A stretch of DNA of 60,710 nt, taken from the NCBI GenBank assembly GCA_013377075.1, contig JACABD010000011.1, positions 18,454-79,163 of the forward strand, written 5' to 3'. Made by a program: the position numbers and the translations under genes. Positions within the stretch are counted from its first letter, which is position 1. The number at the start of each line of letters is the position of its first letter. Of this stretch, positions 1-60,710 are shown piece after piece. The notes beneath the pieces are model-generated. The model saw nothing but the letters and a program-made list of their open reading frames with translations, was not told the DNA's origin and ran no database searches. Origin of the DNA: Geobacteraceae bacterium (GTDB taxonomy: Bacteria > Desulfobacterota > Desulfuromonadia > Geobacterales > DSM-12255).

Positions 1-40
1 TCAGGAAACTCCACGGAAGAAAGAGTGGCTTGGACTGTAA
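1..40 (+). CDS. possible 3' end of an upstream gene (partial)
   Basis: Frame 2 is open from the window edge to TAA at 38-40 and ends in KKEWLGL. Frame 1 is also open, to TAA at 55-57. The basic-aromatic ending resembles the tail of the next gene (RRRKRWL). The fragment is too short to identify; by position it would be another component of the same branched-chain amino-acid transporter operon. Confidence 0.25.
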   Translation, partial: QETPRKKEWLGL

Positions 41-125
41 ATAAGACTGACGGTTAAAAACGCAGAAACAAACGGTCTGCAAGGGGGAGGATGGCTCCCT
101 CTTGCAGACACAATCTGAGGTTGAA

Positions 126-917
126 ATGCTCCATATCAATAACGCCGAAGTCATCTACAACAAGGTCATACTTGTCCTTAAGGGGCTGTCTCTGCATGTC
201 CCGGAAGGGAAAATCGTTGCCCTGCTTGGCGCTAACGGAGCGGGCAAGAGCACCACCCTGAAGGCAATCTCCGGCCTTCTCAAATCCGAGGAGGGTGAGG
301 TTACTGAAGGTTCTATCACCTTCATGGGAGAGCAGATTAACAACTCAAGCCCTGAAGACATAGTCCGTAAAGGGATCTTCCAGGTTATGGAGGGGCGGCG
401 GGTTTTTGATGACATGACCGTTGAGGAGAATATTATTGTCGGCGGGCATACCCGCAAGGACAAGGCTGGCTTCAAAAGAGACATAGAGCTTGTTTACGAC
501 TACTTTCCCCGCCTGCGCGAGCGGCGGAACCAGCTCTCCGGCTACCTGTCTGGCGGTGAGCAGCAGATGCTCGCCATCGGCAGGGCGCTCATGGCAAGGC
601 CCAAACTGATGCTCCTTGATGAGCCTTCCCTTGGGATTGCTCCGCTTCTGGTTCAGGAGATTTTTCAGCTGATCAAAAAAATAAATGCCGAGGAAAAGAC
701 AACTATTCTCCTTGTGGAGCAGAACGCAAATGTTGCTTTCAGCATATCTGATCATGCCTATATAATGGAAGGTGGCCGTGTCGTGCTCGGAGGAACTACC
801 GAAGAGATGAAGGCAAATGCCAATGTAAAGGAATTTTATCTCGGGCAGTCAGAAGGTGCTGAAAAGAAAAACTACCGTGAACTAAAGCAGTATCGGCGCA
901 GGAAACGCTGGCTTTGA
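126..917 (+). CDS. livF: branched-chain amino-acid ABC transporter ATP-binding protein, LivF type
   Basis: This is the cytoplasmic ATPase of a LivFGHMK-type importer for branched-chain amino acids or related carboxylates. The sequence shows Walker A GANGAGKST, the ABC signature LSGGEQQ, Walker B LMLLDEPSLGIAP and a switch His in the LVEQNA region, in the usual order for a protein of about 235-265 residues. The frame opens at a TTG at 102, but I place the start at ATG 126, which has GAGG six bases upstream and the standard MLxINN beginning. An extra basic tail (about 25 residues ending RRRKRWL) extends past the usual LivF end. The tail resembles transporter operons that sit beside acyl-CoA ligases, which is an inference. 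The MerR gene follows after 12 bases, so the two are probably cotranscribed. Confidence 0.88.
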   Translation: MLHINNAEVIYNKVILVLKGLSLHVPEGKIVALLGANGAGKSTTLKAISGLLKSEEGEVTEGSITFMGEQINNSSPEDIVRKGIFQVMEGRRVFDDMTVEENIIVGGHTRKDKAGFKRDIELVYDYFPRLRERRNQLSGYLSGGEQQMLAIGRALMARPKLMLLDEPSLGIAPLLVQEIFQLIKKINAEEKTTILLVEQNANVAFSISDHAYIMEGGRVVLGGTTEEMKANANVKEFYLGQSEGAEKKNYRELKQYRRRKRWL

Positions 918-929
918 ACAGGAACTCCT

Positions 930-1364
930 ATGAATTATACCCTTACAGAAAAAGAATCCAGTGAGTGCATTTCGATAGGGCTGCTCGCAAAAAACACCGG
1001 AGTAACCACAAGGACCCTCCGGTATTATGAAGAGATGGGGATCATGGCACCTTCATGCAGACACGAAGGGAGCAGCAGAGCCTACACCTCAGATGATGTC
1101 CGCAAGCTCAAATTCATTCTCAAACTTAAAGAACTTGGCCTTACAATAAGAGAGATGCAGGAACTAGACAGAGTCTATGCCGAAGCGCGGGAAACCAACC
1201 GGATTATTCCACTTCTGGTCGAAATGCTTGACAATCACATAAATACTCTTGACGAAAAAATGTCAAAACTATCATCCCTCCGCAAAGAGATTGTTGAGTA
1301 TAGAAAGCGGATGATCGAAAAATTTCAGTTATCGGAAAACAGCAGTCAGAATCAGCAATTGTGA
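930..1364 (+). CDS. MerR-family transcriptional regulator
   Basis: This 144-residue cytoplasmic DNA-binding protein has an N-terminal MerR winged helix-turn-helix at about residues 14-85, with the diagnostic TTRTLRYYEEMGI motif. A long helix at about 90-140 should form the antiparallel dimer coiled coil. There is no metal-binding Cys pair or extended C-terminal effector domain, so it is not a classical MerR/CueR metal sensor. It resembles the short MerR regulators found beside fatty-acid and CoA-ester metabolism operons. It follows livF by 12 bases with an AGGA ribosome site, and the Usp gene follows 4-10 bases later. It may regulate its own transporter operon, which is inferred from position only. 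Confidence 0.85.
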   Translation: MNYTLTEKESSECISIGLLAKNTGVTTRTLRYYEEMGIMAPSCRHEGSSRAYTSDDVRKLKFILKLKELGLTIREMQELDRVYAEARETNRIIPLLVEMLDNHINTLDEKMSKLSSLRKEIVEYRKRMIEKFQLSENSSQNQQL

Positions 1365-1374
1365 GGAGATGGCA

Positions 1375-2193
1375 ATGGCAATCAAAGACATCCTGGTGCA
1401 TCTGGACAACTCACCAAGCTGTAAATCCAGGCTGGACATGGCAATACAGATAGCCAAAAGACATGGGGCCCACCTAAAAGGGCTGTTTGTCCTTTCCCAC
1501 TCATATTACGCACCACGCCATACAACCAGTGATCTGGAAGTTGCAAAAGCGACTGAAGCCATGTTCAACCTGAAGACCTCTGGGGCAGGCATCTCCGCGG
1601 AGTGGCTCTATGTTGACTGGTCTGTTATCGGTGTGCAGATGACAGAGATTGTGACTCTTTACAGCTATTATACCGATCTTCTGATCATCGGTCAGCCGAC
1701 CATAGAGTCAAACAGTTGCGGGGTCCCTTTCGACATGCCGGAAAGGCTGGGGCTTACTACCGGAAAAGCCATACTGATTGTCCCTTACACCGGCACAACG
1801 AATAATGAGGTTGATCGTATAATGGTTGCATGGAAAGCCGGTCGTGAATCGTCAAGAACATTGCACGACTCCCTGCCACTACTCAAGGCAGCATCCAATA
1901 TAAACCTGGTAACAGTCGGCTCACCAGATGGGTACAATAGCGCTCCTGAAAGTGATATCGAGAAAATATCATCATACCTCTCAAGGCATCAGATTTCAGT
2001 AGTCCATGATCAGATCCAGTCTCCACCCTCTTTCCCCATTGGTGACATGCTTCTCAATCATGCCTGTGAGCAGAAAATGGATCTCATTGTAATGGGTGGC
2101 TATGCCGCTTCCAGACGGGGAGCATTCATGCTCGGGCCGGTGGCCCGGCATCTGATGAATCATATGACTGTGCCTGTGTTCATGTCACACTAA
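1375..2193 (+). CDS. universal stress protein, two tandem UspA domains
   Basis: Two UspA domains occupy about residues 1-140 and 148-272, each an alpha/beta nucleotide-binding-like fold. The first begins IKDILVHLDNS; the second ends with the glycine-rich LIVMGGYAASRRG...LGPVARHLM segment. That segment only partly matches the ATP-binding G-2x-G-9x-G(S/T) motif, so ATP binding is uncertain. I chose ATG 1375 over ATG 1369 because the GAGGAG ribosome site at 1363-1368 directly abuts 1369. Such double-domain proteins are cytoplasmic stress or energy-status factors. It is the third gene of the livF-merR-usp run. Confidence 0.83.
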   Translation: MAIKDILVHLDNSPSCKSRLDMAIQIAKRHGAHLKGLFVLSHSYYAPRHTTSDLEVAKATEAMFNLKTSGAGISAEWLYVDWSVIGVQMTEIVTLYSYYTDLLIIGQPTIESNSCGVPFDMPERLGLTTGKAILIVPYTGTTNNEVDRIMVAWKAGRESSRTLHDSLPLLKAASNINLVTVGSPDGYNSAPESDIEKISSYLSRHQISVVHDQIQSPPSFPIGDMLLNHACEQKMDLIVMGGYAASRRGAFMLGPVARHLMNHMTVPVFMSH

Positions 2194-2246
2194 ATACCTG
2201 GTTATCTTGTTTGATTTTTTTCTGGTCAAGATGCTATTGTTAATAA

Positions 2247-2819
2247 ATGCGATATATACCTGCCATTGTTCTCCTAATTCTCACAAACATGCCAGTAAGC
2301 GTGCTTGCAGCAGAGCGTAAATCCCCTGTTGACGGCGGCATACTGACTTCAAGCCCCGGGCTGCGCAAGGACCCTTTCGGCAGCGGAAGAATGGTCATGC
2401 ACAACGGCTGGGACATTGCCGTACCATCCGGGACGCCGGTACATCCGACCCAGGAAGGGACTGTCTACTTTGCCGGTCAGTACAAAGGCTACGGCAACCT
2501 TGTCGCCATTGAACATGGCAAGGGGTACATCTCCATGTACGGGCACAATGCCGAGATCCTGGTAAAGCCAGGAATGTACGTTACGCCCAAAACAGTTATC
2601 GCCCTTTCAGGAAACACCGGCAGGTCGACCGGTCCCCATGTTCACTACGAAGTAAGGCAACTCCCCTCCTCCTATCAGAAAAAACGTGAAGCGGAGTTGA
2701 CTGCCAGACTGAAAGAATCTGTTACAGGACAGATTGATCAACTGGTGGAGAACTTTGCCACCGGCAAAGGTGGACCTGAGCAGGAGTCAACACTTCTTCC
2801 GTCGGATATAGATCAGTGA
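2247..2819 (+). CDS. M23/LytM-family peptidase, secreted
   Basis: This is a 190-residue protein with an N-terminal signal peptide (about 1-22, ending VLAA). A LysM-less M23 metallopeptidase domain spans about residues 30-145. Zinc ligands are visible as HNGWD (HxxxD) and HVHYE (HxH). M23 enzymes cleave peptidoglycan cross-bridges or peptide stems in the periplasm, or act as amidase activators when the ligands are missing; here they are present. The C-terminal 45 residues are charged and probably helical. No clear ribosome site precedes the start. The gene converges with the 64-residue minus-strand gene and overlaps it by 7 bases. Confidence 0.82.
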   Translation: MRYIPAIVLLILTNMPVSVLAAERKSPVDGGILTSSPGLRKDPFGSGRMVMHNGWDIAVPSGTPVHPTQEGTVYFAGQYKGYGNLVAIEHGKGYISMYGHNAEILVKPGMYVTPKTVIALSGNTGRSTGPHVHYEVRQLPSSYQKKREAELTARLKESVTGQIDQLVENFATGKGGPEQESTLLPSDIDQ

Positions 2820-3007
2820 GTCGGAAGCCCAACCGGGCAGCGCTCGGTCTGGCGCAAATTGAGAGATCTGGCTTCTACCTGAACCCGCTTCTGCTGCATG
2901 TACTTCTCTCCCAGTAACCTCCAGTACAGAACAAACGAAAGGCATATCAATGCCACTACGCTTATCATACTCATTAACACTACCTGCATCGAAATCTGTT
3001 CAACCAT
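2813..3007 (-). CDS. 64-residue single-span membrane protein behind tandem riboswitches
   Basis: I do not recognise a family. The protein has one strongly hydrophobic segment (about residues 8-30, with MISVVALICLSFVLYW at its core) followed by a basic, polar tail of about 34 residues. The positive-inside rule predicts a cytoplasmic C-terminus. ATG at 3007 follows GGAG by eight bases, a good ribosome site. It is the first gene downstream of a sigma-70 promoter (3331-3359) and two riboswitch-terminator units, so its expression should be set by a cyclic dinucleotide. Its short length would hide it from many annotations. Its function is unknown; the context suggests a small regulator or partner of an envelope machine, possibly the PilB-like system encoded just upstream. 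Confidence 0.6.
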   Translation of the reverse strand: MVEQISMQVVLMSMISVVALICLSFVLYWRLLGEKYMQQKRVQVEARSLNLRQTERCPVGLPTH

Positions 3008-3032
3008 AATTTTTCTCCTTTTACTGTTTAAT

Positions 3033-3075
3033 AAAAAAACCGGGTTACCGAAATGTGATATTTCGGCAACCCGGC
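3033..3075 (-). terminator. intrinsic terminator of the gene-proximal riboswitch
   Basis: Read on the minus strand, CCGGGTT and CCGAAAT pair with ATTTCGG and AACCCGG around a five-base loop, giving two helices of seven pairs split by one mismatch, followed by a run of seven Us. The 5' arm reuses the conserved 3' strand of the aptamer. A folded, ligand-bound aptamer would therefore block the hairpin and allow read-through into the 64-residue gene. Confidence 0.85.
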
Positions 3076-3142
3076 TGTCTGCTTGAGACCCTGTAGGCTT
3101 TCCGCCCCACCCTCGCGGATGGTTAAGTAGTATCGTTTATCT
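3058..3142 (-). promoter_or_regulatory. GEMM-I class cyclic-dinucleotide riboswitch, gene-proximal copy
   Basis: On the minus strand the aptamer shows the P2 stem CCAUCC-GCGA-GGGUGG with a GNRA tetraloop, the conserved GGAAAGCC, and a P3 region (GGGUCU...AGAC) that closes with AGCCGGGUUGCCG, the family 3' signature. Aligned to the Vibrio Vc2 aptamer, position 20 is A instead of G, position 21 is C and position 46 is G, so the conserved 21-46 pair is kept by covariation. A at position 20 is the known hallmark of GEMM-Ib aptamers that prefer 3',3'-cGAMP. The alignment was done by hand. The terminator arrangement predicts a ligand-induced ON switch. Confidence 0.8.
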
Positions 3143-3197
3143 TCTGACTAACCCTGTTGAAGAGTAAGCCTTGCCAGCAGTCTCCGGCGACGGCAAT

Positions 3198-3241
3198 AAA
3201 AAAGCCGAGCACCGAAAATGTGATATTTTCGGCAACCCGGC
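3198..3241 (-). terminator. intrinsic terminator of the promoter-proximal riboswitch
   Basis: On the minus strand GCCGGG and CCGAAAAT pair with ATTTTCGG and CTCGGC (one G-U pair) around a five-base loop, followed by six Us. The layout matches the second terminator, with the 5' arm again taken from the aptamer 3' end. Confidence 0.83.
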
Positions 3242-3306
3242 TGTCTGCTTGAGACCCGTAGGCTTTCCGCCCCACCCTCGCGAATGGTTAAGTAGTATCG
3301 TTTATC
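3222..3306 (-). promoter_or_regulatory. GEMM-I class cyclic-dinucleotide riboswitch, promoter-proximal copy
   Basis: This is a near-identical copy of the aptamer at 3058-3142. P2 is CCAUUC-GCGA-GGGUGG, where a C-to-U change is tolerated as a G-U pair, and the P3 loop region is one base shorter. It keeps A at position 20, C at 21 and G at 46. It begins about 20 bases after the predicted -10 box. The two units lie 164 bases apart and probably arose by duplication. Each has its own terminator, so full-length transcript requires read-through at both. Confidence 0.8.
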
Positions 3307-3330
3307 ATGACTGCTGGATATTTTTGGCAA

Positions 3331-3359
3331 TTTATACATACTTTAAAACTGACTGTCAA
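3331..3359 (-). promoter_or_regulatory. sigma-70 promoter of the riboswitch transcript
   Basis: The -35 box TTGACA (3354-3359) and -10 box TATAAA (3331-3336) are separated by exactly 17 bases on the minus strand. Transcription would start near 3324, just upstream of the first aptamer and downstream of the HD-GYP stop codon. The riboswitch gene can therefore be transcribed independently of the operon above it. Confidence 0.75.
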
Positions 3360-3401
3360 TCTATCTGAGCTAAAAATTTCAGCTAAAGACATATTGCTAT
3401 T

Positions 3402-4379
3402 CTATCCAATCGTAATTTCAGGAACAACCTTGGCCTTGAAAATCGCAAGCAGGTCTTTATCCAGAACGCCATCAAGCTTATCCATTATCAGCAGCGCCCC
3501 TTCAAGCTCATTCCCCTTCCTGTAAGGCCTGTCGCTGGTAATTGCATCAAAAACATCCGCTATTGCCGCTATCCTTGCTTCAAGGGGGATAGAGGCGCCT
3601 TCAAGCCCGGCAGGGTAACCGCTACCGTCAATTCGCTCATGATGATAGAGGATTACATTTACCACAGCCTCGGGGAGACCCGCTTCACGGGCGACCTGGG
3701 TCCCCCAGTCAGGGTGCTGCTTGATAATTTCGAATTCTTCCAGTGTCAGTTTGCCGGGGAAGTTGAGTACCTCCTCAGGAACGCCTATCTTGCCGCAGTC
3801 ATGGAGGATGCTACCATGGCGGATGCAGGTAATCAGCGGCTCCTCGACCCCAATTGCCACTGCAAGCCGTTCCGCATAATCTGCAACCCGGTCACAGTGC
3901 CCCCGTGTATAGGGATCTTTCAGCTCAACAGTGTGGGCAAGTGACCTATAAAGCAGCTCGTCACGGCTCCTCATGGAGGTGAGCATGTCATACCGTGCAA
4001 CTGCTTCATCGACAAGGGTCAGCAGTTCATCATTATCCCAGGGTTTGGTGATAAAGCGGAAAGCCTCGCTGCAATTGATGGCCGAGATTGCCACCCCGAG
4101 ATTTGCATAGGCAGTCATCATTATTCTGACCGTATCGGGGGAGAGACTTCTTAGTTTAGAGAGAAAATCGATACCGGTCATCCCCGGCATCTGATTATCT
4201 GAGACCACAACCCATATTTTCTTCTTAAGCACTATTTCAAGGGCTTCTACAGGCGATGGGCAAAAGATGCAGTTGTACCCGGTCTCCTGAAAAAGCCTCC
4301 TCAGAGCACTCAATACCGCTGCTTCGTCATCGACAAACATGACGGTTGCAGCTATTTTTCCTGCATCCGTATCAGACAT
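3402..4379 (-). CDS. REC-HD-GYP response regulator, probable cyclic-dinucleotide phosphodiesterase
   Basis: This is a 325-residue cytoplasmic protein. A receiver domain spans about residues 12-128, with acidic residues D17/D18, phospho-acceptor D61 and the KPW motif. An HD-GYP domain follows (about 140-320) with HDCGK at 193-197, HHE at 246-248 and DGSGYP at 251-256, so the metal and signature residues are intact. HD-GYP enzymes hydrolyse c-di-GMP, and some (Vibrio V-cGAPs, Myxococcus PmxA) prefer 3',3'-cGAMP; the substrate cannot be read here. The start overlaps the 3' end of the REC-ATPase gene by eight bases. It is the last gene of the operon, directly upstream of the riboswitch promoter, which makes a feedback link to the riboswitch ligand attractive. 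Confidence 0.88.
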   Translation of the reverse strand: MSDTDAGKIAATVMFVDDEAAVLSALRRLFQETGYNCIFCPSPVEALEIVLKKKIWVVVSDNQMPGMTGIDFLSKLRSLSPDTVRIMMTAYANLGVAISAINCSEAFRFITKPWDNDELLTLVDEAVARYDMLTSMRSRDELLYRSLAHTVELKDPYTRGHCDRVADYAERLAVAIGVEEPLITCIRHGSILHDCGKIGVPEEVLNFPGKLTLEEFEIIKQHPDWGTQVAREAGLPEAVVNVILYHHERIDGSGYPAGLEGASIPLEARIAAIADVFDAITSDRPYRKGNELEGALLIMDKLDGVLDKDLLAIFKAKVVPEITIG

Positions 4380-6792
4380 GAGCTGTTTCCCGTTTCTGGA
4401 TACCGCAGAACGGACATTTCACCCACTCCTCCTCCATCGGCAGCCTGCAGGTATGGCAGTAGTTGCTCCTGAAAGTTCCACAGTAAGGACAGAAGACGAA
4501 TTTAGGATCTATCATCCTGGCGCAGCCGCTACAAGTTCGCTCGTTTCCTGTCTGGGGCCCAAGAACCCTGAAAAGCTCTTCAAGGGTGGTCATGCCAAGC
4601 CTCACCTTTTCAATTCCGTCCTCAACAAGAGTGCGCATCCCTTCACTTTTTGCAAGTTGTAACAGCTCGCTCTCCCTGTAGTCGCAGCTTATTGCATGCC
4701 TGTAGTCATTGGTCATGACAAAAAGTTCGAATATCCCGACCCTGCCAAGGTAGCCGCTCTTATTGCAGCTGTCGCACCCCTTCCCTTTCGCGACAGTTGT
4801 CCCCAATGCCCCGGCAGGTACTTTCAGTAATGATATAAGCTCCTGATCCGGCTCGACCTGGACGGCACATTCCGGACAGATCCTTCTGACAAGCCTCTGG
4901 GCGATTATCCCCTGAAGTGCAGAAGCGATAATGTACGGTTTTACCTCCATATCCATGAGTCTTGTAATGGAAGATATGGAGCTGTTGGTATGGAGGGTGG
5001 TAAAGACCAGATGGCCGGTAAGCGCCGCCTTAAAGGCGACATCAGACGTTTCAAAATCCCGCATCTCGCCAACAAGGATGATATCCGGATCCTGCCTCAG
5101 GGTTGAGCGGAGTACCTGGGCAAAGGTGAGCCCGATCTTCTCCCTGACAGCAACCTGGGTTGCCTCTTCAAGGAAATACTCGACAGGCTCTTCGATGGTC
5201 TCGAAATTTTTACTCGGGTCCATGATTGAGGCAAGGATTGAATAGAGCATGGTTGTCTTGCCGCTTCCGGTGGGGCCAGTGCTGATAATGACCCCCTGGG
5301 GCCTTGAGGCGATGAGCTGGAGCCTTTTCAGATCATCCGGCATGACGCCAAGATCGCTGAGACTCTTGATGGCCGCGCTCTTGTCGAGCATCCTCAAAAC
5401 TATCTTCTCTCCGTTTATTGAGGGGAGACAGGAGACCCGCATGTCAACGATCCTGACCCCTGCCTTGACAGTTATCCGGCCATCCTGGGGGCGCCTGCGC
5501 TCTGCTATATCCATCTTGGCAAGGATCTTGACCCTGGAAACTACGGCTGAATGCAGTTCTGCCGGAACCTTTATCTTGCTGTGCAGCATTCCGTCCACAC
5601 GATAACGGATCAGGGTATACTTGGTCTTTGGCTCAATATGAATATCGCTGGCCCTGTACCTCACCGCCTCGGAAATAATCGAATTGACGATCCTGATGAC
5701 CGGTGGGACTTCTGAGGAGCCGATGAGCTCGGCGATATTGAGATCAGTCTCTTCGTCATCAATGACAATATCAATCTCATCGAGTGGTTCGAGATCGCTG
5801 ACGTCATCGGCATCATCGAAGAGATCCTGATCACGCTCTCCGTAAAAGGCCTTGAGCTGTGCGATGATTTCGGAGCTTGCCGCAAGGAGAGGAATCACCT
5901 TAAGCCCGGTCATGACCGAGATATTGTCGTATTTATAGATATCTGAAGGATCAGCCATGGCAATGGTGAGCTGATTACCATCCAGCCTTACCGGCAGAAT
6001 GCGGTTCTTTTCACACAACTCCCGGGGGAGAAACTTGACCGCAGCGGACTGAAGCTGCGCCTCCCGCAGATCAATGTACTCGACCTTGAGATTGTCCTGC
6101 ATCGCCTTTAGTATCCTGCTCTCGGAAGCAATGCCGAGCCTGACAATGGTGTCGCTAAGGAATTCGGAGGTCTTCATCTCACGGAACGCCTTTTCAAGCT
6201 CCTCTGCCCTCAGCACCCCTTCCTGTAGCAGTATTTTCCCCATGACGCCGCGATTTTCGTCAAAAATCCCGGAATAGTTCTTCAGTTTCTGCTGCTGAAT
6301 GCGGGTAACTTCCTTAAGACGTCTGTTTTCGTGAAGGAGGACATACTGCTGCAATGCAAGGCTGACGGTCAGGCGCAGATCCTCATCATTCCACGGTTTT
6401 GTAATGAACTTGTAGACAGCACCTTCCTTTACGGCCGCCATTATGGAGTTAACATCGGCGTGGCCTGTCAGCATGATCCTGATGGTTTCGGGCCATCTTT
6501 CCCGTATGATCTTCAGAAGCTCTCCACCGTTCATTCCGGGCATGCGGTGATCTGTCAGAACAAGATTAATACGTTCGCGTTCCATGACACTGAGTGCAGC
6601 TTCCGCAGAAGTTACCGTGATTATTTCGTAGTTTTCCTCCATGAAGATCCGCTTCAATGCGGCCAGCACGCTCTCTTCGTCATCAACAAAAAGGAGTGTA
6701 AAGCGCCGCTCATCGGCACCACGCTGATCCTTTTGGAAATCCCCCGGTTCGCTCTTTCCGGCTGCACTGAAGAGTCCGGCATACTTTGCCAT
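4372..6792 (-). CDS. REC domain fused to PilB/GspE-type ATPase with C-terminal double zinc ribbon
   Basis: This 806-residue protein is about 240 longer than a normal PilB/GspE. Domains in order: receiver (about 30-150, phospho-acceptor D81, KPW at 132-134); a linker; a T2SSE_N/MshEN-like N-domain (about 180-320, including LPVRLDGNQLTIAMADP); and the secretion ATPase with Walker A GPTGSGKTT (506-514), Walker B DIILVGE (570-576) and the PilB zinc tetracysteine (C639, C642, C673, C676). Two further CxxC...CxxC zinc ribbons lie at 754-796. MshEN domains can bind c-di-GMP. Such hexameric ATPases drive type IV pilus or type II secretion assembly; phosphorylation of the REC domain would make this one directly signal-controlled. 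No pilus genes are nearby. The histidine kinase stop lies 13 bases upstream. Confidence 0.88.
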   Translation of the reverse strand: MAKYAGLFSAAGKSEPGDFQKDQRGADERRFTLLFVDDEESVLAALKRIFMEENYEIITVTSAEAALSVMERERINLVLTDHRMPGMNGGELLKIIRERWPETIRIMLTGHADVNSIMAAVKEGAVYKFITKPWNDEDLRLTVSLALQQYVLLHENRRLKEVTRIQQQKLKNYSGIFDENRGVMGKILLQEGVLRAEELEKAFREMKTSEFLSDTIVRLGIASESRILKAMQDNLKVEYIDLREAQLQSAAVKFLPRELCEKNRILPVRLDGNQLTIAMADPSDIYKYDNISVMTGLKVIPLLAASSEIIAQLKAFYGERDQDLFDDADDVSDLEPLDEIDIVIDDEETDLNIAELIGSSEVPPVIRIVNSIISEAVRYRASDIHIEPKTKYTLIRYRVDGMLHSKIKVPAELHSAVVSRVKILAKMDIAERRRPQDGRITVKAGVRIVDMRVSCLPSINGEKIVLRMLDKSAAIKSLSDLGVMPDDLKRLQLIASRPQGVIISTGPTGSGKTTMLYSILASIMDPSKNFETIEEPVEYFLEEATQVAVREKIGLTFAQVLRSTLRQDPDIILVGEMRDFETSDVAFKAALTGHLVFTTLHTNSSISSITRLMDMEVKPYIIASALQGIIAQRLVRRICPECAVQVEPDQELISLLKVPAGALGTTVAKGKGCDSCNKSGYLGRVGIFELFVMTNDYRHAISCDYRESELLQLAKSEGMRTLVEDGIEKVRLGMTTLEELFRVLGPQTGNERTCSGCARMIDPKFVFCPYCGTFRSNYCHTCRLPMEEEWVKCPFCGIQKRETAHV

Positions 6793-6805
6793 CGGTTAAG
6801 CCCCC

Positions 6806-8089
6806 TCAAGGGTTGATAAGTAGAAATTCCATTTCAAAAAGTGCCCCACCTGCGGCAGACTCCCTGACAGTAATAGTGCCATTACACTGTTTGACAATAT
6901 CATAGACAACTGCGAGCCCCATACCTGTGCCGCCGCCAACATCGCGGGTTGTGAAAAACGGGTCAAATATCCGCCCCCGGATCTCTTCGGGGACTCCGTG
7001 ACCGTTATCTGCAATAGAAAAATAGACCCTCGCCCCGTCGCAAAACGATTTGAGCTGTAGAATCAGACCCGATGGAGCAGCCTGGGCTGAGTTCTGGATC
7101 ATATTGAAAAGAGCCTGGCAGAACAGAGCCCCGTTCCCGGTGACCGGAGGAGTAGGGGAAAGATCACACTTAATTACCGTATCAAACGGGAGCTGCGCCT
7201 TGACAACAGAGAGCGTCCGTTCCACCTCAAGCTTGAGATCGAAACTCTGTCCTTCTATCTCATCCACGTGGGAAACCCCTTTCAGGTCGGCAACGATCCT
7301 CCTGACACGCTCTGCACCGGCAAGGCTCTGCTCAAGAAGATCCCAGACATCCCCCTTGACCATGGCGATCTTCAGTTCATCCTGCTTTGAACCGGCCAGA
7401 TCACTCAATTTTTCATCCGAAGCTGTCTGCTGCTGATACCAGTCGACCATTTCTATCAGCCTGGACACATATTTTTTCAGTGTCGAAAGATTACTGTTTA
7501 TAAAACCGACCGGATTGTTGATCTCATGGGCCACTCCGGCAGCCAGCTGGCCTATGGAGGCAAGTTTTTCCTGTTGCAAAAGCCTCGCATGGGCGATTCC
7601 CAGCTCATAAGTCCGCTCCTTCACCTTTGCCTCAAGGCTCTGGGCAAGCTCCCTGTACCTTGTTTCCGATGCTGACAACTCAAGATTTTTTGCCAGAAGC
7701 TCATCATAGCTTCTCGTGACAACCGAGGTATGCATCCTGGCTGTCAACGTCCGCTTCAGATTGTTATTCAGCACAACCGAAATCGCCGAGCGAAGCATGG
7801 CTGCAATCCCGCAAACTGCCTGATCATGCTCGCCTCCAGACACCTGAATATCAGCGATCTTCTCCCCTTCAAGGGAAACAGGTAGTGTTATCAGACGCAG
7901 AGCGACTCCGCTTTCGACATCCTCTTCACTGCAAATAACTGTTCCGTTCTCCGCAATCAGAGAAACCCGCAAGGCCCCGGCGACCCGGGCTTCATGAACA
8001 AGAGCCCGTAATTCAGGTACCTTGAGGAGTTCTGTAATATCATGTTCCTCTCCGACCAGATATTCTATCTGTTCACGATGTTTGATCAT
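6806..8089 (-). CDS. soluble sensor histidine kinase
   Basis: This 427-residue kinase has no transmembrane segment. The N-terminal 115 residues form an unrecognised alpha/beta sensor-like region; a coiled coil spans about 125-175. The HisKA segment contains AAGVAHEINNPVG with phospho-accepting H188. The HATPase_c domain has an N box (MIQNSAQA), a G1 box (DNGHGVP), an F box (FFTT) and a G2 box (GTGMGL), so it should be active. It starts inside the end of the GTPase gene (4-base overlap) and precedes the REC-ATPase gene. It is the only kinase in an operon with three receiver domains, so it may phosphorylate several of them. Confidence 0.9.
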   Translation of the reverse strand: MIKHREQIEYLVGEEHDITELLKVPELRALVHEARVAGALRVSLIAENGTVICSEEDVESGVALRLITLPVSLEGEKIADIQVSGGEHDQAVCGIAAMLRSAISVVLNNNLKRTLTARMHTSVVTRSYDELLAKNLELSASETRYRELAQSLEAKVKERTYELGIAHARLLQQEKLASIGQLAAGVAHEINNPVGFINSNLSTLKKYVSRLIEMVDWYQQQTASDEKLSDLAGSKQDELKIAMVKGDVWDLLEQSLAGAERVRRIVADLKGVSHVDEIEGQSFDLKLEVERTLSVVKAQLPFDTVIKCDLSPTPPVTGNGALFCQALFNMIQNSAQAAPSGLILQLKSFCDGARVYFSIADNGHGVPEEIRGRIFDPFFTTRDVGGGTGMGLAVVYDIVKQCNGTITVRESAAGGALFEMEFLLINP

Positions 8090-8760
8090 AGAGGCTCACT
8101 TTGCACAATTTCCCGGGCGGATATAAGCTGCGACACAAAACCGTCCCTTGTCAGACCGTGGCTCGAAGTCAAAGCGTATTTCAAGTCCAGCTGCTCGTAT
8201 AACTGCCCTGAAATAGCGGCAAAAGTCTCGACAACCCCCTCCCCTTTCAAGGCAGAGCTTAAAACCACCGGAATATTAGTGTTGCTCCAGATCCGGTTAA
8301 TCTCGTCAACTGCAATGATCTCCGGCAGGTCCCGCTTGTTGAACTGGATCACGAGCGGTATCGTGTCAATATCAATGCCGACAAGGGCCAGGTTCTGTTC
8401 CAGGTTCTCAAAGCTGACCCCATTATTTGCCTGCTCACAGGTCTGGGAATCAGCAACAAAAACCACACCGTCAGCCCGCTGAAGCACAGCCTTTCTGGTA
8501 GCATCATGCTTTACCTGACCCGGCACGGTATAAACCTTGAGCTTGATCTTCAGACCGCTCGGCGCAACCAGAAAAAACGGCAGCAGATCGAAGAAGATAG
8601 TTCTGTCGTCAACCGTGTCGAGCACCATCAGCTCCCCCCGCTGATCTTTTGTCAGTAGCTCGTGGAGAGTAAGCAGATTTGTGGTCTTGCCCGACATGGC
8701 CGGGCCGTAATAGACAAGCTTAAGCACAAGCCTGTTGTCCTTTTCGCTATACTCGATCAC
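8086..8760 (-). CDS. MglA-like small Ras-family GTPase
   Basis: This 224-residue bacterial Ras-like GTPase matches MglA in length and motifs. The P-loop GPAMSGKTT is at 19-27, switch I is DDRTIFFDLLP (51-61), and the MglA-type G3 TVPGQ (78-82) replaces DxxGQ. NKRD (141-144) and SSA (168-170) recognise guanine. MglA proteins switch between GTP and GDP forms to set cell polarity and localise pilus ATPases in Myxococcus and relatives. No MglB-type roadblock GAP gene is in the operon. It overlaps both neighbours by four bases, indicating tight translational coupling with the upstream REC gene and the downstream kinase. Confidence 0.88.
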   Translation of the reverse strand: MIEYSEKDNRLVLKLVYYGPAMSGKTTNLLTLHELLTKDQRGELMVLDTVDDRTIFFDLLPFFLVAPSGLKIKLKVYTVPGQVKHDATRKAVLQRADGVVFVADSQTCEQANNGVSFENLEQNLALVGIDIDTIPLVIQFNKRDLPEIIAVDEINRIWSNTNIPVVLSSALKGEGVVETFAAISGQLYEQLDLKYALTSSHGLTRDGFVSQLISAREIVQSEPL

Positions 8761-9224
8761 TTTTCACTTTTCCCGTTTTTTAGAGCTGCAAGCTCCAGTT
8801 TAAGTGCCTCAAGCTCTATTGCCATTCTCTGATTCTGTTGATGCAGTGCAAAACTCTCCACAGCCTTTGCGACGGTCTGCCTAAGCTCTTCGTCACTCCA
8901 GGGCTTGGATACGAACTTGTAAATCTGCCCCTCATTGATAGCCGAGACAACCGAGGTCGTGTCAGCATAACCTGAAAGAACAATTCTGACTGTATTCGGG
9001 TATTTTTCACAGACCTGGCTAAGGAATTCAACACCGTTCATACCGGGCATTCTGTAGTCTGAAATGACCACCGAAATGTCAGGGTTTTCGGCAAAAATGG
9101 AGAGCCCGTCTTCTCCGGAGGCGGCAGTCAGAATTTCGTAATCATCATCCATGAAAATCCGTTCCAGCGCCCGCAGGACATTGCGTTCATCATCGACGCA
9201 GAGCAGCTTTATAGTATCGCTCAT
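8757..9224 (-). CDS. single-domain response regulator with C-terminal coiled coil
   Basis: This 155-residue protein has a receiver domain at about 5-122 with D11/D12, phospho-acceptor D56 and the KPW motif. A heptad-rich helix (about 125-150, QNQRMAIELEALKLELAAL) follows in place of an output domain. It probably acts by protein-protein contact, for example with the GTPase encoded next to it. It is the first gene of the five-gene signalling operon. Its ribosome site GAGG follows immediately after the U-run of a terminator (9236-9278), so transcription must pass that terminator to express the operon. Confidence 0.88.
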   Translation of the reverse strand: MSDTIKLLCVDDERNVLRALERIFMDDDYEILTAASGEDGLSIFAENPDISVVISDYRMPGMNGVEFLSQVCEKYPNTVRIVLSGYADTTSVVSAINEGQIYKFVSKPWSDEELRQTVAKAVESFALHQQNQRMAIELEALKLELAALKNGKSEK

Positions 9225-9235
9225 GAAATCCTCAC

Positions 9236-9278
9236 AAAAAAAATCCCTCTATCTTCTTGTATCAGAAAACAGAGGGAT
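9236..9278 (-). terminator. intrinsic terminator or attenuator directly before the signalling operon
   Basis: On the minus strand ATCCCTCT (9271-9278) pairs with AGAGGGAT (9243-9250), followed by eight Us ending about 12 bases before the ATG at 9224. It can end the transcript of the 127-residue gene. Because no promoter fits between it and the start codon, it may also attenuate the operon. Confidence 0.75.
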
Positions 9279-9329
9279 GTCCATTAAACGAATTAAATCT
9301 TTAAACAATATACAATTAACCCGAAAGCA

Positions 9330-9713
9330 TCAGTGTGTCAGCTCGTTCCCTTGATCCGGAAAGTTCATCGCTGCCTTTGCTTTCTCAATCGCCTCCATCT
9401 CCTTGAGGCGCTCACCTATCCAGTAGTGGATGTTCCTGGCAGATTCGTAGTTCAGAATGACGCCGTTATCAATATAGCGCACCATGCTGTTAGAGAGATC
9501 ATGTGGCTCCTCAGAGGTTACATCACCGATCGTGCCGTTAGGATTGATGGCGTGCTTTACCTCTTCCGGCAGCGGCGGGCGCTCCAGATAAAAATTCATG
9601 ACCAGTTCGCCGCGCGGCGATATACCGCCATGGGCACCGTTTATATAAACAGGGTTGTAGGCGTAGTTGAAGATGTACTTGAATGCTATTTCCGGTTTCT
9701 TGCCTTGTGACAT
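9330..9713 (-). CDS. conserved hypothetical protein
   Basis: I do not recognise this 127-residue soluble protein. It lacks a signal peptide and membrane segments. The first half contains YAYNPVYINGAHGGISPRGE and a strand-rich stretch, loosely reminiscent of small DUF3467-type proteins, but the match is not firm. The C-terminal half is helical and charged. It follows the quinone oxidoreductase gene by 27 bases on the same strand and is likely cotranscribed with it. A terminator lies 52 bases after its stop. Confidence 0.65.
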   Translation of the reverse strand: MSQGKKPEIAFKYIFNYAYNPVYINGAHGGISPRGELVMNFYLERPPLPEEVKHAINPNGTIGDVTSEEPHDLSNSMVRYIDNGVILNYESARNIHYWIGERLKEMEAIEKAKAAMNFPDQGNELTH

Positions 9714-9740
9714 TTTAAAGCCTCCTCAGGTGTTGGGTAT

Positions 9741-10727
9741 TTATGCAATCTTGATTACTATCTTGCCAAAGTGTTTGTCTTCTTCCATCATCCGGTGTGC
9801 CAGAGCAACCTCATCAAGGGTAAAAACCTTCTCTAGCATCGGCACGATAGTCCTGTCGGCAAACTTCGGCAGAGCCGTCTTTGTAAATTCAGCAACGATA
9901 TCGGCCTTGTCTTTTACCGGACGTGAGCGAAGCACCGAGCCGATGATCTGCTGACGCTTGACCATCATCAACGCAAGATTCAGTTCAGCCTTTATGCCGC
10001 TCATGACGCCGATAATAACGAGCCTGCCGGCGTAGCCCAGAGAATTCATGTTCGGGGCAAGATACTTGGCACCGACATGGTCGAGGATGACATCGGCCCC
10101 TTTCTTGTTGGTAAACTCCTTCACGGTCTCGGCAAAATCTGGTGTTTCACGGAAGTTTATGACCAGATCAACACCCATACCTTTGACCCGCTCCATTTTG
10201 TCAGGAGCCGCAGTGACGATCAGCTTCGTATTCGGCACAAGAGCCTTGCAAAGCTGTACGCCAGCCATATTGACCCCGCCACCGCCGCCATGAATAATTG
10301 CGGTATTGTTATCCTTGAGGCCACCTATCATGAAAATATTCAAAAAAGCGGTAATGTATGATTCGCAGACGCAGGCTGCCTCCTCGAAAGTCATGCTCTC
10401 GGGAATCGGCATCAAGTGGCTTGCATAGGCAACAGCGAATTCGGCATAGGAGCCACCGCCGACAAGGGTCATGACCCGGTCACCGACCTTCCAGCCGCTG
10501 ACACCGGCGCCAAGTTCCTCAATCACACCGGCAACTTCAAGACCAAGGATCTCCGAATCACCGGCAGGGGGAGGATAGTTCCCCATCCGCTGCACAAGGT
10601 CAGGACGGTTTACCGATGTCGCATGAACCTTGAGCAGAACCATTCCCTCTTTAGGCGAAGGCTTTTCGGCCTCACCTATCTTCATCACCTCAACACCGCC
10701 GAAACCTTCCATCAGAACTGCTTTCAT
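9741..10727 (-). CDS. NAD(P)H:quinone oxidoreductase, zinc-independent MDR family
   Basis: This 328-residue protein belongs to the medium-chain dehydrogenase/reductase superfamily, in the PIG3/zeta-crystallin branch. It starts MKAVLMEGFGG and has a GroES-like domain (VHATSVNRPDLVQRMGNYPPP) and a Rossmann domain with HGGGGGVNMAG as the cofactor loop. Catalytic zinc ligands are absent, as expected for quinone reductases, which transfer hydride from NADPH to quinones. The Rossmann loop is slightly unusual: the family consensus is closer to AxxSGVG. The ribosome site GGAGG is well placed, and a good promoter lies upstream. Confidence 0.88.
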   Translation of the reverse strand: MKAVLMEGFGGVEVMKIGEAEKPSPKEGMVLLKVHATSVNRPDLVQRMGNYPPPAGDSEILGLEVAGVIEELGAGVSGWKVGDRVMTLVGGGSYAEFAVAYASHLMPIPESMTFEEAACVCESYITAFLNIFMIGGLKDNNTAIIHGGGGGVNMAGVQLCKALVPNTKLIVTAAPDKMERVKGMGVDLVINFRETPDFAETVKEFTNKKGADVILDHVGAKYLAPNMNSLGYAGRLVIIGVMSGIKAELNLALMMVKRQQIIGSVLRSRPVKDKADIVAEFTKTALPKFADRTIVPMLEKVFTLDEVALAHRMMEEDKHFGKIVIKIA

Positions 10728-10779
10728 CTGAATACCTCCATATATTTATACGTCAGAAAAAGTCTCTAAACTTTCAAAG

Positions 10780-10808
10780 TTGATACACCGTAGCAGGTAC
10801 GCTGTCAA
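10780..10808 (-). promoter_or_regulatory. probable sigma-70 promoter for the quinone oxidoreductase gene
   Basis: The -35 TTGACA (10803-10808) and -10 TATCAA (10780-10785) are 17 bases apart on the minus strand, leaving a leader of about 45 bases before the ATG at 10727. Confidence 0.5.
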
Positions 10809-10927
10809 CACGGAAAAAGCCATGATAGTTGCTGTACCAGAAACAATGGTTAATTAAGTGTTAATTTTAATTTTCAAACATGGTACGATTCATCCGTTTT
10901 GATCCCAACATTCTTCAGGAGCCTCAA

Positions 10928-12205
10928 ATGTCCGAACAGTTGACCATAACCTGCCCACACTGCTCGTATTCAAGAATTGTCCCGGCAAACGCCATTCCGG
11001 AAGGGATCAAACAGGCCACCTGCCCCCGCTGCAAGCAGCTGTTCGAGTTAAACGCCGAGAGTATGCAAGCACAAACTGAACTGCCGCCAAAGACCCCACC
11101 GCAACCAACAGAAGTCGAATGGTCGATGACACCGGCTCTGCCGCAACAGCAGCCGCGCCCCAGGCCCAGCACCCTCAGTTTTGCATTCAATGGAACAGCC
11201 GGTGAATATTTTGGCATCTGGATTGTCAATTCGCTCCTCAAGATTGTAACTGTAGGCTTCTACTCAGCCTGGGCTAAGGTCCGGCGGCGGCGTTTTTTCT
11301 ACGGCAGCACCACCCTGCAAGGAGAGCCGTTCGACTACCTGGCTGACCCCAAAACGCTCTTCAAGGGGTGGCTGATCGCTGCCGGCGCCTTTATCCTCTA
11401 CAGCATCGGCACCAAAGTCAGTCCGCTTTTGAGCGGGATAATCATCCTGATTGTTTTCATCGCCTTTCCATGGCTGCTGGTGCGCTCACGGATCTTTAAT
11501 GCCGTGAATTCATCATATCGCAATATCCGCTTCGGCTTTCGTCCGAACTACCGGGAATCCTACGTTGTATTCGTCGGGCTTCCGATCCTGTTGGTGCTGA
11601 CACTTGGTCTGCTTGCGCCTTACATGATCTATCGACAGAAGAAGTTTCTGGTGGAAAACAGTACCTATGGCTCCATGTCATTCTCATTTAACGCAAGGAC
11701 AAAAGATTTTTACATTCTAGCTGTCAAGGTTCTGCTCGGTTTTCTGCTTATGCTTGGCCTCATTGCCGCCATTGCCGGCCTGGGCGGAATCGGTCAGGTA
11801 ACCGCGGCTGCCAATACTGGAATGACGGCCTTCAGCAAACTTGCTTTCATTCCGGTTGTCGCACTACCTTTCGCCTATTTCATCCTCATGGTCTACGGTC
11901 AAACCGCACTGGCCAATCTCTGCTGGAACGGCACCCGCATGGGCAACGGCAGCTTCCGCAGCACCCTGCGCACCAGGGATATGGCCCTGCTTTTCATCAC
12001 CAATGCTCTGGCGATCCTCTTCAGCCTCGGCTTGATGATCCCCTGGGCAACGGTTCGTATGGTAAGATACCGTTTCGACAATCTTAAACTGGAGACGGTG
12101 GAAAGTCTGGACGAAGTAATGGCAGCAGCCGGCAGCAGAGGCGTCAGCGCAACCGGCGAAGAGATCGGCGATATTTTCGACATGCCGATCGACTTCGCCC
12201 TATAG
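10928..12205 (+). CDS. zinc-ribbon plus DUF898 (YjgN-like) membrane protein
   Basis: This is a 425-residue inner-membrane protein. The start is ATG 10928, preceded by AGGAG; the frame is open further upstream, but that start lacks a ribosome site. An MJ0042-type zinc ribbon sits at the N-terminus (CPHCSYSR...CPRCKQ), followed by a proline-rich linker and a DUF898 core. The core has several transmembrane helices and the repeated motif of aromatic-rich FYSAWAKVRRRRFFYG. DUF898 proteins have no established activity. The M48 peptidase gene begins five bases after the stop, a pairing also seen in other proteobacteria. Confidence 0.82.
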   Translation: MSEQLTITCPHCSYSRIVPANAIPEGIKQATCPRCKQLFELNAESMQAQTELPPKTPPQPTEVEWSMTPALPQQQPRPRPSTLSFAFNGTAGEYFGIWIVNSLLKIVTVGFYSAWAKVRRRRFFYGSTTLQGEPFDYLADPKTLFKGWLIAAGAFILYSIGTKVSPLLSGIIILIVFIAFPWLLVRSRIFNAVNSSYRNIRFGFRPNYRESYVVFVGLPILLVLTLGLLAPYMIYRQKKFLVENSTYGSMSFSFNARTKDFYILAVKVLLGFLLMLGLIAAIAGLGGIGQVTAAANTGMTAFSKLAFIPVVALPFAYFILMVYGQTALANLCWNGTRMGNGSFRSTLRTRDMALLFITNALAILFSLGLMIPWATVRMVRYRFDNLKLETVESLDEVMAAAGSRGVSATGEEIGDIFDMPIDFAL

Positions 12206-12210
12206 GTTAT

Positions 12211-13275
12211 ATGCATCACAACAGCCTGAAAACCCCGATGATAGCCGCATATTACGACGGCACGGTTTCGACCAGACACACTGTGCAGATCAGTCTTGTG
12301 AATGGCTCTATCATCATCAACGGAAATGATATTAATCTTTCCTATCCGACAGCAGCAGTTATCATCCCCCCGGCTGTCGGCTCCATCCGCCGCACCATGC
12401 GCCTGCCTGACGGAGGACTCTGCGAGTTTGAGGAGAGCCCCGCTGTTGCAATCCTGGATAAAGCCTGCAGTAGCGCTGGCGGAGAAAACCTGATCCATCG
12501 CTGGGAAAGAAGCCTCTTCCTTGCTCTTTGTGCACTGGCCGTAACTGTTCTGGTGGTGGCGCTCTTTCTCCGCTTCGGCGTACCGGCCATGGCAAAGCAT
12601 ATTGCCATGGCCCTCCCTCCGGATACGGAAAGCAGAATCGGTAGCGAAGCTCTGAAAACCCTCGATCAATTCATCATGAAACCTACAAAACTGGATCAAT
12701 CAAGGCGTGACGAGCTGAGCGACCTGTTCCGGCGTGTGGCCGGAAAGGAGCCTGCTGCAGCTGCTTATCGCCTGGAGTTTCGCGCCGTTCCGGCAGCAGG
12801 AGCCAATGCCTTTGCCCTGCCGGCAGGAATAGTTGTCATCACCGATGACCTGGTTGCACTGGCAAAAAATGACGATGAAATTGCAGCAGTTCTGGCCCAT
12901 GAACTGGGGCATGTACGGAACCGTCACATAATACGCCATATCCTGCAGAGCTCTGCTACCGGGCTGATAGTTGCAACACTTACCGGCGATGTCACCTCCA
13001 TCACCTCACTGGCTGCAACCCTGCCTACTGTGCTGATGGATACTTCATTTTCAAGGGAGTTCGAACGGGAGGCAGATGACGCGGCACTTGCCTGGATGAA
13101 AACAGCTAACATTCCGCCACGTCGCTACGGTGAGATACTGGCCAGACTTCAGGCCCAGCTCGATTCACGGCGGGGGACTTCTACAGGAAATGACAACAGC
13201 GTGAGAAATTATCTCTCCACCCACCCTGAAACGGGGGAGAGGATACGGCGGATATTAAAGGCGGGCGGAGAGTGA
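12211..13275 (+). CDS. membrane-anchored M48-family metallopeptidase
   Basis: This 354-residue protein has an N-terminal domain of about 105 residues of unknown role. One transmembrane segment follows (about 108-130, FLALCALAVTVLVVALFL), then an M48 peptidase domain with HELGH as the HExxH zinc site and EREAD supplying the third ligand. M48 enzymes of this type act in periplasmic protein quality control. The start is five bases downstream of the DUF898 gene, so the two proteins probably function together at the envelope. Confidence 0.85.
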   Translation: MHHNSLKTPMIAAYYDGTVSTRHTVQISLVNGSIIINGNDINLSYPTAAVIIPPAVGSIRRTMRLPDGGLCEFEESPAVAILDKACSSAGGENLIHRWERSLFLALCALAVTVLVVALFLRFGVPAMAKHIAMALPPDTESRIGSEALKTLDQFIMKPTKLDQSRRDELSDLFRRVAGKEPAAAAYRLEFRAVPAAGANAFALPAGIVVITDDLVALAKNDDEIAAVLAHELGHVRNRHIIRHILQSSATGLIVATLTGDVTSITSLAATLPTVLMDTSFSREFEREADDAALAWMKTANIPPRRYGEILARLQAQLDSRRGTSTGNDNSVRNYLSTHPETGERIRRILKAGGE

Positions 13276-13341
13276 AACAGGCTTGACTACTGAGACCTGA
13301 AATCAGGAGAGCAGACACCACTTATTGGCAACGGCACTGCA

Positions 13342-13839
13342 TCACTCCTGAATATTAACTACCAAACCGGCCTTGCGAGCTTTCTCAACCTGCTGAAAAT
13401 ACTCACCAAGCATATCCTTTAATCTGGAATTCGCCACATTGAACTCCTCAACAAGTTTGTTCTGCTCAGTCCACCCGCCCGTGTATCCTTTCAGAATGGC
13501 TGCGATTTCGTCAATCTTTTTTCGGACAACCATCATCTCCGCCTCCCGGCCGGAGAGCTCCTTTTTCCAATCATCCAGGCTCTTTTCGGCATTCGCGCCA
13601 GCACCCACAGCCGCGGCACTGCCTGGCAAAATTTCAGCAGAGCCTGATGCCGGCTTCTCTGCAGAAGTGGTCACAGCATCAACAACGACCCTGGCCTTGC
13701 TGCGCATCTCCATTGGAATGCGCCCCATATCTTCGGTAAAATGAACTGTCCCGGCATTGTCAGTCCAGCTGTATGTCTGAGCAAAGGCGGACGACAGAGA
13801 AATAAGCAGCAGCAAAGATGCAGCACAGATCTGTTTCAT
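13342..13839 (-). CDS. secreted DUF4124-domain protein
   Basis: The start is ATG 13839, preceded by GGAGG, giving 165 residues; the frame is open upstream without a ribosome site. A signal peptide ends at about residue 20 (SSAFAQ). The DUF4124 segment YSWTDNAGTVHFTEDMGRIP follows, a common short N-terminal domain of periplasmic proteins. An Ala/Ser-rich linker leads to a helical coiled-coil-like C-terminal half. Function is unknown. It lies 44 bases downstream of the methyltransferase gene. Confidence 0.78.
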   Translation of the reverse strand: MKQICAASLLLLISLSSAFAQTYSWTDNAGTVHFTEDMGRIPMEMRSKARVVVDAVTTSAEKPASGSAEILPGSAAAVGAGANAEKSLDDWKKELSGREAEMMVVRKKIDEIAAILKGYTGGWTEQNKLVEEFNVANSRLKDMLGEYFQQVEKARKAGLVVNIQE

Positions 13840-13883
13840 ATTTTTACCTCCATGTCTCAAAGGGAGAAAATCTCCATCTTGCA

Positions 13884-14648
13884 TCACTCTGCCTGCTTCA
13901 GCGCCGCAAAGAGAATCCGCCGGAATGTAAAGAGTATGGGCCCCCTCGGCAGAGCCTCCCGCAAAAGTTCCCGGTATCTCTCGACAAACTGTTCATGCAG
14001 CTCCAGTGGCAGTCTCTCGAAATATGGTACCAGTGTCGTCCCTTTTGTCCACTCGGCTATTGCCCCGGCTTCAGGCAGATAGGTCGGATAGACCTTTTCC
14101 ATGACCGTAAACTCTGTCGTGCCGCAGCCATGAAGAATCCGGGCATACTGATCGATTTCAAGTACCGGTGAGTGACGAACCCAGCCGCCAAGGGCCGCTT
14201 TGAAAGGCTCTTCAGACGCTGCTGCTATGATGCAGGTGTGGGAGGGGTGGTAATGGTTGGACGGGACCTGAACGGCCAGCTGACCGCCCGGTTTGACATG
14301 CTCCAAAATGCACGGAATCAGGGCGGGATGATCTTCAATCCAATGGAGCACCGCATGGGAAAAAATAAGATCCCACTCACCCGAAAGCGATGCGACATCG
14401 CCCAATTTGAACTCAACCCGCCCTGAGCTGTGCGCCATCGCCTTTTCCAGCATCTGGGGCGAGCTATCAACCCCTGTCACACGGCTCATTGGCAGTTTTT
14501 CCGACAGTACCACTGCAAGTTCGCCCGTGCCACAGCCAAGATCCAGAACAGACAGCCCCTCCCGTACCTTTATCAGCGAAAACAGATCATTGAACGGCGC
14601 CAACCTGTCTGCCTTAAATTTATGGTACTGTTCCGGATTCCAGGACAT
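13884..14648 (-). CDS. class I SAM methyltransferase, trans-aconitate methyltransferase-like
   Basis: This 254-residue cytoplasmic protein starts SWNPEQYHKFKADR, typical of the Tam family, and carries SAM motif I VLDLGCGTGELA plus the acidic GVDSS loop and the LIFSHAVLHW motif. Tam enzymes methylate trans-aconitate, a by-product of aconitase, to prevent inhibition. Substrate specificity is inferred from overall resemblance only. A malonyl-ACP methyltransferase of the BioC type is an alternative but less likely, since no biotin genes are near. Confidence 0.8.
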   Translation of the reverse strand: MSWNPEQYHKFKADRLAPFNDLFSLIKVREGLSVLDLGCGTGELAVVLSEKLPMSRVTGVDSSPQMLEKAMAHSSGRVEFKLGDVASLSGEWDLIFSHAVLHWIEDHPALIPCILEHVKPGGQLAVQVPSNHYHPSHTCIIAAASEEPFKAALGGWVRHSPVLEIDQYARILHGCGTTEFTVMEKVYPTYLPEAGAIAEWTKGTTLVPYFERLPLELHEQFVERYRELLREALPRGPILFTFRRILFAALKQAE

Positions 14649-14729
14649 GGGAGCACCTCATATTTCGATTTGGACATATTTAGCTAGTGGGGCTATTATG
14701 ACCCAATTTTATTATCGGGAAAAGTAAAG

Positions 14730-15524
14730 ATGATCGAATTATTCACATATATCGGGCTTGGAGTTGCGGCAGGGCTTCTGGCAGGACTTCTCGGAGTAGG
14801 CGGCGGAATCGTTATCGTGCCAATGCTGACAGTTACCTTTGCCGCACAGCATATTCCCCAGACCCATATCCAGCATCTGGCTCTTGGGACGTCACTGGCG
14901 ACCATTGTATTCACCTCCATTGCAAGCCTCAGGGCCCATCATGCAAGGGGAGCAGTCGACTGGCAGACTTTCAGGCGGATTACTCCGGGAATACTTTTCG
15001 GCACTTTCAGCGGTTCCTGGTTTGCAGCAGCCCTTAGCGGCAGGTTTTTGAAGATTTTTTTCATTATCTTCACCTTTATTGTCGCCTGGCAGATGCTGTC
15101 AAGCGCACTGCCAAAAGCGTCCCGACAGATTCCGGGAGTCTGTGGGCTGTTTGCAACCGGTAGTGTTATCGGAGGGATTTCGAGCCTTGTCGGCATCGGC
15201 GGGGGTAGCATGTCTGTGCCATTTTTGATCTGGTGCAACACCGAGGCAAGGAAAGCCATTGGCACTTCAGCGGCAATTGGCTTTCCCATAGCGCTCTCAG
15301 GAGCTGCAGGATACATCGTCAACGGCCTGAAAATCTCCGGGCTACCACCCTACAGCCTTGGCTACATCTATCTCCCCGCCCTTGCCGGTATCGCTGTCAC
15401 CAGCTACCTGACAGCCCCACTTGGCGCAAAACTGGCCCACAATCTGCCAATATCAAAGCTGAAAAAAGGTTTTGCAGTTCTCCTCATCCTGACAGGGAGC
15501 AAGATGCTTTACGGGCTTTTGTGA
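14730..15524 (+). CDS. TSUP/TauE-SafE family membrane permease
   Basis: This 264-residue integral membrane protein has about eight helices in two repeated halves, each with the TSUP glycine-rich motif (GLLGVGGGIVIVP and GIGGGSMSVPFLIW). The family exports or imports sulfite, organosulfonates or related anions. Specificity is not visible. Its 3' end overlaps the convergent ThiF-like gene by 16 bases. Confidence 0.88.
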   Translation: MIELFTYIGLGVAAGLLAGLLGVGGGIVIVPMLTVTFAAQHIPQTHIQHLALGTSLATIVFTSIASLRAHHARGAVDWQTFRRITPGILFGTFSGSWFAAALSGRFLKIFFIIFTFIVAWQMLSSALPKASRQIPGVCGLFATGSVIGGISSLVGIGGGSMSVPFLIWCNTEARKAIGTSAAIGFPIALSGAAGYIVNGLKISGLPPYSLGYIYLPALAGIAVTSYLTAPLGAKLAHNLPISKLKKGFAVLLILTGSKMLYGLL

Positions 15525-16270
15525 CCCTCTCCGCAAGCAGGACAGGCAGGGTTTCTCTTCAGCCCTATCTCCCTGAATTTCAGCTTCAAAGAGTCGTAGG
15601 TCAGCAACCTGCCAAGCAGGAGATCGCCAATGCCGCTCAGGAATTTAATTGCTTCGGTCGCCTGTAAAGTACCGATAATACCGGGGAGTACACCGATTAC
15701 CCCAGCTTTTGAACAGGCGATGGCATCCTCAGCCCCAGGCTCTTCAGGAAAAATACAGCGGTAGCATGGGGATTTGCCGGGGATAACGGTCATTGTCTGG
15801 CCGCAGTAGCGAAGGATTCCGCCGTGGGAGTAGCCTTTGCCTGCGGCCACACAGGCATCGTTGATGAGAAATTTTGCTTCGAAATTATCGGTGGCATCAA
15901 TAATGAAATCATAATCGGCAACAAGCCCGGAGATGTTCTCCCTGTCCATTCTTATCGGATATGTACAGATTTCGGCGTCAGGATTGAGTGGAGCCAGGGC
16001 GGCTGACGCAGAGTATGTCTTCCCCCACCCCAGTCGCTCACTATTATGCAGAACCTGCCGCTGTAGGTTAGACAGCTCGACAACGTCGCTGTCAACTATA
16101 CCGATACGACCGACCCCTGCTGCGGTCAGGTATAGCAGAGCTGGAGAACCAAGACCGCCAGCGCCGATGACAAGGACGCTCCCCTGAGAAAGCCTCTCCT
16201 GCCCGGTTTCGCCGAACCCCTCCAGAATCAGGTGTCTGGCATATCGCTCCTTCTGTTCATCAGTCAACAT
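15509..16270 (-). CDS. ThiF/MoeB/HesA-family adenylyltransferase
   Basis: This 253-residue E1-like enzyme adenylates the C-terminus of a small sulfur-carrier protein (ThiS or MoaD) in thiamine or molybdopterin synthesis. It shows the ATP-binding GAGGLGSPALLYL loop, the DATDNFEAKFLIND segment, CYRC and CPAC as the zinc site, and a candidate catalytic Cys in CSKAGVIG. The lack of a rhodanese domain and the length fit MoeB or ThiF. Neither carrier is nearby, so I leave the symbol open. The ATG follows GAGGT, which directly abuts the U-run of the rpoH terminator. Confidence 0.85.
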   Translation of the reverse strand: MLTDEQKERYARHLILEGFGETGQERLSQGSVLVIGAGGLGSPALLYLTAAGVGRIGIVDSDVVELSNLQRQVLHNSERLGWGKTYSASAALAPLNPDAEICTYPIRMDRENISGLVADYDFIIDATDNFEAKFLINDACVAAGKGYSHGGILRYCGQTMTVIPGKSPCYRCIFPEEPGAEDAIACSKAGVIGVLPGIIGTLQATEAIKFLSGIGDLLLGRLLTYDSLKLKFREIGLKRNPACPACGEGHKSP

Positions 16271-16280
16271 GATTTACCTC

Positions 16281-16308
16281 AAAAAAAAGGGGGAGATTTC
16301 TCTCCCCC
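16281..16308 (-). terminator. intrinsic terminator downstream of rpoH, abutting the next gene
   Basis: On the minus strand GGGGGAGA (16301-16308) pairs with TCTCCCCC (16289-16296) around a four-base loop, followed by eight Us (16281-16288). The U-run ends 10 bases before the ATG of the ThiF-like gene, so that gene depends on read-through or on a promoter upstream of this hairpin. Confidence 0.85.
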
Positions 16309-16330
16309 GGTCAGTTGGAATAAGTATTGT

Positions 16331-17185
16331 CTAGGCAGCCACTGCATCCAGCACCACAGGGGTAAGGAGAACACGCAGCTTCTTTCTTGCCCCCTCTTCG
16401 ATCTGGCGGACACGCTCCCTTGAAATGGAAAAGTGCTCTGCTATCTCCTGAAGCGTCTTCGGATCTTCAGCAGCAATCCGCTCCTCGACAATAAAGCGCT
16501 CCTTCTCGTTGAGCTTTTCAACAGCCTTGGCAACCTCCCTCTGTAGGTTTGCTGCCTCCTGATGATCGCCGAGCAACTCTTCCTGGTTCTGCCGTTCATC
16601 TGGCAGCATCTCAAGCATTGTCAGCCCCTCTCCGGCAAACATCTCTGCATCGAGGGAGTATTCACCCTTCATCCGCTGATCCATCTCGGCAAACTCCGAC
16701 TCTTTTACATCCAGAGAAAGAGCTGCTTCCTTGATATTGTCGTGACCAAGCATGCTTCTGATGTTGCTTTTTGCCTGGTTCAGCTTGAAGAAGAGCTTTT
16801 TCTGCGCCTGAGTGGTACCTATTTTCAAAAGGCTCCAGTTTGAGATGATGAAATTCTGGATATACGCCCTGATCCACCAGACTGCATAGGAGATCAGCCT
16901 GATCCCCTTGTACGGGTTGAACTTGCGAACCGCCATCATCAGGCCGATATTCCCCTCCTGGATGAGGTCGAGCATCTTCATGCCGTAGGCACGATACTCA
17001 CCGCAAACCTTCACCACAAAGCGAAGATTCGAGGTGATAAGCTTATGGGCTGCATCGATATTTTTATCTTCTATAAAACTTACAGCAAGCCTCTTCTCCT
17101 CTTCTGCATCAAGCAGCGGGAATCTGCGTATTTCGGCGAGATAGAGAGTGAGACTGTCTGCTACTACTGGAAGATTCATTGTCAT
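16331..17185 (-). CDS. rpoH: heat-shock sigma factor RpoH (sigma-32)
   Basis: This 284-residue sigma-70 family protein directs RNA polymerase to heat-shock promoters. Region 2 shows DLIQEGNIGLMMAVRKF and SYAVWWIRAYIQ; the RpoH box equivalent is around QKKLFFKL. Region 4 has the helix-turn-helix ISRERVRQIEEGARKKLR. It lacks region 1.1, as sigma-32 does. Its promoter is overlapped by a perfect CIRCE element, so HrcA repression should feed into sigma-32 levels. clpB lies 6 kb away. Confidence 0.92.
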   Translation of the reverse strand: MTMNLPVVADSLTLYLAEIRRFPLLDAEEEKRLAVSFIEDKNIDAAHKLITSNLRFVVKVCGEYRAYGMKMLDLIQEGNIGLMMAVRKFNPYKGIRLISYAVWWIRAYIQNFIISNWSLLKIGTTQAQKKLFFKLNQAKSNIRSMLGHDNIKEAALSLDVKESEFAEMDQRMKGEYSLDAEMFAGEGLTMLEMLPDERQNQEELLGDHQEAANLQREVAKAVEKLNEKERFIVEERIAAEDPKTLQEIAEHFSISRERVRQIEEGARKKLRVLLTPVVLDAVAA

Positions 17186-17221
17186 TTTTTCAAATTCTCC
17201 TGAAAACCTGAACGTAAAAAA

Positions 17222-17248
17222 TTAGCACTCCAACTCATGGAGTGCTAA
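17222..17248 (-). promoter_or_regulatory. CIRCE operator (HrcA site) at the rpoH promoter
   Basis: This is a perfect inverted repeat, TTAGCACTC, nine bases, GAGTGCTAA, identical to the CIRCE consensus. It begins two bases downstream of the -10 box and covers the expected transcription start, the ideal place for HrcA repression. Confidence 0.95.
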
Positions 17249-17249
17249 C

Positions 17250-17278
17250 AATATATCATCACCGCTTTTAAATTTCAA
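17250..17278 (-). promoter_or_regulatory. sigma-70 promoter of rpoH
   Basis: The -35 TTGAAA (17273-17278) and -10 TATATT (17250-17255) are 17 bases apart on the minus strand, with CIRCE immediately downstream. Confidence 0.75.
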
Positions 17279-17286
17279 GGGGTTGA

Positions 17287-17742
17287 CTATTTCTTTTCGT
17301 ACATGAGAACCGTCATCTCCGGCTTCTGCGGAGCATAGGCAAAGGTTATCCGGGTAGATTGATCCTGCCAGCGATATGTCAGCATGTGGGGAGCTCCACT
17401 GCGGTCAATAAGACCTTCCCCGTAAAGTTTTTTCTGTTTTTCAAGAAGCTTTTCTATGCCGTTTTTCGTCACATAGACAGGATCCATAGTTACCGACACA
17501 GCTACAAGTTTGTTGTTGGTAAAGGCAAAACTCCTCTGTTTCACGTCAGACGAAGGTTTAAGCTGTTTGTATATCTCCTGATGCGCCATTTTTGACAGCG
17601 TCCCCTTTGAATAGGTCTTCTTGACGCTCTTGACATCAGCGCCCCAGGGAGTTTTGCCGTAACCAGGGAAAATACCGGCTGCAACTACTGGTGAAACAAG
17701 GATAAGCGTCGCTAGAGCGAAGAAAAGGGTCAGTTTTTTCAT
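17287..17742 (-). CDS. secreted protein of unknown function
   Basis: The start is ATG 17742 after GGAGA, giving 151 residues with a signal peptide (about 1-22, ending VVAAG). The mature part begins GIFPGYGKTPWGADVKSVKK, resembling small periplasmic proteins whose mature N-terminus carries a G-x-x-W-G motif, but I cannot name a family. It is rich in Lys and Tyr. It stops nine bases before the rpoH -35 box, on the same strand. Confidence 0.65.
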   Translation of the reverse strand: MKKLTLFFALATLILVSPVVAAGIFPGYGKTPWGADVKSVKKTYSKGTLSKMAHQEIYKQLKPSSDVKQRSFAFTNNKLVAVSVTMDPVYVTKNGIEKLLEKQKKLYGEGLIDRSGAPHMLTYRWQDQSTRITFAYAPQKPEMTVLMYEKK

Positions 17743-17900
17743 AGATTCTCCGTTATGGTGCAGATGGTTACGCTTTTTATACGACCTATTCCTGACTGTG
17801 TCAAGTTGGATGGCAAACAAGTTCTAAATGCTTGCCGAGCACGTCAATAATGTGCTAAATCTTCAAGGGCATTCAGACGCCGACAAATGGAGGTTTTGTT

Positions 17901-18971
17901 ATGGAAATCAGAGTTCTTCCGCTTCCGCAGGAAAAAATGAAAGCTAAATTCAGTGACGAATCGCAGCTCGGATTCGGGAAATTGTTCACTGACAGGATGT
18001 TCATAGCCGAATGGAAAGTAGGCCAGGGGTGGGTAGATGCCCGCATCGAGCCGTATGCACCATTTTCCCTCGACCCGGCCTGCCTTGTCCTCCACTATGC
18101 ACAGGAGATATTCGAAGGGCTGAAAGCCTACAAGTGGCAGGACGGCTCCATTGCCCTCTTCAGACCGGAGATGAATGCCAGAAGATTCAACCATTCAGCA
18201 GATAGAATGTGTATGCCGGAAGTACCGGAAGACCTTTTCCTCAAGGGGATCGAGGAGCTTGTAAGGCTTGAGTCCGACTGGATTCCGACATCTGCCGGAA
18301 CATCTCTCTACATCCGCCCGACAATGATTGCGGTCGAACCTGTCCTCGGAGTGAAGCCTTCAGACCACTACTACTTTTACGTCATTCTCTCACCAGTCGG
18401 CGCGTACTATGCAAGCGGATTCAATCCGGTAAAAATCATGGTGGAAGACCGCTATGTCCGTGCTGTACCTGGCGGCACAGGCGAAGCAAAAACCGGGGGC
18501 AACTACGCCAGTTCTCTCAAGGCCGGACTTGAAGCCAAGAAAAAGGGCTTTGATCAGGTTCTCTGGCTTGACGGCATCGAGCGCCGTTACATTGAAGAGG
18601 TCGGCGCCATGAATATGTTTTTCGCCTATGGCAACACCATTGTAACCGCTCCGCTGGAAGGGACAATACTAAACGGCGTAACCCGCAATTCTGTAGTGAC
18701 ACTTGCTTCTGAGCTCGGTTTTAAAGTTGAAGAACGGAAAGTAGAAATTGACACTATCATGGCTGATATTGGCAGCGGCAAGATCACCGAAGCCTTCGGC
18801 AGCGGCACTGCTGCCGTCATATCATCGGTCGGAGCACTCTGCTACAAGGATCAGACCCTGAGCATCGGCAATGGCGGGGTTGGCACACTTACCCAGAAGT
18901 TTTACGACACACTGACAGGCATCCAGACCGGACATATTTCTGATAAATTCGGCTGGGTCAGGAAACTCTAG
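17901..18971 (+). CDS. ilvE: branched-chain amino-acid aminotransferase
   Basis: This 356-residue PLP enzyme of fold type IV interconverts Leu, Ile and Val with their 2-keto acids. Its length and motifs match the long (BCAT type II) branch: HYAQEIFEGLKAYK, YIRPTMIA, the lysine segment GTGEAKTGGNYASS and IEEVGAMNMFF. GGAGG precedes the ATG. It is followed 14 bases later by a Cys-rich mini-gene and a ferredoxin, possibly cotranscribed. Confidence 0.93.
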   Translation: MEIRVLPLPQEKMKAKFSDESQLGFGKLFTDRMFIAEWKVGQGWVDARIEPYAPFSLDPACLVLHYAQEIFEGLKAYKWQDGSIALFRPEMNARRFNHSADRMCMPEVPEDLFLKGIEELVRLESDWIPTSAGTSLYIRPTMIAVEPVLGVKPSDHYYFYVILSPVGAYYASGFNPVKIMVEDRYVRAVPGGTGEAKTGGNYASSLKAGLEAKKKGFDQVLWLDGIERRYIEEVGAMNMFFAYGNTIVTAPLEGTILNGVTRNSVVTLASELGFKVEERKVEIDTIMADIGSGKITEAFGSGTAAVISSVGALCYKDQTLSIGNGGVGTLTQKFYDTLTGIQTGHISDKFGWVRKL

Positions 18972-18985
18972 AGAGCCTCTTATCC

Positions 18986-19156
18986 ATGAAACTCAAAGAA
19001 GAAGAGATGAACCGACTCTGCAGAACATGCCGCAAGAAGTGTAAACAGACCAGGGTTGCACTGATTACCTCCTGTCCGCAGTATGCCCCTCTTCCGCTAG
19101 ATCTTCGAACAACATGGAAACAGCAGGAGCTTCCGCTATGGGGCAAGAGCCGATAA
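18986..19156 (+). CDS. 56-residue cysteine-rich protein
   Basis: This small gene begins ATGAAACTCAAAG at 18986 and ends TAA at 19154-19156. It encodes four Cys in a CxxCxxxC...C arrangement (C12, C15, C19, C30) flanked by Lys/Arg, suitable for a zinc or Fe-S site. I do not recognise a family. It overlaps the ferredoxin start by 19 bases and lies 14 bases after ilvE. The overlap and the Cys pattern support a real gene, although the ribosome site is weak. Confidence 0.5.
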   Translation: MKLKEEEMNRLCRTCRKKCKQTRVALITSCPQYAPLPLDLRTTWKQQELPLWGKSR

Positions 19157-19368
19157 CCGCCCCACCTATAGTCACAGATATTCACAAATGCAGCGGCTGC
19201 GGCCGCTGCGTTGCTGCCTGCCCCGAAAAGCTCTATACCCTCGAAACCTCCGGACACAGAAAATTCTCCGTAAATAAAAATCCCGCGAAGTGTACACTTT
19301 GCGGGAGATGCATCACTGTCTGCCCCCTTGAGCTGATCATCCAGACCGCTACCCTGCCGGAAAAGTAA
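19138..19368 (+). CDS. 2[4Fe-4S] ferredoxin
   Basis: This protein of about 76 residues has two CxxCxxCxxxCP-type clusters: CSGCGRCVAACP and CTLCGRCITVCP. Each binds one 4Fe-4S centre for low-potential electron transfer in the cytoplasm. I chose ATG 19138, preceded by AGGAG with eight bases spacing, over ATG 19114, which has no ribosome site. Translation is probably coupled to the 56-residue gene it overlaps. Confidence 0.85.
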   Translation: MGQEPITAPPIVTDIHKCSGCGRCVAACPEKLYTLETSGHRKFSVNKNPAKCTLCGRCITVCPLELIIQTATLPEK

Positions 19369-19399
19369 CAAGCGTTATCTTCGTTTATTAGCTAAAAGC

Positions 19400-20164
19400 C
19401 TACTTTTTTTTGTAATCCCCGCAGGAAAAATACTTCTCAAGCCAGACATATAGGCAGATGAAAAGGTAACGGCTCCCCATCTCCTTGATTTTCAGCTTGG
19501 CAACGCCGCTTCTGCGGTTTCTCCAGGTAATCGGTATGATTGTCCAGCTAAAACCGCGAACAATAGCTTTCAGCGGCAATTCAACAGTCAGATTGAAGTG
19601 GGGTGCAATAAAAGGACGACAGCCATCAATAACCTGGCGGCGATAGGCTTTGAATGCGTTCGTTGTGTCATTAAGCTTGATACCGAACAAGAGCTGCAGG
19701 AATGAGTTTGCCAGACGATTGAAAAACATCTTTACATATGGGTAGTCGATAGTGCCGCCACCCTTGATGAAACGGCTGCCGAAAACACAATCAACACCCT
19801 TGTTCAGCTCCTCCCAGTAGCGAACAACATCACGGCAGTCGTCGGATTCATCGGCCATCATGATTACAACGGCATCGCCGGACATGTTGTCAAGCCCATG
19901 GATTATTGCTCTTCCAAAGCCGTGAAGGCCATTATTCTGAAAAGGTTTAAGTTCAGGTATGCCAGCTGCTAGTTCCTGAAGCAGCTCCCAGGTTTTATCG
20001 GTACTGCCATCATCAACAACGATAATCTCATGGGGCACACCTTGTAGTCGCAGCTCCAGATTAAGGTGCTGAACCGTTGAGCAGATACACCCCTCTTCAT
20101 CACGTGCAGGAAGAACAATCGAGAGGAGTTCAAGTTGTTTTAAGGGTGCCTGCTTGTTATTCAC
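19400..20164 (-). CDS. GT2-family glycosyltransferase, dolichol-phosphate-mannose synthase-like
   Basis: This 254-residue GT-A fold enzyme shows LSIVLPARDEEGC, VVDDGSTDKTWE and the MMADESDD metal region. It lacks C-terminal membrane helices. Such enzymes transfer a sugar to a polyprenyl phosphate or lipid carrier on the cytoplasmic face of the membrane. It overlaps the upstream epimerase gene by four bases, so it forms a cassette with two nucleotide-sugar modifying proteins. Confidence 0.85.
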   Translation of the reverse strand: MNNKQAPLKQLELLSIVLPARDEEGCICSTVQHLNLELRLQGVPHEIIVVDDGSTDKTWELLQELAAGIPELKPFQNNGLHGFGRAIIHGLDNMSGDAVVIMMADESDDCRDVVRYWEELNKGVDCVFGSRFIKGGGTIDYPYVKMFFNRLANSFLQLLFGIKLNDTTNAFKAYRRQVIDGCRPFIAPHFNLTVELPLKAIVRGFSWTIIPITWRNRRSGVAKLKIKEMGSRYLFICLYVWLEKYFSCGDYKKK

Positions 20165-21234
20165 ATTATCCCCGAAAGTTCAAGCCACTGCTCATTCTGT
20201 TCTGCATGAACTGCAATTTCATCCAGCACTTCATGTATCGAAGCCTGAGGCTCCCATCCCCAGACATCCTTTGCCAATGAAGCATCCATGACCATCCACG
20301 GAACGTCAAACCGACGCAATTCGTTGTTCTGACTGACAGCATGTTCCCCAAAACGTTCTCTGCACCAGCTACTCAGTTCTGCCAGCGACATGGCATTAGC
20401 TGCACCACCACCGAGGTTGACAATACGGGTTGAGGCAGTAGCTCCAGATGCAGTCTGCCTGAGCAGAAGCGGCATAAGATCTCTTGGATGCAGAGCATCG
20501 CGAACCTGGTAACCGTTCCCACCGAAGCCGATATAGGAAAGCGGACGCTTTCTCAGCCATGAGTTAATCCAGAATGCAAAAACCCCCTGATCGGCTCGGC
20601 CAAACTGACCGGCTCCTGCCAGAACGCCGCAGCGGTTGACCCATACAGGGAAGCCAAATGTTTCACCGTATTCCAGTGCAAGCAGTTCAGATGCCAGCTT
20701 GGTACTGCCGTAAAGCGAGACAGGTGGCGCCGTGCTAAACTCTTCACTCACGCCGGAGTAGCTGAGTCCTGGAGGTAAAGATTGCTCATCGACAAGACGA
20801 AATGCTTCACCTGTCGGCACAACGTTTACTGCGGCAAGCTGGGTTATTGAGTAAACCCTGCTGGTACTGAGCAGTATAAAGCCGGCGTTATGACGTTTGC
20901 AGTACTCAAGAATATTTACTGTACCGATCAGGTTGTGTTCAATCAATTGCCGACTGCTGCTCTGGCCGTCAACACCGGCAAGAACACTGGGGTTGGCTGC
21001 GGCATCAACTACCCAGTCTACAGACGGCAGACATTCAAAATCAGAAGTTGAGCGGATATCCCCATGAAATAATTTAATTCCCAGACGTTGCAATTCAGAG
21101 CGGTTATGTTCACTTCCGGGTCTGATAAAATTATCGAGGCCGTAGATTGAAATGCCCGGTTCAGCTGCAAGCCAGGCTTTTGCAATGCTGCTGCCGACAA
21201 AACCGCAAATACCGGTAATGAGTATAGATTTCAT
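20161..21234 (-). CDS. NAD-dependent epimerase/dehydratase (extended SDR)
   Basis: This 357-residue nucleotide-sugar enzyme has a Rossmann TGICGFVGSS motif, an NPSVLAG segment and the catalytic YGSTK (YxxxK). It resembles the CDP-paratose/CDP-tyvelose epimerase group and dTDP-sugar dehydratases; the substrate is not determined. It starts about 43 bases downstream of the second epimerase and runs into the GT2 gene. Confidence 0.85.
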   Translation of the reverse strand: MKSILITGICGFVGSSIAKAWLAAEPGISIYGLDNFIRPGSEHNRSELQRLGIKLFHGDIRSTSDFECLPSVDWVVDAAANPSVLAGVDGQSSSRQLIEHNLIGTVNILEYCKRHNAGFILLSTSRVYSITQLAAVNVVPTGEAFRLVDEQSLPPGLSYSGVSEEFSTAPPVSLYGSTKLASELLALEYGETFGFPVWVNRCGVLAGAGQFGRADQGVFAFWINSWLRKRPLSYIGFGGNGYQVRDALHPRDLMPLLLRQTASGATASTRIVNLGGGAANAMSLAELSSWCRERFGEHAVSQNNELRRFDVPWMVMDASLAKDVWGWEPQASIHEVLDEIAVHAEQNEQWLELSGIM

Positions 21235-21277
21235 TGTTTTAACGGTGCCTCGCGAAAAATAAGAAAATTCCGTTTAC

Positions 21278-22333
21278 TTATCTGACAATACGTTCTTGCC
21301 AGGATGCAACAATTTCCTTTACTACCGTAGGAAGCGACTTGGTGATATTCCAGGCAGGGTAGTGACTCCGCATTTTCCACAGATCACTGAAATAGCATAT
21401 ATGATCGCCAATTCTATTCTCTTCAACATAACGATAGCGTTGTTTTTTACCACTAAAGTCTTCAACAAGAGAAAACGCCTCCAATATTGAACAGGAATTA
21501 TCTTTGCCGCCGCCAAGATTATACACTTCACCGCAACGGGGATTCTCGTAAAACGCATTGATGAACCGGGCGACATCCTCAGAGTGAATATTATCTCTTA
21601 CCTGCTTCCCCTTATAGCCGAAAACGGTGTACTCCTTCCCTTGCAGGTTACATTTGACGAGATAACTCAGAAAACCGTGAAGTTCGACTCCAGAGTGATT
21701 GGGCCCGGTCAAACACCCACCCCGCAGGCAGCAGGTCGGCATGCCAAAATAACGTCCATATTCCTGTACCATTACATCAGCAGCCACTTTAGAGGCACCG
21801 AACAGTGAGTGTTTGGACTGGTCGATGGAAAATGTTTCCGGGATGCCATCAACAAAGGCAGGATCATCAAAATCCCAGCGAGTCTCAAGTTCTTTGAGGG
21901 CGATACTGTTGGGTAAGTCTCCATATACTTTATTGGTAGACATATGAATAAACGGAGACTCAGGACAAACCTGCCGTGCAGCCTCAAGAAGATTAAGAGT
22001 GCCAACGGCATTAGTATCAAAGTCATCAAAAGGGATAGCAGCGGCTCTGTCATGTGATGGTTGTGCCGCAGCATGGACAATGCCTGAGGGATTCAACTCT
22101 TTCACAAGGTCAATGATGCCCTGTCGATCCCTTATGTCCAGTTCGTGGTGGCAGAAGTTCGGCAAGGTTTCCAGCAATCGCTGCTGGCTCCAGCGCGTGC
22201 TGCCCTGTGGACCGAAAAAAATTTCACGCTGATTATTGTCAATGCCATGGAGAGAAAACCCAAGGTTATGAAAAAACTTTACTACCTCTGAGCCTATAAG
22301 ACCAGAGGATCCGGTGACAAGAATTGACTTCAT
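21278..22333 (-). CDS. NAD-dependent epimerase/dehydratase, CDP-paratose epimerase-like, Tyr replaced by Phe
   Basis: The start is ATG 22333 with AAGGGA upstream, giving 351 residues. The Rossmann motif is [10 protein letters not shown]. The segment corresponding to YxxxK reads FGASK, so the usual catalytic Tyr is Phe, encoded TTC. The rest ([21 protein letters not shown]) is well conserved, arguing for a functional subfamily with altered chemistry rather than decay. It is the first gene of the three-gene sugar cassette. Confidence 0.82.
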
Positions 22334-22706
22334 GGTTAATAACTCCCTTGATGTCTGTTTAATTGTCACTTCTGCATAAGTAACAACTTTGAAATAAAGT
22401 CGGTTGTAAACTACATACACTGACTAGATTAGGCTGATTTGTACATATTGGTTGAAATTTCTTTCGAGTAAAGCCGCAGGAAGTAATGTATCAGGTTACG
22501 ATGGACATTTTCACATGAGGCTCAGATACAATTTAATACTGATAAGCACCGTAATTGTCAACCAGAAGGAGGATTAAGGCCAGAAAACCGTTCACACCGC
22601 CGAGATCATGAAGAACGGTGCGACATTATTCACACCCGTTTCTGCCCGCATAAAAATCCAGATCAGAAACGTAGACATCAATTAACTCTCAGGAGAGTGT
22701 CAGCCT
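22334..22706. other. 373-base gap, possible decayed small gene
   Basis: No convincing gene is present. On the plus strand an ATG at 22515 opens 20 codons (MRLRYNLILIS...) to TAA at 22575-22577. The same frame then stays open to another TAA near 22685, including ATG AAG AAC at 22608. A strong AAGGAGGA at 22566-22573 has no start codon at a suitable distance. This could be a decayed gene or chance. Confidence 0.3.
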
Positions 22707-23003
22707 CTAAATTGAATTTTTCTCCCAAAGACCTTTAACCCTTTTATTTTTGGCAAGCTTTATCTTTTTATCCTCGCCAACCATCCTGCCGTAGGTTGTG
22801 AAACGGGGGACATCAGCCTTTGCCATCGTGACGAGACCTGCTTTCTCTCTTGATTCAAGCCTGGCCTGATAATTATAGGAAATTTTTTCCACATTCATCC
22901 CTTCTGCCCTGAGTTCTCTCATGGCGGCGCCACCGATAACCTTAAGCTCACTACAGCCACTCAGGATGGTTATTGACAGTATGATCAGCATATATTTTAA
23001 CAT
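22707..23003 (-). CDS. small lipoprotein of unknown function
   Basis: The start is ATG 23003, giving 98 residues. The signal sequence MLKYMLIILSITILSGC ends in the lipobox LSGC, so it should be lipidated and exported. The mature part is basic and helical, without a recognised domain. The frame is open upstream to 23159, but that part has no ribosome site. Confidence 0.7.
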   Translation of the reverse strand: MLKYMLIILSITILSGCSELKVIGGAAMRELRAEGMNVEKISYNYQARLESREKAGLVTMAKADVPRFTTYGRMVGEDKKIKLAKNKRVKGLWEKNSI

Positions 23004-23232
23004 GGCATCCCCCTTCGTTCTTTTCACAATATCTGTTACCAGATGCGTGCCGAATCGGGTCTGCACATAAACCACCGAAATAACGTTTCTTTTTATCAAT
23101 ACGGATAATTCGTCATTGAGCGGCGACTGAACAGTCAAAAAAGACAAGAGCGTAAGCAACAGTAATCACACAGTTTTTTACTCCAGCACAATTGTGCAAA
23201 TCTTGAACAGCAACCTATTTATTCAGGCAGCC

Positions 23233-23261
23233 TTGACAGGTCCAAATATGAACACTATCTT
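23233..23261 (+). promoter_or_regulatory. sigma-70-like promoter of clpB
   Basis: TTGACA (23233-23238) and TATCTT (23256-23261) are 17 bases apart, leaving a short leader of about 14 bases with AAGGAGA before the ATG. No convincing sigma-32 -10 box (CCCCAT) lies at the correct distance from a CTTGA element. Confidence 0.5.
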
Positions 23262-23281
23262 TTCCCCAAGGAGAACTGATT

Positions 23282-25882
23282 ATGGTCAGGCCAGAAAAGA
23301 TGACAATCAAGACCCAGGAAGCGCTCACCGCTGCTTTGGGAGATGCTGCTTCGAGAAGGAATGGCGCTGTTGACCCAGAGCATCTGTTACTGGCTCTGAT
23401 CGATCAGGAGGGTGGAATTACAAAACCTCTCCTGCAAAGAGTCGGCGCAGCTCATGATGCCCTTCGGAACAGGATTCTGGAAGCTCTAGACCGCTTGCCA
23501 AAGGTAAGCGGCGACAACAGCCAGCCCCAACTCTCCTCGGAAACAAACAGGCTTCTTGACCATGGGGAGCGGGAAGCCGACGCAATGAAAGATCAGTTCG
23601 TCTCAACGGAACATCTTCTTCTCGGTTTTTTTCAGCTCAAGGGAGGAGCTGCACAGAAGCTCATAAAAGAGAGCGGCGTCAGCCGTGACTCCCTCCTGAA
23701 AGCCCTTGCCGGACTGCGCGGTAGCGAGCGCGTCACTGACCAGAACCCTGAAGACAAATACCAGGCACTTGAGAAGTATGCCCGGGACCTGACCGACCTC
23801 GCCCGGCGCGGCAAACTGGATCCGGTTATCGGCAGGGATGACGAGATCCGCCGGGTCATCCAGGTCCTTTCCCGTCGCACCAAGAACAACCCTGTACTGA
23901 TAGGCGAACCGGGGGTCGGCAAGACAGCCATAGTCGAGGGACTGGCAAGCAGGATAATTGCCGGGGATGTGCCCGAGACCCTTAAAAACAGGCGACTTGT
24001 GGCCCTCGACATGGGGGCGCTGGTTGCCGGTGCAAAGTACCGTGGAGAGTTCGAGGAGCGGCTCAAAAGCGTCATCAAGGAGGTGGAAAAATCCGAAGGG
24101 GAGATCATTCTCTTCATTGACGAACTTCATACTCTTGTCGGCGCAGGTGCGGCAGAAGGGGCAATGGACGCCTCCAACATGCTCAAGCCGGCCCTGGCCC
24201 GTGGCGAACTGCACTGCATCGGCGCAACCACCCTGAACGAGTACAAAAAATATATCGAAAAGGATGCGGCCCTTGAGCGCCGCTTTCAGCAGGTCTTTGC
24301 AGGTGAACCCTCTGTGGAGGACACCATCGCCATCCTTCGCGGCCTCAAAGAGCGCTACGAAAACTTCCATGGTGTCAGGATCAAGGACAGCGCCATAATC
24401 GCCGCGGCCACCCTTTCCGACAGATACATCACCGACAGGTTCCTCCCTGACAAGGCCATTGACCTCATCGACGAGGCGTCTTCACGGCTGCGGATCGAGA
24501 TAGACTCCCTGCCGACGGAGATTGACGAGATCGAGCGGAAGATCATCCAGCTTGAGATTGAAAAACAGGCTTTGATGCGTGAACAGGACAGCCATGCAAA
24601 GGAGCGGCTCAGAAAACTTGCCGATGAACTCGAAGATTTAAAGGGGCGCTCGGCAGGGCTCAAAAACCACTGGCAGAGGGAAAAGGATCTCCACAACCGG
24701 ATCAGCAGCCTGAAGAAGTCCCTGGAAGACAAGAAGGAGGAGGCGAAAAAACGCGAACGGGAGGGGGATCTGGCCAAGACCGCCGAGATCCGCTATGGCG
24801 ACATCCCCACCCTGGAAAAGCAGATAGAGACAGTTCAGGAAGAGCTGCTGGTTCGCCAGCAGGAAGGACGGATGCTCCCGGAAGAGGTTGACGGCGAAAT
24901 GGTGGCAGGTATTGTTGCCAAATGGACCGGAATCCCGGTGAGCAGAATGGTCGAGAGCGAATCACAGAAGCTGGTGCTGATGGAAAAGCGCCTCAAAGAG
25001 AGAGTCGTCGGCCAGGATGAAGCCCTTGTCCTGGTGGCCAATGCAGTGAGACGGGCCAGATCCGGCCTCTCCGATCCACACCGCCCCACAGGCTCATTCA
25101 TCTTCCTCGGTCCCACCGGTGTCGGCAAGACCGAGACGGCGCGGGCGCTGGCCGGGCTTCTTTTCGACGACGACCAGGCCATAGTCAGAATCGACATGAG
25201 TGAGTATCAGGAAAAACATTCCGTTGCCAGGATGATCGGCGCACCTCCGGGGTATGTGGGATATGAAGAGGGAGGGCAGCTCACGGAGGCGGTGAGGAGA
25301 AGGCCTTATAGTATTGTGCTCTTCGACGAGATCGAAAAGGGGCATCCGGAGATTTTCAACGTGCTCCTACAAGTCCTTGATGATGGCCGCCTCACAGACG
25401 GCCAGGGGAGAACCGTCGATTTCAGAAACTGTGTCATCATCATGACCAGCAATGTGGGCTCGCAATGGATTCAGCAGTTCAGCAGCACTGAGTATGCAAA
25501 GATGAAAAGCATGGTACTGGAGACACTTAAAGAGAGCTTCAAGCCGGAATTTCTCAACAGGATCGACGAAACGGTCATCTTTCACCCTCTGGAGATGCAG
25601 CAGATCCGGCAGATCGCCTCGATTCAGCTGGCCGGACTGGCCAAAAGGGTTGCCGAAAGACACCTTGGACTCGATGTTTCTGACAAGGCCAAGGAATATA
25701 TAGCCACCCAGGGGTACGACCCGTTTTACGGCGCCAGACCCCTTAAAAGGACCATTCAGCGACTCGTGCTTGACCCGCTTGCGCTGATGCTGCTGGAAGG
25801 TAAGTTTATTGACGGGGACATTGTCAGGGTGGATCTGGCAGAGAATGGGCAGGGGTTGAGGATAGCCGCTTCGAAGCAATAA
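23282..25882 (+). CDS. clpB: ATP-dependent disaggregase ClpB
   Basis: This 866-residue Hsp100 protein has an N-domain (Clp repeats, about 1-145), AAA1 with Walker [10 protein letters not shown] and Walker B LFIDELH, and the ClpB coiled-coil middle domain (about 405-530). AAA2 follows with GPTGVGKTE and the GYVGYEEGG pore loop. It works with DnaK to dissolve aggregates in the cytoplasm. Length and layout are standard. It lies 6 kb from rpoH. Confidence 0.96.
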
Positions 25883-25884
25883 GG

Positions 25885-26190
25885 CTATTTTTTCTCCTTT
25901 CCCTCCAGCAGGTAGGCAAAAAGATTACGGCACATCTGTAGCCGCTTGAGGTAAACCTTGCGAGGTGTTGCTTCGAGGGCTTCAATCTGTGGTTTTAGCG
26001 CATCACATTGTTCAATCGCTTTTTTCAGGGCATCTATGGACATATCTGACGCATTGTCCGTCTGGCCGCAGACCCTGTTGAACTCAGTCTTCCATGCCTC
26101 TTCTGCTTCGGCAGAGATGGCATTTCCAACTGAAAAAGTCTGACAAAGGGGCAACAGGGTGAGCATTAGACAAAAAACAAGTTTCTTCAT
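25885..26190 (-). CDS. small secreted protein of unknown function
   Basis: The start is ATG 26190, giving 101 residues with a signal peptide of about 27 residues. The mature part is short, helical, has several Cys and carries no recognised domain. It overlaps the end of the cytochrome gene by stop-start geometry on the same strand, so it may be cotranscribed with the two cytochromes. Confidence 0.6.
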   Translation of the reverse strand: MKKLVFCLMLTLLPLCQTFSVGNAISAEAEEAWKTEFNRVCGQTDNASDMSIDALKKAIEQCDALKPQIEALEATPRKVYLKRLQMCRNLFAYLLEGKEKK

Positions 26191-26192
26191 AT

Positions 26193-26930
26193 CTACTCTC
26201 TCATGGCAGGATGACACCGTTTACACTCATCCATCGGGAATGCGACTTTAAGGTGACAGACCCCGCAGTACTCTCCGTTTAATATCTGCACCATGGAGAA
26301 GTGGGTCCCTTTCTTTTTGATATTGAACAGTTCAGGATGACAGTTATCACAGTCAAGCCAGGCGGCATGGGCCTTGTGGGGGAAGATGGCAGGCGGGATG
26401 ATGGACATCTCCGCCTCCAGCAAAAGCTCCTTTTCGAAGTTCATATCCTGAGATTTCTTCTTGATATAGGCCTGAGGCTTCAAGACTCCACTGGCAAGCC
26501 CTGATGACCAGTTTACACCATTTCCAGTCATGGTCATCTGCATGGAGTTTTTCAAAACGAAGGCGTCAAACTTGCTGTTACTGTAGGCGATGTCTCCGTT
26601 GTGGCACTTATCGCAGTTACCGTTATGGCGAAAGGCAATTTTACCGTTATGGCAGGCACCGCAAAACTTCCCGAGCCGGTTGCCACGCTCGGTAATCTCA
26701 GTGGCATTAGTCTTCATGAGAAAATCCAGCTCGCCATGGCAGACCCGGCAGGTGAATTTACTGCGGTGGAGCCAGTGAGAAAAGGTTACCGGCTGCTGAT
26801 CGTTGGCAGTCGATGTCCGGTTGATTATAATGTTGCCGAACTCCTCACGTGGCGGCAGTGGCGGCAGATTGAAGTTGGCAAAAGCCTCGCTAGCCAGCGT
26901 GAGAAGTATCAGCAGAAACAGACTGCGCAT
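26193..26930 (-). CDS. hexahaem c-type cytochrome (second of a pair)
   Basis: This 245-residue exported protein has a signal peptide ending SEAFA and six CxxCH haem sites: CRVCH, CGACH, CDKCH, CDNCH, CGVCH, CKRCH. Additional His residues in FSHWLHR and FPHKAH can serve as distal ligands. It belongs to the cytochrome c3/c7-like group that carries electrons through the periplasm in metal-reducing bacteria. The ATG overlaps the stop of the upstream paralogue (TAATG), and the start site is decided by this coupling. Confidence 0.88.
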   Translation of the reverse strand: MRSLFLLILLTLASEAFANFNLPPLPPREEFGNIIINRTSTANDQQPVTFSHWLHRSKFTCRVCHGELDFLMKTNATEITERGNRLGKFCGACHNGKIAFRHNGNCDKCHNGDIAYSNSKFDAFVLKNSMQMTMTGNGVNWSSGLASGVLKPQAYIKKKSQDMNFEKELLLEAEMSIIPPAIFPHKAHAAWLDCDNCHPELFNIKKKGTHFSMVQILNGEYCGVCHLKVAFPMDECKRCHPAMRE

Positions 26931-27757
26931 TACTGAACCTGCTTGGTATGGCATCTACGGCAATCTTTCTGAGGGAAGGCAACCTTGTCGTGACAGGCAC
27001 CGCAGTACTTCCCGGCAAAAATGTCGATCATGCTGTATTTTTCACTCCCTCGTTTAACACCGACAAAAATATCAGGGTGACAAACTTCGCAGCCGTTCCA
27101 AACCGTATGTTTTTTGTGGGAGAAGATGATTTCAGGAACCCCTTCGACTTTCGCGCCTATGGAAAAGTCCTTCTGGTTCGCCATTGGGGGCCTTTTCGTG
27201 GAGAGTCCCTCGATATAATCAATCAACTGGATAAGCCCGGTGTTTTCGGCCTGCTCCCAGTTTATACCGTTGCCGCCCCGCTCTTTCGGCATCTGATCAG
27301 CAAAATCCCTGAACGCTTTATCGCGAAGCTCTCGCTTTAGCTCCATCTCTTTAGCCGATTTTTCCTGGCTGTGGCAGCGCAGACAGCGTTTCTGATCCTC
27401 TTTTGTAAACTTATCGCTACAGGCGGCAAAGAGCTTTTCTCCGTTTTTGAAAGTTGACTTGCCGTTGTGACAGGCTCCACAGTAGAACCCCTTCATGTTA
27501 TCTACGGCTCGAATGCCACCTTCATTTGCCTTCATGGCAAAACCGATATCGACATGACAAACACGACAGGTAAAGTGCTTGCGATGCACCCAATGTTCGA
27601 AAAGAACAGGATTTACCCCGGACTTGTTTGAATTCAGATCGAGAATGACATTGCCGTAATCCTGTTCAAGAACCTTTTTTTTCTTCACTCCGCCAGCAGA
27701 AAAAGCAAGGCCTGCACATCCAAGGACAAGCAAAAGAGCTGTTAATGCACGTTTCAT
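26930..27757 (-). CDS. hexahaem c-type cytochrome (first of a pair)
   Basis: This 275-residue exported protein has a signal peptide ending AFSAG and six CxxCH sites: CRVCH, CGACH, CLRCH, CEVCH, CGACH, CRRCH. The order of motifs, spacing and flanking words (CRVCH early, NGINW in the middle, YCGACHDKVAFP at the end) match the downstream gene, so the pair is a tandem duplication. The start is ATG 27757 after GGAG. A good sigma-70 promoter lies upstream. Confidence 0.88.
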   Translation of the reverse strand: MKRALTALLLVLGCAGLAFSAGGVKKKKVLEQDYGNVILDLNSNKSGVNPVLFEHWVHRKHFTCRVCHVDIGFAMKANEGGIRAVDNMKGFYCGACHNGKSTFKNGEKLFAACSDKFTKEDQKRCLRCHSQEKSAKEMELKRELRDKAFRDFADQMPKERGGNGINWEQAENTGLIQLIDYIEGLSTKRPPMANQKDFSIGAKVEGVPEIIFSHKKHTVWNGCEVCHPDIFVGVKRGSEKYSMIDIFAGKYCGACHDKVAFPQKDCRRCHTKQVQ

Positions 27758-27789
27758 TGGCATCTCCAATAGGCTGTAATTTCAGGCGC

Positions 27790-27818
27790 ATTATCATTTT
27801 TAAATGGTTTTTTGTCAA
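27790..27818 (-). promoter_or_regulatory. sigma-70 promoter of the cytochrome operon
   Basis: TTGACA (27813-27818) and GATAAT (27790-27795) are 17 bases apart on the minus strand, about 33 bases before the start codon of the first cytochrome. Confidence 0.65.
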
Positions 27819-27947
27819 CGGAATATAATTAGATCAACTAATTAGCTGTGGATAATTGAATATTTATTCTTGCTTCCATGGGCCTTGAAAGAGATAATTC
27901 TGATAATCTTGGGCAAAGGGCTTAAGGCTTAGGTGCTAAAGAAAGGC

Positions 27948-28313
27948 TCACTTCTTTGGCGGGATTGTCAGCTGACGGCGGATCAGGGTGAAGGTGTAGG
28001 GTTTCAGCTCTCCTGGGCGTCGTATCTTGATGGTAACCGGAGTTCCAGCCCTGCCACGCAGCCGGTATTCGACCATCTCCTTGAAGTCGCTCCCCTCTGT
28101 TGCCTTGCCGTCAATATGGGTGATAATATCACCAGCCTTGATACCGGCAAGATGGGCCGGACCGCCGGCAACGATCTGCTTCACTACAATCTTGCCATCT
28201 GCCCAGGGAACGCCGTCAATGCCGACTCCGCCGAAGTTTTTTGCTGTGACGGTGGCAAATGCCGTAGATAGAGCACTCAGCATCAATATTGTAAAGATTA
28301 TAGCTGTTTTCAT
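27948..28313 (-). CDS. exported PDZ-domain protein
   Basis: The start is ATG 28313, giving 121 residues with a signal peptide ending TAFAT. A single PDZ domain covers most of the mature part (GGPAHLAGIKAGDIITHIDG is the carboxylate-binding and groove region). There is no protease domain, so it probably binds C-termini of envelope proteins. It is divergent from asnS. Confidence 0.82.
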   Translation of the reverse strand: MKTAIIFTILMLSALSTAFATVTAKNFGGVGIDGVPWADGKIVVKQIVAGGPAHLAGIKAGDIITHIDGKATEGSDFKEMVEYRLRGRAGTPVTIKIRRPGELKPYTFTLIRRQLTIPPKK

Positions 28314-28370
28314 ATTCGGGAATATAGCCGAGACCGGCGGCAAGGTCAACGCTGCATATCAGGAGGAATT

Positions 28371-29741
28371 ATGAAGCGCAATAGAGTAATCGACCTGCTT
28401 AAGAGTGACGCTCTCCCGCAGAGCATCAAAGTAAGCGGCTGGGTGCGCAGCCTGCGCGCCGGTAAAGACGTGGCCTTCATGGCTCTTTCTGACGGCTCAT
28501 CTGCGGCCACTCTTCAGGTTGTCATGGAGGGTTCGCTTCCCGCCTTTGAAGAGCTCTGCAAGACAGGGACAGGGAGTGCCGTAACAGTTTGCGGAGTTCT
28601 CAGGGAGTCCCCTGCAAAAGGTCAGTCAGTCGAGCTTCTGGCTGAAAAAATCGAAGTAACCGGAGCAGCCGATGACAGCTACCCCTTGCAGAAAAAAAGA
28701 CACTCGTTTGAATTTCTGAGAACCATCGCCCATTTACGACCACGGACCAACACCTTCGGTGCAGTCTTCAGGCTCCGCTCATCGCTGGCCCATGCTGTCC
28801 ACCGTTTTTTCGAAGAGCGTGGTTTTCTTTATGTGCATACACCGATAATCACTGCCAGTGACTGTGAAGGGGCTGGCGAAATGTTCCGGGTGACGACGCT
28901 CCCCCCCCAATTGGCCGCGGCACCTGACTTCAGCAGGGATTTCTTCGGCAGGGCAACCAGCCTCACGGTCAGTGGTCAGCTGGAAGGGGAGCTTTTCGCC
29001 CAGGCATTTACGGACATCTACACCTTTGGCCCGACTTTCAGGGCTGAAAATTCCAATACCAGCAGACACGCTGCCGAGTTCTGGATGATAGAGCCGGAAA
29101 TGGCCTTTGCCGATCTTATGGACGATGCTGCACTGGCAGAGGAGTTTTTCAGGTATCTCTGCCATCATGTCCTCGGAAAATGCGCGGAGGACATGGCATT
29201 TTTTGATGAACATGTTGAAAAAGGGCTCTGCGAGCGGATCCGCAAAGTTGCGGACTCTTCCTTTGAGGTGATGGAGTATACAGAGGCAATCCGCCACCTC
29301 AAACAGGCGACGGTCAGCTTCCAGTATCCGGTTTCGTGGGGGCTCGACCTGCAGTCCGAGCATGAGCGGTATATTACGGAGAAGATAGTCGGCGGCCCGA
29401 CATTTCTCGTAAATTATCCGAAAGAGATAAAAGCCTTTTACATGAGACAGAATGATGACAATAAAACCGTTGCTGCAATGGATCTGCTGGTACCGAAGGT
29501 CGGGGAGATAATCGGCGGCAGCCAGCGTGAAGAGCGGCTTGACATTCTTTTGGCAAAGATGTGCGCCTGCGGCATAAATCCGGATTCGCTCCAGTGGTAT
29601 CTTGATACGAGACGATGGGGATCAACACCCCACGCCGGATTTGGTCTGGGGTTCGAGAGGGTGCTTATGTATCTGAGCGGCATGGAGAATATCAGGGACG
29701 TTATCCCGTTTCCGAGAACGCCGGGGCACGCCGAATTCTAG
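28371..29741 (+). CDS. asnS: asparaginyl-tRNA synthetase
   Basis: This 456-residue class IIb aminoacyl-tRNA synthetase charges tRNA-Asn. The N-terminal OB fold (about 15-105) and a class II core with FRAENSNTSRHAAEFWM (motif 2) and GFGLGFERVLMYL (motif 3) are visible. The family-typical start VIDLLKSD and the ending FPRTPGHAEF are present. GGAGG precedes the ATG. Confidence 0.95.
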   Translation: MKRNRVIDLLKSDALPQSIKVSGWVRSLRAGKDVAFMALSDGSSAATLQVVMEGSLPAFEELCKTGTGSAVTVCGVLRESPAKGQSVELLAEKIEVTGAADDSYPLQKKRHSFEFLRTIAHLRPRTNTFGAVFRLRSSLAHAVHRFFEERGFLYVHTPIITASDCEGAGEMFRVTTLPPQLAAAPDFSRDFFGRATSLTVSGQLEGELFAQAFTDIYTFGPTFRAENSNTSRHAAEFWMIEPEMAFADLMDDAALAEEFFRYLCHHVLGKCAEDMAFFDEHVEKGLCERIRKVADSSFEVMEYTEAIRHLKQATVSFQYPVSWGLDLQSEHERYITEKIVGGPTFLVNYPKEIKAFYMRQNDDNKTVAAMDLLVPKVGEIIGGSQREERLDILLAKMCACGINPDSLQWYLDTRRWGSTPHAGFGLGFERVLMYLSGMENIRDVIPFPRTPGHAEF

Positions 29742-29784
29742 CTGATAACGCTTTAGTTCAGTTATACATACAATGATTTTTTGT

Positions 29785-30198
29785 TCACTTCCTTTGATGG
29801 ATACTACAGATCCCGCTACCACATTGAGCTCTTTTCGGCAGGTATGGTCGAACACGGGCAAACAGCCAGTAACCGATTCTGCCTAAACTGTTTACCACCG
29901 GCAACTGAATGACGCGCCCCATGATACCGTAGACTGTCGAGGTCGGGAACGCCTGCCAGATGGCCCAGAATGAGTCAACCCCTTTAAATACCTGTCCATC
30001 CTGATCAATGACATGTAACTGATGCATAAAATCAGCAAGGGAAATCAGGTACGGTGCCGGATCAAAATCAGGGCGGCTGATGTCTATTGCCATCAGCCTT
30101 TCACCATGGTCTATCCTCAGGTAGTGCTCAATCTCGGTAGCACAGACGATGCATGAACCATCGTAAAATACTTTAAGTGGAAATCGTGGTTCCCTCAC
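29785..30198 (-). CDS. DCC-family (DUF393) thiol-oxidoreductase-like protein
   Basis: This 137-residue protein has the DUF393 signature FYDGSCIVCATEIEHYL with a CxxC. Activity in disulfide exchange is proposed for the family but not shown. The start is GTG at 30198, whose G is shared with the TAG stop of the preceding gene (TAGTG), so translation is coupled. Confidence 0.78.
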   Translation of the reverse strand: MREPRFPLKVFYDGSCIVCATEIEHYLRIDHGERLMAIDISRPDFDPAPYLISLADFMHQLHVIDQDGQVFKGVDSFWAIWQAFPTSTVYGIMGRVIQLPVVNSLGRIGYWLFARVRPYLPKRAQCGSGICSIHQRK

Positions 30199-30569
30199 TA
30201 AATAAGCGGGCGTACTTCTGTAACCGTAAACCAGGCAGCGTGGTTGACAGCTGCTCCGGTACCGGGGCCAACGGTTGTTTCTGCGTTTTCTTTGATTTTT
30301 GCCAGCATTGGTCCGGACTCTTCCGTCTTCACCAGTTCCAAAGCAAGACGAACGCCATTGAAGCCAGGGCCTGAAGCCTTAAACAAAAATGATGCTTGCG
30401 GATTCTCCATAATATTGCGATAGGTCCGCCCCTCGGTCATTCCCCATACCATGGTCTGCTCATCTATAACGTGGGGGCGGGCATAAACAGCTGTGTTGAC
30501 GCAGCCATCCTTTGATGCTGTGGCCATAATCCCAAGGCCTTGCTGCTGGAACAGTTCGTTCAGGTTCAT
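30198..30569 (-). CDS. pyridoxamine 5'-phosphate oxidase-like FMN-binding protein
   Basis: This 123-residue split-barrel protein begins MNLNELFQQQGLGIMATAS, with a FLFKAS segment and other features of the PNPOx-like fold. Such proteins bind flavin or F420-type cofactors; the reaction is unknown. It is coupled to the DCC-family gene by a one-base stop-start overlap. Confidence 0.78.
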   Translation of the reverse strand: MNLNELFQQQGLGIMATASKDGCVNTAVYARPHVIDEQTMVWGMTEGRTYRNIMENPQASFLFKASGPGFNGVRLALELVKTEESGPMLAKIKENAETTVGPGTGAAVNHAAWFTVTEVRPLI

Positions 30570-30650
30570 ATAATCTCCTTAAGGTCCAACTTCCCACTCA
30601 CTTGTTACAAATAAACGGCCGGTACGTCACTCATCAATCCTACCAGATTT

Positions 30651-31499
30651 CTAAACAATATCTTCATTCCTGAATCGCCTGAAAAGCAATGCGCCAAGAA
30701 TAAGGCAATAAACAAGGACATTGATAAGTGGATAGATAGTGCCGAATCCATAGGTTGATTCACTCTCAATCAACGATGCTGCCAACTGTTGAACGCCCAA
30801 AAGCTTCGGCCATAAAACATACACAACTTTCCAAAATGTTATGCCTGACTCTGGATGACCGTTTGAATGCTGCAGCATAGCCTGAGCGATCTGGCTCTGG
30901 CTGGCAGCAGCTATGCCGTCGGCTACAAAGCCGACAATACCAACACCAAGAACAGTAAGAAATGCAACAATGTCGGGCATCAGCAGTGACAAAAGAAGTA
31001 CGGCATTAACCACAAAAAGAAGGTTAAGAGAACATACCAGTGAGGCAACGAGGTATCCTGGCATAAAAACCATCAGATTGATGGATGTGATCAGGAAAAC
31101 AATGCCATGCAGGATGAACATGAAAAGTGTCGACAGGATCCATAATCCAAGGATTTTTCCCATAACATACTGCCACCGTGCTATCGGTTTTGACAGAACA
31201 GCCGATTGCATACCTTCGCTGCGGTCGCGCCTGAATATTCGCATTGAAAATAAGGCCGCTATGACCATCACGCACGTAGCAATGACGTGGAAGGTCGCTT
31301 TCGATAAAGTTCTGACAATGGTCCCGGGATCAAGAGATTGTCCGTTCACCATGTAATTGCCTTGAAAACAGCCGCGAAGAAGAAATACGCAGATGGCGCA
31401 GATAACGAACATGACGACAAAACTTCTCTGCTGCATCTCGTCAACAAGCGTATATTTAGTAATCTTTATTATGGGGGGAAGTGATTTTGAAGTTTCCAT
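30651..31499 (-). CDS. ABC-2 type transporter permease
   Basis: This 282-residue membrane protein has about six transmembrane helices. The first lies near residues 25-45, and a RIFRRDRSEGMQS loop after the second matches the ABC-2 pattern. It pairs with the ATPase gene one base upstream. The exported substrate is unknown; a NosY-like envelope role is possible. Confidence 0.8.
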   Translation of the reverse strand: METSKSLPPIIKITKYTLVDEMQQRSFVVMFVICAICVFLLRGCFQGNYMVNGQSLDPGTIVRTLSKATFHVIATCVMVIAALFSMRIFRRDRSEGMQSAVLSKPIARWQYVMGKILGLWILSTLFMFILHGIVFLITSINLMVFMPGYLVASLVCSLNLLFVVNAVLLLSLLMPDIVAFLTVLGVGIVGFVADGIAAASQSQIAQAMLQHSNGHPESGITFWKVVYVLWPKLLGVQQLAASLIESESTYGFGTIYPLINVLVYCLILGALLFRRFRNEDIV

Positions 31500-31500
31500 G

Positions 31501-32205
31501 TCAACCTTTCACAAGTCTTACAAACACGTCTTCCAGGGTCTCACCGTCTTTGGCAATGGCAGAAATTGTATCCTTTACCAAAAGTCTGCCACGGTTGATG
31601 ATAGCCGCGGTATCGCAGATTTTTTCAACTTCCGACAGCAGGTGTGAATTCAGAAAGATCGTCATGCCCTGGCCTTTAAGTGACTCCAGTAGCTGGCGTA
31701 TTTCCCTGATACCGATGGGATCCAAACCAGAGGTGGGCTCATCCAGAATTAACAGCTTTGGATCTCCCATGAGCGCAGCACCTAATCCAAACCGCTGAAC
31801 CATGCCTTTGGAATATGTGCCGACCTTTGTATTTTCCCTGCCTTGCATCCCGATGAGCTCAACAATTCGCCTGCATTGATCGGTAGCTTCGGATCGGTTC
31901 ATTGCCAATAACTCGGCACAGCGTAGAAGGTATTGCCACCCTGAAAGAGATGGCGGGATATGGTGTTTTTCAGCAAGATAACCTATTGATCGTCGGCATT
32001 CTGCTATGGTACTGGGGAAACCGTTTAATGATAAGCTCCCTGACGTCGGCCTTGTAAAGTCGAGCAGCATCTTAACGATTGTCGTCTTCCCGGCGCCATT
32101 GGGTCCAAGCAGAGCAAAGCACTCACCCTCCTTGACCGCAAATGAGACATCATCAACAGCCGTAAGCGATTCGTAGCATTTGGTAACGTTTTTCAATTCA
32201 ATCAT
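31501..32205 (-). CDS. ABC-2 transporter ATP-binding protein, NosF/CcmA-like
   Basis: The start is ATG 32205, giving 234 residues; the frame is open to 32304 without a ribosome site. It shows Walker A GPNGAGKTT, signature YSKGMVQRFG and Walker B LLILDEPTSGLDP. The QRFGLGAALMGDP segment is typical of ABC-2 exporters. The stop is one base before the permease start. Confidence 0.88.
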   Translation of the reverse strand: MIELKNVTKCYESLTAVDDVSFAVKEGECFALLGPNGAGKTTIVKMLLDFTRPTSGSLSLNGFPSTIAECRRSIGYLAEKHHIPPSLSGWQYLLRCAELLAMNRSEATDQCRRIVELIGMQGRENTKVGTYSKGMVQRFGLGAALMGDPKLLILDEPTSGLDPIGIREIRQLLESLKGQGMTIFLNSHLLSEVEKICDTAAIINRGRLLVKDTISAIAKDGETLEDVFVRLVKG

Positions 32206-32324
32206 AGAATGGACTCTTATCAGCTTTCCCAAAAAACATAATACCAACTCCCATATATTGGAATGATCCTCTAAAAATGTAATTACGGCAGTACGAAATA
32301 TCAACAGTATAATGCCGCTACAGC

Positions 32325-33563
32325 TCAGGCATGAACGGCATTAAGCTTTCTCGAAACCTCCCGGTCGATGAAAAACATCATGCCAAGCGTAATAAGCATT
32401 GTACAGACAGTGATATAGCCAACAGTATCAAAGTGCTGTAGCGGAGCATTTTTGGCCGGTTGATAAACTATAAGCCCCGCGACAAATGCAGCAATGCCTC
32501 CCGACACCTGCTGAATGGACGAATTTATCCCCATATATGCTCCCCGGTCTTTCATCTCAGGTACGCCTGTGATTAGCGCCGAAGATGAAATCATTCGTGA
32601 TGAAATCCCTGTATACAGGATGATGTTGATCAGGATGACAACCCATATCGGGGTAGGACCAAGGTGAGTGTAGATCATCACCATGATTATGGAAAGAATG
32701 CTTCCAAAGACAAACAATCTGTATTTACCATATTTGTCAGCCTGTTTACCAAGAAACGGGCCGGTAAATATAGAAACAATGCCCGTTATGAAGAAAATCT
32801 CTGAGAGATGGGTTTCCGGGACAAAAACGTTATTCACAAGAAAAGCAGTGCTAAAAGGCATGATCATGAAACCGCCCGTTGCAAGCAGTATCGTCGCGCC
32901 GAAACCTCTGATGTAGAACGGATTCGATGCGGTCTGCCAAAGGTGGATAAATGCATTTTTGTCATGACTACCTCGTAGATGCCCAGTAACCGGTTTTAGC
33001 TTGAGTGCCATGACCACCCCGATAATTACTGCAATAGCCGCGATCATCAGGAATGGGGCGTGCCAGTCAAAATGTGTCGCAAGATAAAGACCAACCGGAA
33101 TGCCGAGAACCTGACTGGCGGCAAATGCCATTTGCACGACTCCCATCACCCTGCCACGCACTTGCATTGAGAACATGTCGGTTATTATGGCAGAAGAAAT
33201 TGAACCGATTACTCCGCCAAATATACCTGTGATGACTCTGGCACAAAGCAGTGGCAGATAACTGTTGGCAATAGCGCAGAAAAGAGTGCCACAGACAAAA
33301 CCGGAGTAAAAAAACAGCAGCATTTTTTTCCTGTCAAACCTGTCGGCAAATCCGGCGGCACATAACCCCGAGGCCCCGGCACTGAATGCATATGCGGAAA
33401 CAACCAGACCGAATTGTGACGTCGAGATGCCTAACCCTGGCATGAGGATAGCCCCAAGGGGAGATAAAACCATGAAATCGAGAATAACCGTAAATTGCAA
33501 TAGAGCAAGAATGGCGATGACGAATTTTTCGTAGGGGGTGAAGTTTGTTATAGAGTTATCCAA
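32325..33563 (-). CDS. MFS transporter, DHA1-like
   Basis: This 412-residue protein has 12 predicted helices. The MFS motif between helices 2 and 3 reads GFADRFDRKKML, and a QVRGRVMGVVQMAFAASQV segment matches drug-type proton antiporters such as AraJ/YdhP. The cytoplasmic loop between helices 6 and 7 is short. Substrate is unknown. Confidence 0.85.
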   Translation of the reverse strand: MDNSITNFTPYEKFVIAILALLQFTVILDFMVLSPLGAILMPGLGISTSQFGLVVSAYAFSAGASGLCAAGFADRFDRKKMLLFFYSGFVCGTLFCAIANSYLPLLCARVITGIFGGVIGSISSAIITDMFSMQVRGRVMGVVQMAFAASQVLGIPVGLYLATHFDWHAPFLMIAAIAVIIGVVMALKLKPVTGHLRGSHDKNAFIHLWQTASNPFYIRGFGATILLATGGFMIMPFSTAFLVNNVFVPETHLSEIFFITGIVSIFTGPFLGKQADKYGKYRLFVFGSILSIIMVMIYTHLGPTPIWVVILINIILYTGISSRMISSSALITGVPEMKDRGAYMGINSSIQQVSGGIAAFVAGLIVYQPAKNAPLQHFDTVGYITVCTMLITLGMMFFIDREVSRKLNAVHA

Positions 33564-33686
33564 ATGGTGCCCTTTTCAATACGCTGTCAAGGTACCTTGC
33601 AAATACAGCCGGTTGATCGGATTACCAGCTCATTACAGAAGTCCCTGTATTTGTGAACCCTGCAAGATACGTTCATCGATTCAGGT

Positions 33687-34208
33687 TTAATACCCACTGC
33701 CTATTGCCGTGAATGGGAGAGCAAGTTCTAGTTCCGGCACCTTCCTGGCAATCCAGGCGATAAATGTATTACTGTTCGGTCCCGGAAATGCGTTATAGGT
33801 GTCCGGCCAGGGGTAACTGCCTGCGGCCTGATTGATTAGTGGAATCAGCTTCTCCGCTTTGCCCCCCCTGATTTCTTTGAGCAGACGCGGACGTTCGCCG
33901 AACCAATAGCGGTCGGGAAGATCATTTTCAATGCGAACGAGCGGAAGACCTCGATTTTGCCTCCAACCGATTAACTCGTATACCGTATATGAAGGTTTGT
34001 TCGCAGCTTTTACCGATATCCAGGTATGTACGGCGAACCAGCCGCGCCATCCCCACGTGGGAGCTGCATAGGCCTGCACTACAGCTTCTTTCGTTACTGC
34101 CGGATCAGGAGCGATTCCAGCTGATTCACGGCTTGCAGTTCGCCAATCCTTGGCGGCACACCCGGACAGGGTTGCAACAAGACATAACAGGATCAATAAT
34201 CTATTCAT
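33687..34208 (-). CDS. DUF3750 lipoprotein
   Basis: This 173-residue lipoprotein has the lipobox LSGC. The mature domain with WGWRGWFAVHTWI, YELIGWR and YPWPDTYNAFPGPNSNTF matches DUF3750, which is unstudied. I chose ATG 34208 rather than 34214 because AGGTGG sits six bases before it. Confidence 0.78.
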   Translation of the reverse strand: MNRLLILLCLVATLSGCAAKDWRTASRESAGIAPDPAVTKEAVVQAYAAPTWGWRGWFAVHTWISVKAANKPSYTVYELIGWRQNRGLPLVRIENDLPDRYWFGERPRLLKEIRGGKAEKLIPLINQAAGSYPWPDTYNAFPGPNSNTFIAWIARKVPELELALPFTAIGSGY

Positions 34209-34319
34209 GTGCATCCACCTATAATTTCTGCCAGTGACAGAACAAAGGATGGCGAGCTTTTCCGGGTGACAATGCTCCCCACGAGAATCTAAGTATAAGA
34301 CCTTAATTCCCTGACTTAC

Positions 34320-34784
34320 TCAACTATTTCTACGTTCAAGTTCCAGCAGTTTAACCTTGATATCAAGGCCGCCTCCATAACCGACCAAGGAGCCGTCTGC
34401 GCCGATCACCCGGTGGCAGGGAATGATTACCGGTAGCGGATTTCTGTTGTTTGCCATGCCGACTGCCCGCATTGCCTTTGGCTTACCGACAGCCGTGGCA
34501 ATCTCCTTGTAGCTTGCGGTTTTACCATAAGGGATATTGCAAAGTGCCTGCCAGACGCTCTTCATGAAAGGGGTTCCTTCAGGGGCGAGCGGCAGACTAA
34601 ACTCTTTCAGCTCCCCTTTGAACCAGGCAGCAAGCTGCCGCGACGCCTCCTGCAATAGTGCTGTTTCCTGCAAAACAGATTGCTCCGGCAGGGCTTCCCC
34701 CTCAAAAAAAAGCCCGGTAATCATACCCTCGTTTTCAGCGATCGCAATTCTGCCAATCTCCGTATCAACAAAACAGTAATTCAT
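34320..34784 (-). CDS. ogt: methylated-DNA--protein-cysteine methyltransferase
   Basis: This 154-residue suicide DNA-repair enzyme transfers the methyl group of O6-methylguanine to the Cys in IPCHRVIG. The RAVGMANNRNP helix-turn-helix region and the GYGGGLDIK C-terminus match the family. The start is ATG 34784 after GGAGG, itself immediately downstream of a three-copy 9-base repeat. Confidence 0.92.
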   Translation of the reverse strand: MNYCFVDTEIGRIAIAENEGMITGLFFEGEALPEQSVLQETALLQEASRQLAAWFKGELKEFSLPLAPEGTPFMKSVWQALCNIPYGKTASYKEIATAVGKPKAMRAVGMANNRNPLPVIIPCHRVIGADGSLVGYGGGLDIKVKLLELERRNS

Positions 34785-34793
34785 TATCTCCCT

Positions 34794-34820
34794 CCACTCA
34801 ACCACTCAACCACTCAACAG
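34794..34820 (-). repeat. three tandem copies of a 9-base repeat (GTTGAGTGG)
   Basis: On the minus strand the unit GTTGAGTGG occurs three times without interruption, directly before the ribosome site of ogt. The same unit appears before two other minus-strand genes (36038-36089 and 44523-44540). Confidence 0.85.
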
Positions 34821-34895
34821 CTTAACCGCATCTTTAAACTTGGATTCAATGGCTGGATATTGTATTTTAGCAACAACCTGACAAATGGAGTCTAT

Positions 34896-35285
34896 ATGAC
34901 CCGCTTCATAAATGTAAACCTTGTTATTGCCGCCCAGATGACAACCCCTGCCGACAACCCGCTGGTAACCGACAACAGCCGGATGATGGATATCTGGTTT
35001 GGCGGCTCTGCAGTTCGCAAACAGATGTTCAAAAAAGTGACAAAAGATGAGCAGGAGTTTATTGTAGAAACCCTGAAGAATCGCGGTTTCATTCAGTCGG
35101 GAAACCTGCTTGTTGACCCGGCCGTTGTGATGTATGCAGAGATGGAAAACCAGTTTCTGGGCGGGATTATCACCATAGGTTTTGGTGAAAACAACAAACC
35201 TGTCGAGCTGAAGCTTGGCGGCAAAGCCTTCAACGAGCTTTGCGCCAGACTTTCTTCCCCCCATGGCAACGGATCAGCAGGATAA
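34896..35285 (+). CDS. conserved hypothetical protein
   Basis: The start is ATG 34896 after GGAG, giving 129 residues; the longer open frame from 34680 runs through the repeat and is spurious. It contains SRMMDIWFGGSAVRKQMF and a helical DEQEFIVETLKNRGF segment. There are no signal peptide or membrane segments. I do not recognise it. It lies between divergent and convergent genes and is probably monocistronic. Confidence 0.65.
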   Translation: MTRFINVNLVIAAQMTTPADNPLVTDNSRMMDIWFGGSAVRKQMFKKVTKDEQEFIVETLKNRGFIQSGNLLVDPAVVMYAEMENQFLGGIITIGFGENNKPVELKLGGKAFNELCARLSSPHGNGSAG

Positions 35286-35288
35286 TTC

Positions 35289-36008
35289 CTAGTAACTCCC
35301 CCCCGTCAGCACCGCTGTGACGCTCCCGACCGTAACCTTTGTCTGCGCCTTTACAGGGATCCTTCTTGCATCATCGCTAAGCCAGATATAGAGTCCCCGC
35401 TTCCCCTCAAAGACACCTTCCGGTTTTACCATCGGCTCGATGACAATAGCATTGAACTCCCCTGCCGGAACTTTTATCCGCTCTTTTTTAATGACCCTGA
35501 TCTCGACTCTGTGCAGCTCTTTACTGTCAAGAACGTTAATGTAAACAGATCTGCCAGGCTCAAGCCTCTGATAGCGGACATAGTAAAAGCTTGAGTAGAT
35601 ATCAAAGGTTTCGGAAACCAGCTGAATTTCGAGCAGTTCGCCGCTTTTCCTGTCATGGAAATGTGCTTTTCTTGCGGTAGGATTAAACGTGATCTCGCGA
35701 TCACGGACGCGAGTCCCCTCTTTAAAAAGCATCCTGAAGCTTTTTGATCTACCAGGAAAAGCCCCACTATTTTCAAGCAGACTCTCGGTGCGATCATCTA
35801 CAGGGAAGAATGCCGAGAGCCAGTCGTTTGACCTGGCGCTTGAGATGATACGGCGCACACCAGCCTCTTCAGTAATCTCCTGGGAGGCGACACCAACCGG
35901 AATACCACTCCAGCTAAGGCTGTAAATAAGTTTTTCAGGGATTTTCGGATCGGCAAAGGCGGGGAAAACAATAAGGAGAGAAAGGAGCAAAGTGACTATA
36001 AGCTTCAT
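35289..36008 (-). CDS. exported DUF3108 protein
   Basis: The start is ATG 36008, giving 239 residues with a signal peptide ending PAFAD. The DUF3108 domain begins LIYSLSWSGIPVGVAS, with a Ser/Arg-rich FPVDDRTESLL segment after it; the fold is predicted to be a beta-barrel-like lipid-binding or envelope domain. Function is unknown. It lies downstream of topA, separated by the repeat-bearing hairpin. Confidence 0.8.
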   Translation of the reverse strand: MKLIVTLLLSLLIVFPAFADPKIPEKLIYSLSWSGIPVGVASQEITEEAGVRRIISSARSNDWLSAFFPVDDRTESLLENSGAFPGRSKSFRMLFKEGTRVRDREITFNPTARKAHFHDRKSGELLEIQLVSETFDIYSSFYYVRYQRLEPGRSVYINVLDSKELHRVEIRVIKKERIKVPAGEFNAIVIEPMVKPEGVFEGKRGLYIWLSDDARRIPVKAQTKVTVGSVTAVLTGGSY

Positions 36009-36037
36009 TTTTGCCTCTTGGAACTTGGGAAAACCAT

Positions 36038-36089
36038 GTTGAGTAGTTGAGTGGTTAAGTAGTGACGGCCAACCACTCAACCACTCAAC
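36038..36089. repeat. inverted repeat built from 9-base GTTGAGTGG-type units
   Basis: On the plus strand GTTGAGTAGTTGAGTGGTT (36038-36056) is followed after 14 bases by AACCACTCAACCACTCAAC (36071-36089), giving a long near-perfect stem. It lies between the topA stop (36093) and the DUF3108 start. It is A/T-closed and lacks a clean U-run, so it is not a canonical terminator. Confidence 0.8.
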
Positions 36090-36092
36090 AGA

Positions 36093-38375
36093 CTATTCAG
36101 CCTTAACCTTCCCCTCTTGAGTTGTGTAATCACACCCCTCTTTCGGGCACTTCACAAACTCGCCGGTTCGCTTGTAGACCTTCTTCACAAGGAGCGGAAA
36201 GCCGCATTTCGGGCAGGGCTCTTCAATCGGCATGTCCCAGAGGGCAAACTTGCACTGTGGATAGCGGTTGCAGGAGTAGAACATCTTGCCATAGCGGGAT
36301 TTTTTCTCGATCAGCTCACCCTCTTTGCATTCAGGGCAGACAACACCGGTCCCTTTGGGCTTGTTGAGGGGCTGAATGTTCTTGCAGGCAGGATAGCCCG
36401 AACAAGCAAGATACTTGCCGTAGCGTCCATCTTTTATCAGCATCTGCTCGCCGCACTTTTCACATTTTTCTTCCGAAACTACCGGCTCGGCAACCTCCAC
36501 CCCGTCCTGTTCAAGGGGACGGGTGTAGCGGCACCCTTCACGGTAACCGCTGCAGGCAATGAACTTGCCCCGCTTTCCCAGTTTGACCGCAAGCTGCTGT
36601 CCGCACTCGGGGCATTTTTCTTCAAGCGCCTCTGTGGTAAGTTCGGCCTTGCTGACCTCTCCCTCTTTCTGCTTCAGCAATCCGGCAAAAGGTGTCCAGA
36701 ACTCCGCCACAAGCGGTTTCCACTGTTTTTCGCCACGGGAGATCTGATCGAGCTCCTCTTCTAGACCGGCAGTGAAGTTGTAGTCAACATATTTGGTAAA
36801 GTGAGTTGTGAGGAGATCACTGACCACCATACCGATATCTTCCGGAAAGAAACGTTTCTTGTCGAGACGGCAGTATTTGCGTTCAACAAGGGTATTCATG
36901 GTACTTGCATAGGTTGATGGCCGACCGATGCCGTACTCTTCCAGCGTTTTTACAAGAGTTGCTTCAGTGTAGCGTGGTGGCGGCTGAGTGAAGTGCTGCT
37001 CGGGCAATAGTTCCTGCAAAGCAAGCTGATCACCCTCCGTAAGTGGCGGCAGCGTCCCTTCACGCTCCTCTGTCTCGTCATCGATGCCTTCGGTATAGAG
37101 ACGCATAAAGCCGGCAAAACGGACAACAGTTCCGGCAGCACGGAAGGTATTCCCCTTACCTGCGGAAATATCGACCGAAGTCTGGTCAAGCAGTGCTTCA
37201 GCCATCTGACAGGCAACAGTCCGCTTCCAGATAAGGTCGTAGAGCTTGAAAAGATCCGGAGAGAGGTATTTTTTCAGCTCGGCAGGGGTCTTGGATATGT
37301 AGGTTGGCCTGACAGCCTCATGGGCTTCCTGGGCGTTTTTCGACTTGTTTTTGTAAAAGCGCGGTTTTGCAAGGGCAAATTCTTTTCCGTAAAGAGAGGT
37401 AATCACCTCTTTCGCTTCGTCCAGAGCCTGTACAGAGAGGGCGACACTGTCAGTACGCATATAGGTGATGAGACCGACAGTCCCTTCGCCGACATCGATC
37501 CCCTCGTAAAGCTTCTGGGCGGTGGACATGGTTTTTTTCGCTGAGAAGCCGAGCTTTCTTGAGGCTTCCTGCTGCAGGGTAGATGTGGTAAACGGAGGGG
37601 ACGGCTGGCGCTTCCGCTCACTTTTAGTAACCTTCTCAACCTTGTAGAGCGCCTGCTTAAGGGAGGTTACGAGGAGATCTGCAGCTTCTTTGCCAGGGAT
37701 ATCGAACTTGCCGAGCTTTTTACCGGCAGCTTCGATCAGATTTGACTTGAAAGCCTGCTCCCCCTTGCCGATCAGTCTAGCACCGATTGTCCAGTATTCC
37801 TGCTCGATAAAGGCCTGAATCTCCTTCTCACGCTCGCAGACAAGGCGTAGTGCCACAGACTGTACACGTCCGGCAGAGAGGCCGTAGCGGATTTTCTTCC
37901 AGAGGAATGGGGAAAGATTGAAACCTACCAGATAATCAAGTACGGAGCGCGCCTGCTGGGCATCAACCAGTTCGATGGAGATATCCCTTGGGTTTTGAAC
38001 AGCTTCAATGATCGCATTTTTGGTTATTTCGTGGAACACGACCCTCTTTACCGGGATACTGTTTTTCTTGCCGGTAAGCCCCAGCGCAGCAAGAAGATGC
38101 CACGAAATTGCCTCGCCTTCACGGTCCGGGTCAGTTGCGAGGAGAAGTGTGTCAGCATCTTTAAGCTCTTTTTTTATGGCATCGAGATGTTTCTTGCTCT
38201 CCGGCAGCACAGCATATTTCGGTTCGAAACCGTTTTCGATATCAACCGACCCCTGTTTGCTCGGCAGCGCCCTGACATGGCCGAAAGAGGCAAGAACCCG
38301 GTACCCTGGACCCAGAAATTTTTCAATGGTTTTCGCCTTTGCCGGCGACTCGACTATAACAAGTTTTGTGGACAT
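36093..38375 (-). CDS. topA: DNA topoisomerase I
   Basis: This 760-residue type IA topoisomerase relaxes negative supercoils. The Toprim domain starts LVIVESPAKAKTIEKFLG and has DPDREGEAI; the catalytic Tyr is in YMRTDS. Four C-terminal zinc-ribbon repeats (CPECG, CEKCG, CPECK, CPKCG, each with a second Cys pair) bind single-stranded DNA. It follows dprA by 28 bases. Confidence 0.96.
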   Translation of the reverse strand: MSTKLVIVESPAKAKTIEKFLGPGYRVLASFGHVRALPSKQGSVDIENGFEPKYAVLPESKKHLDAIKKELKDADTLLLATDPDREGEAISWHLLAALGLTGKKNSIPVKRVVFHEITKNAIIEAVQNPRDISIELVDAQQARSVLDYLVGFNLSPFLWKKIRYGLSAGRVQSVALRLVCEREKEIQAFIEQEYWTIGARLIGKGEQAFKSNLIEAAGKKLGKFDIPGKEAADLLVTSLKQALYKVEKVTKSERKRQPSPPFTTSTLQQEASRKLGFSAKKTMSTAQKLYEGIDVGEGTVGLITYMRTDSVALSVQALDEAKEVITSLYGKEFALAKPRFYKNKSKNAQEAHEAVRPTYISKTPAELKKYLSPDLFKLYDLIWKRTVACQMAEALLDQTSVDISAGKGNTFRAAGTVVRFAGFMRLYTEGIDDETEEREGTLPPLTEGDQLALQELLPEQHFTQPPPRYTEATLVKTLEEYGIGRPSTYASTMNTLVERKYCRLDKKRFFPEDIGMVVSDLLTTHFTKYVDYNFTAGLEEELDQISRGEKQWKPLVAEFWTPFAGLLKQKEGEVSKAELTTEALEEKCPECGQQLAVKLGKRGKFIACSGYREGCRYTRPLEQDGVEVAEPVVSEEKCEKCGEQMLIKDGRYGKYLACSGYPACKNIQPLNKPKGTGVVCPECKEGELIEKKSRYGKMFYSCNRYPQCKFALWDMPIEEPCPKCGFPLLVKKVYKRTGEFVKCPKEGCDYTTQEGKVKAE

Positions 38376-38402
38376 AAATACCTGTAATTATGTATTTTAA
38401 TT

Positions 38403-39491
38403 TCAACCTAACGAAAAGATCTTCCCCGGCAACTGCATGACCGCGCCGTGAAGCTCAAGGCGAAGGAGCATAACTGAAAGATCAGACACTGTCAATCCGC
38501 TCTTGACGGTTAACTCATCTATCTGAAGAGGTTTTTCCTCCAGAAGGGAACAGACCTTTTCCTCCTGTGAACCAAGGGGGTAGCTCTGTTTTTTAGCCCA
38601 ATGGGGGAGATCCCTGCTCTCCGGTGGCAGCTCTCCCAGTATATCCTCAACCGTCTCGACAAGCTTTGCCCCCTCTTTTATGAGGCTGTTGGTGCCACGG
38701 CTCGTGCGGAAGTTTATATTCCCCGGAACGGCAAAGACCTCGCGACCCTGCTCCAGGGCAAATTTTGCCGTAATGAGTGAGCCGCTCTTTTCCACGGCTT
38801 CCACAACAAGAACACCTCTGGACATGCCGCTGATAATCCTGTTGCGCCGGGGGAAGTTCGGAGCATCTGGTGGAGTACCCGGAGCAAACTCACTGACGAT
38901 CGCCCCTTTTGCCTCCATATCCCTGAAAAGCTGCCTGTTCTCCGCAGGGTATACCTGATCAATGCCGCAGCCGAGCACCCCGACCGTTGCGCCTGACACC
39001 TGCAAAGCCCCTCTGTGAGCAGCTGCATCAATACCCATTGCCAGCCCTGAAACTATGGTCACACCCTGCTCGGCAAGCTCCCTTGAGAGCTTTGTTGTCA
39101 CCGATAGACCGTAATCAGATGCCCTGCGGGAACCAACAACAGCAACAACCTTGTTGGAAGCGGGAAGAGTACCTTTAAGATAGAGATAAGGTGGTGGGTC
39201 AGGTATTTCTTTAAGAAAGGGGGGGTAGTCCTTGTCAAGCAGCGTAACAAGCACCGCACCGCTTTTTGCCAGTGCAGCGACTGCCGCCTCGGCGCTCTTC
39301 CTGCCATCGTGCCTGCTGATGGAGAGAGCAGCAGAGGCGTTAACCCCCTTGATGACTGAAAGTTCGTCAAAAGAGGCATCAAGCGCTTTTGCCGGTGAAC
39401 CGAAATATTCGATCAATCGGCGATAAGTTACATTGCCGACAAGAGGAACAGAGCGAAGCGCAAACCAGTAAAAGAGATCGTCGGCCATCAT
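38403..39491 (-). CDS. dprA: DNA processing protein DprA
   Basis: This 362-residue protein loads RecA on incoming single-stranded DNA during transformation. It has an N-terminal helical domain, a Rossmann core with VVGSRRASDYG and IVSGLAMGIDAAAHRGAL, RNRIISGMS, and a C-terminal winged helix (about 300-355). The dprA-topA order is widely conserved. Confidence 0.94.
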   Translation of the reverse strand: MMADDLFYWFALRSVPLVGNVTYRRLIEYFGSPAKALDASFDELSVIKGVNASAALSISRHDGRKSAEAAVAALAKSGAVLVTLLDKDYPPFLKEIPDPPPYLYLKGTLPASNKVVAVVGSRRASDYGLSVTTKLSRELAEQGVTIVSGLAMGIDAAAHRGALQVSGATVGVLGCGIDQVYPAENRQLFRDMEAKGAIVSEFAPGTPPDAPNFPRRNRIISGMSRGVLVVEAVEKSGSLITAKFALEQGREVFAVPGNINFRTSRGTNSLIKEGAKLVETVEDILGELPPESRDLPHWAKKQSYPLGSQEEKVCSLLEEKPLQIDELTVKSGLTVSDLSVMLLRLELHGAVMQLPGKIFSLG

Positions 39492-39504
39492 CGTGAAAAA
39501 AAGC

Positions 39505-40566
39505 TCAGCGCCCTTTTTTCATCTCCAGCCGGTCACCCTTGTAAATTGTATCAATGCTCTTGATAACAAGAGCCGTTGAGCTGTTCTCGGCTGTATCCAC
39601 GATGACCAGAGCACCTATAACGTCAACCGGCAGGTCATAATCAGATTTTGAAAAATAATTAATCTCCACCTTGACATTGCGGACAACATAAAGCACATTT
39701 CCGGGCTTTGCCCCCTGACGCGCACCGAGATCGATATAGGCGATATCGCCAGCTGCAATTGCCTGAATCCCTGAGCGGGTCTCAACAATATAGCCGGTCA
39801 GATCCTTTTCCGGAGCCCTCAGAGTGACCTCTTTCTTCATGCTCTTGTACGGAAGAAGTGCTGCTCCCGGCTCTATTTCCAGAAAGGTCTCTGTTATCAG
39901 AGCCTTTGAACTTTTGTCCGCCATTTCGGTAAGCTGGAGAACACCAAGCGGCACCACCCTGTAACCAAGAATCTGGTTTGTGACGGGATGACTAACGGCT
40001 CCATGTCTCTTCAGGGCAATAAAGCGATCCCCTTCCCTGCCACCGACTTTACGTCCGATATCGGTATAGACAACATCATCCACAGCAAATATCTGTCTGT
40101 TGTTATTTCCGGCAATGACAGAGCCGACAGGTTTGAAATCTGCTCCGGCAATAAATCCTTCACCACCGCTGACTGTAAAACGCCTCTCCTCTACAACCTG
40201 TTCCTTAATTTCTGAAACCGACGGAGCGTCAGCAGCCGGGGCTTGAGCCTCAACACTCTTCACAGCTGCCGGAATTGCAGGAGAATCCTTCTTCGCTGTC
40301 TCGACCTCGATTCTGTCGGGATAAATCCTCAGTCTCTGCCCAGGGAAGATAAAATGTGGATTAAGAACCTGATCAGGATTACGGGCCCAGAGGTCTGGCC
40401 AGTAGTGAGGATCTTTCATGAAGCGATCGGAAAGTCCCCAGAGAGTGTCACCTTTTTTAACGATATAGACAGTTGGTTCCGACTTATTGCCTGCGAAAGC
40501 AGGAAGGGCGGCGACTGACAAAGAGATGAGTGCCGTAGCGACTGCAAGACATCTATAGAGTTTCAT
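39505..40566 (-). CDS. secreted LysM-domain protein
   Basis: The start is ATG 40566 (the GTG at 40572 overlaps the ribosome site), giving 353 residues with a signal peptide ending AFAG. One LysM domain (about 33-82: YIVKKGDTLWGLSDRFMKDP, then WPDLWARNPDQ) should bind peptidoglycan. The remainder is beta-rich without a named domain. It lies between cpoB-like and dprA in the same run. Confidence 0.85.
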   Translation of the reverse strand: MKLYRCLAVATALISLSVAALPAFAGNKSEPTVYIVKKGDTLWGLSDRFMKDPHYWPDLWARNPDQVLNPHFIFPGQRLRIYPDRIEVETAKKDSPAIPAAVKSVEAQAPAADAPSVSEIKEQVVEERRFTVSGGEGFIAGADFKPVGSVIAGNNNRQIFAVDDVVYTDIGRKVGGREGDRFIALKRHGAVSHPVTNQILGYRVVPLGVLQLTEMADKSSKALITETFLEIEPGAALLPYKSMKKEVTLRAPEKDLTGYIVETRSGIQAIAAGDIAYIDLGARQGAKPGNVLYVVRNVKVEINYFSKSDYDLPVDVIGALVIVDTAENSSTALVIKSIDTIYKGDRLEMKKGR

Positions 40567-40584
40567 ATTCACCTCGCACTTTTT

Positions 40585-41304
40585 CTACTTATTTTCCAGC
40601 AGCCCGGCCGCAGCAGCGGCAGCTTCGCTATCCGGATACTTTTCAATGAGAAGCTTCAGGGTCTGCGAGCCTTTGGATTGGTTGTCCAGACGATACCATG
40701 CACTACCTATGCGAAGCATGGCGTCAGATGCTCTTTTAGGTAAAGGCTTCATCTCCAGCACCCGCTCGAAAGCTCCTATGGCCTCATTGAAGCGCCCGAG
40801 AGCAAAGTAGCACTCGCCAAGCCAGTATCGGGCATTGGGGGCATACTCGCTTTCCGGATATGCCGAGACAAAAGCATTGAATGATTCGGCAGCTCCGCTG
40901 AAATTATTCGAACTGAAAAGACCGAAAGCTTTCATATACTCGGCCTGAATCGACTCTTCACGCCCTTCAGGAAGGCTCTCCTGATTTACCAGCTCTATTT
41001 TTGAGGACTGCCTTGCCGCTGCTTCGAGCTGGGTCAGCCTGATGGAGGTAATCTTTACTCTCTCCAGAAGCGCCTCGTACTTGAAAAGCATGTCCTTTTC
41101 ATAGGCAGCCTGGCGGGCAGAAAGTTCCTTGACCTCCTGCATCTGCACAGATGCGGCAGCGACTTCGTTTCTGGATGCCTTCTGAGCCTGCATGAGCTGC
41201 TCAAGCCGCAGCTCCATGCTGCTTTGACGCTGCACGATCAGATCGTTGGCGGCACAGCCGCTAAAAACCGCTGCCAATAGAAAGAGAAAAGGTATCCGGC
41301 GCAA
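40585..41304 (-). CDS. CpoB/YbgF-like periplasmic TPR lipoprotein
   Basis: This 239-residue protein has the lipobox FSGC. A coiled-coil N-terminal half (about 25-110, trimerisation helix) is followed by TPR repeats (YMKAFGLFSSNNFSGAAESF and similar). CpoB coordinates outer-membrane constriction with peptidoglycan synthesis; here it lies outside a tol-pal operon, between recO and the LysM gene. A lipid-anchored variant is slightly unusual. Confidence 0.83.
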   Translation of the reverse strand: MRRIPFLFLLAAVFSGCAANDLIVQRQSSMELRLEQLMQAQKASRNEVAAASVQMQEVKELSARQAAYEKDMLFKYEALLERVKITSIRLTQLEAAARQSSKIELVNQESLPEGREESIQAEYMKAFGLFSSNNFSGAAESFNAFVSAYPESEYAPNARYWLGECYFALGRFNEAIGAFERVLEMKPLPKRASDAMLRIGSAWYRLDNQSKGSQTLKLLIEKYPDSEAAAAAAGLLENK

Positions 41305-41372
41305 CTGATTCTCCTATATTCACTGCAAAGGCATTGAAATTAACGACAATTAAAGCCTTTCGCCATCTTTTG

Positions 41373-42101
41373 TCAAGGAGAAAGCCTCAAAAAGGCGAGT
41401 GATTTTAATGCACGACCCGTATTAGCCAGAATGAATGACTCCATGAACCTGTCTATGCCCCCGATATCGTCATCGCTGAATCTGACCTGGCCGAATCTAC
41501 CGGTATTCATGGACGTTATCAACCGGGATACTCCTGACGGGGAGATCATCTCCCCTTTTTTCGTACAAAAGATGCACAAGAGGTGCCGCTCAGATTCTGA
41601 CCACCTGCCGCCACTGACCATCAAATCGGCTCCGCAGGAAGGACAGCTCTCAAGCGGAGGCCTGTAGCCAAGGATATTAAGAAGGTTTATTTCGAAAAAG
41701 TGCCTGTCGGATGGATCGGCTGCAAAAGAATCAAGATGCTCAAGATATGCAACAAGGAGCCTGAAGACCCTTTTGTTCGGGAGCCTTTCAGGGGTCAGGG
41801 CAGCAAGAAGCTCAACCGCGTAGGAGGCAAAGGAGATTTTATCGAGCTCCTTGCGGATCCCCTGATAAATTGTTATCGGTTCGGCGCTTTTCAGACTGGA
41901 AAGGTTTTCGGCAGGGAGAAAGTTGACTGTCACCCTTGCAAAAAGCTCGAATGCTCCGCCAAAACGTTTGACACTTTTTTTTGCCCCCCTGGCAATACCA
42001 CTGATCCGTCCATGGTCACGGGTATAGAGATGGACTATTCTGTCTGCATCGCGATAATCCATGCCTCCTGTCACTATCGCTTCGTCGGTGAGGCTCTTCA
42101 C
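41373..42101 (-). CDS. recO: DNA repair protein RecO
   Basis: This 242-residue protein has an OB-fold N-terminus (EAIVTGGMDYRDADRIVHLYT) and a helical domain with a zinc-finger-like CPSCG...CIFC set. RecO anneals DNA and helps RecA displace SSB. It overlaps folA by four bases. Confidence 0.92.
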   Translation of the reverse strand: MKSLTDEAIVTGGMDYRDADRIVHLYTRDHGRISGIARGAKKSVKRFGGAFELFARVTVNFLPAENLSSLKSAEPITIYQGIRKELDKISFASYAVELLAALTPERLPNKRVFRLLVAYLEHLDSFAADPSDRHFFEINLLNILGYRPPLESCPSCGADLMVSGGRWSESERHLLCIFCTKKGEMISPSGVSRLITSMNTGRFGQVRFSDDDIGGIDRFMESFILANTGRALKSLAFLRLSP

Positions 42102-42577
42102 TGCCCCCCCCCTGCTGCTCTCTCCAGAGTTATCAGGTCAGCCGACGGTGAAGTTGAAATCCGCTCCCTGCCAGTTTCTATGAAACCTGTCACCTCAGGG
42201 AAAAAAGCATCCCCTGCCTCATCAATAGCAACAACAGTCAGATAGATTCTCGAAGCAATGGTCATGGACTGCCGATAAATCTCACTGCCACCGCAGATGA
42301 ATATAATCTCTGCTCCAGCAGCAAGAGTCAGGGCATCATCAAGGGAAGAGGCTTTCAGCGCCCCTTCAGGGGAAAATGAGGCATTTCGGCTCACAACAAT
42401 ATTTTTTCTCTCAGGAAGAGCCCTACCGATACTCTCGAAAGTTTTTCTCCCCATGATCACCGTATGGCCGAGAGTCAGCGCCCTGAACCTCTTCATGTCA
42501 GCCGGGATGTGCCACGGTATTTTACCTCCCCGTCCGATAACCCCGTTTCTGCTCATGGCGGCGATTATAGCGATCAT
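42098..42577 (-). CDS. folA: dihydrofolate reductase
   Basis: This 159-residue NADPH-dependent enzyme reduces dihydrofolate. Diagnostic segments: IAAMSRNGVIGRGGKIPWHIP, HTVIMGRKTFESIGRALP and FICGGSEIYRQ. Length is normal. It follows cysNC by 12 bases and overlaps recO. Confidence 0.94.
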   Translation of the reverse strand: MIAIIAAMSRNGVIGRGGKIPWHIPADMKRFRALTLGHTVIMGRKTFESIGRALPERKNIVVSRNASFSPEGALKASSLDDALTLAAGAEIIFICGGSEIYRQSMTIASRIYLTVVAIDEAGDAFFPEVTGFIETGRERISTSPSADLITLERAAGGGQ

Positions 42578-42589
42578 GACTGCAGCATC

Positions 42590-44512
42590 CTAACCGGCAT
42601 CCATAAACTTGAGGATTTTTTCAACAGAGTCTTCAACCGAGAGTTTTGAAGCATCGACAACCAGCTCCGGAGACTGTGGCGCTTCATAGGGAGAGTTAAC
42701 CCCGGTAAAGTTGGGAATCTCCCCGTTTCTCGCCTTTTTATAAAGCCCCTTTACATCACGCTCTTCACAGACTTGCAGAGGTGTATCGACAAATACCTCG
42801 ATGAACTCCGACTCAGGAATCATGGCACGGACAAGGCTTCGCTCCGCCCTGAACGGCGAGATGAAGGCGGTTATGACAATAAGCCCGGCATCGGTCATCA
42901 GCTTGGCGACTTCCCCGATCCTGCGGATATTTTCAATCCTGTCAGCCTCGGTAAAGCCAAGATCCCTGCTAAGACCGTGGCGGATATTATCGCCGTCAAG
43001 GATCATTGTATGGCGACCCATGCTGCTTAACCTTGATTCAAGGGCATTGGCAATGGTCGACTTGCCGGAACCGGAGAGTCCGGTAAACCAGATAACCTGT
43101 GGCTGATGCCCTTTTAGAGCTGATCTTTTGCTGCGGTCAACGGTCTCGGCCTGCCAGTGGACATTCTCCCCCTTGCGCAGAGAGTGGAGAATCATGCCAC
43201 AGCAGAGAGTAGCGTTTGTAAGCCTGTCAACAAGGATGAATGCCCCTGTTTCACGGTTTTCACCGTAAGGGTCGAACGGTATGGGCCTTGAGAGACTGAT
43301 CTCTGCTTCGGCAATATCATTCTTCTCAAGGGTATGGGCGGCAAGCCGCCGGTATGACTCGGGTTCGATCCTGTTTCGCAGCCTTGTTATCTCGGCCCGC
43401 GCAGTTCCACCGGCAGAGTAGAGATCATAGTGACGCCCGGCAAAGAGGGGCGTCTCATCCATCCAGATGATTCTCACCTTAAGCTGGTCAGCTACTTCGG
43501 GGCGATCCCTGGCCGGAGCAAGAATATCGCCGCGGACTATGTCGTGCTCCCCGGCAAGGGTGAGAGCCACGGCACTGCCGGCTGCTGCGGCATTGACCTC
43601 CCTGTCACCGGCGAGGATGGATGCCACCTTGATTGAAACACCAGAAGGGAGCGCCACCAGCTCATCACCACAGGCCACCCCGCCAGATACAACTGTTCCG
43701 GCATAGGCACGGAATGTCCCGCCAGAGGCGCTCTTCAGGGAGTCGGGAACCAGGTGCTGCCACCCCTCGCCACCGCGCTGCCCCTTGATGACATGCTGCA
43801 CCGGAATCCTGAGAGGCGCTGCAGTGCGCCACGAGCCGGGGCTCACCTTTGCAAGCCATTCCAGAAGGGTGTCCCCACTGAACCAGGGCGTTTTGCTCGA
43901 AAGGAGCGCGATATTATCACCGGTAAGGGCAGATACTGGTATTGCCGCTGCATCCTGAAGCCTTATGCCAAAGGACTCCAGATCAGCCAAAAGGAGCGCT
44001 TTTTGCGACTCGACACGCCTGAAGCAGACCTCATCCCAGTCAACACGATCCATCTTGTTGATGACAAAAAGTATCCGCTCAATCCCCATGAGGGCGCAGA
44101 TCAGGGCATGGCGCCTTGTCTGGGGGAGGATCCCCTGCTGTACATCCACAAGAATCAGCGCCGCATCGCACTGGGAAGCGCCGGTAGCCATATTGCGGGT
44201 ATACTGCTCATGACCAGGGGTATCGGCAACAATGAATTTACGCCCGGCAGCTGCAAAGTAGCGATAGGCGACATCGATAGTTATCCCCTGCTCACGCTCC
44301 GCCATCAGGCCGTCCATGAGGAGGGAAAAGTCGAGCCCGCCTCCGGCTGTGCCGATTCGGGAGCTCTCCATCTCAAGAGTTTTCAGCTGGTCGACCGGTA
44401 TATTGCCGGTAAGATAGAGCAGATGGCCGATTAATGTCGACTTGCCATCATCAACGCTGCCGCAGGTCAAAAACTTGAGCACCGACTTTTCACCCTGAAT
44501 ATTCAAATCCAA
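42590..44512 (-). CDS. cysNC: bifunctional sulfate adenylyltransferase subunit 1 / adenylylsulfate kinase
   Basis: This 640-residue fusion pairs the CysN GTPase with an APS kinase (CysC), as in rhizobial NodQ. The GTPase part (about 1-440) has [17 protein letters not shown] and NKMD. The kinase (about 455-640) has GLSGSGKST and the FISPFRAER segment. With CysD it makes APS from sulfate and ATP, then phosphorylates it to PAPS, the donor for sulfotransferases. GGAGG precedes the ATG just after two copies of the 9-base repeat. Confidence 0.94.
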
Positions 44513-44522
44513 TTCCCTCCTG

Positions 44523-44540
44523 ACTCAACCACTCAACCAC
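44523..44540 (-). repeat. two copies of the 9-base GTTGAGTGG unit before cysNC
   Basis: On the minus strand GGTTGAGTGGTTGAGT lies in the 28-base space between the cysD stop and the cysNC ribosome site. It is the same unit and orientation as before ogt. Confidence 0.8.
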
Positions 44541-45434
44541 CTAAAAATACCCTTCCTGCTTCTTTCTCTCCATGCTCCCCGCCTGATCAAAATCGATAAG
44601 CCTGCCACAGCGCTCCGACGTATCCGACGCCTCAAGCTCGGCAACAATCTCTGCAACAGTTGCCGCCTCAGACTCAACTCCTGCAGTCAGCGGATAGCAG
44701 CCAAGGGTTCTGAAGCGGATCATCCTCATCTCCATCTTTTCATTGGCCTCAAGCCTGAGCCTTTCGTCATCGAGCATCAGCCACTGGCCATCACGCAGGA
44801 TTACGGGGCGTTTCGCTGAAAAATAGAGCGGCACAACCGGGATATTCTCCCGCTCGATGTAGCGCCAGACATCAAGTTCTGTCCAGTTGGAGAGTGGAAA
44901 AACCCTGAAGCTTTCATCCTTTTTTTTGCTCAGATTGGGAATCGCCCAGAGTTCCGGCCTCTGGCCGCGGGGTTCCCACCTGTGGGTTGCGTCACGAAAG
45001 GAGAATACCCGCTCCTTTGCCCGGCTCTTTTCCTCATCCCGCCGTGCCCCGCCAAAAATCATATCGAAACGGAATTTGTCGAGAACCTTGCGCAGCGCCT
45101 CGGTCTTCATGATGTCAGTATAGACCTTACTGCCGTGGGTAAAAGGAGAGACGCCACCCGCAACGCCATCTTCGTTGGTATAGGTGATCAGCTCAAGCCC
45201 GAGCCTTTCGACAGCCTCATCTCGAAAGGTTATCATCTCCCGGAACTTCCAGGTTGTATCGACATGAACAAGTGGAAACGGCGGCTTCATCGGGTAAAAG
45301 GCCTTCATTGCCAGATGCAGCATGACCGAAGAGTCCTTGCCGATGGAGTAGAGCATGGCCGGACTCTCCCCGCAGGCGACCGCCTCGCGGATAATGCGGA
45401 TCGATTCGTTTTCAAGAATATCAAGTATGTCCAT
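44541..45434 (-). CDS. cysD: sulfate adenylyltransferase subunit 2
   Basis: This 297-residue PP-loop ATP pyrophosphatase has the P-loop [13 protein letters not shown], plus [11 protein letters not shown] and [10 protein letters not shown]. It catalyses adenylation of sulfate with the GTPase CysN. The start abuts the permease stop by one base, so ssuABC-type genes, cysD and cysNC appear to be one transcription unit. Confidence 0.94.
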
Positions 45435-46196
45435 TTAAACGCCCCATCTCCTCTGAATATACCGTTCTCCGGCCTGAAATATCACCCTGTCAAAGAGGAG
45501 GCCGATGGCGACGATTACCAGCATGGCAGCAACCACCAGTGCCATGTCATGGAGCTCCCTGCCCGACATGAGGGTCGAACCGATGCCGACACTGCCGTAA
45601 AGCAGTTCTGCTGCCATAAGGGAGCGCCAGGCAAATGACCAGCCGAGTTTTGCCCCGGTAAGAAGTGTCGGCAAAGATGCCGGTAAAAGTACATGGCGAT
45701 AGAAAAACCAGCCACGGGCCCCAAGTACCCGGGAAGCACGGATGAAAAGCGGGGGTATGGTTTTCACCCCGTCCCTCACGGCCAGGGTTATCGACATGAA
45801 TGATCCCATGACAACCACAAACTGCATGGCTGCCTCGGAGAGGCCGAACCAGAGTACCGCCAGCGGCAGCCAGCAGATGCTCGGCAGCGCCTGCAACCCC
45901 ACGGCCAGACTTCCGGCAGTATCATCGAGCAGACGGTTGCGACCAAGGAGAAGCCCAAGGGGGATGCCGATTGCCAGCGAGAGCCCGTAGCCCGTAAAGA
46001 GGCGCTTCATGCTCGCCATGATCCCGGCGGTAATGGTTCCGTCAGCCAGACCGGCAGACAGGGTCTGCCAGACCTGCATTGGAGTGGGGAGCAGGGTTTC
46101 ATCCCAGAGTTCAAGGAAACAGACGATCTGCCAGAGGGCAAGGAGAGACAAAAGAAAAAGAACGGATAAGAGGCGACGGCGCCAGACAACGGACAT
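45435..46196 (-). CDS. ABC importer permease, SsuC/TauC type
   Basis: The start is ATG 46196, giving 253 residues with six membrane helices. The EAA-type loop is visible near GSTLMSGRELHD and AIGIPLGLLLGR. It belongs to the sulfonate/nitrate/taurine importer family. Partners are the ATPase (upstream) and the binding protein; cysD is downstream. Confidence 0.86.
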   Translation of the reverse strand: MSVVWRRRLLSVLFLLSLLALWQIVCFLELWDETLLPTPMQVWQTLSAGLADGTITAGIMASMKRLFTGYGLSLAIGIPLGLLLGRNRLLDDTAGSLAVGLQALPSICWLPLAVLWFGLSEAAMQFVVVMGSFMSITLAVRDGVKTIPPLFIRASRVLGARGWFFYRHVLLPASLPTLLTGAKLGWSFAWRSLMAAELLYGSVGIGSTLMSGRELHDMALVVAAMLVIVAIGLLFDRVIFQAGERYIQRRWGV

Positions 46197-46197
46197 A

Positions 46198-46968
46198 TCA
46201 GCACCCTTCCGCAACTGAAGCTGCTTCACGGCGCAGATCATCCCTGATAACAGAGGCTATGCGGGCGACATCGGGATCTTCGAGGAAGCGGTTGCGCGGC
46301 AGATCAATCGGATATTCCCGACATATCTTGCCGCTATGGGGCGACATGAGGATCACCCTGGTGCCGAGCCTGACCGCTTCACGGACATTGTGGGTGACAA
46401 ATATGACCGTCTTTTGGGTACGCTGCCAGATCTGCTCCATCTCCTCATGGAGAAGATCCCGCGTCTGCGCATCAAGAGCTGCAAAGGGCTCATCCATAAG
46501 AAGAATCGCCGGATCAAGAGCAAGGGCACGTGCCAGGGCAACCCGCTGTTTCATCCCTCCGGAGAGCTCGTGAATCCAGGCATCGCCAAAGCGGCTCAAA
46601 TGAACCAGCTGAAGAAGTTCACACACACGCTCCTTCTGCTCGGCATCATTCACCCCTTTAACCTTGAGCCCGAAGGCAATATTCTGCGAGACATTGAGCC
46701 AGGGGAAAAGCGCCGGTTCCTGAAAAATAACAAAACGGTCGGAGCCAGGCTCCTGAACCTCGACGCCACCCACCAGAACTTTTCCAACATCAGGGCGCTC
46801 AAAGCCGGCGATCAGGTTCAAAAGGGTTGTCTTGCCGCAGCCTGACGGGCCGACCACGCAGAGGAACTCACCATCTTTGACAGTAAGATTGAGCCCGGTT
46901 ACAGCAGGAACAACCCCCGAATCGGAGATAAAGTGCCGGGATACATTTTTTAGTTCGATTACGGCCAT
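46198..46968 (-). CDS. ABC importer ATP-binding protein, SsuB/TauB type
   Basis: This 256-residue ATPase shows Walker A GPSGCGKTT, signature LSGGMKQRVALARAL and Walker B ILLMDEPFAALD. Family members energise import of sulfonates, taurine or nitrate-type anions. It is separated by 43 bases from the binding protein and by one base from the permease. Confidence 0.88.
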   Translation of the reverse strand: MAVIELKNVSRHFISDSGVVPAVTGLNLTVKDGEFLCVVGPSGCGKTTLLNLIAGFERPDVGKVLVGGVEVQEPGSDRFVIFQEPALFPWLNVSQNIAFGLKVKGVNDAEQKERVCELLQLVHLSRFGDAWIHELSGGMKQRVALARALALDPAILLMDEPFAALDAQTRDLLHEEMEQIWQRTQKTVIFVTHNVREAVRLGTRVILMSPHSGKICREYPIDLPRNRFLEDPDVARIASVIRDDLRREAASVAEGC

Positions 46969-47011
46969 AAGCTCAGTTAACCCTTATGCAGCGGCTGTCG
47001 ACCGCCGCGAC

Positions 47012-48031
47012 CTATTTCACAACCGGCAGCCGCCGCTCCGTGAGCAGTCCGTTGAGAATGGTCAGGTCAAAAATCTCTGACAACCGTCCCCTTGGGAAAA
47101 CCGACTCTTTCGGAAGATAGCCCAGCTCCCCGGCGCGACCAGCCGAAATCAGCAGCTCTGCCGAGAGCGGATCATAAGTCAGGAGAACATTGGCAAAAGC
47201 CTGATCGAGCAGCTTTGCAGGGAGTGCCTTGCCCGTGAGGGTGGCGAGCTGTGCATTTATGGCGATCTTTGCCTCAACCGGATGCTTCTTGATCCACTCA
47301 CCGGTCTCAATATGCCCGTCCAGAAAGCGCTTAACAGTATCAGCATCTGTTTTAAGGAAATCAGCACGGGCAACAAGAACCGCAGTAGGAAATTTTTCCG
47401 ATGACCAGAGTCTCTTCTCATCGATGAGCACACGCCCGCCTGCCTCCAGGACAAGGCGCGACAGCCAAGGTTCAGGAACCCAGGCAGCAGCAATCTGGCG
47501 CTGTTTGAAAAAATTGAATATTTCGGGATTTTTGGTGGAGATCACCTGGAGATCGGCTCCGGCCTTCATTCCCCCCTGTTTCAGCCAGTAACGAAGCGCC
47601 ACATCCTGGGTATTGCCCATTTCCGGAGCAGCAACCTTCTTCCCTTTCAGATCCTTTGCCGAAGCAACAATCGACTCCTTGGGGACAACAAGAGCTGCGC
47701 CGCCACTGGCAGATCCGGCAATAATCCGCAAGGACCTGCCCTTGGAACGCATGAAAGCATTCACTGCCGGGTTAGGCCCAACATAGACCAGATCAAGCTG
47801 GCCGGCAAGCAAAGCCTCCATGGCTGAAGGCCCGGCGTTAAAAGACTTCCAGTCAATCGCCCTTCCGGTCTTCTGCTCGAAGATCCTCCGTTCCTTACCA
47901 ACAAGAGCCTGTGCATGGGTTATGTTGGGGAAGAAACCGACCCGGATGGTATCGGCAGCAGAAGCGACAGCGGGAAGAATCAACAGAGAGATGAGTAGAA
48001 ACCAACGGAAGAAAAAAACTTTAGGAAGCAT
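47012..48031 (-). CDS. ABC importer substrate-binding protein, SsuA/TauA type
   Basis: This 339-residue periplasmic binding protein has a signal peptide ending VASAA. The mature start IRVGFFPNITHAQALVG and the PEMGNTQDVALRYWL segment fit the SsuA/NMT1-like fold. The ligand is unknown. Its position ahead of cysD-cysNC with no desulfonating oxygenase suggests a sulfur oxyanion or sulfonate ligand. Confidence 0.86.
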   Translation of the reverse strand: MLPKVFFFRWFLLISLLILPAVASAADTIRVGFFPNITHAQALVGKERRIFEQKTGRAIDWKSFNAGPSAMEALLAGQLDLVYVGPNPAVNAFMRSKGRSLRIIAGSASGGAALVVPKESIVASAKDLKGKKVAAPEMGNTQDVALRYWLKQGGMKAGADLQVISTKNPEIFNFFKQRQIAAAWVPEPWLSRLVLEAGGRVLIDEKRLWSSEKFPTAVLVARADFLKTDADTVKRFLDGHIETGEWIKKHPVEAKIAINAQLATLTGKALPAKLLDQAFANVLLTYDPLSAELLISAGRAGELGYLPKESVFPRGRLSEIFDLTILNGLLTERRLPVVK

Positions 48032-48121
48032 TAAACAGTACCCTCAGGAAAGATGCTGCCTATGTTACTCGATTTTTGGAGCAGTGCAACAGTTTTAAGC
48101 GAAGGTTAACCTGCCGCCGGA

Positions 48122-48158
48122 TTAAAAACTATAAAACGGCAGCTCAGTCCTGAGCCGT
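48122..48158 (-). terminator. probable terminator of the polysaccharide cluster
   Basis: On the minus strand ACGGCTCAG and CTGAGCTGCCGT can pair with a small bulge (48136-48158), followed by a U-rich stretch (48122-48135). It lies between the last glycosyltransferase gene and the importer operon. Confidence 0.6.
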
Positions 48159-48198
48159 CAGCGCCGAATCAAATCCCCCAACCACCGCAGAGGTTTTG

Positions 48199-49350
48199 TC
48201 AGACGCCAGGAGAGGGAGGATTGGAGGGAGTTAGATCAATAATTCGTTTTTTAAGTGCTGTCGTGTCTGGAGGCGTCAATATATGCTTAAATACATTACA
48301 ATTAGATGCCAGTTCCATTTGAGTAGCTAATCCATCAAAATATTCGAACTCAAAGATTCCAGGTAAATTATGGTAAGAACGGGCAGCGTGTGAGTTGATT
48401 ATTACCGGTACACCGGCAACAAGAAGTTCAGGTATTTTAGTAAGTGCTCCTGAACCGGTATCCTGATAAACAATGCAACCTTTCGCCACAGCCATAAGAT
48501 CATCCAGTTCAGCATCTGGTACTGCGCCACGGACCTCAACCCGAGGATCATTTAGATAGCTTGACAGCTGTTCAGTGCCGTATCCGACTACTATAAAACT
48601 GTCATCAGTAAAGGCTTTATCAGTAGAAATTGTATCAAGCACCCTTTTCATCCCCTCAAGGGTTGGCATGTTATATACAGTCCCAAGGATCAGATAATTT
48701 GTCTTTATTGTTGCATCCCTTATCTCCCGGATAGCCTCAAGCCGTCTATTTGTCTGAGGCGATGGGAAATATGGCAGATAAACCGGATCAAACCCGAAGT
48801 TCCTGAGAAGGTAGGTCTCCTCCTGCGAGATAGTGACCACAAGGTCGCACTTGGAGATGAGTTCAATCTCGTAGGCAAAAAGCTCGCGCTGCGTTGAAGG
48901 ATCAACCTGCTCCCTGCTTAACGTTTCGATGTTATGGCAAAAAGCGACTAGAGGGATTCCTTTTGACTTTGCATAAAGCACGACGGGTGCAAAAAAAACC
49001 GGATCATCAACAAACAGCATTTTGGGTGGGTTTTTCAGGCTTTCAACGAAGCATTTTGCCTGCAGATGGAGATAAAGGAGGTGATTCCTAAAGTCCTCAC
49101 TCCAAAGAAAATACTTTGAGTAGGTAACTTCATTTTTGTTGTGTGTGGACCTTTTCTTTTGGAAATACCCGGAAGGGCTTAGTAGCAACTTATTAAGTTC
49201 AGCAGAAATGTCAAAAGAAGAATCACAAGTCGATACAAAGTCATACTCAAGTAGATTGAGGATATCACAAAGCTGAGCAGCTCTTTTATCACCACCATGG
49301 CTGCTTGGGTTGTTGTGAAATCTGCTGAAGTAAATAATTTGCCGAATCAA
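48199..49350 (-). CDS. GT4-like glycosyltransferase
   Basis: This 383-residue GT-B fold protein begins IIYFSRFHNNPSSHGGDKRAA, has a VAFCHNIETLSREQ segment typical of group 1 transferases, and a C-terminal Rossmann half (LVAGVPVIINSHAA). Donor and acceptor are not known. It is the last gene of the surface-glycan cluster. Confidence 0.8.
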   Translation of the reverse strand: MIRQIIYFSRFHNNPSSHGGDKRAAQLCDILNLLEYDFVSTCDSSFDISAELNKLLLSPSGYFQKKRSTHNKNEVTYSKYFLWSEDFRNHLLYLHLQAKCFVESLKNPPKMLFVDDPVFFAPVVLYAKSKGIPLVAFCHNIETLSREQVDPSTQRELFAYEIELISKCDLVVTISQEETYLLRNFGFDPVYLPYFPSPQTNRRLEAIREIRDATIKTNYLILGTVYNMPTLEGMKRVLDTISTDKAFTDDSFIVVGYGTEQLSSYLNDPRVEVRGAVPDAELDDLMAVAKGCIVYQDTGSGALTKIPELLVAGVPVIINSHAARSYHNLPGIFEFEYFDGLATQMELASNCNVFKHILTPPDTTALKKRIIDLTPSNPPSPGV

Positions 49351-49397
49351 TCGCTATCCTCATATTCCTAAAGTCAATTGAAGGCCAACCGTGAACA

Positions 49398-50510
49398 TCA
49401 TTTGCTTATATTCATTATCCACTTATGTATTGCACGTAATGGTGCTGTTATCCGCCAACTATTTGATGCCTGCAGTCCAGCCACTTGTTCTTCCAGTAGC
49501 CTGATTTTTTCTTTTAATGCCTCATCAGCAAGATTGTGCGTTGAGGTGGAAGTTGCGCTCATTGTATTCAAAAGCTTCTCAAACGCTCGAATAGGTCTAT
49601 ACGTATTACCTTTTTCCCCAGTGTCCGCCTGGATTATGCGTTGATGTAAATAACCCTTTGACATGCGATTTTTACATTTTTGATAAAAATCCACATGACC
49701 ATCAACAAAATAACTAGTCAAAATACTCGTCACACACTGACGGAGTCTTCCATAAACATCTCTACCAAGATTGGCATCAAGCACCGCATCGGAACGACCT
49801 TGCCAATAGAAACGCCTGTAAAACCATTGTTTCGTCAGCCTCTCAGGAGCAATTTTATGATAAATAATTGCGTTCGGAGCAAATCCTATTAACTTGCCAG
49901 CAGCCTCAATTCTTTGACAGAGTTCAATTTCTTCGTTTGAAAGCAGTCTTCCAGCTTGCCTTCCTAGATCCAACGAAAATACACCAAACTGATTGAATGA
50001 ATCTCTGCGGAAGGCAATGTTAGCGCCAAATGGATAGTGCCCAGTAAAGTAGCTCTTATCTTTTGCAGAATTAAACTCACTAACTGAAAGTGGTTCTATT
50101 AGCCAATCTGCATTAAGCCAAGAAGGTTTTTCAAATGGCCAAATAGGTCTGATTGGGCCACCTACACATGCAACATCATGATTATCAAAAACCGATAACA
50201 TTTCCCTAAGCCACGTCTTTTCGGCAATAACATCGTCATCAGTAAAGACGACTATCTCACCTACAGAATATTCAATCCCACTGTTTCTTGCATAAGAAAG
50301 TCCCTGACGCTCCTCAAAAACATATTTAATAGGAACAGGAGAAACTCTAGCTAATTGATCAAATATCTGTCTAGTATTGTCAAAAGAGTTATTGTCAACC
50401 ACGACAATTTCGAACTGGTCCATTGGAAAGCATTGGTTTTGGATCGAGGTGATTGAATCCTTAAGGAGGTCACTACGATTGTATGTACAGATAATTATGG
50501 ATGCTAGCAT
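49398..50510 (-). CDS. GT2-family glycosyltransferase with C-terminal coiled coil
   Basis: This 370-residue GT-A enzyme has ASIIICTYNRSDLL, VVDNNSFDNT and the VFTDDDV metal site. A coiled coil at about 325-345 leads to the SWRITAPLR motif, often found at the end of glycan-cluster proteins. Substrate is unknown. Confidence 0.85.
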   Translation of the reverse strand: MLASIIICTYNRSDLLKDSITSIQNQCFPMDQFEIVVVDNNSFDNTRQIFDQLARVSPVPIKYVFEERQGLSYARNSGIEYSVGEIVVFTDDDVIAEKTWLREMLSVFDNHDVACVGGPIRPIWPFEKPSWLNADWLIEPLSVSEFNSAKDKSYFTGHYPFGANIAFRRDSFNQFGVFSLDLGRQAGRLLSNEEIELCQRIEAAGKLIGFAPNAIIYHKIAPERLTKQWFYRRFYWQGRSDAVLDANLGRDVYGRLRQCVTSILTSYFVDGHVDFYQKCKNRMSKGYLHQRIIQADTGEKGNTYRPIRAFEKLLNTMSATSTSTHNLADEALKEKIRLLEEQVAGLQASNSWRITAPLRAIHKWIMNISK

Positions 50511-50537
50511 TCGGTCTCTGCAAAAATCAACTCATTG

Positions 50538-51392
50538 CTATTTAATATAATGTGTCGCAAAATGATTTCCTTTATAGATATAGATTGGCCTGATGATGGG
50601 GAACAGAAGCTCAGATAGACGCTTAATCTCTCTAGTTACAATCCCTCTCCATAAAAAATGAATTATCTCACGGTCAAAGATATCGCAAATCATGTCAGAA
50701 ATTGAATAATTCTGAGTGACATTTCTCCAGCCCATACCTTCATTTTCACATCTCTTTGCGAGACTTTTAACATTATACATATGAGAGTGGAATGCCTTAG
50801 CTTGCAACTGACTATAAATTTTCAACCTTTTTTCCATTATTCTCTTCTGAAAAACTTTGTCCTCACTCATCTCGACTCGCCCTAACAGATTCTCTTTCCA
50901 TATATTACGCCTTATAGCACAATTGGTAAAAGACATCCCGATGTTATCATGTTCCTCTATCCACTTTTTGCATTCCCGCGTGTAATAGAAAAGTCTCAAC
51001 TTATCCCAATAAAATAGATCCTCACCTTCAGGCAGAATATCTATTCCTTGTACTACGACGATAGAGTCATCCTTGAACGGATAAATCATATTATTCAGCC
51101 AATCGCTACCAACGGGTATAGCATCCTGGGAAATTGCAATAACAATATCTCCAGTTGCCAAGCTAAAGCCATAATCACGAGTCAGACCAAAATTGAATTC
51201 ATGTGCCGGAATCCGGTAAACCTTAACCGGAAATTTTTCCAACAATTCTAGAGTCCCATCAGTTGAGCCGGAATCTATGGCTATTACCTCAAATTTAAAA
51301 TCAGTTTTCTGGGCGAAAACTGCGTCTAGAGATTTACCGAGTAAATAGCCTCCATTTCTTGTAAGGTAAACAATTGATACCAATGTTTTCAT
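50538..51392 (-). CDS. GT2-family glycosyltransferase, rhamnosyltransferase-like
   Basis: This 284-residue enzyme has VSIVYLTRNGG, IDSGSTDGTLELL and the HEFNFGLTRDYGF motif seen in RfbF/RgpA-like rhamnosyltransferases, with the acidic site SQDAIP. The AT-rich codon choice differs from the core genes upstream in the window. Confidence 0.83.
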   Translation of the reverse strand: MKTLVSIVYLTRNGGYLLGKSLDAVFAQKTDFKFEVIAIDSGSTDGTLELLEKFPVKVYRIPAHEFNFGLTRDYGFSLATGDIVIAISQDAIPVGSDWLNNMIYPFKDDSIVVVQGIDILPEGEDLFYWDKLRLFYYTRECKKWIEEHDNIGMSFTNCAIRRNIWKENLLGRVEMSEDKVFQKRIMEKRLKIYSQLQAKAFHSHMYNVKSLAKRCENEGMGWRNVTQNYSISDMICDIFDREIIHFLWRGIVTREIKRLSELLFPIIRPIYIYKGNHFATHYIK

Positions 51393-51533
51393 AAGTTTAT
51401 CCGAATTACCAAGACAACGGAAAGAGTAAGATCACTGACTTTATTTTTAAGCAGGTCAAATTTTATAAGCTGATTATAATCACGCAGGTTTTAAAGCATA
51501 AGTTAACCTAAGATACATTAAAATAACTATTTA

Positions 51534-52727
51534 TCATTCAAGAGGTCGTTTTAGAATTACAAAATCTAATAAACGTCTAACCGAGGCAGTAACCTTGCGA
51601 ATTATAGATTCTTGCAAATCCTTGACCTGAACAAATACAATACTTCCCGGCCTTTTCACCTCAAGCAATTGCAAACCAAGTTGTTGTATATCTATGCTAA
51701 GCCTGTTAACAGCAACGATATTAAATACATCCTGGCTACCTGTAAGCCTGACAAAATCCACATAATCAAACCCAAAACGATCTTTCAGTTTTTGAGCGGT
51801 AATATTGTCCTGTAAAAGGGAAAACAATGCATTTATACCAAAGCAATCATGCACTGAGTGAAAAACAGGGGAATCTAGAGCTAGCATTGCAACAACATAC
51901 GGGATTAATTCATCCTCAATGTCTTCACCAAACTTCGACGCTTCAGGGAAGATTTTTAATAATTCATCAAATTGCTCTATAGAGAGATAATGATTTAACA
52001 TTTTCCCCATTTCGAAAACTATTCTGATCTGCATTTCAGGCTTAACACTACTCGAATTAGCGTCATTACTTAGCAACCTGAACTTTATGAGTGGTTCTTG
52101 AATAATGTGCACAGAGTAGTTCAAACATATCCGTACCCACATATCAAGATCAGGAATTTGCCCAAATCGGCGGTCATAAAGCCCAACTGCTGAGTAGCAC
52201 ACCTTTCTGACCATAACACTAGGATGACATAAACAATTGCCATGGTAAAAAAAGTGTCGCAGCCATTCATGACGAGAGCGGTTTGGCTGTTTAAATATGC
52301 TGAAGTAAAAGTTCTCCTTTTCGGCAAAAGGCTTGCCCTCTTCGTCTATAATTTCAGCATAGCCGAACACTGCACCAACATCATGATGCGAATCCAGAAA
52401 GCGCACCTGTTTTTCAAGCTTATCCGGCAAGAAAATATCATCAGAATGATGAATCGCAATGTATTTTCCATTTGCACGATATGCTATAGATTCATTGATT
52501 CCAATAGCTCCTCTCATTTGCTGTGCATTACGAAAAGCCCTTACCCTCTCATCTTTGAACGACTTAATTATTTCCCAAGAAGTATCAGACGAGCAGTCGT
52601 CAACAATGATTATCTCAAAATCTTGAAAAGTCTGATCTAGAACACTCTGAATTGCTTCCCCCACGAACTTTTCATGATTTTGCGATGTAATAATCACTGT
52701 TACTGTGGGGTTTACTTTCATATTCAA
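51534..52727 (-). CDS. GT2-family glycosyltransferase
   Basis: This 397-residue protein has a GT-A domain (about 1-230: VIITSQNHEKFV, VDDCSSDTSWE, IHHSDDI) and a helical C-terminal region of about 150 residues without a known fold. It overlaps the DegT gene by four bases. Confidence 0.85.
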   Translation of the reverse strand: MNMKVNPTVTVIITSQNHEKFVGEAIQSVLDQTFQDFEIIIVDDCSSDTSWEIIKSFKDERVRAFRNAQQMRGAIGINESIAYRANGKYIAIHHSDDIFLPDKLEKQVRFLDSHHDVGAVFGYAEIIDEEGKPFAEKENFYFSIFKQPNRSRHEWLRHFFYHGNCLCHPSVMVRKVCYSAVGLYDRRFGQIPDLDMWVRICLNYSVHIIQEPLIKFRLLSNDANSSSVKPEMQIRIVFEMGKMLNHYLSIEQFDELLKIFPEASKFGEDIEDELIPYVVAMLALDSPVFHSVHDCFGINALFSLLQDNITAQKLKDRFGFDYVDFVRLTGSQDVFNIVAVNRLSIDIQQLGLQLLEVKRPGSIVFVQVKDLQESIIRKVTASVRRLLDFVILKRPLE

Positions 52728-53860
52728 GAGTTTTTACCAATAATTATGTGGCAGATTTTTTCAATATCAGAATCAGAAAGGTCTCCATAGAATGGAAGAG
52801 CAAGAACCTCTTTGGCAGCATTATTTGCAACTTGTAGATTTACAGGGTTTGCAGTTGGTAGATGTTGGTATGAAGGGTAGTTGCTACAGAGCGGAAAAAA
52901 ATATTTTCGAGCATATATATTATTCATTCTGAGTCGATCAAAAACTTCATCACGTGACGATCCGAAAGTACTTGCTGAAATCCTGATTACAAAATATTGA
53001 TAGCTTGGTGTTACGTCTGGCAGTTCCTGAAACACTATGGTTATACCCTCAATACCACCAAGATAGTGGCGGTAGGCATCCGCAACTTTTTTCCTCTTTA
53101 TTTTCTCGGCATCGATACATCCGAGCAGTGCAAGACCAAGCGCAGCCTGGATCTCGTTCATCTTGCCGTTAATACCTGGCATAGCAACTTCTTCTTCATT
53201 TTTAATACCAAAGTTTTTTAGCAAGTCTATTCTTGTCTTAAGATTCTCATCATTAAATGTAAGGGCTCCTCCTTCAGCTGTGTGGAAAAGTTTTGTCGCA
53301 TGAAAGCTAAACATTGAGATGTCGCCATACGTCCCTACACCTCTTCCACCGATTTCAACACCGAAAGCATGAGCCGCATCATAAACCACCCTAAGTTTAT
53401 AGCGATCTGCCACTTCCTGAATCTTCACCACATCACATGGTGTGCCGAAGACGTGCACAGCAAGAATGCCTTTTGTCTGGGGTGTAATGAGCGACTCAAT
53501 GCGTTCGGCATCAATGTTTAGTGTTAGTGGATCTATATCACAAAATAACGGTTTGATGTTGTTCCAAGTCAACACATGAGGAGTCGCCGGAAAGGTAAAA
53601 GGGGTTGTAATAACTTCACCAGATAACTGTAAACTCTGGCAAGCAATCATTAAAGCAATAGTCCCATTATTGAACAATGATATGTTTTTTGCTTTTAGTG
53701 TATCTTTTAAGTTTGCCTCTAACAAGCTATGCTTAGGGCCATTATTGGTTAGTCGGGAGCTAGCCCAGACTTCTTTAAGCATCTCAAAGTAAATATTTAG
53801 GTCTGGCAAAACCGGCTTTGTTACGAACAACGGCTCACTTACCGCTGGCAACTTACTCAT
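52724..53860 (-). CDS. DegT/DnrJ/EryC1-family PLP aminotransferase
   Basis: This 378-residue sugar aminotransferase has TTPFTFPATPHVL, the PLP Lys in FHATKLFHTAEGGAL, and KMNEIQAALGL. Such enzymes aminate a 3- or 4-keto NDP-sugar from a dehydratase; the dehydratase is not in this window. It indicates an amino-sugar residue in the glycan. Confidence 0.9.
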   Translation of the reverse strand: MSKLPAVSEPLFVTKPVLPDLNIYFEMLKEVWASSRLTNNGPKHSLLEANLKDTLKAKNISLFNNGTIALMIACQSLQLSGEVITTPFTFPATPHVLTWNNIKPLFCDIDPLTLNIDAERIESLITPQTKGILAVHVFGTPCDVVKIQEVADRYKLRVVYDAAHAFGVEIGGRGVGTYGDISMFSFHATKLFHTAEGGALTFNDENLKTRIDLLKNFGIKNEEEVAMPGINGKMNEIQAALGLALLGCIDAEKIKRKKVADAYRHYLGGIEGITIVFQELPDVTPSYQYFVIRISASTFGSSRDEVFDRLRMNNIYARKYFFPLCSNYPSYQHLPTANPVNLQVANNAAKEVLALPFYGDLSDSDIEKICHIIIGKNS

Positions 53861-53977
53861 CTAGTTCCCCCCAATGTCGTTATTCCCACGTATCCAGACA
53901 ACATGAGGCAGTTAAACATTGAATGTAAATTATTCATTTTATTCATTCAACGATACAGACTAATAAATCAGTCTTAG

Positions 53978-54811
53978 TCATATTGGTTCACTTTTATCAA
54001 TAGTAAATTGCTCAAGAGTAGTTCCCTTTAATTCATTCAATATTGTAGAGACAATAGAAGCATCTAATATCCCCCTCCAATTATTAACAACCTTCTTATC
54101 CTTAAATACTGAATAACTGTCATCGTCATGTCGCAAATGGCAAGATTTAATAAATTCATAAGTTTGCTTACTCATTGTTAATCCGGCAAAATCATACAGA
54201 TCAGCAATAACCTTACTAGTATCGCCTACAAGATCCTCATATTTAATTATTTTAAACCTATCAGGGTACTTTTTATGCAGCTCTAAGTGCTTCAAAGTAA
54301 CGACCTTCCAGTCATTAAATCCCCAAAATTCCTCATTGGCAGTTTTCCGACATGCTCCACTTCTCCATTCAGTTTTTGGATCCGCTGCTGTTGGAAATTC
54401 ACGAGGGGTATTTAACCAAGAGCATATGGATCCACAAGGATGCCGTACGATGCATACCATCTTTAAATTCTCTAAGTAACTTAACATTGGGTCCAGAAGG
54501 TTATGGAAGCGGGTCGTTTTGAACACGAGAAATGGCTGGAAGTCATTCTTAATAAAAACGGGATACGTTCCTGCAATTCTCTTATCTGTTTGCAACATAA
54601 AATCGTCTTGGGACCGATAAATCCCTTCAAAGAATTGATTGTATTCTTCCTTAGTTGAATGTTCATCAACGACATTCTTAAATGCATAAGAGAATATGGG
54701 CTCGAGCCGGTATGCCACTTCAGGTGAGCTATCAAAGAGTTGTCCGAGCCAGCTAGTTCCAGATCGGGGCATGCCAATAAGAGCGACTATCGTTCTAAAT
54801 GTTTCAGTCAT
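53978..54811 (-). CDS. PAPS-dependent sulfotransferase
   Basis: This 277-residue cytoplasmic protein has the 5' phosphosulfate-binding loop LIGMPRSGTSWLGQLF near residue 12 and the 3' phosphate site VCIVRHPCGSICSW. The donor PAPS would come from CysD/CysNC encoded 9 kb away. The acceptor is probably a glycan or lipid intermediate. It overlaps the methyltransferase gene by eight bases. Confidence 0.85.
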   Translation of the reverse strand: MTETFRTIVALIGMPRSGTSWLGQLFDSSPEVAYRLEPIFSYAFKNVVDEHSTKEEYNQFFEGIYRSQDDFMLQTDKRIAGTYPVFIKNDFQPFLVFKTTRFHNLLDPMLSYLENLKMVCIVRHPCGSICSWLNTPREFPTAADPKTEWRSGACRKTANEEFWGFNDWKVVTLKHLELHKKYPDRFKIIKYEDLVGDTSKVIADLYDFAGLTMSKQTYEFIKSCHLRHDDDSYSVFKDKKVVNNWRGILDASIVSTILNELKGTTLEQFTIDKSEPI

Positions 54812-55505
54812 GGCAATTGGTGATCAACATATCGAATCTATAGTGTGCAGTATGGAGCATCGGATTCTGGTCTATAAAATGTACTCTAAGATTTTTCTTT
54901 TTACAAATGCTCGCAATGCTACCTTTTTCCCACCAAGTGCCGATAGCTTCTTCTTTGTTGAATGATTTCCAATAATAATTTAGCTTTCGCCACAATGTAT
55001 TGTAGAACTTCCAGAGCTTACTCCGGTCAGGAACACTCCCGACAAAGAAAATAAGCGGTTTATCGTTGGCAACAAAAAGAAGTTCATCAAGCAGTTGGCT
55101 TAGCATGCTTGATGTAAAGTGTTGCATTGCTTCATACATGTATAATTTGTTGATTTCATTGCTAACTAGCGACCTAATATTCAGAACATCACCTAAAACA
55201 TATGTTACATTATCAGGGCGATTGTATTTATTGGCTACATGGATCAATACATCTGAATAGTCAATCCCAGTAAGAAATAGGCAGTGCTCCGCAACGATTT
55301 TTGTTAGAAGCCCGTTACCACAGCAAAGATCAAGCACATAATCATTTGGCTCTAACAACAAGTTATACCTAATTGAAGAAACAATAGTACCAATAAACTC
55401 TTCTGGAACAGGTTTCCTGTTAACAGTCTTTCCAACTTGCTCAAAAAAAGCAGCTTCAGGCATCCCCGCAGGAAATTCATGCCAATGGTCAAGCCAATCT
55501 TTCAT
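54804..55505 (-). CDS. class I SAM methyltransferase
   Basis: The start is ATG 55505 after GGGAG, giving 233 residues. Motif I reads VLDLCCGNGLLTK, with GIDYSD following. It probably methylates a sugar or the non-reducing end of the glycan. It overlaps the WbqC gene by 17 bases and the sulfotransferase gene by eight. Confidence 0.82.
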   Translation of the reverse strand: MKDWLDHWHEFPAGMPEAAFFEQVGKTVNRKPVPEEFIGTIVSSIRYNLLLEPNDYVLDLCCGNGLLTKIVAEHCLFLTGIDYSDVLIHVANKYNRPDNVTYVLGDVLNIRSLVSNEINKLYMYEAMQHFTSSMLSQLLDELLFVANDKPLIFFVGSVPDRSKLWKFYNTLWRKLNYYWKSFNKEEAIGTWWEKGSIASICKKKNLRVHFIDQNPMLHTAHYRFDMLITNCHD

Positions 55506-56232
55506 TTCCTGCTCCCATAGAAACAAGATCATATTCTTTCAACATGAGTTTAACTTCGTCCAAAGAGTTCCACATAAGAATATCAATGATAGAAAGACCA
55601 GTATGGCAATCATAATCACTCTGTAAGTATTCTTTTAAATGTGGGTCAATAAAAGTCAGTTTGATTTTTGCATTTATAAATTCGTTTGCCTCAAAAATAT
55701 CTGCTCCGCTAATGGGATTTATATACTCATCGGCACCTAATTGTTGAGAGATAGCTAGTGCCCATTCACCTGGCTTTTTTATCTGGCTAAAATCCAATCC
55801 CAATTCCGAGCAAATAGTTGCATGATAAGGGACTGATAGATATCGGCAAGTTTCATTGAGTAAAGCGTGATTCATCAATGCAAGAGATGTTTGACTTTCG
55901 GCAACATCGAAAAGACAATATTTTAAAAATTCTATTGTCTTTTGATAGTATGGCGCTTTTTTCTTATAGTGGGTAAATTGCGCAAGGATCTTTTCACGCC
56001 ATGGCTGCGATGCTATACTCATGTCTTTAATCAAAGCATCACGCGGATGGCTTGCAAGCGGAACAACAATATATTGCCACCCATGATTAGGATGTAGAAT
56101 CCTGTTCCTATTTATCCAATGATGACGCATGTATTGAACAACATCAAATACCACCCAGCTATCAACACTCCTAATGAGTTGGAAATAACCTAGATAAGGA
56201 AAGAAATACGGCTGCATAATACCCAACTTCAT
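55489..56232 (-). CDS. WbqC-family protein
   Basis: This 247-residue protein has the WbqC signature MQPYFFPYLGYFQLI at its start and KSVD-type downstream segments; many glycan clusters contain this family, proposed to act in sugar modification or chain assembly, but its reaction is unproven. It lies between a sulfotransferase and a methyltransferase gene. Confidence 0.85.
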   Translation of the reverse strand: MKLGIMQPYFFPYLGYFQLIRSVDSWVVFDVVQYMRHHWINRNRILHPNHGWQYIVVPLASHPRDALIKDMSIASQPWREKILAQFTHYKKKAPYYQKTIEFLKYCLFDVAESQTSLALMNHALLNETCRYLSVPYHATICSELGLDFSQIKKPGEWALAISQQLGADEYINPISGADIFEANEFINAKIKLTFIDPHLKEYLQSDYDCHTGLSIIDILMWNSLDEVKLMLKEYDLVSMGAGNERLA

Positions 56233-56241
56233 ATCGTCAAC

Positions 56242-57162
56242 TCACCAGATATCTACTAAAGGAATAAAATCAATGCCGAACTCATGAGATAGATCTTTGT
56301 TGGCCTGCTCGTAATATTTCTCAAGAAATCGCACTGCGTCTGCACATATCGATGTGTTGTAGCCACCTTCGAAAACCGCCCCTAAATCGTACGAATCCCA
56401 ATTATTATAATTAATTCCAATAAACTTTTCTATGCTCCTCAACACAACAATAGTATCATTTTTCAACGCATTACTCTCAACTATATATATTTGATTCCTA
56501 TCGAAGAACTTTAAATATTCATTCAATTGTTTGCAGTAGAATCCATGAGATAGTACTGGAGACTCTATGAACATGCCACTCTTAATAGCCACCACCTCCT
56601 CATTAAGATAGACAAGAAAGTTTGTCATCGCCTCAACGCTTCGCCTTACAACCTGCCTATTAGCATAGTCAGAATCGCACCGTACCATCCAGTTATAAAA
56701 CCAGTCTGGATTAGACCTGTAATTTTTAACATACATATTCCAAGCAGAGTACGCCCTTTCTACAGGGTTCCGCAACACAGCAACAAGCTTTATCTGTGGA
56801 TTATATTCATAAATTCTTTCAGGGGCACTTTCGTTGTTTAGGTAACTTGGTGATGCTTCAAAAAACAACTTATCTTCGCCTACTTCTTGAACAAAATGAG
56901 AATGATAATAATTATAACCCTTATTATATATTTCATTGCAGCTAAAGAAATCTATTTCTTTTATTGACGAGGGTTTAAGGCTGGGATGTTTAGATAGATA
57001 CTCGTAAAGAGCGGTTGTGCCACCCTTTTGGGCACCAATAACAAGAAAAGCAGGCGAGTTTTTGAGCAATATATCACATTGTGTAGCAATACAGTTCATG
57101 CCTACGGCTTCGCTCTTATCACTCATCATTTTAAACAAACTACGAAACCCGCTGTAAATCAA
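56242..57162 (-). CDS. PAPS-dependent sulfotransferase, heparan-sulfotransferase-like
   Basis: This 306-residue protein has the loop VIGAQKGGTTALYEYL (5' phosphosulfate site) and VLRNPVERAYSAW (3' phosphate site), the layout of sulfotransferase_1/NDST-type enzymes. The start is a TTG at 57162, four bases inside the wzt end (TTGA overlap) with GAGG seven bases upstream; the nearest ATG (57129) lacks a ribosome site. Confidence 0.85.
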   Translation of the reverse strand: MIYSGFRSLFKMMSDKSEAVGMNCIATQCDILLKNSPAFLVIGAQKGGTTALYEYLSKHPSLKPSSIKEIDFFSCNEIYNKGYNYYHSHFVQEVGEDKLFFEASPSYLNNESAPERIYEYNPQIKLVAVLRNPVERAYSAWNMYVKNYRSNPDWFYNWMVRCDSDYANRQVVRRSVEAMTNFLVYLNEEVVAIKSGMFIESPVLSHGFYCKQLNEYLKFFDRNQIYIVESNALKNDTIVVLRSIEKFIGINYNNWDSYDLGAVFEGGYNTSICADAVRFLEKYYEQANKDLSHEFGIDFIPLVDIW

Positions 57163-58508
57163 GCAATAACCTCTTGATATTTTTCAATTTTTACCACATT
57201 TTCAATGTAAACTTTTGTCCAGAGCTTAGCTACTGGTCTTTCGGTAACTGTAAAGACTATAGCGTTTTCTATAACATCAAGGGATTTTGCAGATGTATTT
57301 AATAATACTGGTTCTGTTATGCTAAGCATTATATTATAATTACCATCAGCGATAGGTGTTCTGGTTGTATACTCAACAACATATTTTTCACCTTTTTTCG
57401 CTTCAATAAGACCAACATTTTCAATCCTAAAATTACTCCCTATTATATTTATGCCTTTATCATCGCGAATGAAGTAATTTACTGAAAACACATTATCACT
57501 TCGACAAATAACATGAATGCGAATCATGATTGCCTCATCATAAGACACACTGCTGACTATATTACCCTGATTATCAAGTAATTCAGTGTTTACAATCTGA
57601 ACTTCACCTGAACCATACCTGAAAGCGGCTACACGTTCTTTAAATGTGTCGCTATCCAGAAAAGACTGTCCAATGGTTCCGTGGACTTCATCTGTTCGCA
57701 ACTTAAGCCCAGAAGTTACATTATTAACCTCTTTGACAAAAACGTCCTGTCCAAAAGTTGTCAGACTTTCTTCACGAATTTCTCTGACATATTTATCAGC
57801 AACTTCAACCGAAGTCCCAATATGATGAATATTTCCATTCTTTAGAAAGATCGCCCTATTGCACAGCGACTTGATTGCATTTGTATCGTGTGCTACAAAC
57901 AAAATGCTAGATCCATTACGTCGAAACATATCGATTGTGGACATGCACTTTGCTTGAAAGAACATATCACCCACTGCTAACGCCTCATCGATAATCAGAA
58001 TTTCGGGTTCGATACTTATTGCAACCGCAAACGCCAAACGAACAAACATTCCACTGGAATATGATTTAACCGGTTGATTCACAAAATCGCCAATGTCGGC
58101 AAACTTAAGTATTCCGTCGAGCCTATCTTCGATATTTTTTTGAGAGAATCCCATCAGTGTGCCGTTGAAGTAGACATTTTCAATGCCGGTCAGATCAGGA
58201 TTGAAACCTGCCCCCAACTCCAACAAAGCAGAAATTCTGCCGTTTAAAGTTACACTGCCACTTGTTGGATTAAGCACACCAGTTATCAGTTTAAGCAAAG
58301 TAGACTTGCCTGAACCATTCTTACCTATTATTCCTACGGTTTCACCTTTTTTAATTTCAAAGCTAACATTATGAAGAGCGTCAAACTCGTGATGATACTT
58401 TCGGCGCAATGGATGCAGGGATTCCTTAAGTCGATCGAAATTAGTGTCATAGAGACGATAGGTTTTAGTGAGGCTCTCTACTTTAATTGCAAATTCGTCG
58501 GACATCAT
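57159..58508 (-). CDS. wzt: O-antigen ABC exporter ATPase Wzt with C-terminal glycan-binding domain
   Basis: This 449-residue protein has the nucleotide-binding domain (about 1-250: Walker A GKNGSGKST, signature YSSGMFVRLAFAVA, Walker B ILIIDEALAVGD) and a C-terminal beta-sandwich of about 180 residues that in Wzt recognises the non-reducing end cap of the O-antigen. It works with Wzm. Here its partner gene is separated by about 2 kb, unlike the usual adjacent arrangement. Confidence 0.92.
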   Translation of the reverse strand: MMSDEFAIKVESLTKTYRLYDTNFDRLKESLHPLRRKYHHEFDALHNVSFEIKKGETVGIIGKNGSGKSTLLKLITGVLNPTSGSVTLNGRISALLELGAGFNPDLTGIENVYFNGTLMGFSQKNIEDRLDGILKFADIGDFVNQPVKSYSSGMFVRLAFAVAISIEPEILIIDEALAVGDMFFQAKCMSTIDMFRRNGSSILFVAHDTNAIKSLCNRAIFLKNGNIHHIGTSVEVADKYVREIREESLTTFGQDVFVKEVNNVTSGLKLRTDEVHGTIGQSFLDSDTFKERVAAFRYGSGEVQIVNTELLDNQGNIVSSVSYDEAIMIRIHVICRSDNVFSVNYFIRDDKGINIIGSNFRIENVGLIEAKKGEKYVVEYTTRTPIADGNYNIMLSITEPVLLNTSAKSLDVIENAIVFTVTERPVAKLWTKVYIENVVKIEKYQEVIA

Positions 58509-58680
58509 TCAACCTTTATTTATTAATACTTTCACGCAAAGCAGCACCTACAAAGCCTTTAATACATTTATCTTTCGTAACACTCTAGAACTGAATTCAG
58601 CAGTCACAGCTTACCATCAATCTCGCTTATCTCTCAATCAATTTCCTAAATATTCCTACACAATTTCGCAGGCCTAAACG

Positions 58681-58711
58681 AAAAAAGGCGACTAAACAAT
58701 AGTCGCCTTTT
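58681..58711 (-). terminator. intrinsic terminator of the secreted-protein gene
   Basis: On the minus strand GGCGACTA and TAGTCGCC form a perfect eight-pair stem with a five-base loop and a run of six Us. The stem extends through A-T pairs so it may act in both directions. It isolates wzt from the gene upstream. Confidence 0.85.
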
Positions 58712-58732
58712 CAAACACAACATTAGTAAATA

Positions 58733-59470
58733 TTAGTAGATTGTTCTCCAAGCATAAGCATTAGCAGCGTCCTTTGCACAAACCTGAAGCGAATCTTTAA
58801 CCCCAGAAGCCCCGGCTGTAAACCATATAGTTCCAACAGCTGAACTTGTCGCAGCACCTGAAGCATCACAAGGCGGCTGAGTTGCAGTCATTATCCTGAG
58901 ACCACCTGCACCTGGAACCCTTACCCTCTCTACACCAGCTATTGCACCGACAGGAGTCGACACAAATGCAATGCGCGTTGACTGCGATGTCGGAGTAAAA
59001 GCTTCCTCGCCGCTCGAAGTAATAGCACCAACGCCATTTGCACTAAAATTAGTTCCATCATGGCCACGGAAGTTAAAGTTTCCAAGCTGTTGCCCTGCAG
59101 TTGTCGCAGTTAAAGCACCAGGCACACCATTTGCTCTTCGAACGGTAAAGCGTGATACATCATTAATACTAGAAGCAACAAATATGGTTTGCGTACCAAT
59201 CCCTGCAACTGCCCAATCATGCTGTAAAGTAAACGGGTCTGTCGGCGTCGTAGTTCCCACACCAAACTTAAATTTGTAATCAGGGGAAACTGAACCAGTT
59301 GCATCAAATTTAATTTTACCACCGATGAAAGAGCCGTCATCCTGAACCTTAAATACATCAGTGGTTCCGTTCACATCCTTAACTATCAGTTTGTCATTCG
59401 CTGCCAATGCCGGAGCAGCCAGTGCTGCTATTGCTGCTGCTGTGAGTAAAACCTTTGCTATCATCTTCAT
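58733..59470 (-). CDS. secreted protein, tail-fibre or adhesin-like
   Basis: The start is ATG 59470 after GGGAGGA, giving 245 residues with a signal peptide ending PALAAND. The mature protein is rich in Gly, Ala, Thr and Ser, lacks Lys-rich clusters, and has short beta-strand repeats (VGTTTPTDPFTL, FRGHDGTNFSANG) of the kind seen in trimeric tail-spike or phage-fibre proteins. No domain is certain. It has its own promoter and terminator. Confidence 0.7.
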   Translation of the reverse strand: MKMIAKVLLTAAAIAALAAPALAANDKLIVKDVNGTTDVFKVQDDGSFIGGKIKFDATGSVSPDYKFKFGVGTTTPTDPFTLQHDWAVAGIGTQTIFVASSINDVSRFTVRRANGVPGALTATTAGQQLGNFNFRGHDGTNFSANGVGAITSSGEEAFTPTSQSTRIAFVSTPVGAIAGVERVRVPGAGGLRIMTATQPPCDASGAATSSAVGTIWFTAGASGVKDSLQVCAKDAANAYAWRTIY

Positions 59471-59579
59471 AATCAATTCCTCCCGTTCTTTAGTAATCTC
59501 GTAAAATGTGAACCCTGTAAAACTATTCCTTTATGCCGTCTTTTAACAAGTTGATTCTTTATATGACGTATCCTGATAG

Positions 59580-59607
59580 ATATTAAACCAGATAAATCGG
59601 GTGTAAA
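59580..59607 (-). promoter_or_regulatory. probable promoter of the secreted-protein gene
   Basis: TTTACA (59602-59607) and TAATAT (59580-59585) are 16 bases apart on the minus strand, about 110 bases before the start codon. Confidence 0.4.
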
Positions 59608-59759
59608 CAAGTGGTTTTTAGAAGATTTACTGATTTACCATAAAAACATCAGATTGTTAAATGCATTGTTAATGCCGGTTTGGCTGTAAAGGCAAAACCC
59701 TTGTAAAAAATATTGGTTACGGATGGTACGGATAAAAACAGATAACATCAAAACCTGCT

Positions 59760-59872
59760 CTCTCACAGAGGCACTGAGGACACGGAGAGAACCATAATGT
59801 CAAAAACCTTTTTGGGTTAAAGCCTTAAAGTGCCTTTTCCCTTTCACTGCGCGCCATGAGAGATAAACTTTT
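59760..59872. repeat. left repeat block flanking the GxxExxY pseudogene
   Basis: This block begins CTCTCACAGAGGCAC and ends with a partly complementary CTGCGCGCCATGAGAG region, so each block has imperfect inverted ends. It matches the right block (60288-60417) in direct orientation. Confidence 0.65.
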
Positions 59873-59878
59873 ATGCGA

Positions 59879-60261
59879 CTAATTAATATTGCCATTCACA
59901 ACACGTGTTATTCCATCCCTCATCAATTCATCTCCGAAATTAAGCAGGTAGCCAAGCTTCATCCCGGTTAATTTCAAGTATGTTAAAATCTGCTTTTTGT
60001 GAGCATTGTTAAGCTTCTCCACAGACTTTAGCTCCAGAATAACCTTCCATTTACAACAAGATCAGCTCGAAAGCCCTCTACAAATTTGACGCCACGAAAT
60101 TCTATCGGGATCGGAACCTGCCTACCAACAGTTAACCCTGAATCCACAAGCATTTGAGCCAGAATAGTTTCATACACTGTCTCAAGCAAGCCTGGGCCTA
60201 ACTCCTTGTGCAAACTGAAAACACAGTCAATAATGATATTACCAATTTCGTTTTCAGTCAT
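59879..60261 (-). pseudogene. GxxExxY-family protein gene, frameshifted
   Basis: The first 77 codons read MTENEIGNIIIDCVFSLHKE, then GLLETVYE and IPIEFRGVKFVEGFRADLVV, matching GxxExxY proteins. The frame stops at 60028. In the next frame the sequence continues LELKSVEKLNNAHKKQ, LTYLKLTG and LLNFGDELMRDGITR to TAG at 59879. A single missing A in a GGAAGG run (where GGAAAGG would restore the frame) explains the break. The family is often multi-copy and of unknown function. Confidence 0.85.
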
Positions 60262-60287
60262 TTGACACTACCTATTAGAATCTGCCA

Positions 60288-60417
60288 CTCTCACAGAGGC
60301 ACAGAGGTCATGGAGGACACCTTTAAACAAAATCATTTTTTAGAAATAGAGACAGAACAGCCTTTGACTGTGTGCCCTTCTCCGTGCCGCTGCGCCACCG
60401 CGAGAGATAAGACTTTT
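60288..60417. repeat. right repeat block flanking the GxxExxY pseudogene
   Basis: This block starts with the same CTCTCACAGAGGCAC 15-mer and ends with CTGCGCCACCGCGAGAGATAA. It lies in direct orientation relative to the left block, with the pseudogene between the two. Confidence 0.65.
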
Positions 60418-60474
60418 TGGTTTTATCCGTGAAAATCCGCTTAATCCGTGGCTGAAGGTTTTACGCTTCGACTT

Positions 60475-60710
60475 TTACAGCACATCGGCAAAATGCGGCC
60501 TGAGTCTTCTGAAAACCACTGCTCCGAAAATAAAGATGGCAAGCGTTACCGTCCAGTAGTATGCAGTGAGCTCGTAATGTCCCTCCCAGAACCAGACATG
60601 GTAGATAAAACTCTCCCTATACCCTTCAACAATGTAATAGACAGGATTGAGCTTTACCATATTCAGATATTTCGGGGGCAGGATTTTCGCAGACCAGAAG
60701 ATTGGTGTCA
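60475..60710 (-). CDS. wzm: O-antigen ABC exporter permease Wzm, C-terminal part
   Basis: Partial at the window edge. The last 78 residues include KILPPKYLNMVKLNPVYYIV and two hydrophobic helices, then RLRPHFADVL at the end, typical of the ABC-2 polysaccharide permease. The gene continues beyond 60710; an ATG at 60660 is internal. Wzm forms the channel for Wzt-energised O-antigen export. Confidence 0.82.
   Translation of the reverse strand, partial: TPIFWSAKILPPKYLNMVKLNPVYYIVEGYRESFIYHVWFWEGHYELTAYYWTVTLAIFIFGAVVFRRLRPHFADVL

Follow-up and report, generated by a model that had tools for sequence, protein, structure and literature searches.

The minus strand of a 60,710-nt stretch of DNA from a Geobacteraceae bacterium (GCA_013377075.1, contig JACABD010000011.1), hereafter the window, carries between positions 3359 and 2813 two consecutive riboswitches followed by a 64-codon open reading frame (ORF). 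The locus raises the question of what such a pair controls, in response to which ligand, and what the doubling of the switch contributes. It can be said with considerable confidence that the unit is a tandem GEMM-Ib pair that switches transcription ON ahead of a 64-residue membrane protein with a single helix.

The tandem unit and its surroundings

The elements follow one another in the order promoter, aptamer 1 with terminator 1, aptamer 2 with terminator 2, ribosome-binding site (RBS), and ORF (Table 1). The unit has its own promoter, located past the stop codon of the upstream response-regulator gene. The consensus promoter pointed out in the initial annotation has been confirmed as a near-consensus one, even though a scan demanding T at the last position of the −10 element missed it and only a looser scan detected it. 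Sites of this quality (11/12-type match) occur five times in the whole window versus 0.7 times in mononucleotide shuffles. The upstream gene belongs to a minus-strand cluster (3402-8089) that encodes, besides this HD-domain regulator, an ATPase of the PilB/GspE type fused to a receiver and bearing an MshEN domain, as well as a histidine kinase, a composition suggestive of c-di-GMP-linked pilus or secretion control.

Table 1. Features of the riboswitch locus and its flanking genes (window coordinates).
Feature	Position	Strand	Details
Sigma-70-type promoter TTGACA-17-TATAAA	3331..3359	-	-35 = 3359-3354, -10 = 3336-3331; 11/12 consensus positions
GEMM-Ib aptamer 1, promoter-proximal	3228..3303	-	RF01051, 45.7 bits, E 9e-06 (cmscan); A20 = 3293, C21 = 3292, G46 = 3267 by alignment
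Intrinsic terminator 1 + U tract	3198..3242	-	imperfect stem, -21.8 kcal/mol; 5' arm includes P3 3' arm of aptamer 1
GEMM-Ib aptamer 2, gene-proximal	3062..3138	-	RF01051, 40.4 bits, E 1.8e-04 (cmscan); A20 = 3128, C21 = 3127, G46 = 3102; extra A in P3
Intrinsic terminator 2 + U tract	3032..3076	-	perfect 17-pair hairpin, -27.2 kcal/mol; 5' arm includes P3 3' arm of aptamer 2
Ribosome-binding site AGGAG	3015..3019	-	7 nt upstream of ATG; from sequence
Orphan 64-aa ORF, presumed target gene	2813..3007	-	one predicted transmembrane helix, ~residues 9-27
M23 peptidase gene, convergent	2247..2819	+	PF01551, E 3.1e-31; overlaps last codons of 64-aa ORF
Response regulator with HD domain, same-strand upstream neighbour	3402..4379	-	PF00072 + PF13487

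A cmscan search of the whole window returned exactly two Rfam matches, both to RF01051 (GEMM-I) and both on the minus strand. Each exceeds the gathering score of 35, so the covariance model bears out the GEMM-I class previously proposed for both aptamers. The aptamers had also been described as near-identical and 164 bases apart; the tandem arrangement and the near-identity stand (97.4%), the distance from start to start being 165 bases, and the alignment of unit 1 with unit 2 spans about 120 nt. With two covariance-model matches, near-identical copies, and each copy followed by its own complete expression platform, the unit stands above chance. Thus, two complete aptamer and expression-platform units of one class precede one gene, which makes the pair a tandem riboswitch.

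Two terminators of unequal computed strength

In both units, the 3′ arm of P3 (CCGGGUU, according to the Rfam alignment pairing) forms part of the 5′ arm of the terminator, which starts 15 nt inside the 3′ end of the aptamer. This type of overlap recurs at 116 of the 134 terminator-bearing sites of the bacterial family. Because P3 and the terminator share a strand, they are mutually exclusive, and ligand binding should permit read-through, as in an ON switch. RNA polymerase would start near 3325 on the minus strand and read through aptamer 1; with 3′,3′-cGAMP bound, P3 would keep its 3′ arm and terminator 1 would be blocked, while in the ligand-free state transcription would end near 3198. Aptamer 2 would repeat the choice against a stronger terminator, and the AGGAG/ATG of the 64-residue protein would be reached only by transcripts passing both terminators.

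The presence of two strong intrinsic terminators had been recognized at the outset, and both are indeed found: aptamer 2 is followed by a 17-pair hairpin and aptamer 1 by a hairpin with slight imperfections, each with a U tract. The idea that they create two identical decision points has to be abandoned since the expression platforms are unequal, terminator 2 being perfect and about 5 kcal/mol stronger. The computed gap between the aptamer-constrained and the free fold is 10.7 kcal/mol in unit 1 and 19.2 kcal/mol in unit 2, these energies describing a ligand-free equilibrium and not co-transcriptional kinetics. The stronger terminator and the larger fold gap suggest that unit 2 is probably a stricter gate than unit 1, and aptamer 2 also bears the additional A in P3. 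A general rule that the second terminator is always stronger in such arrays was rejected, as the order varies among the 22 arrays of the family.

As to the consequences of doubling, a steeper response or a reduced basal expression had been anticipated. In a simple product model, the EC90/EC10 ratio drops from 81-fold to 40-fold for two equal switches, so that steepening is only modest; the leak, according to the same logic, would be multiplied down, and a drop in leakage is expected to outweigh the steepening. By reading one ligand twice in an AND arrangement, the pair would combine low leakage with some steepening of the response, switch 2 being the stricter of the two. Being a clean tandem GEMM-Ib with near-same aptamers and unequal terminators, the unit represents a natural test of switch doubling.

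The output of the switches

The presumed target carries a single hydrophobic stretch (hydropathy peak of 2.83 over residues 9–27) and a basic C-terminal tail. Among random stretches of the window, 1.6% contain a start with an RBS within 80 nt and an ORF of at least 60 aa, and 0.06% show this start context together with a helix-like segment. The codon-usage score of the ORF (0.64) is under those of all seven neighbouring genes (0.74–0.81) and corresponds to the 30th percentile among ORFs of similar length in the window. Comparison with Pfam, PHROGs, and NCBIfam gave chance-level matches only. Protein searches in two sets of 97 and 141 genomes, the latter of the order, revealed nothing below E 0.008 except the ORF itself, and the best non-self match in those genomes contains stop codons. 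No relative was detected by peptide-pattern scans of genome and viral contigs or by tblastn against plasmids. At the DNA level, the ORF region yielded only short matches within the family, the best of which covers the AT-rich end with the ribosome-binding site. These results are in line with the initial annotation, where the controlled gene was regarded as a mini-membrane protein of no placed family: it has one predicted helix and no relative in the databases searched. As judged from these comparisons, conservation gives no support for translation of the ORF, no homologue having been found. Other GEMM-I targets in the family mostly look like long exported proteins.

One may tentatively suppose that the 64-residue orphan is a genuine lineage-specific effector of the cGAMP pathway, regulating, for instance, an envelope or electron-transfer complex, and that a graded double gate with a stricter second switch would hold its expression firmly off. 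A small protein of this kind, if real, would add an uncharacterised output to cGAMP signalling, which in Geobacter controls metal respiration.

It is also conceivable, though rather unlikely, that the riboswitches are genuine but act mainly through an antisense RNA, which would enter the 3′ end of the convergent M23 gene and lower its expression at high cGAMP, the ORF being incidental. The ORF does end within the M23 gene, a consensus scan found no terminator-like site on the minus strand from 2813 to the M23 start at 2247, and the ORF combines orphan status with weak codon usage; moreover, antisense-acting riboswitches are known, albeit rare (PMC9943018). However, the ORF possesses a well-spaced RBS and a helix-like segment, the rare combination described above, and nearly all GEMM-I sites of the family precede a sense gene with an RBS. 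A small orphan membrane protein is favoured as the output over an antisense RNA to the M23 gene.

The history of the locus has a bearing on whether the unit is functional at all. In a sister genome (G003; L229 / L044), the genes for the M23 peptidase and the HD response regulator meet tail to tail without a gap, nothing there matches the region of about 2816-3400, and a permissive Rfam search of that locus revealed no riboswitch. The HD and M23 genes of G003 overlap, the HD protein taking its tail from the antisense strand of the M23 gene, and the HD protein there has 340 aa versus 325 aa here and 328 aa in another genome (G002). Since the HD protein in G003 extends into the M23 gene beyond the point where it normally stops, a deletion in G003 seems to fit better than an insertion here, with neither proven. 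The absence of the unit from the sister genome counts against the favoured reading. Together with the lack of an ORF homologue in the 141 genomes of the order and the low codon-score percentile, it would also be expected if the locus were a decaying remnant, i.e., a duplicated riboswitch leader whose original target gene has been lost, leaving only a short ORF of no significance at its end. Such an origin is doubtful, given that the promoter, both aptamers, both terminators, and the RBS are intact and the family signature is kept in both aptamer copies.

The ligand and related tandem systems

The base at position 20 of GEMM-I touches the ligand, and an A there distinguishes the variants that respond to c-AMP-GMP (PMC9481103). 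When all 145 RF01051 matches found in 13 genomes of the bacterial family are aligned, both window aptamers read A20, C21-G46, and U22-G45, so that the A20 and C21-G46 previously claimed for both of them are confirmed by the comparison. This exact signature is present in 94 of the 145 aptamers, position 20 being A in 104 and G in 41.

Two GGDEF proteins of this genome carry Ser in the GHxxGS motif (GHLTGS, GHLVGS), which is of the Hypr type, and are candidate cGAMP synthases. One of them (locus L213) is a receiver-GGDEF protein encoded beside hisS; the second (L211:1453-2544, minus strand) bears GHLTGS and consists of 363 aa. The gene hisS presumably also adjoins GSU1658 (gacA), and the GHxxGD position is what we take to be the site of Ser347 in GacA. 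In GacA of G. sulfurreducens, residue 347 is Ser in place of the Asp of canonical enzymes (PMC6456294). A20 in both aptamers and the two Hypr-serine GGDEF proteins make 3′,3′-cGAMP the likely ligand, which supports, at the level of sequence, the cGAMP-preferring GEMM-Ib type suggested earlier. The same two observations render it highly improbable that the pair is an ordinary c-di-GMP-I tandem binding c-di-GMP instead, even though Rfam puts both subtypes in the single family RF01051 and some natural GEMM-I switches, as in the OmcST operon, sense both ligands (PMC6456294).

The tandem GEMM-Ib arrangement is already known and is common in this family. Among its 122 GEMM-I sites in the 13 genomes, there are 22 arrays (21 doublets and one triplet), the spacing usually being 134-308 nt; two A20 aptamers are present in 20 of these arrays. 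In three arrays, L178 and L179 (G010) and L185 (G011), a G20 aptamer lies downstream of one or two with A20 (ACTGGA then GGTACA). These arrays are predicted from these motifs to be two-ligand gates for cGAMP and c-di-GMP; they precede exported proteins with similar N-terminal regions (DVTLQWN / DVLLNWDPN). A second doublet of this genome (G000 C1:62461-62744), located before genes for an RCC1-like repeat protein and a cytochrome-like protein, has the same signature as the window pair, its copies being 93% identical and 208 nt apart. Unlike the window pair, its second copy lacks an intrinsic terminator according to the scan, and its target is a long exported protein.

Tandem GEMM-Ib switches have been described, with expression data, in G. 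sulfurreducens, where deletion of gacA, encoding the cGAMP synthase, reduces the expression of every gene controlled by a GEMM-Ib switch, and RNA is no longer detectable at switch 2 of the OmcAHG tandem (PMC6456294). The window pair shares with these tandems (e.g., upstream of OmcAHG, GSU2885; PMC6456294) the aptamer subclass, two complete units, and, as predicted for the window pair, the termination-based ON control reported for them, but the OmcAHG target is a cytochrome operon, whereas the window target is a lone 64-residue orphan membrane protein. For c-di-GMP-I, 347 doublets and 12 triplets have been catalogued (PMC9481103); those doublets have the same class and pseudo-cooperative logic as the window pair, which differs from them in that its A20 predicts cGAMP.
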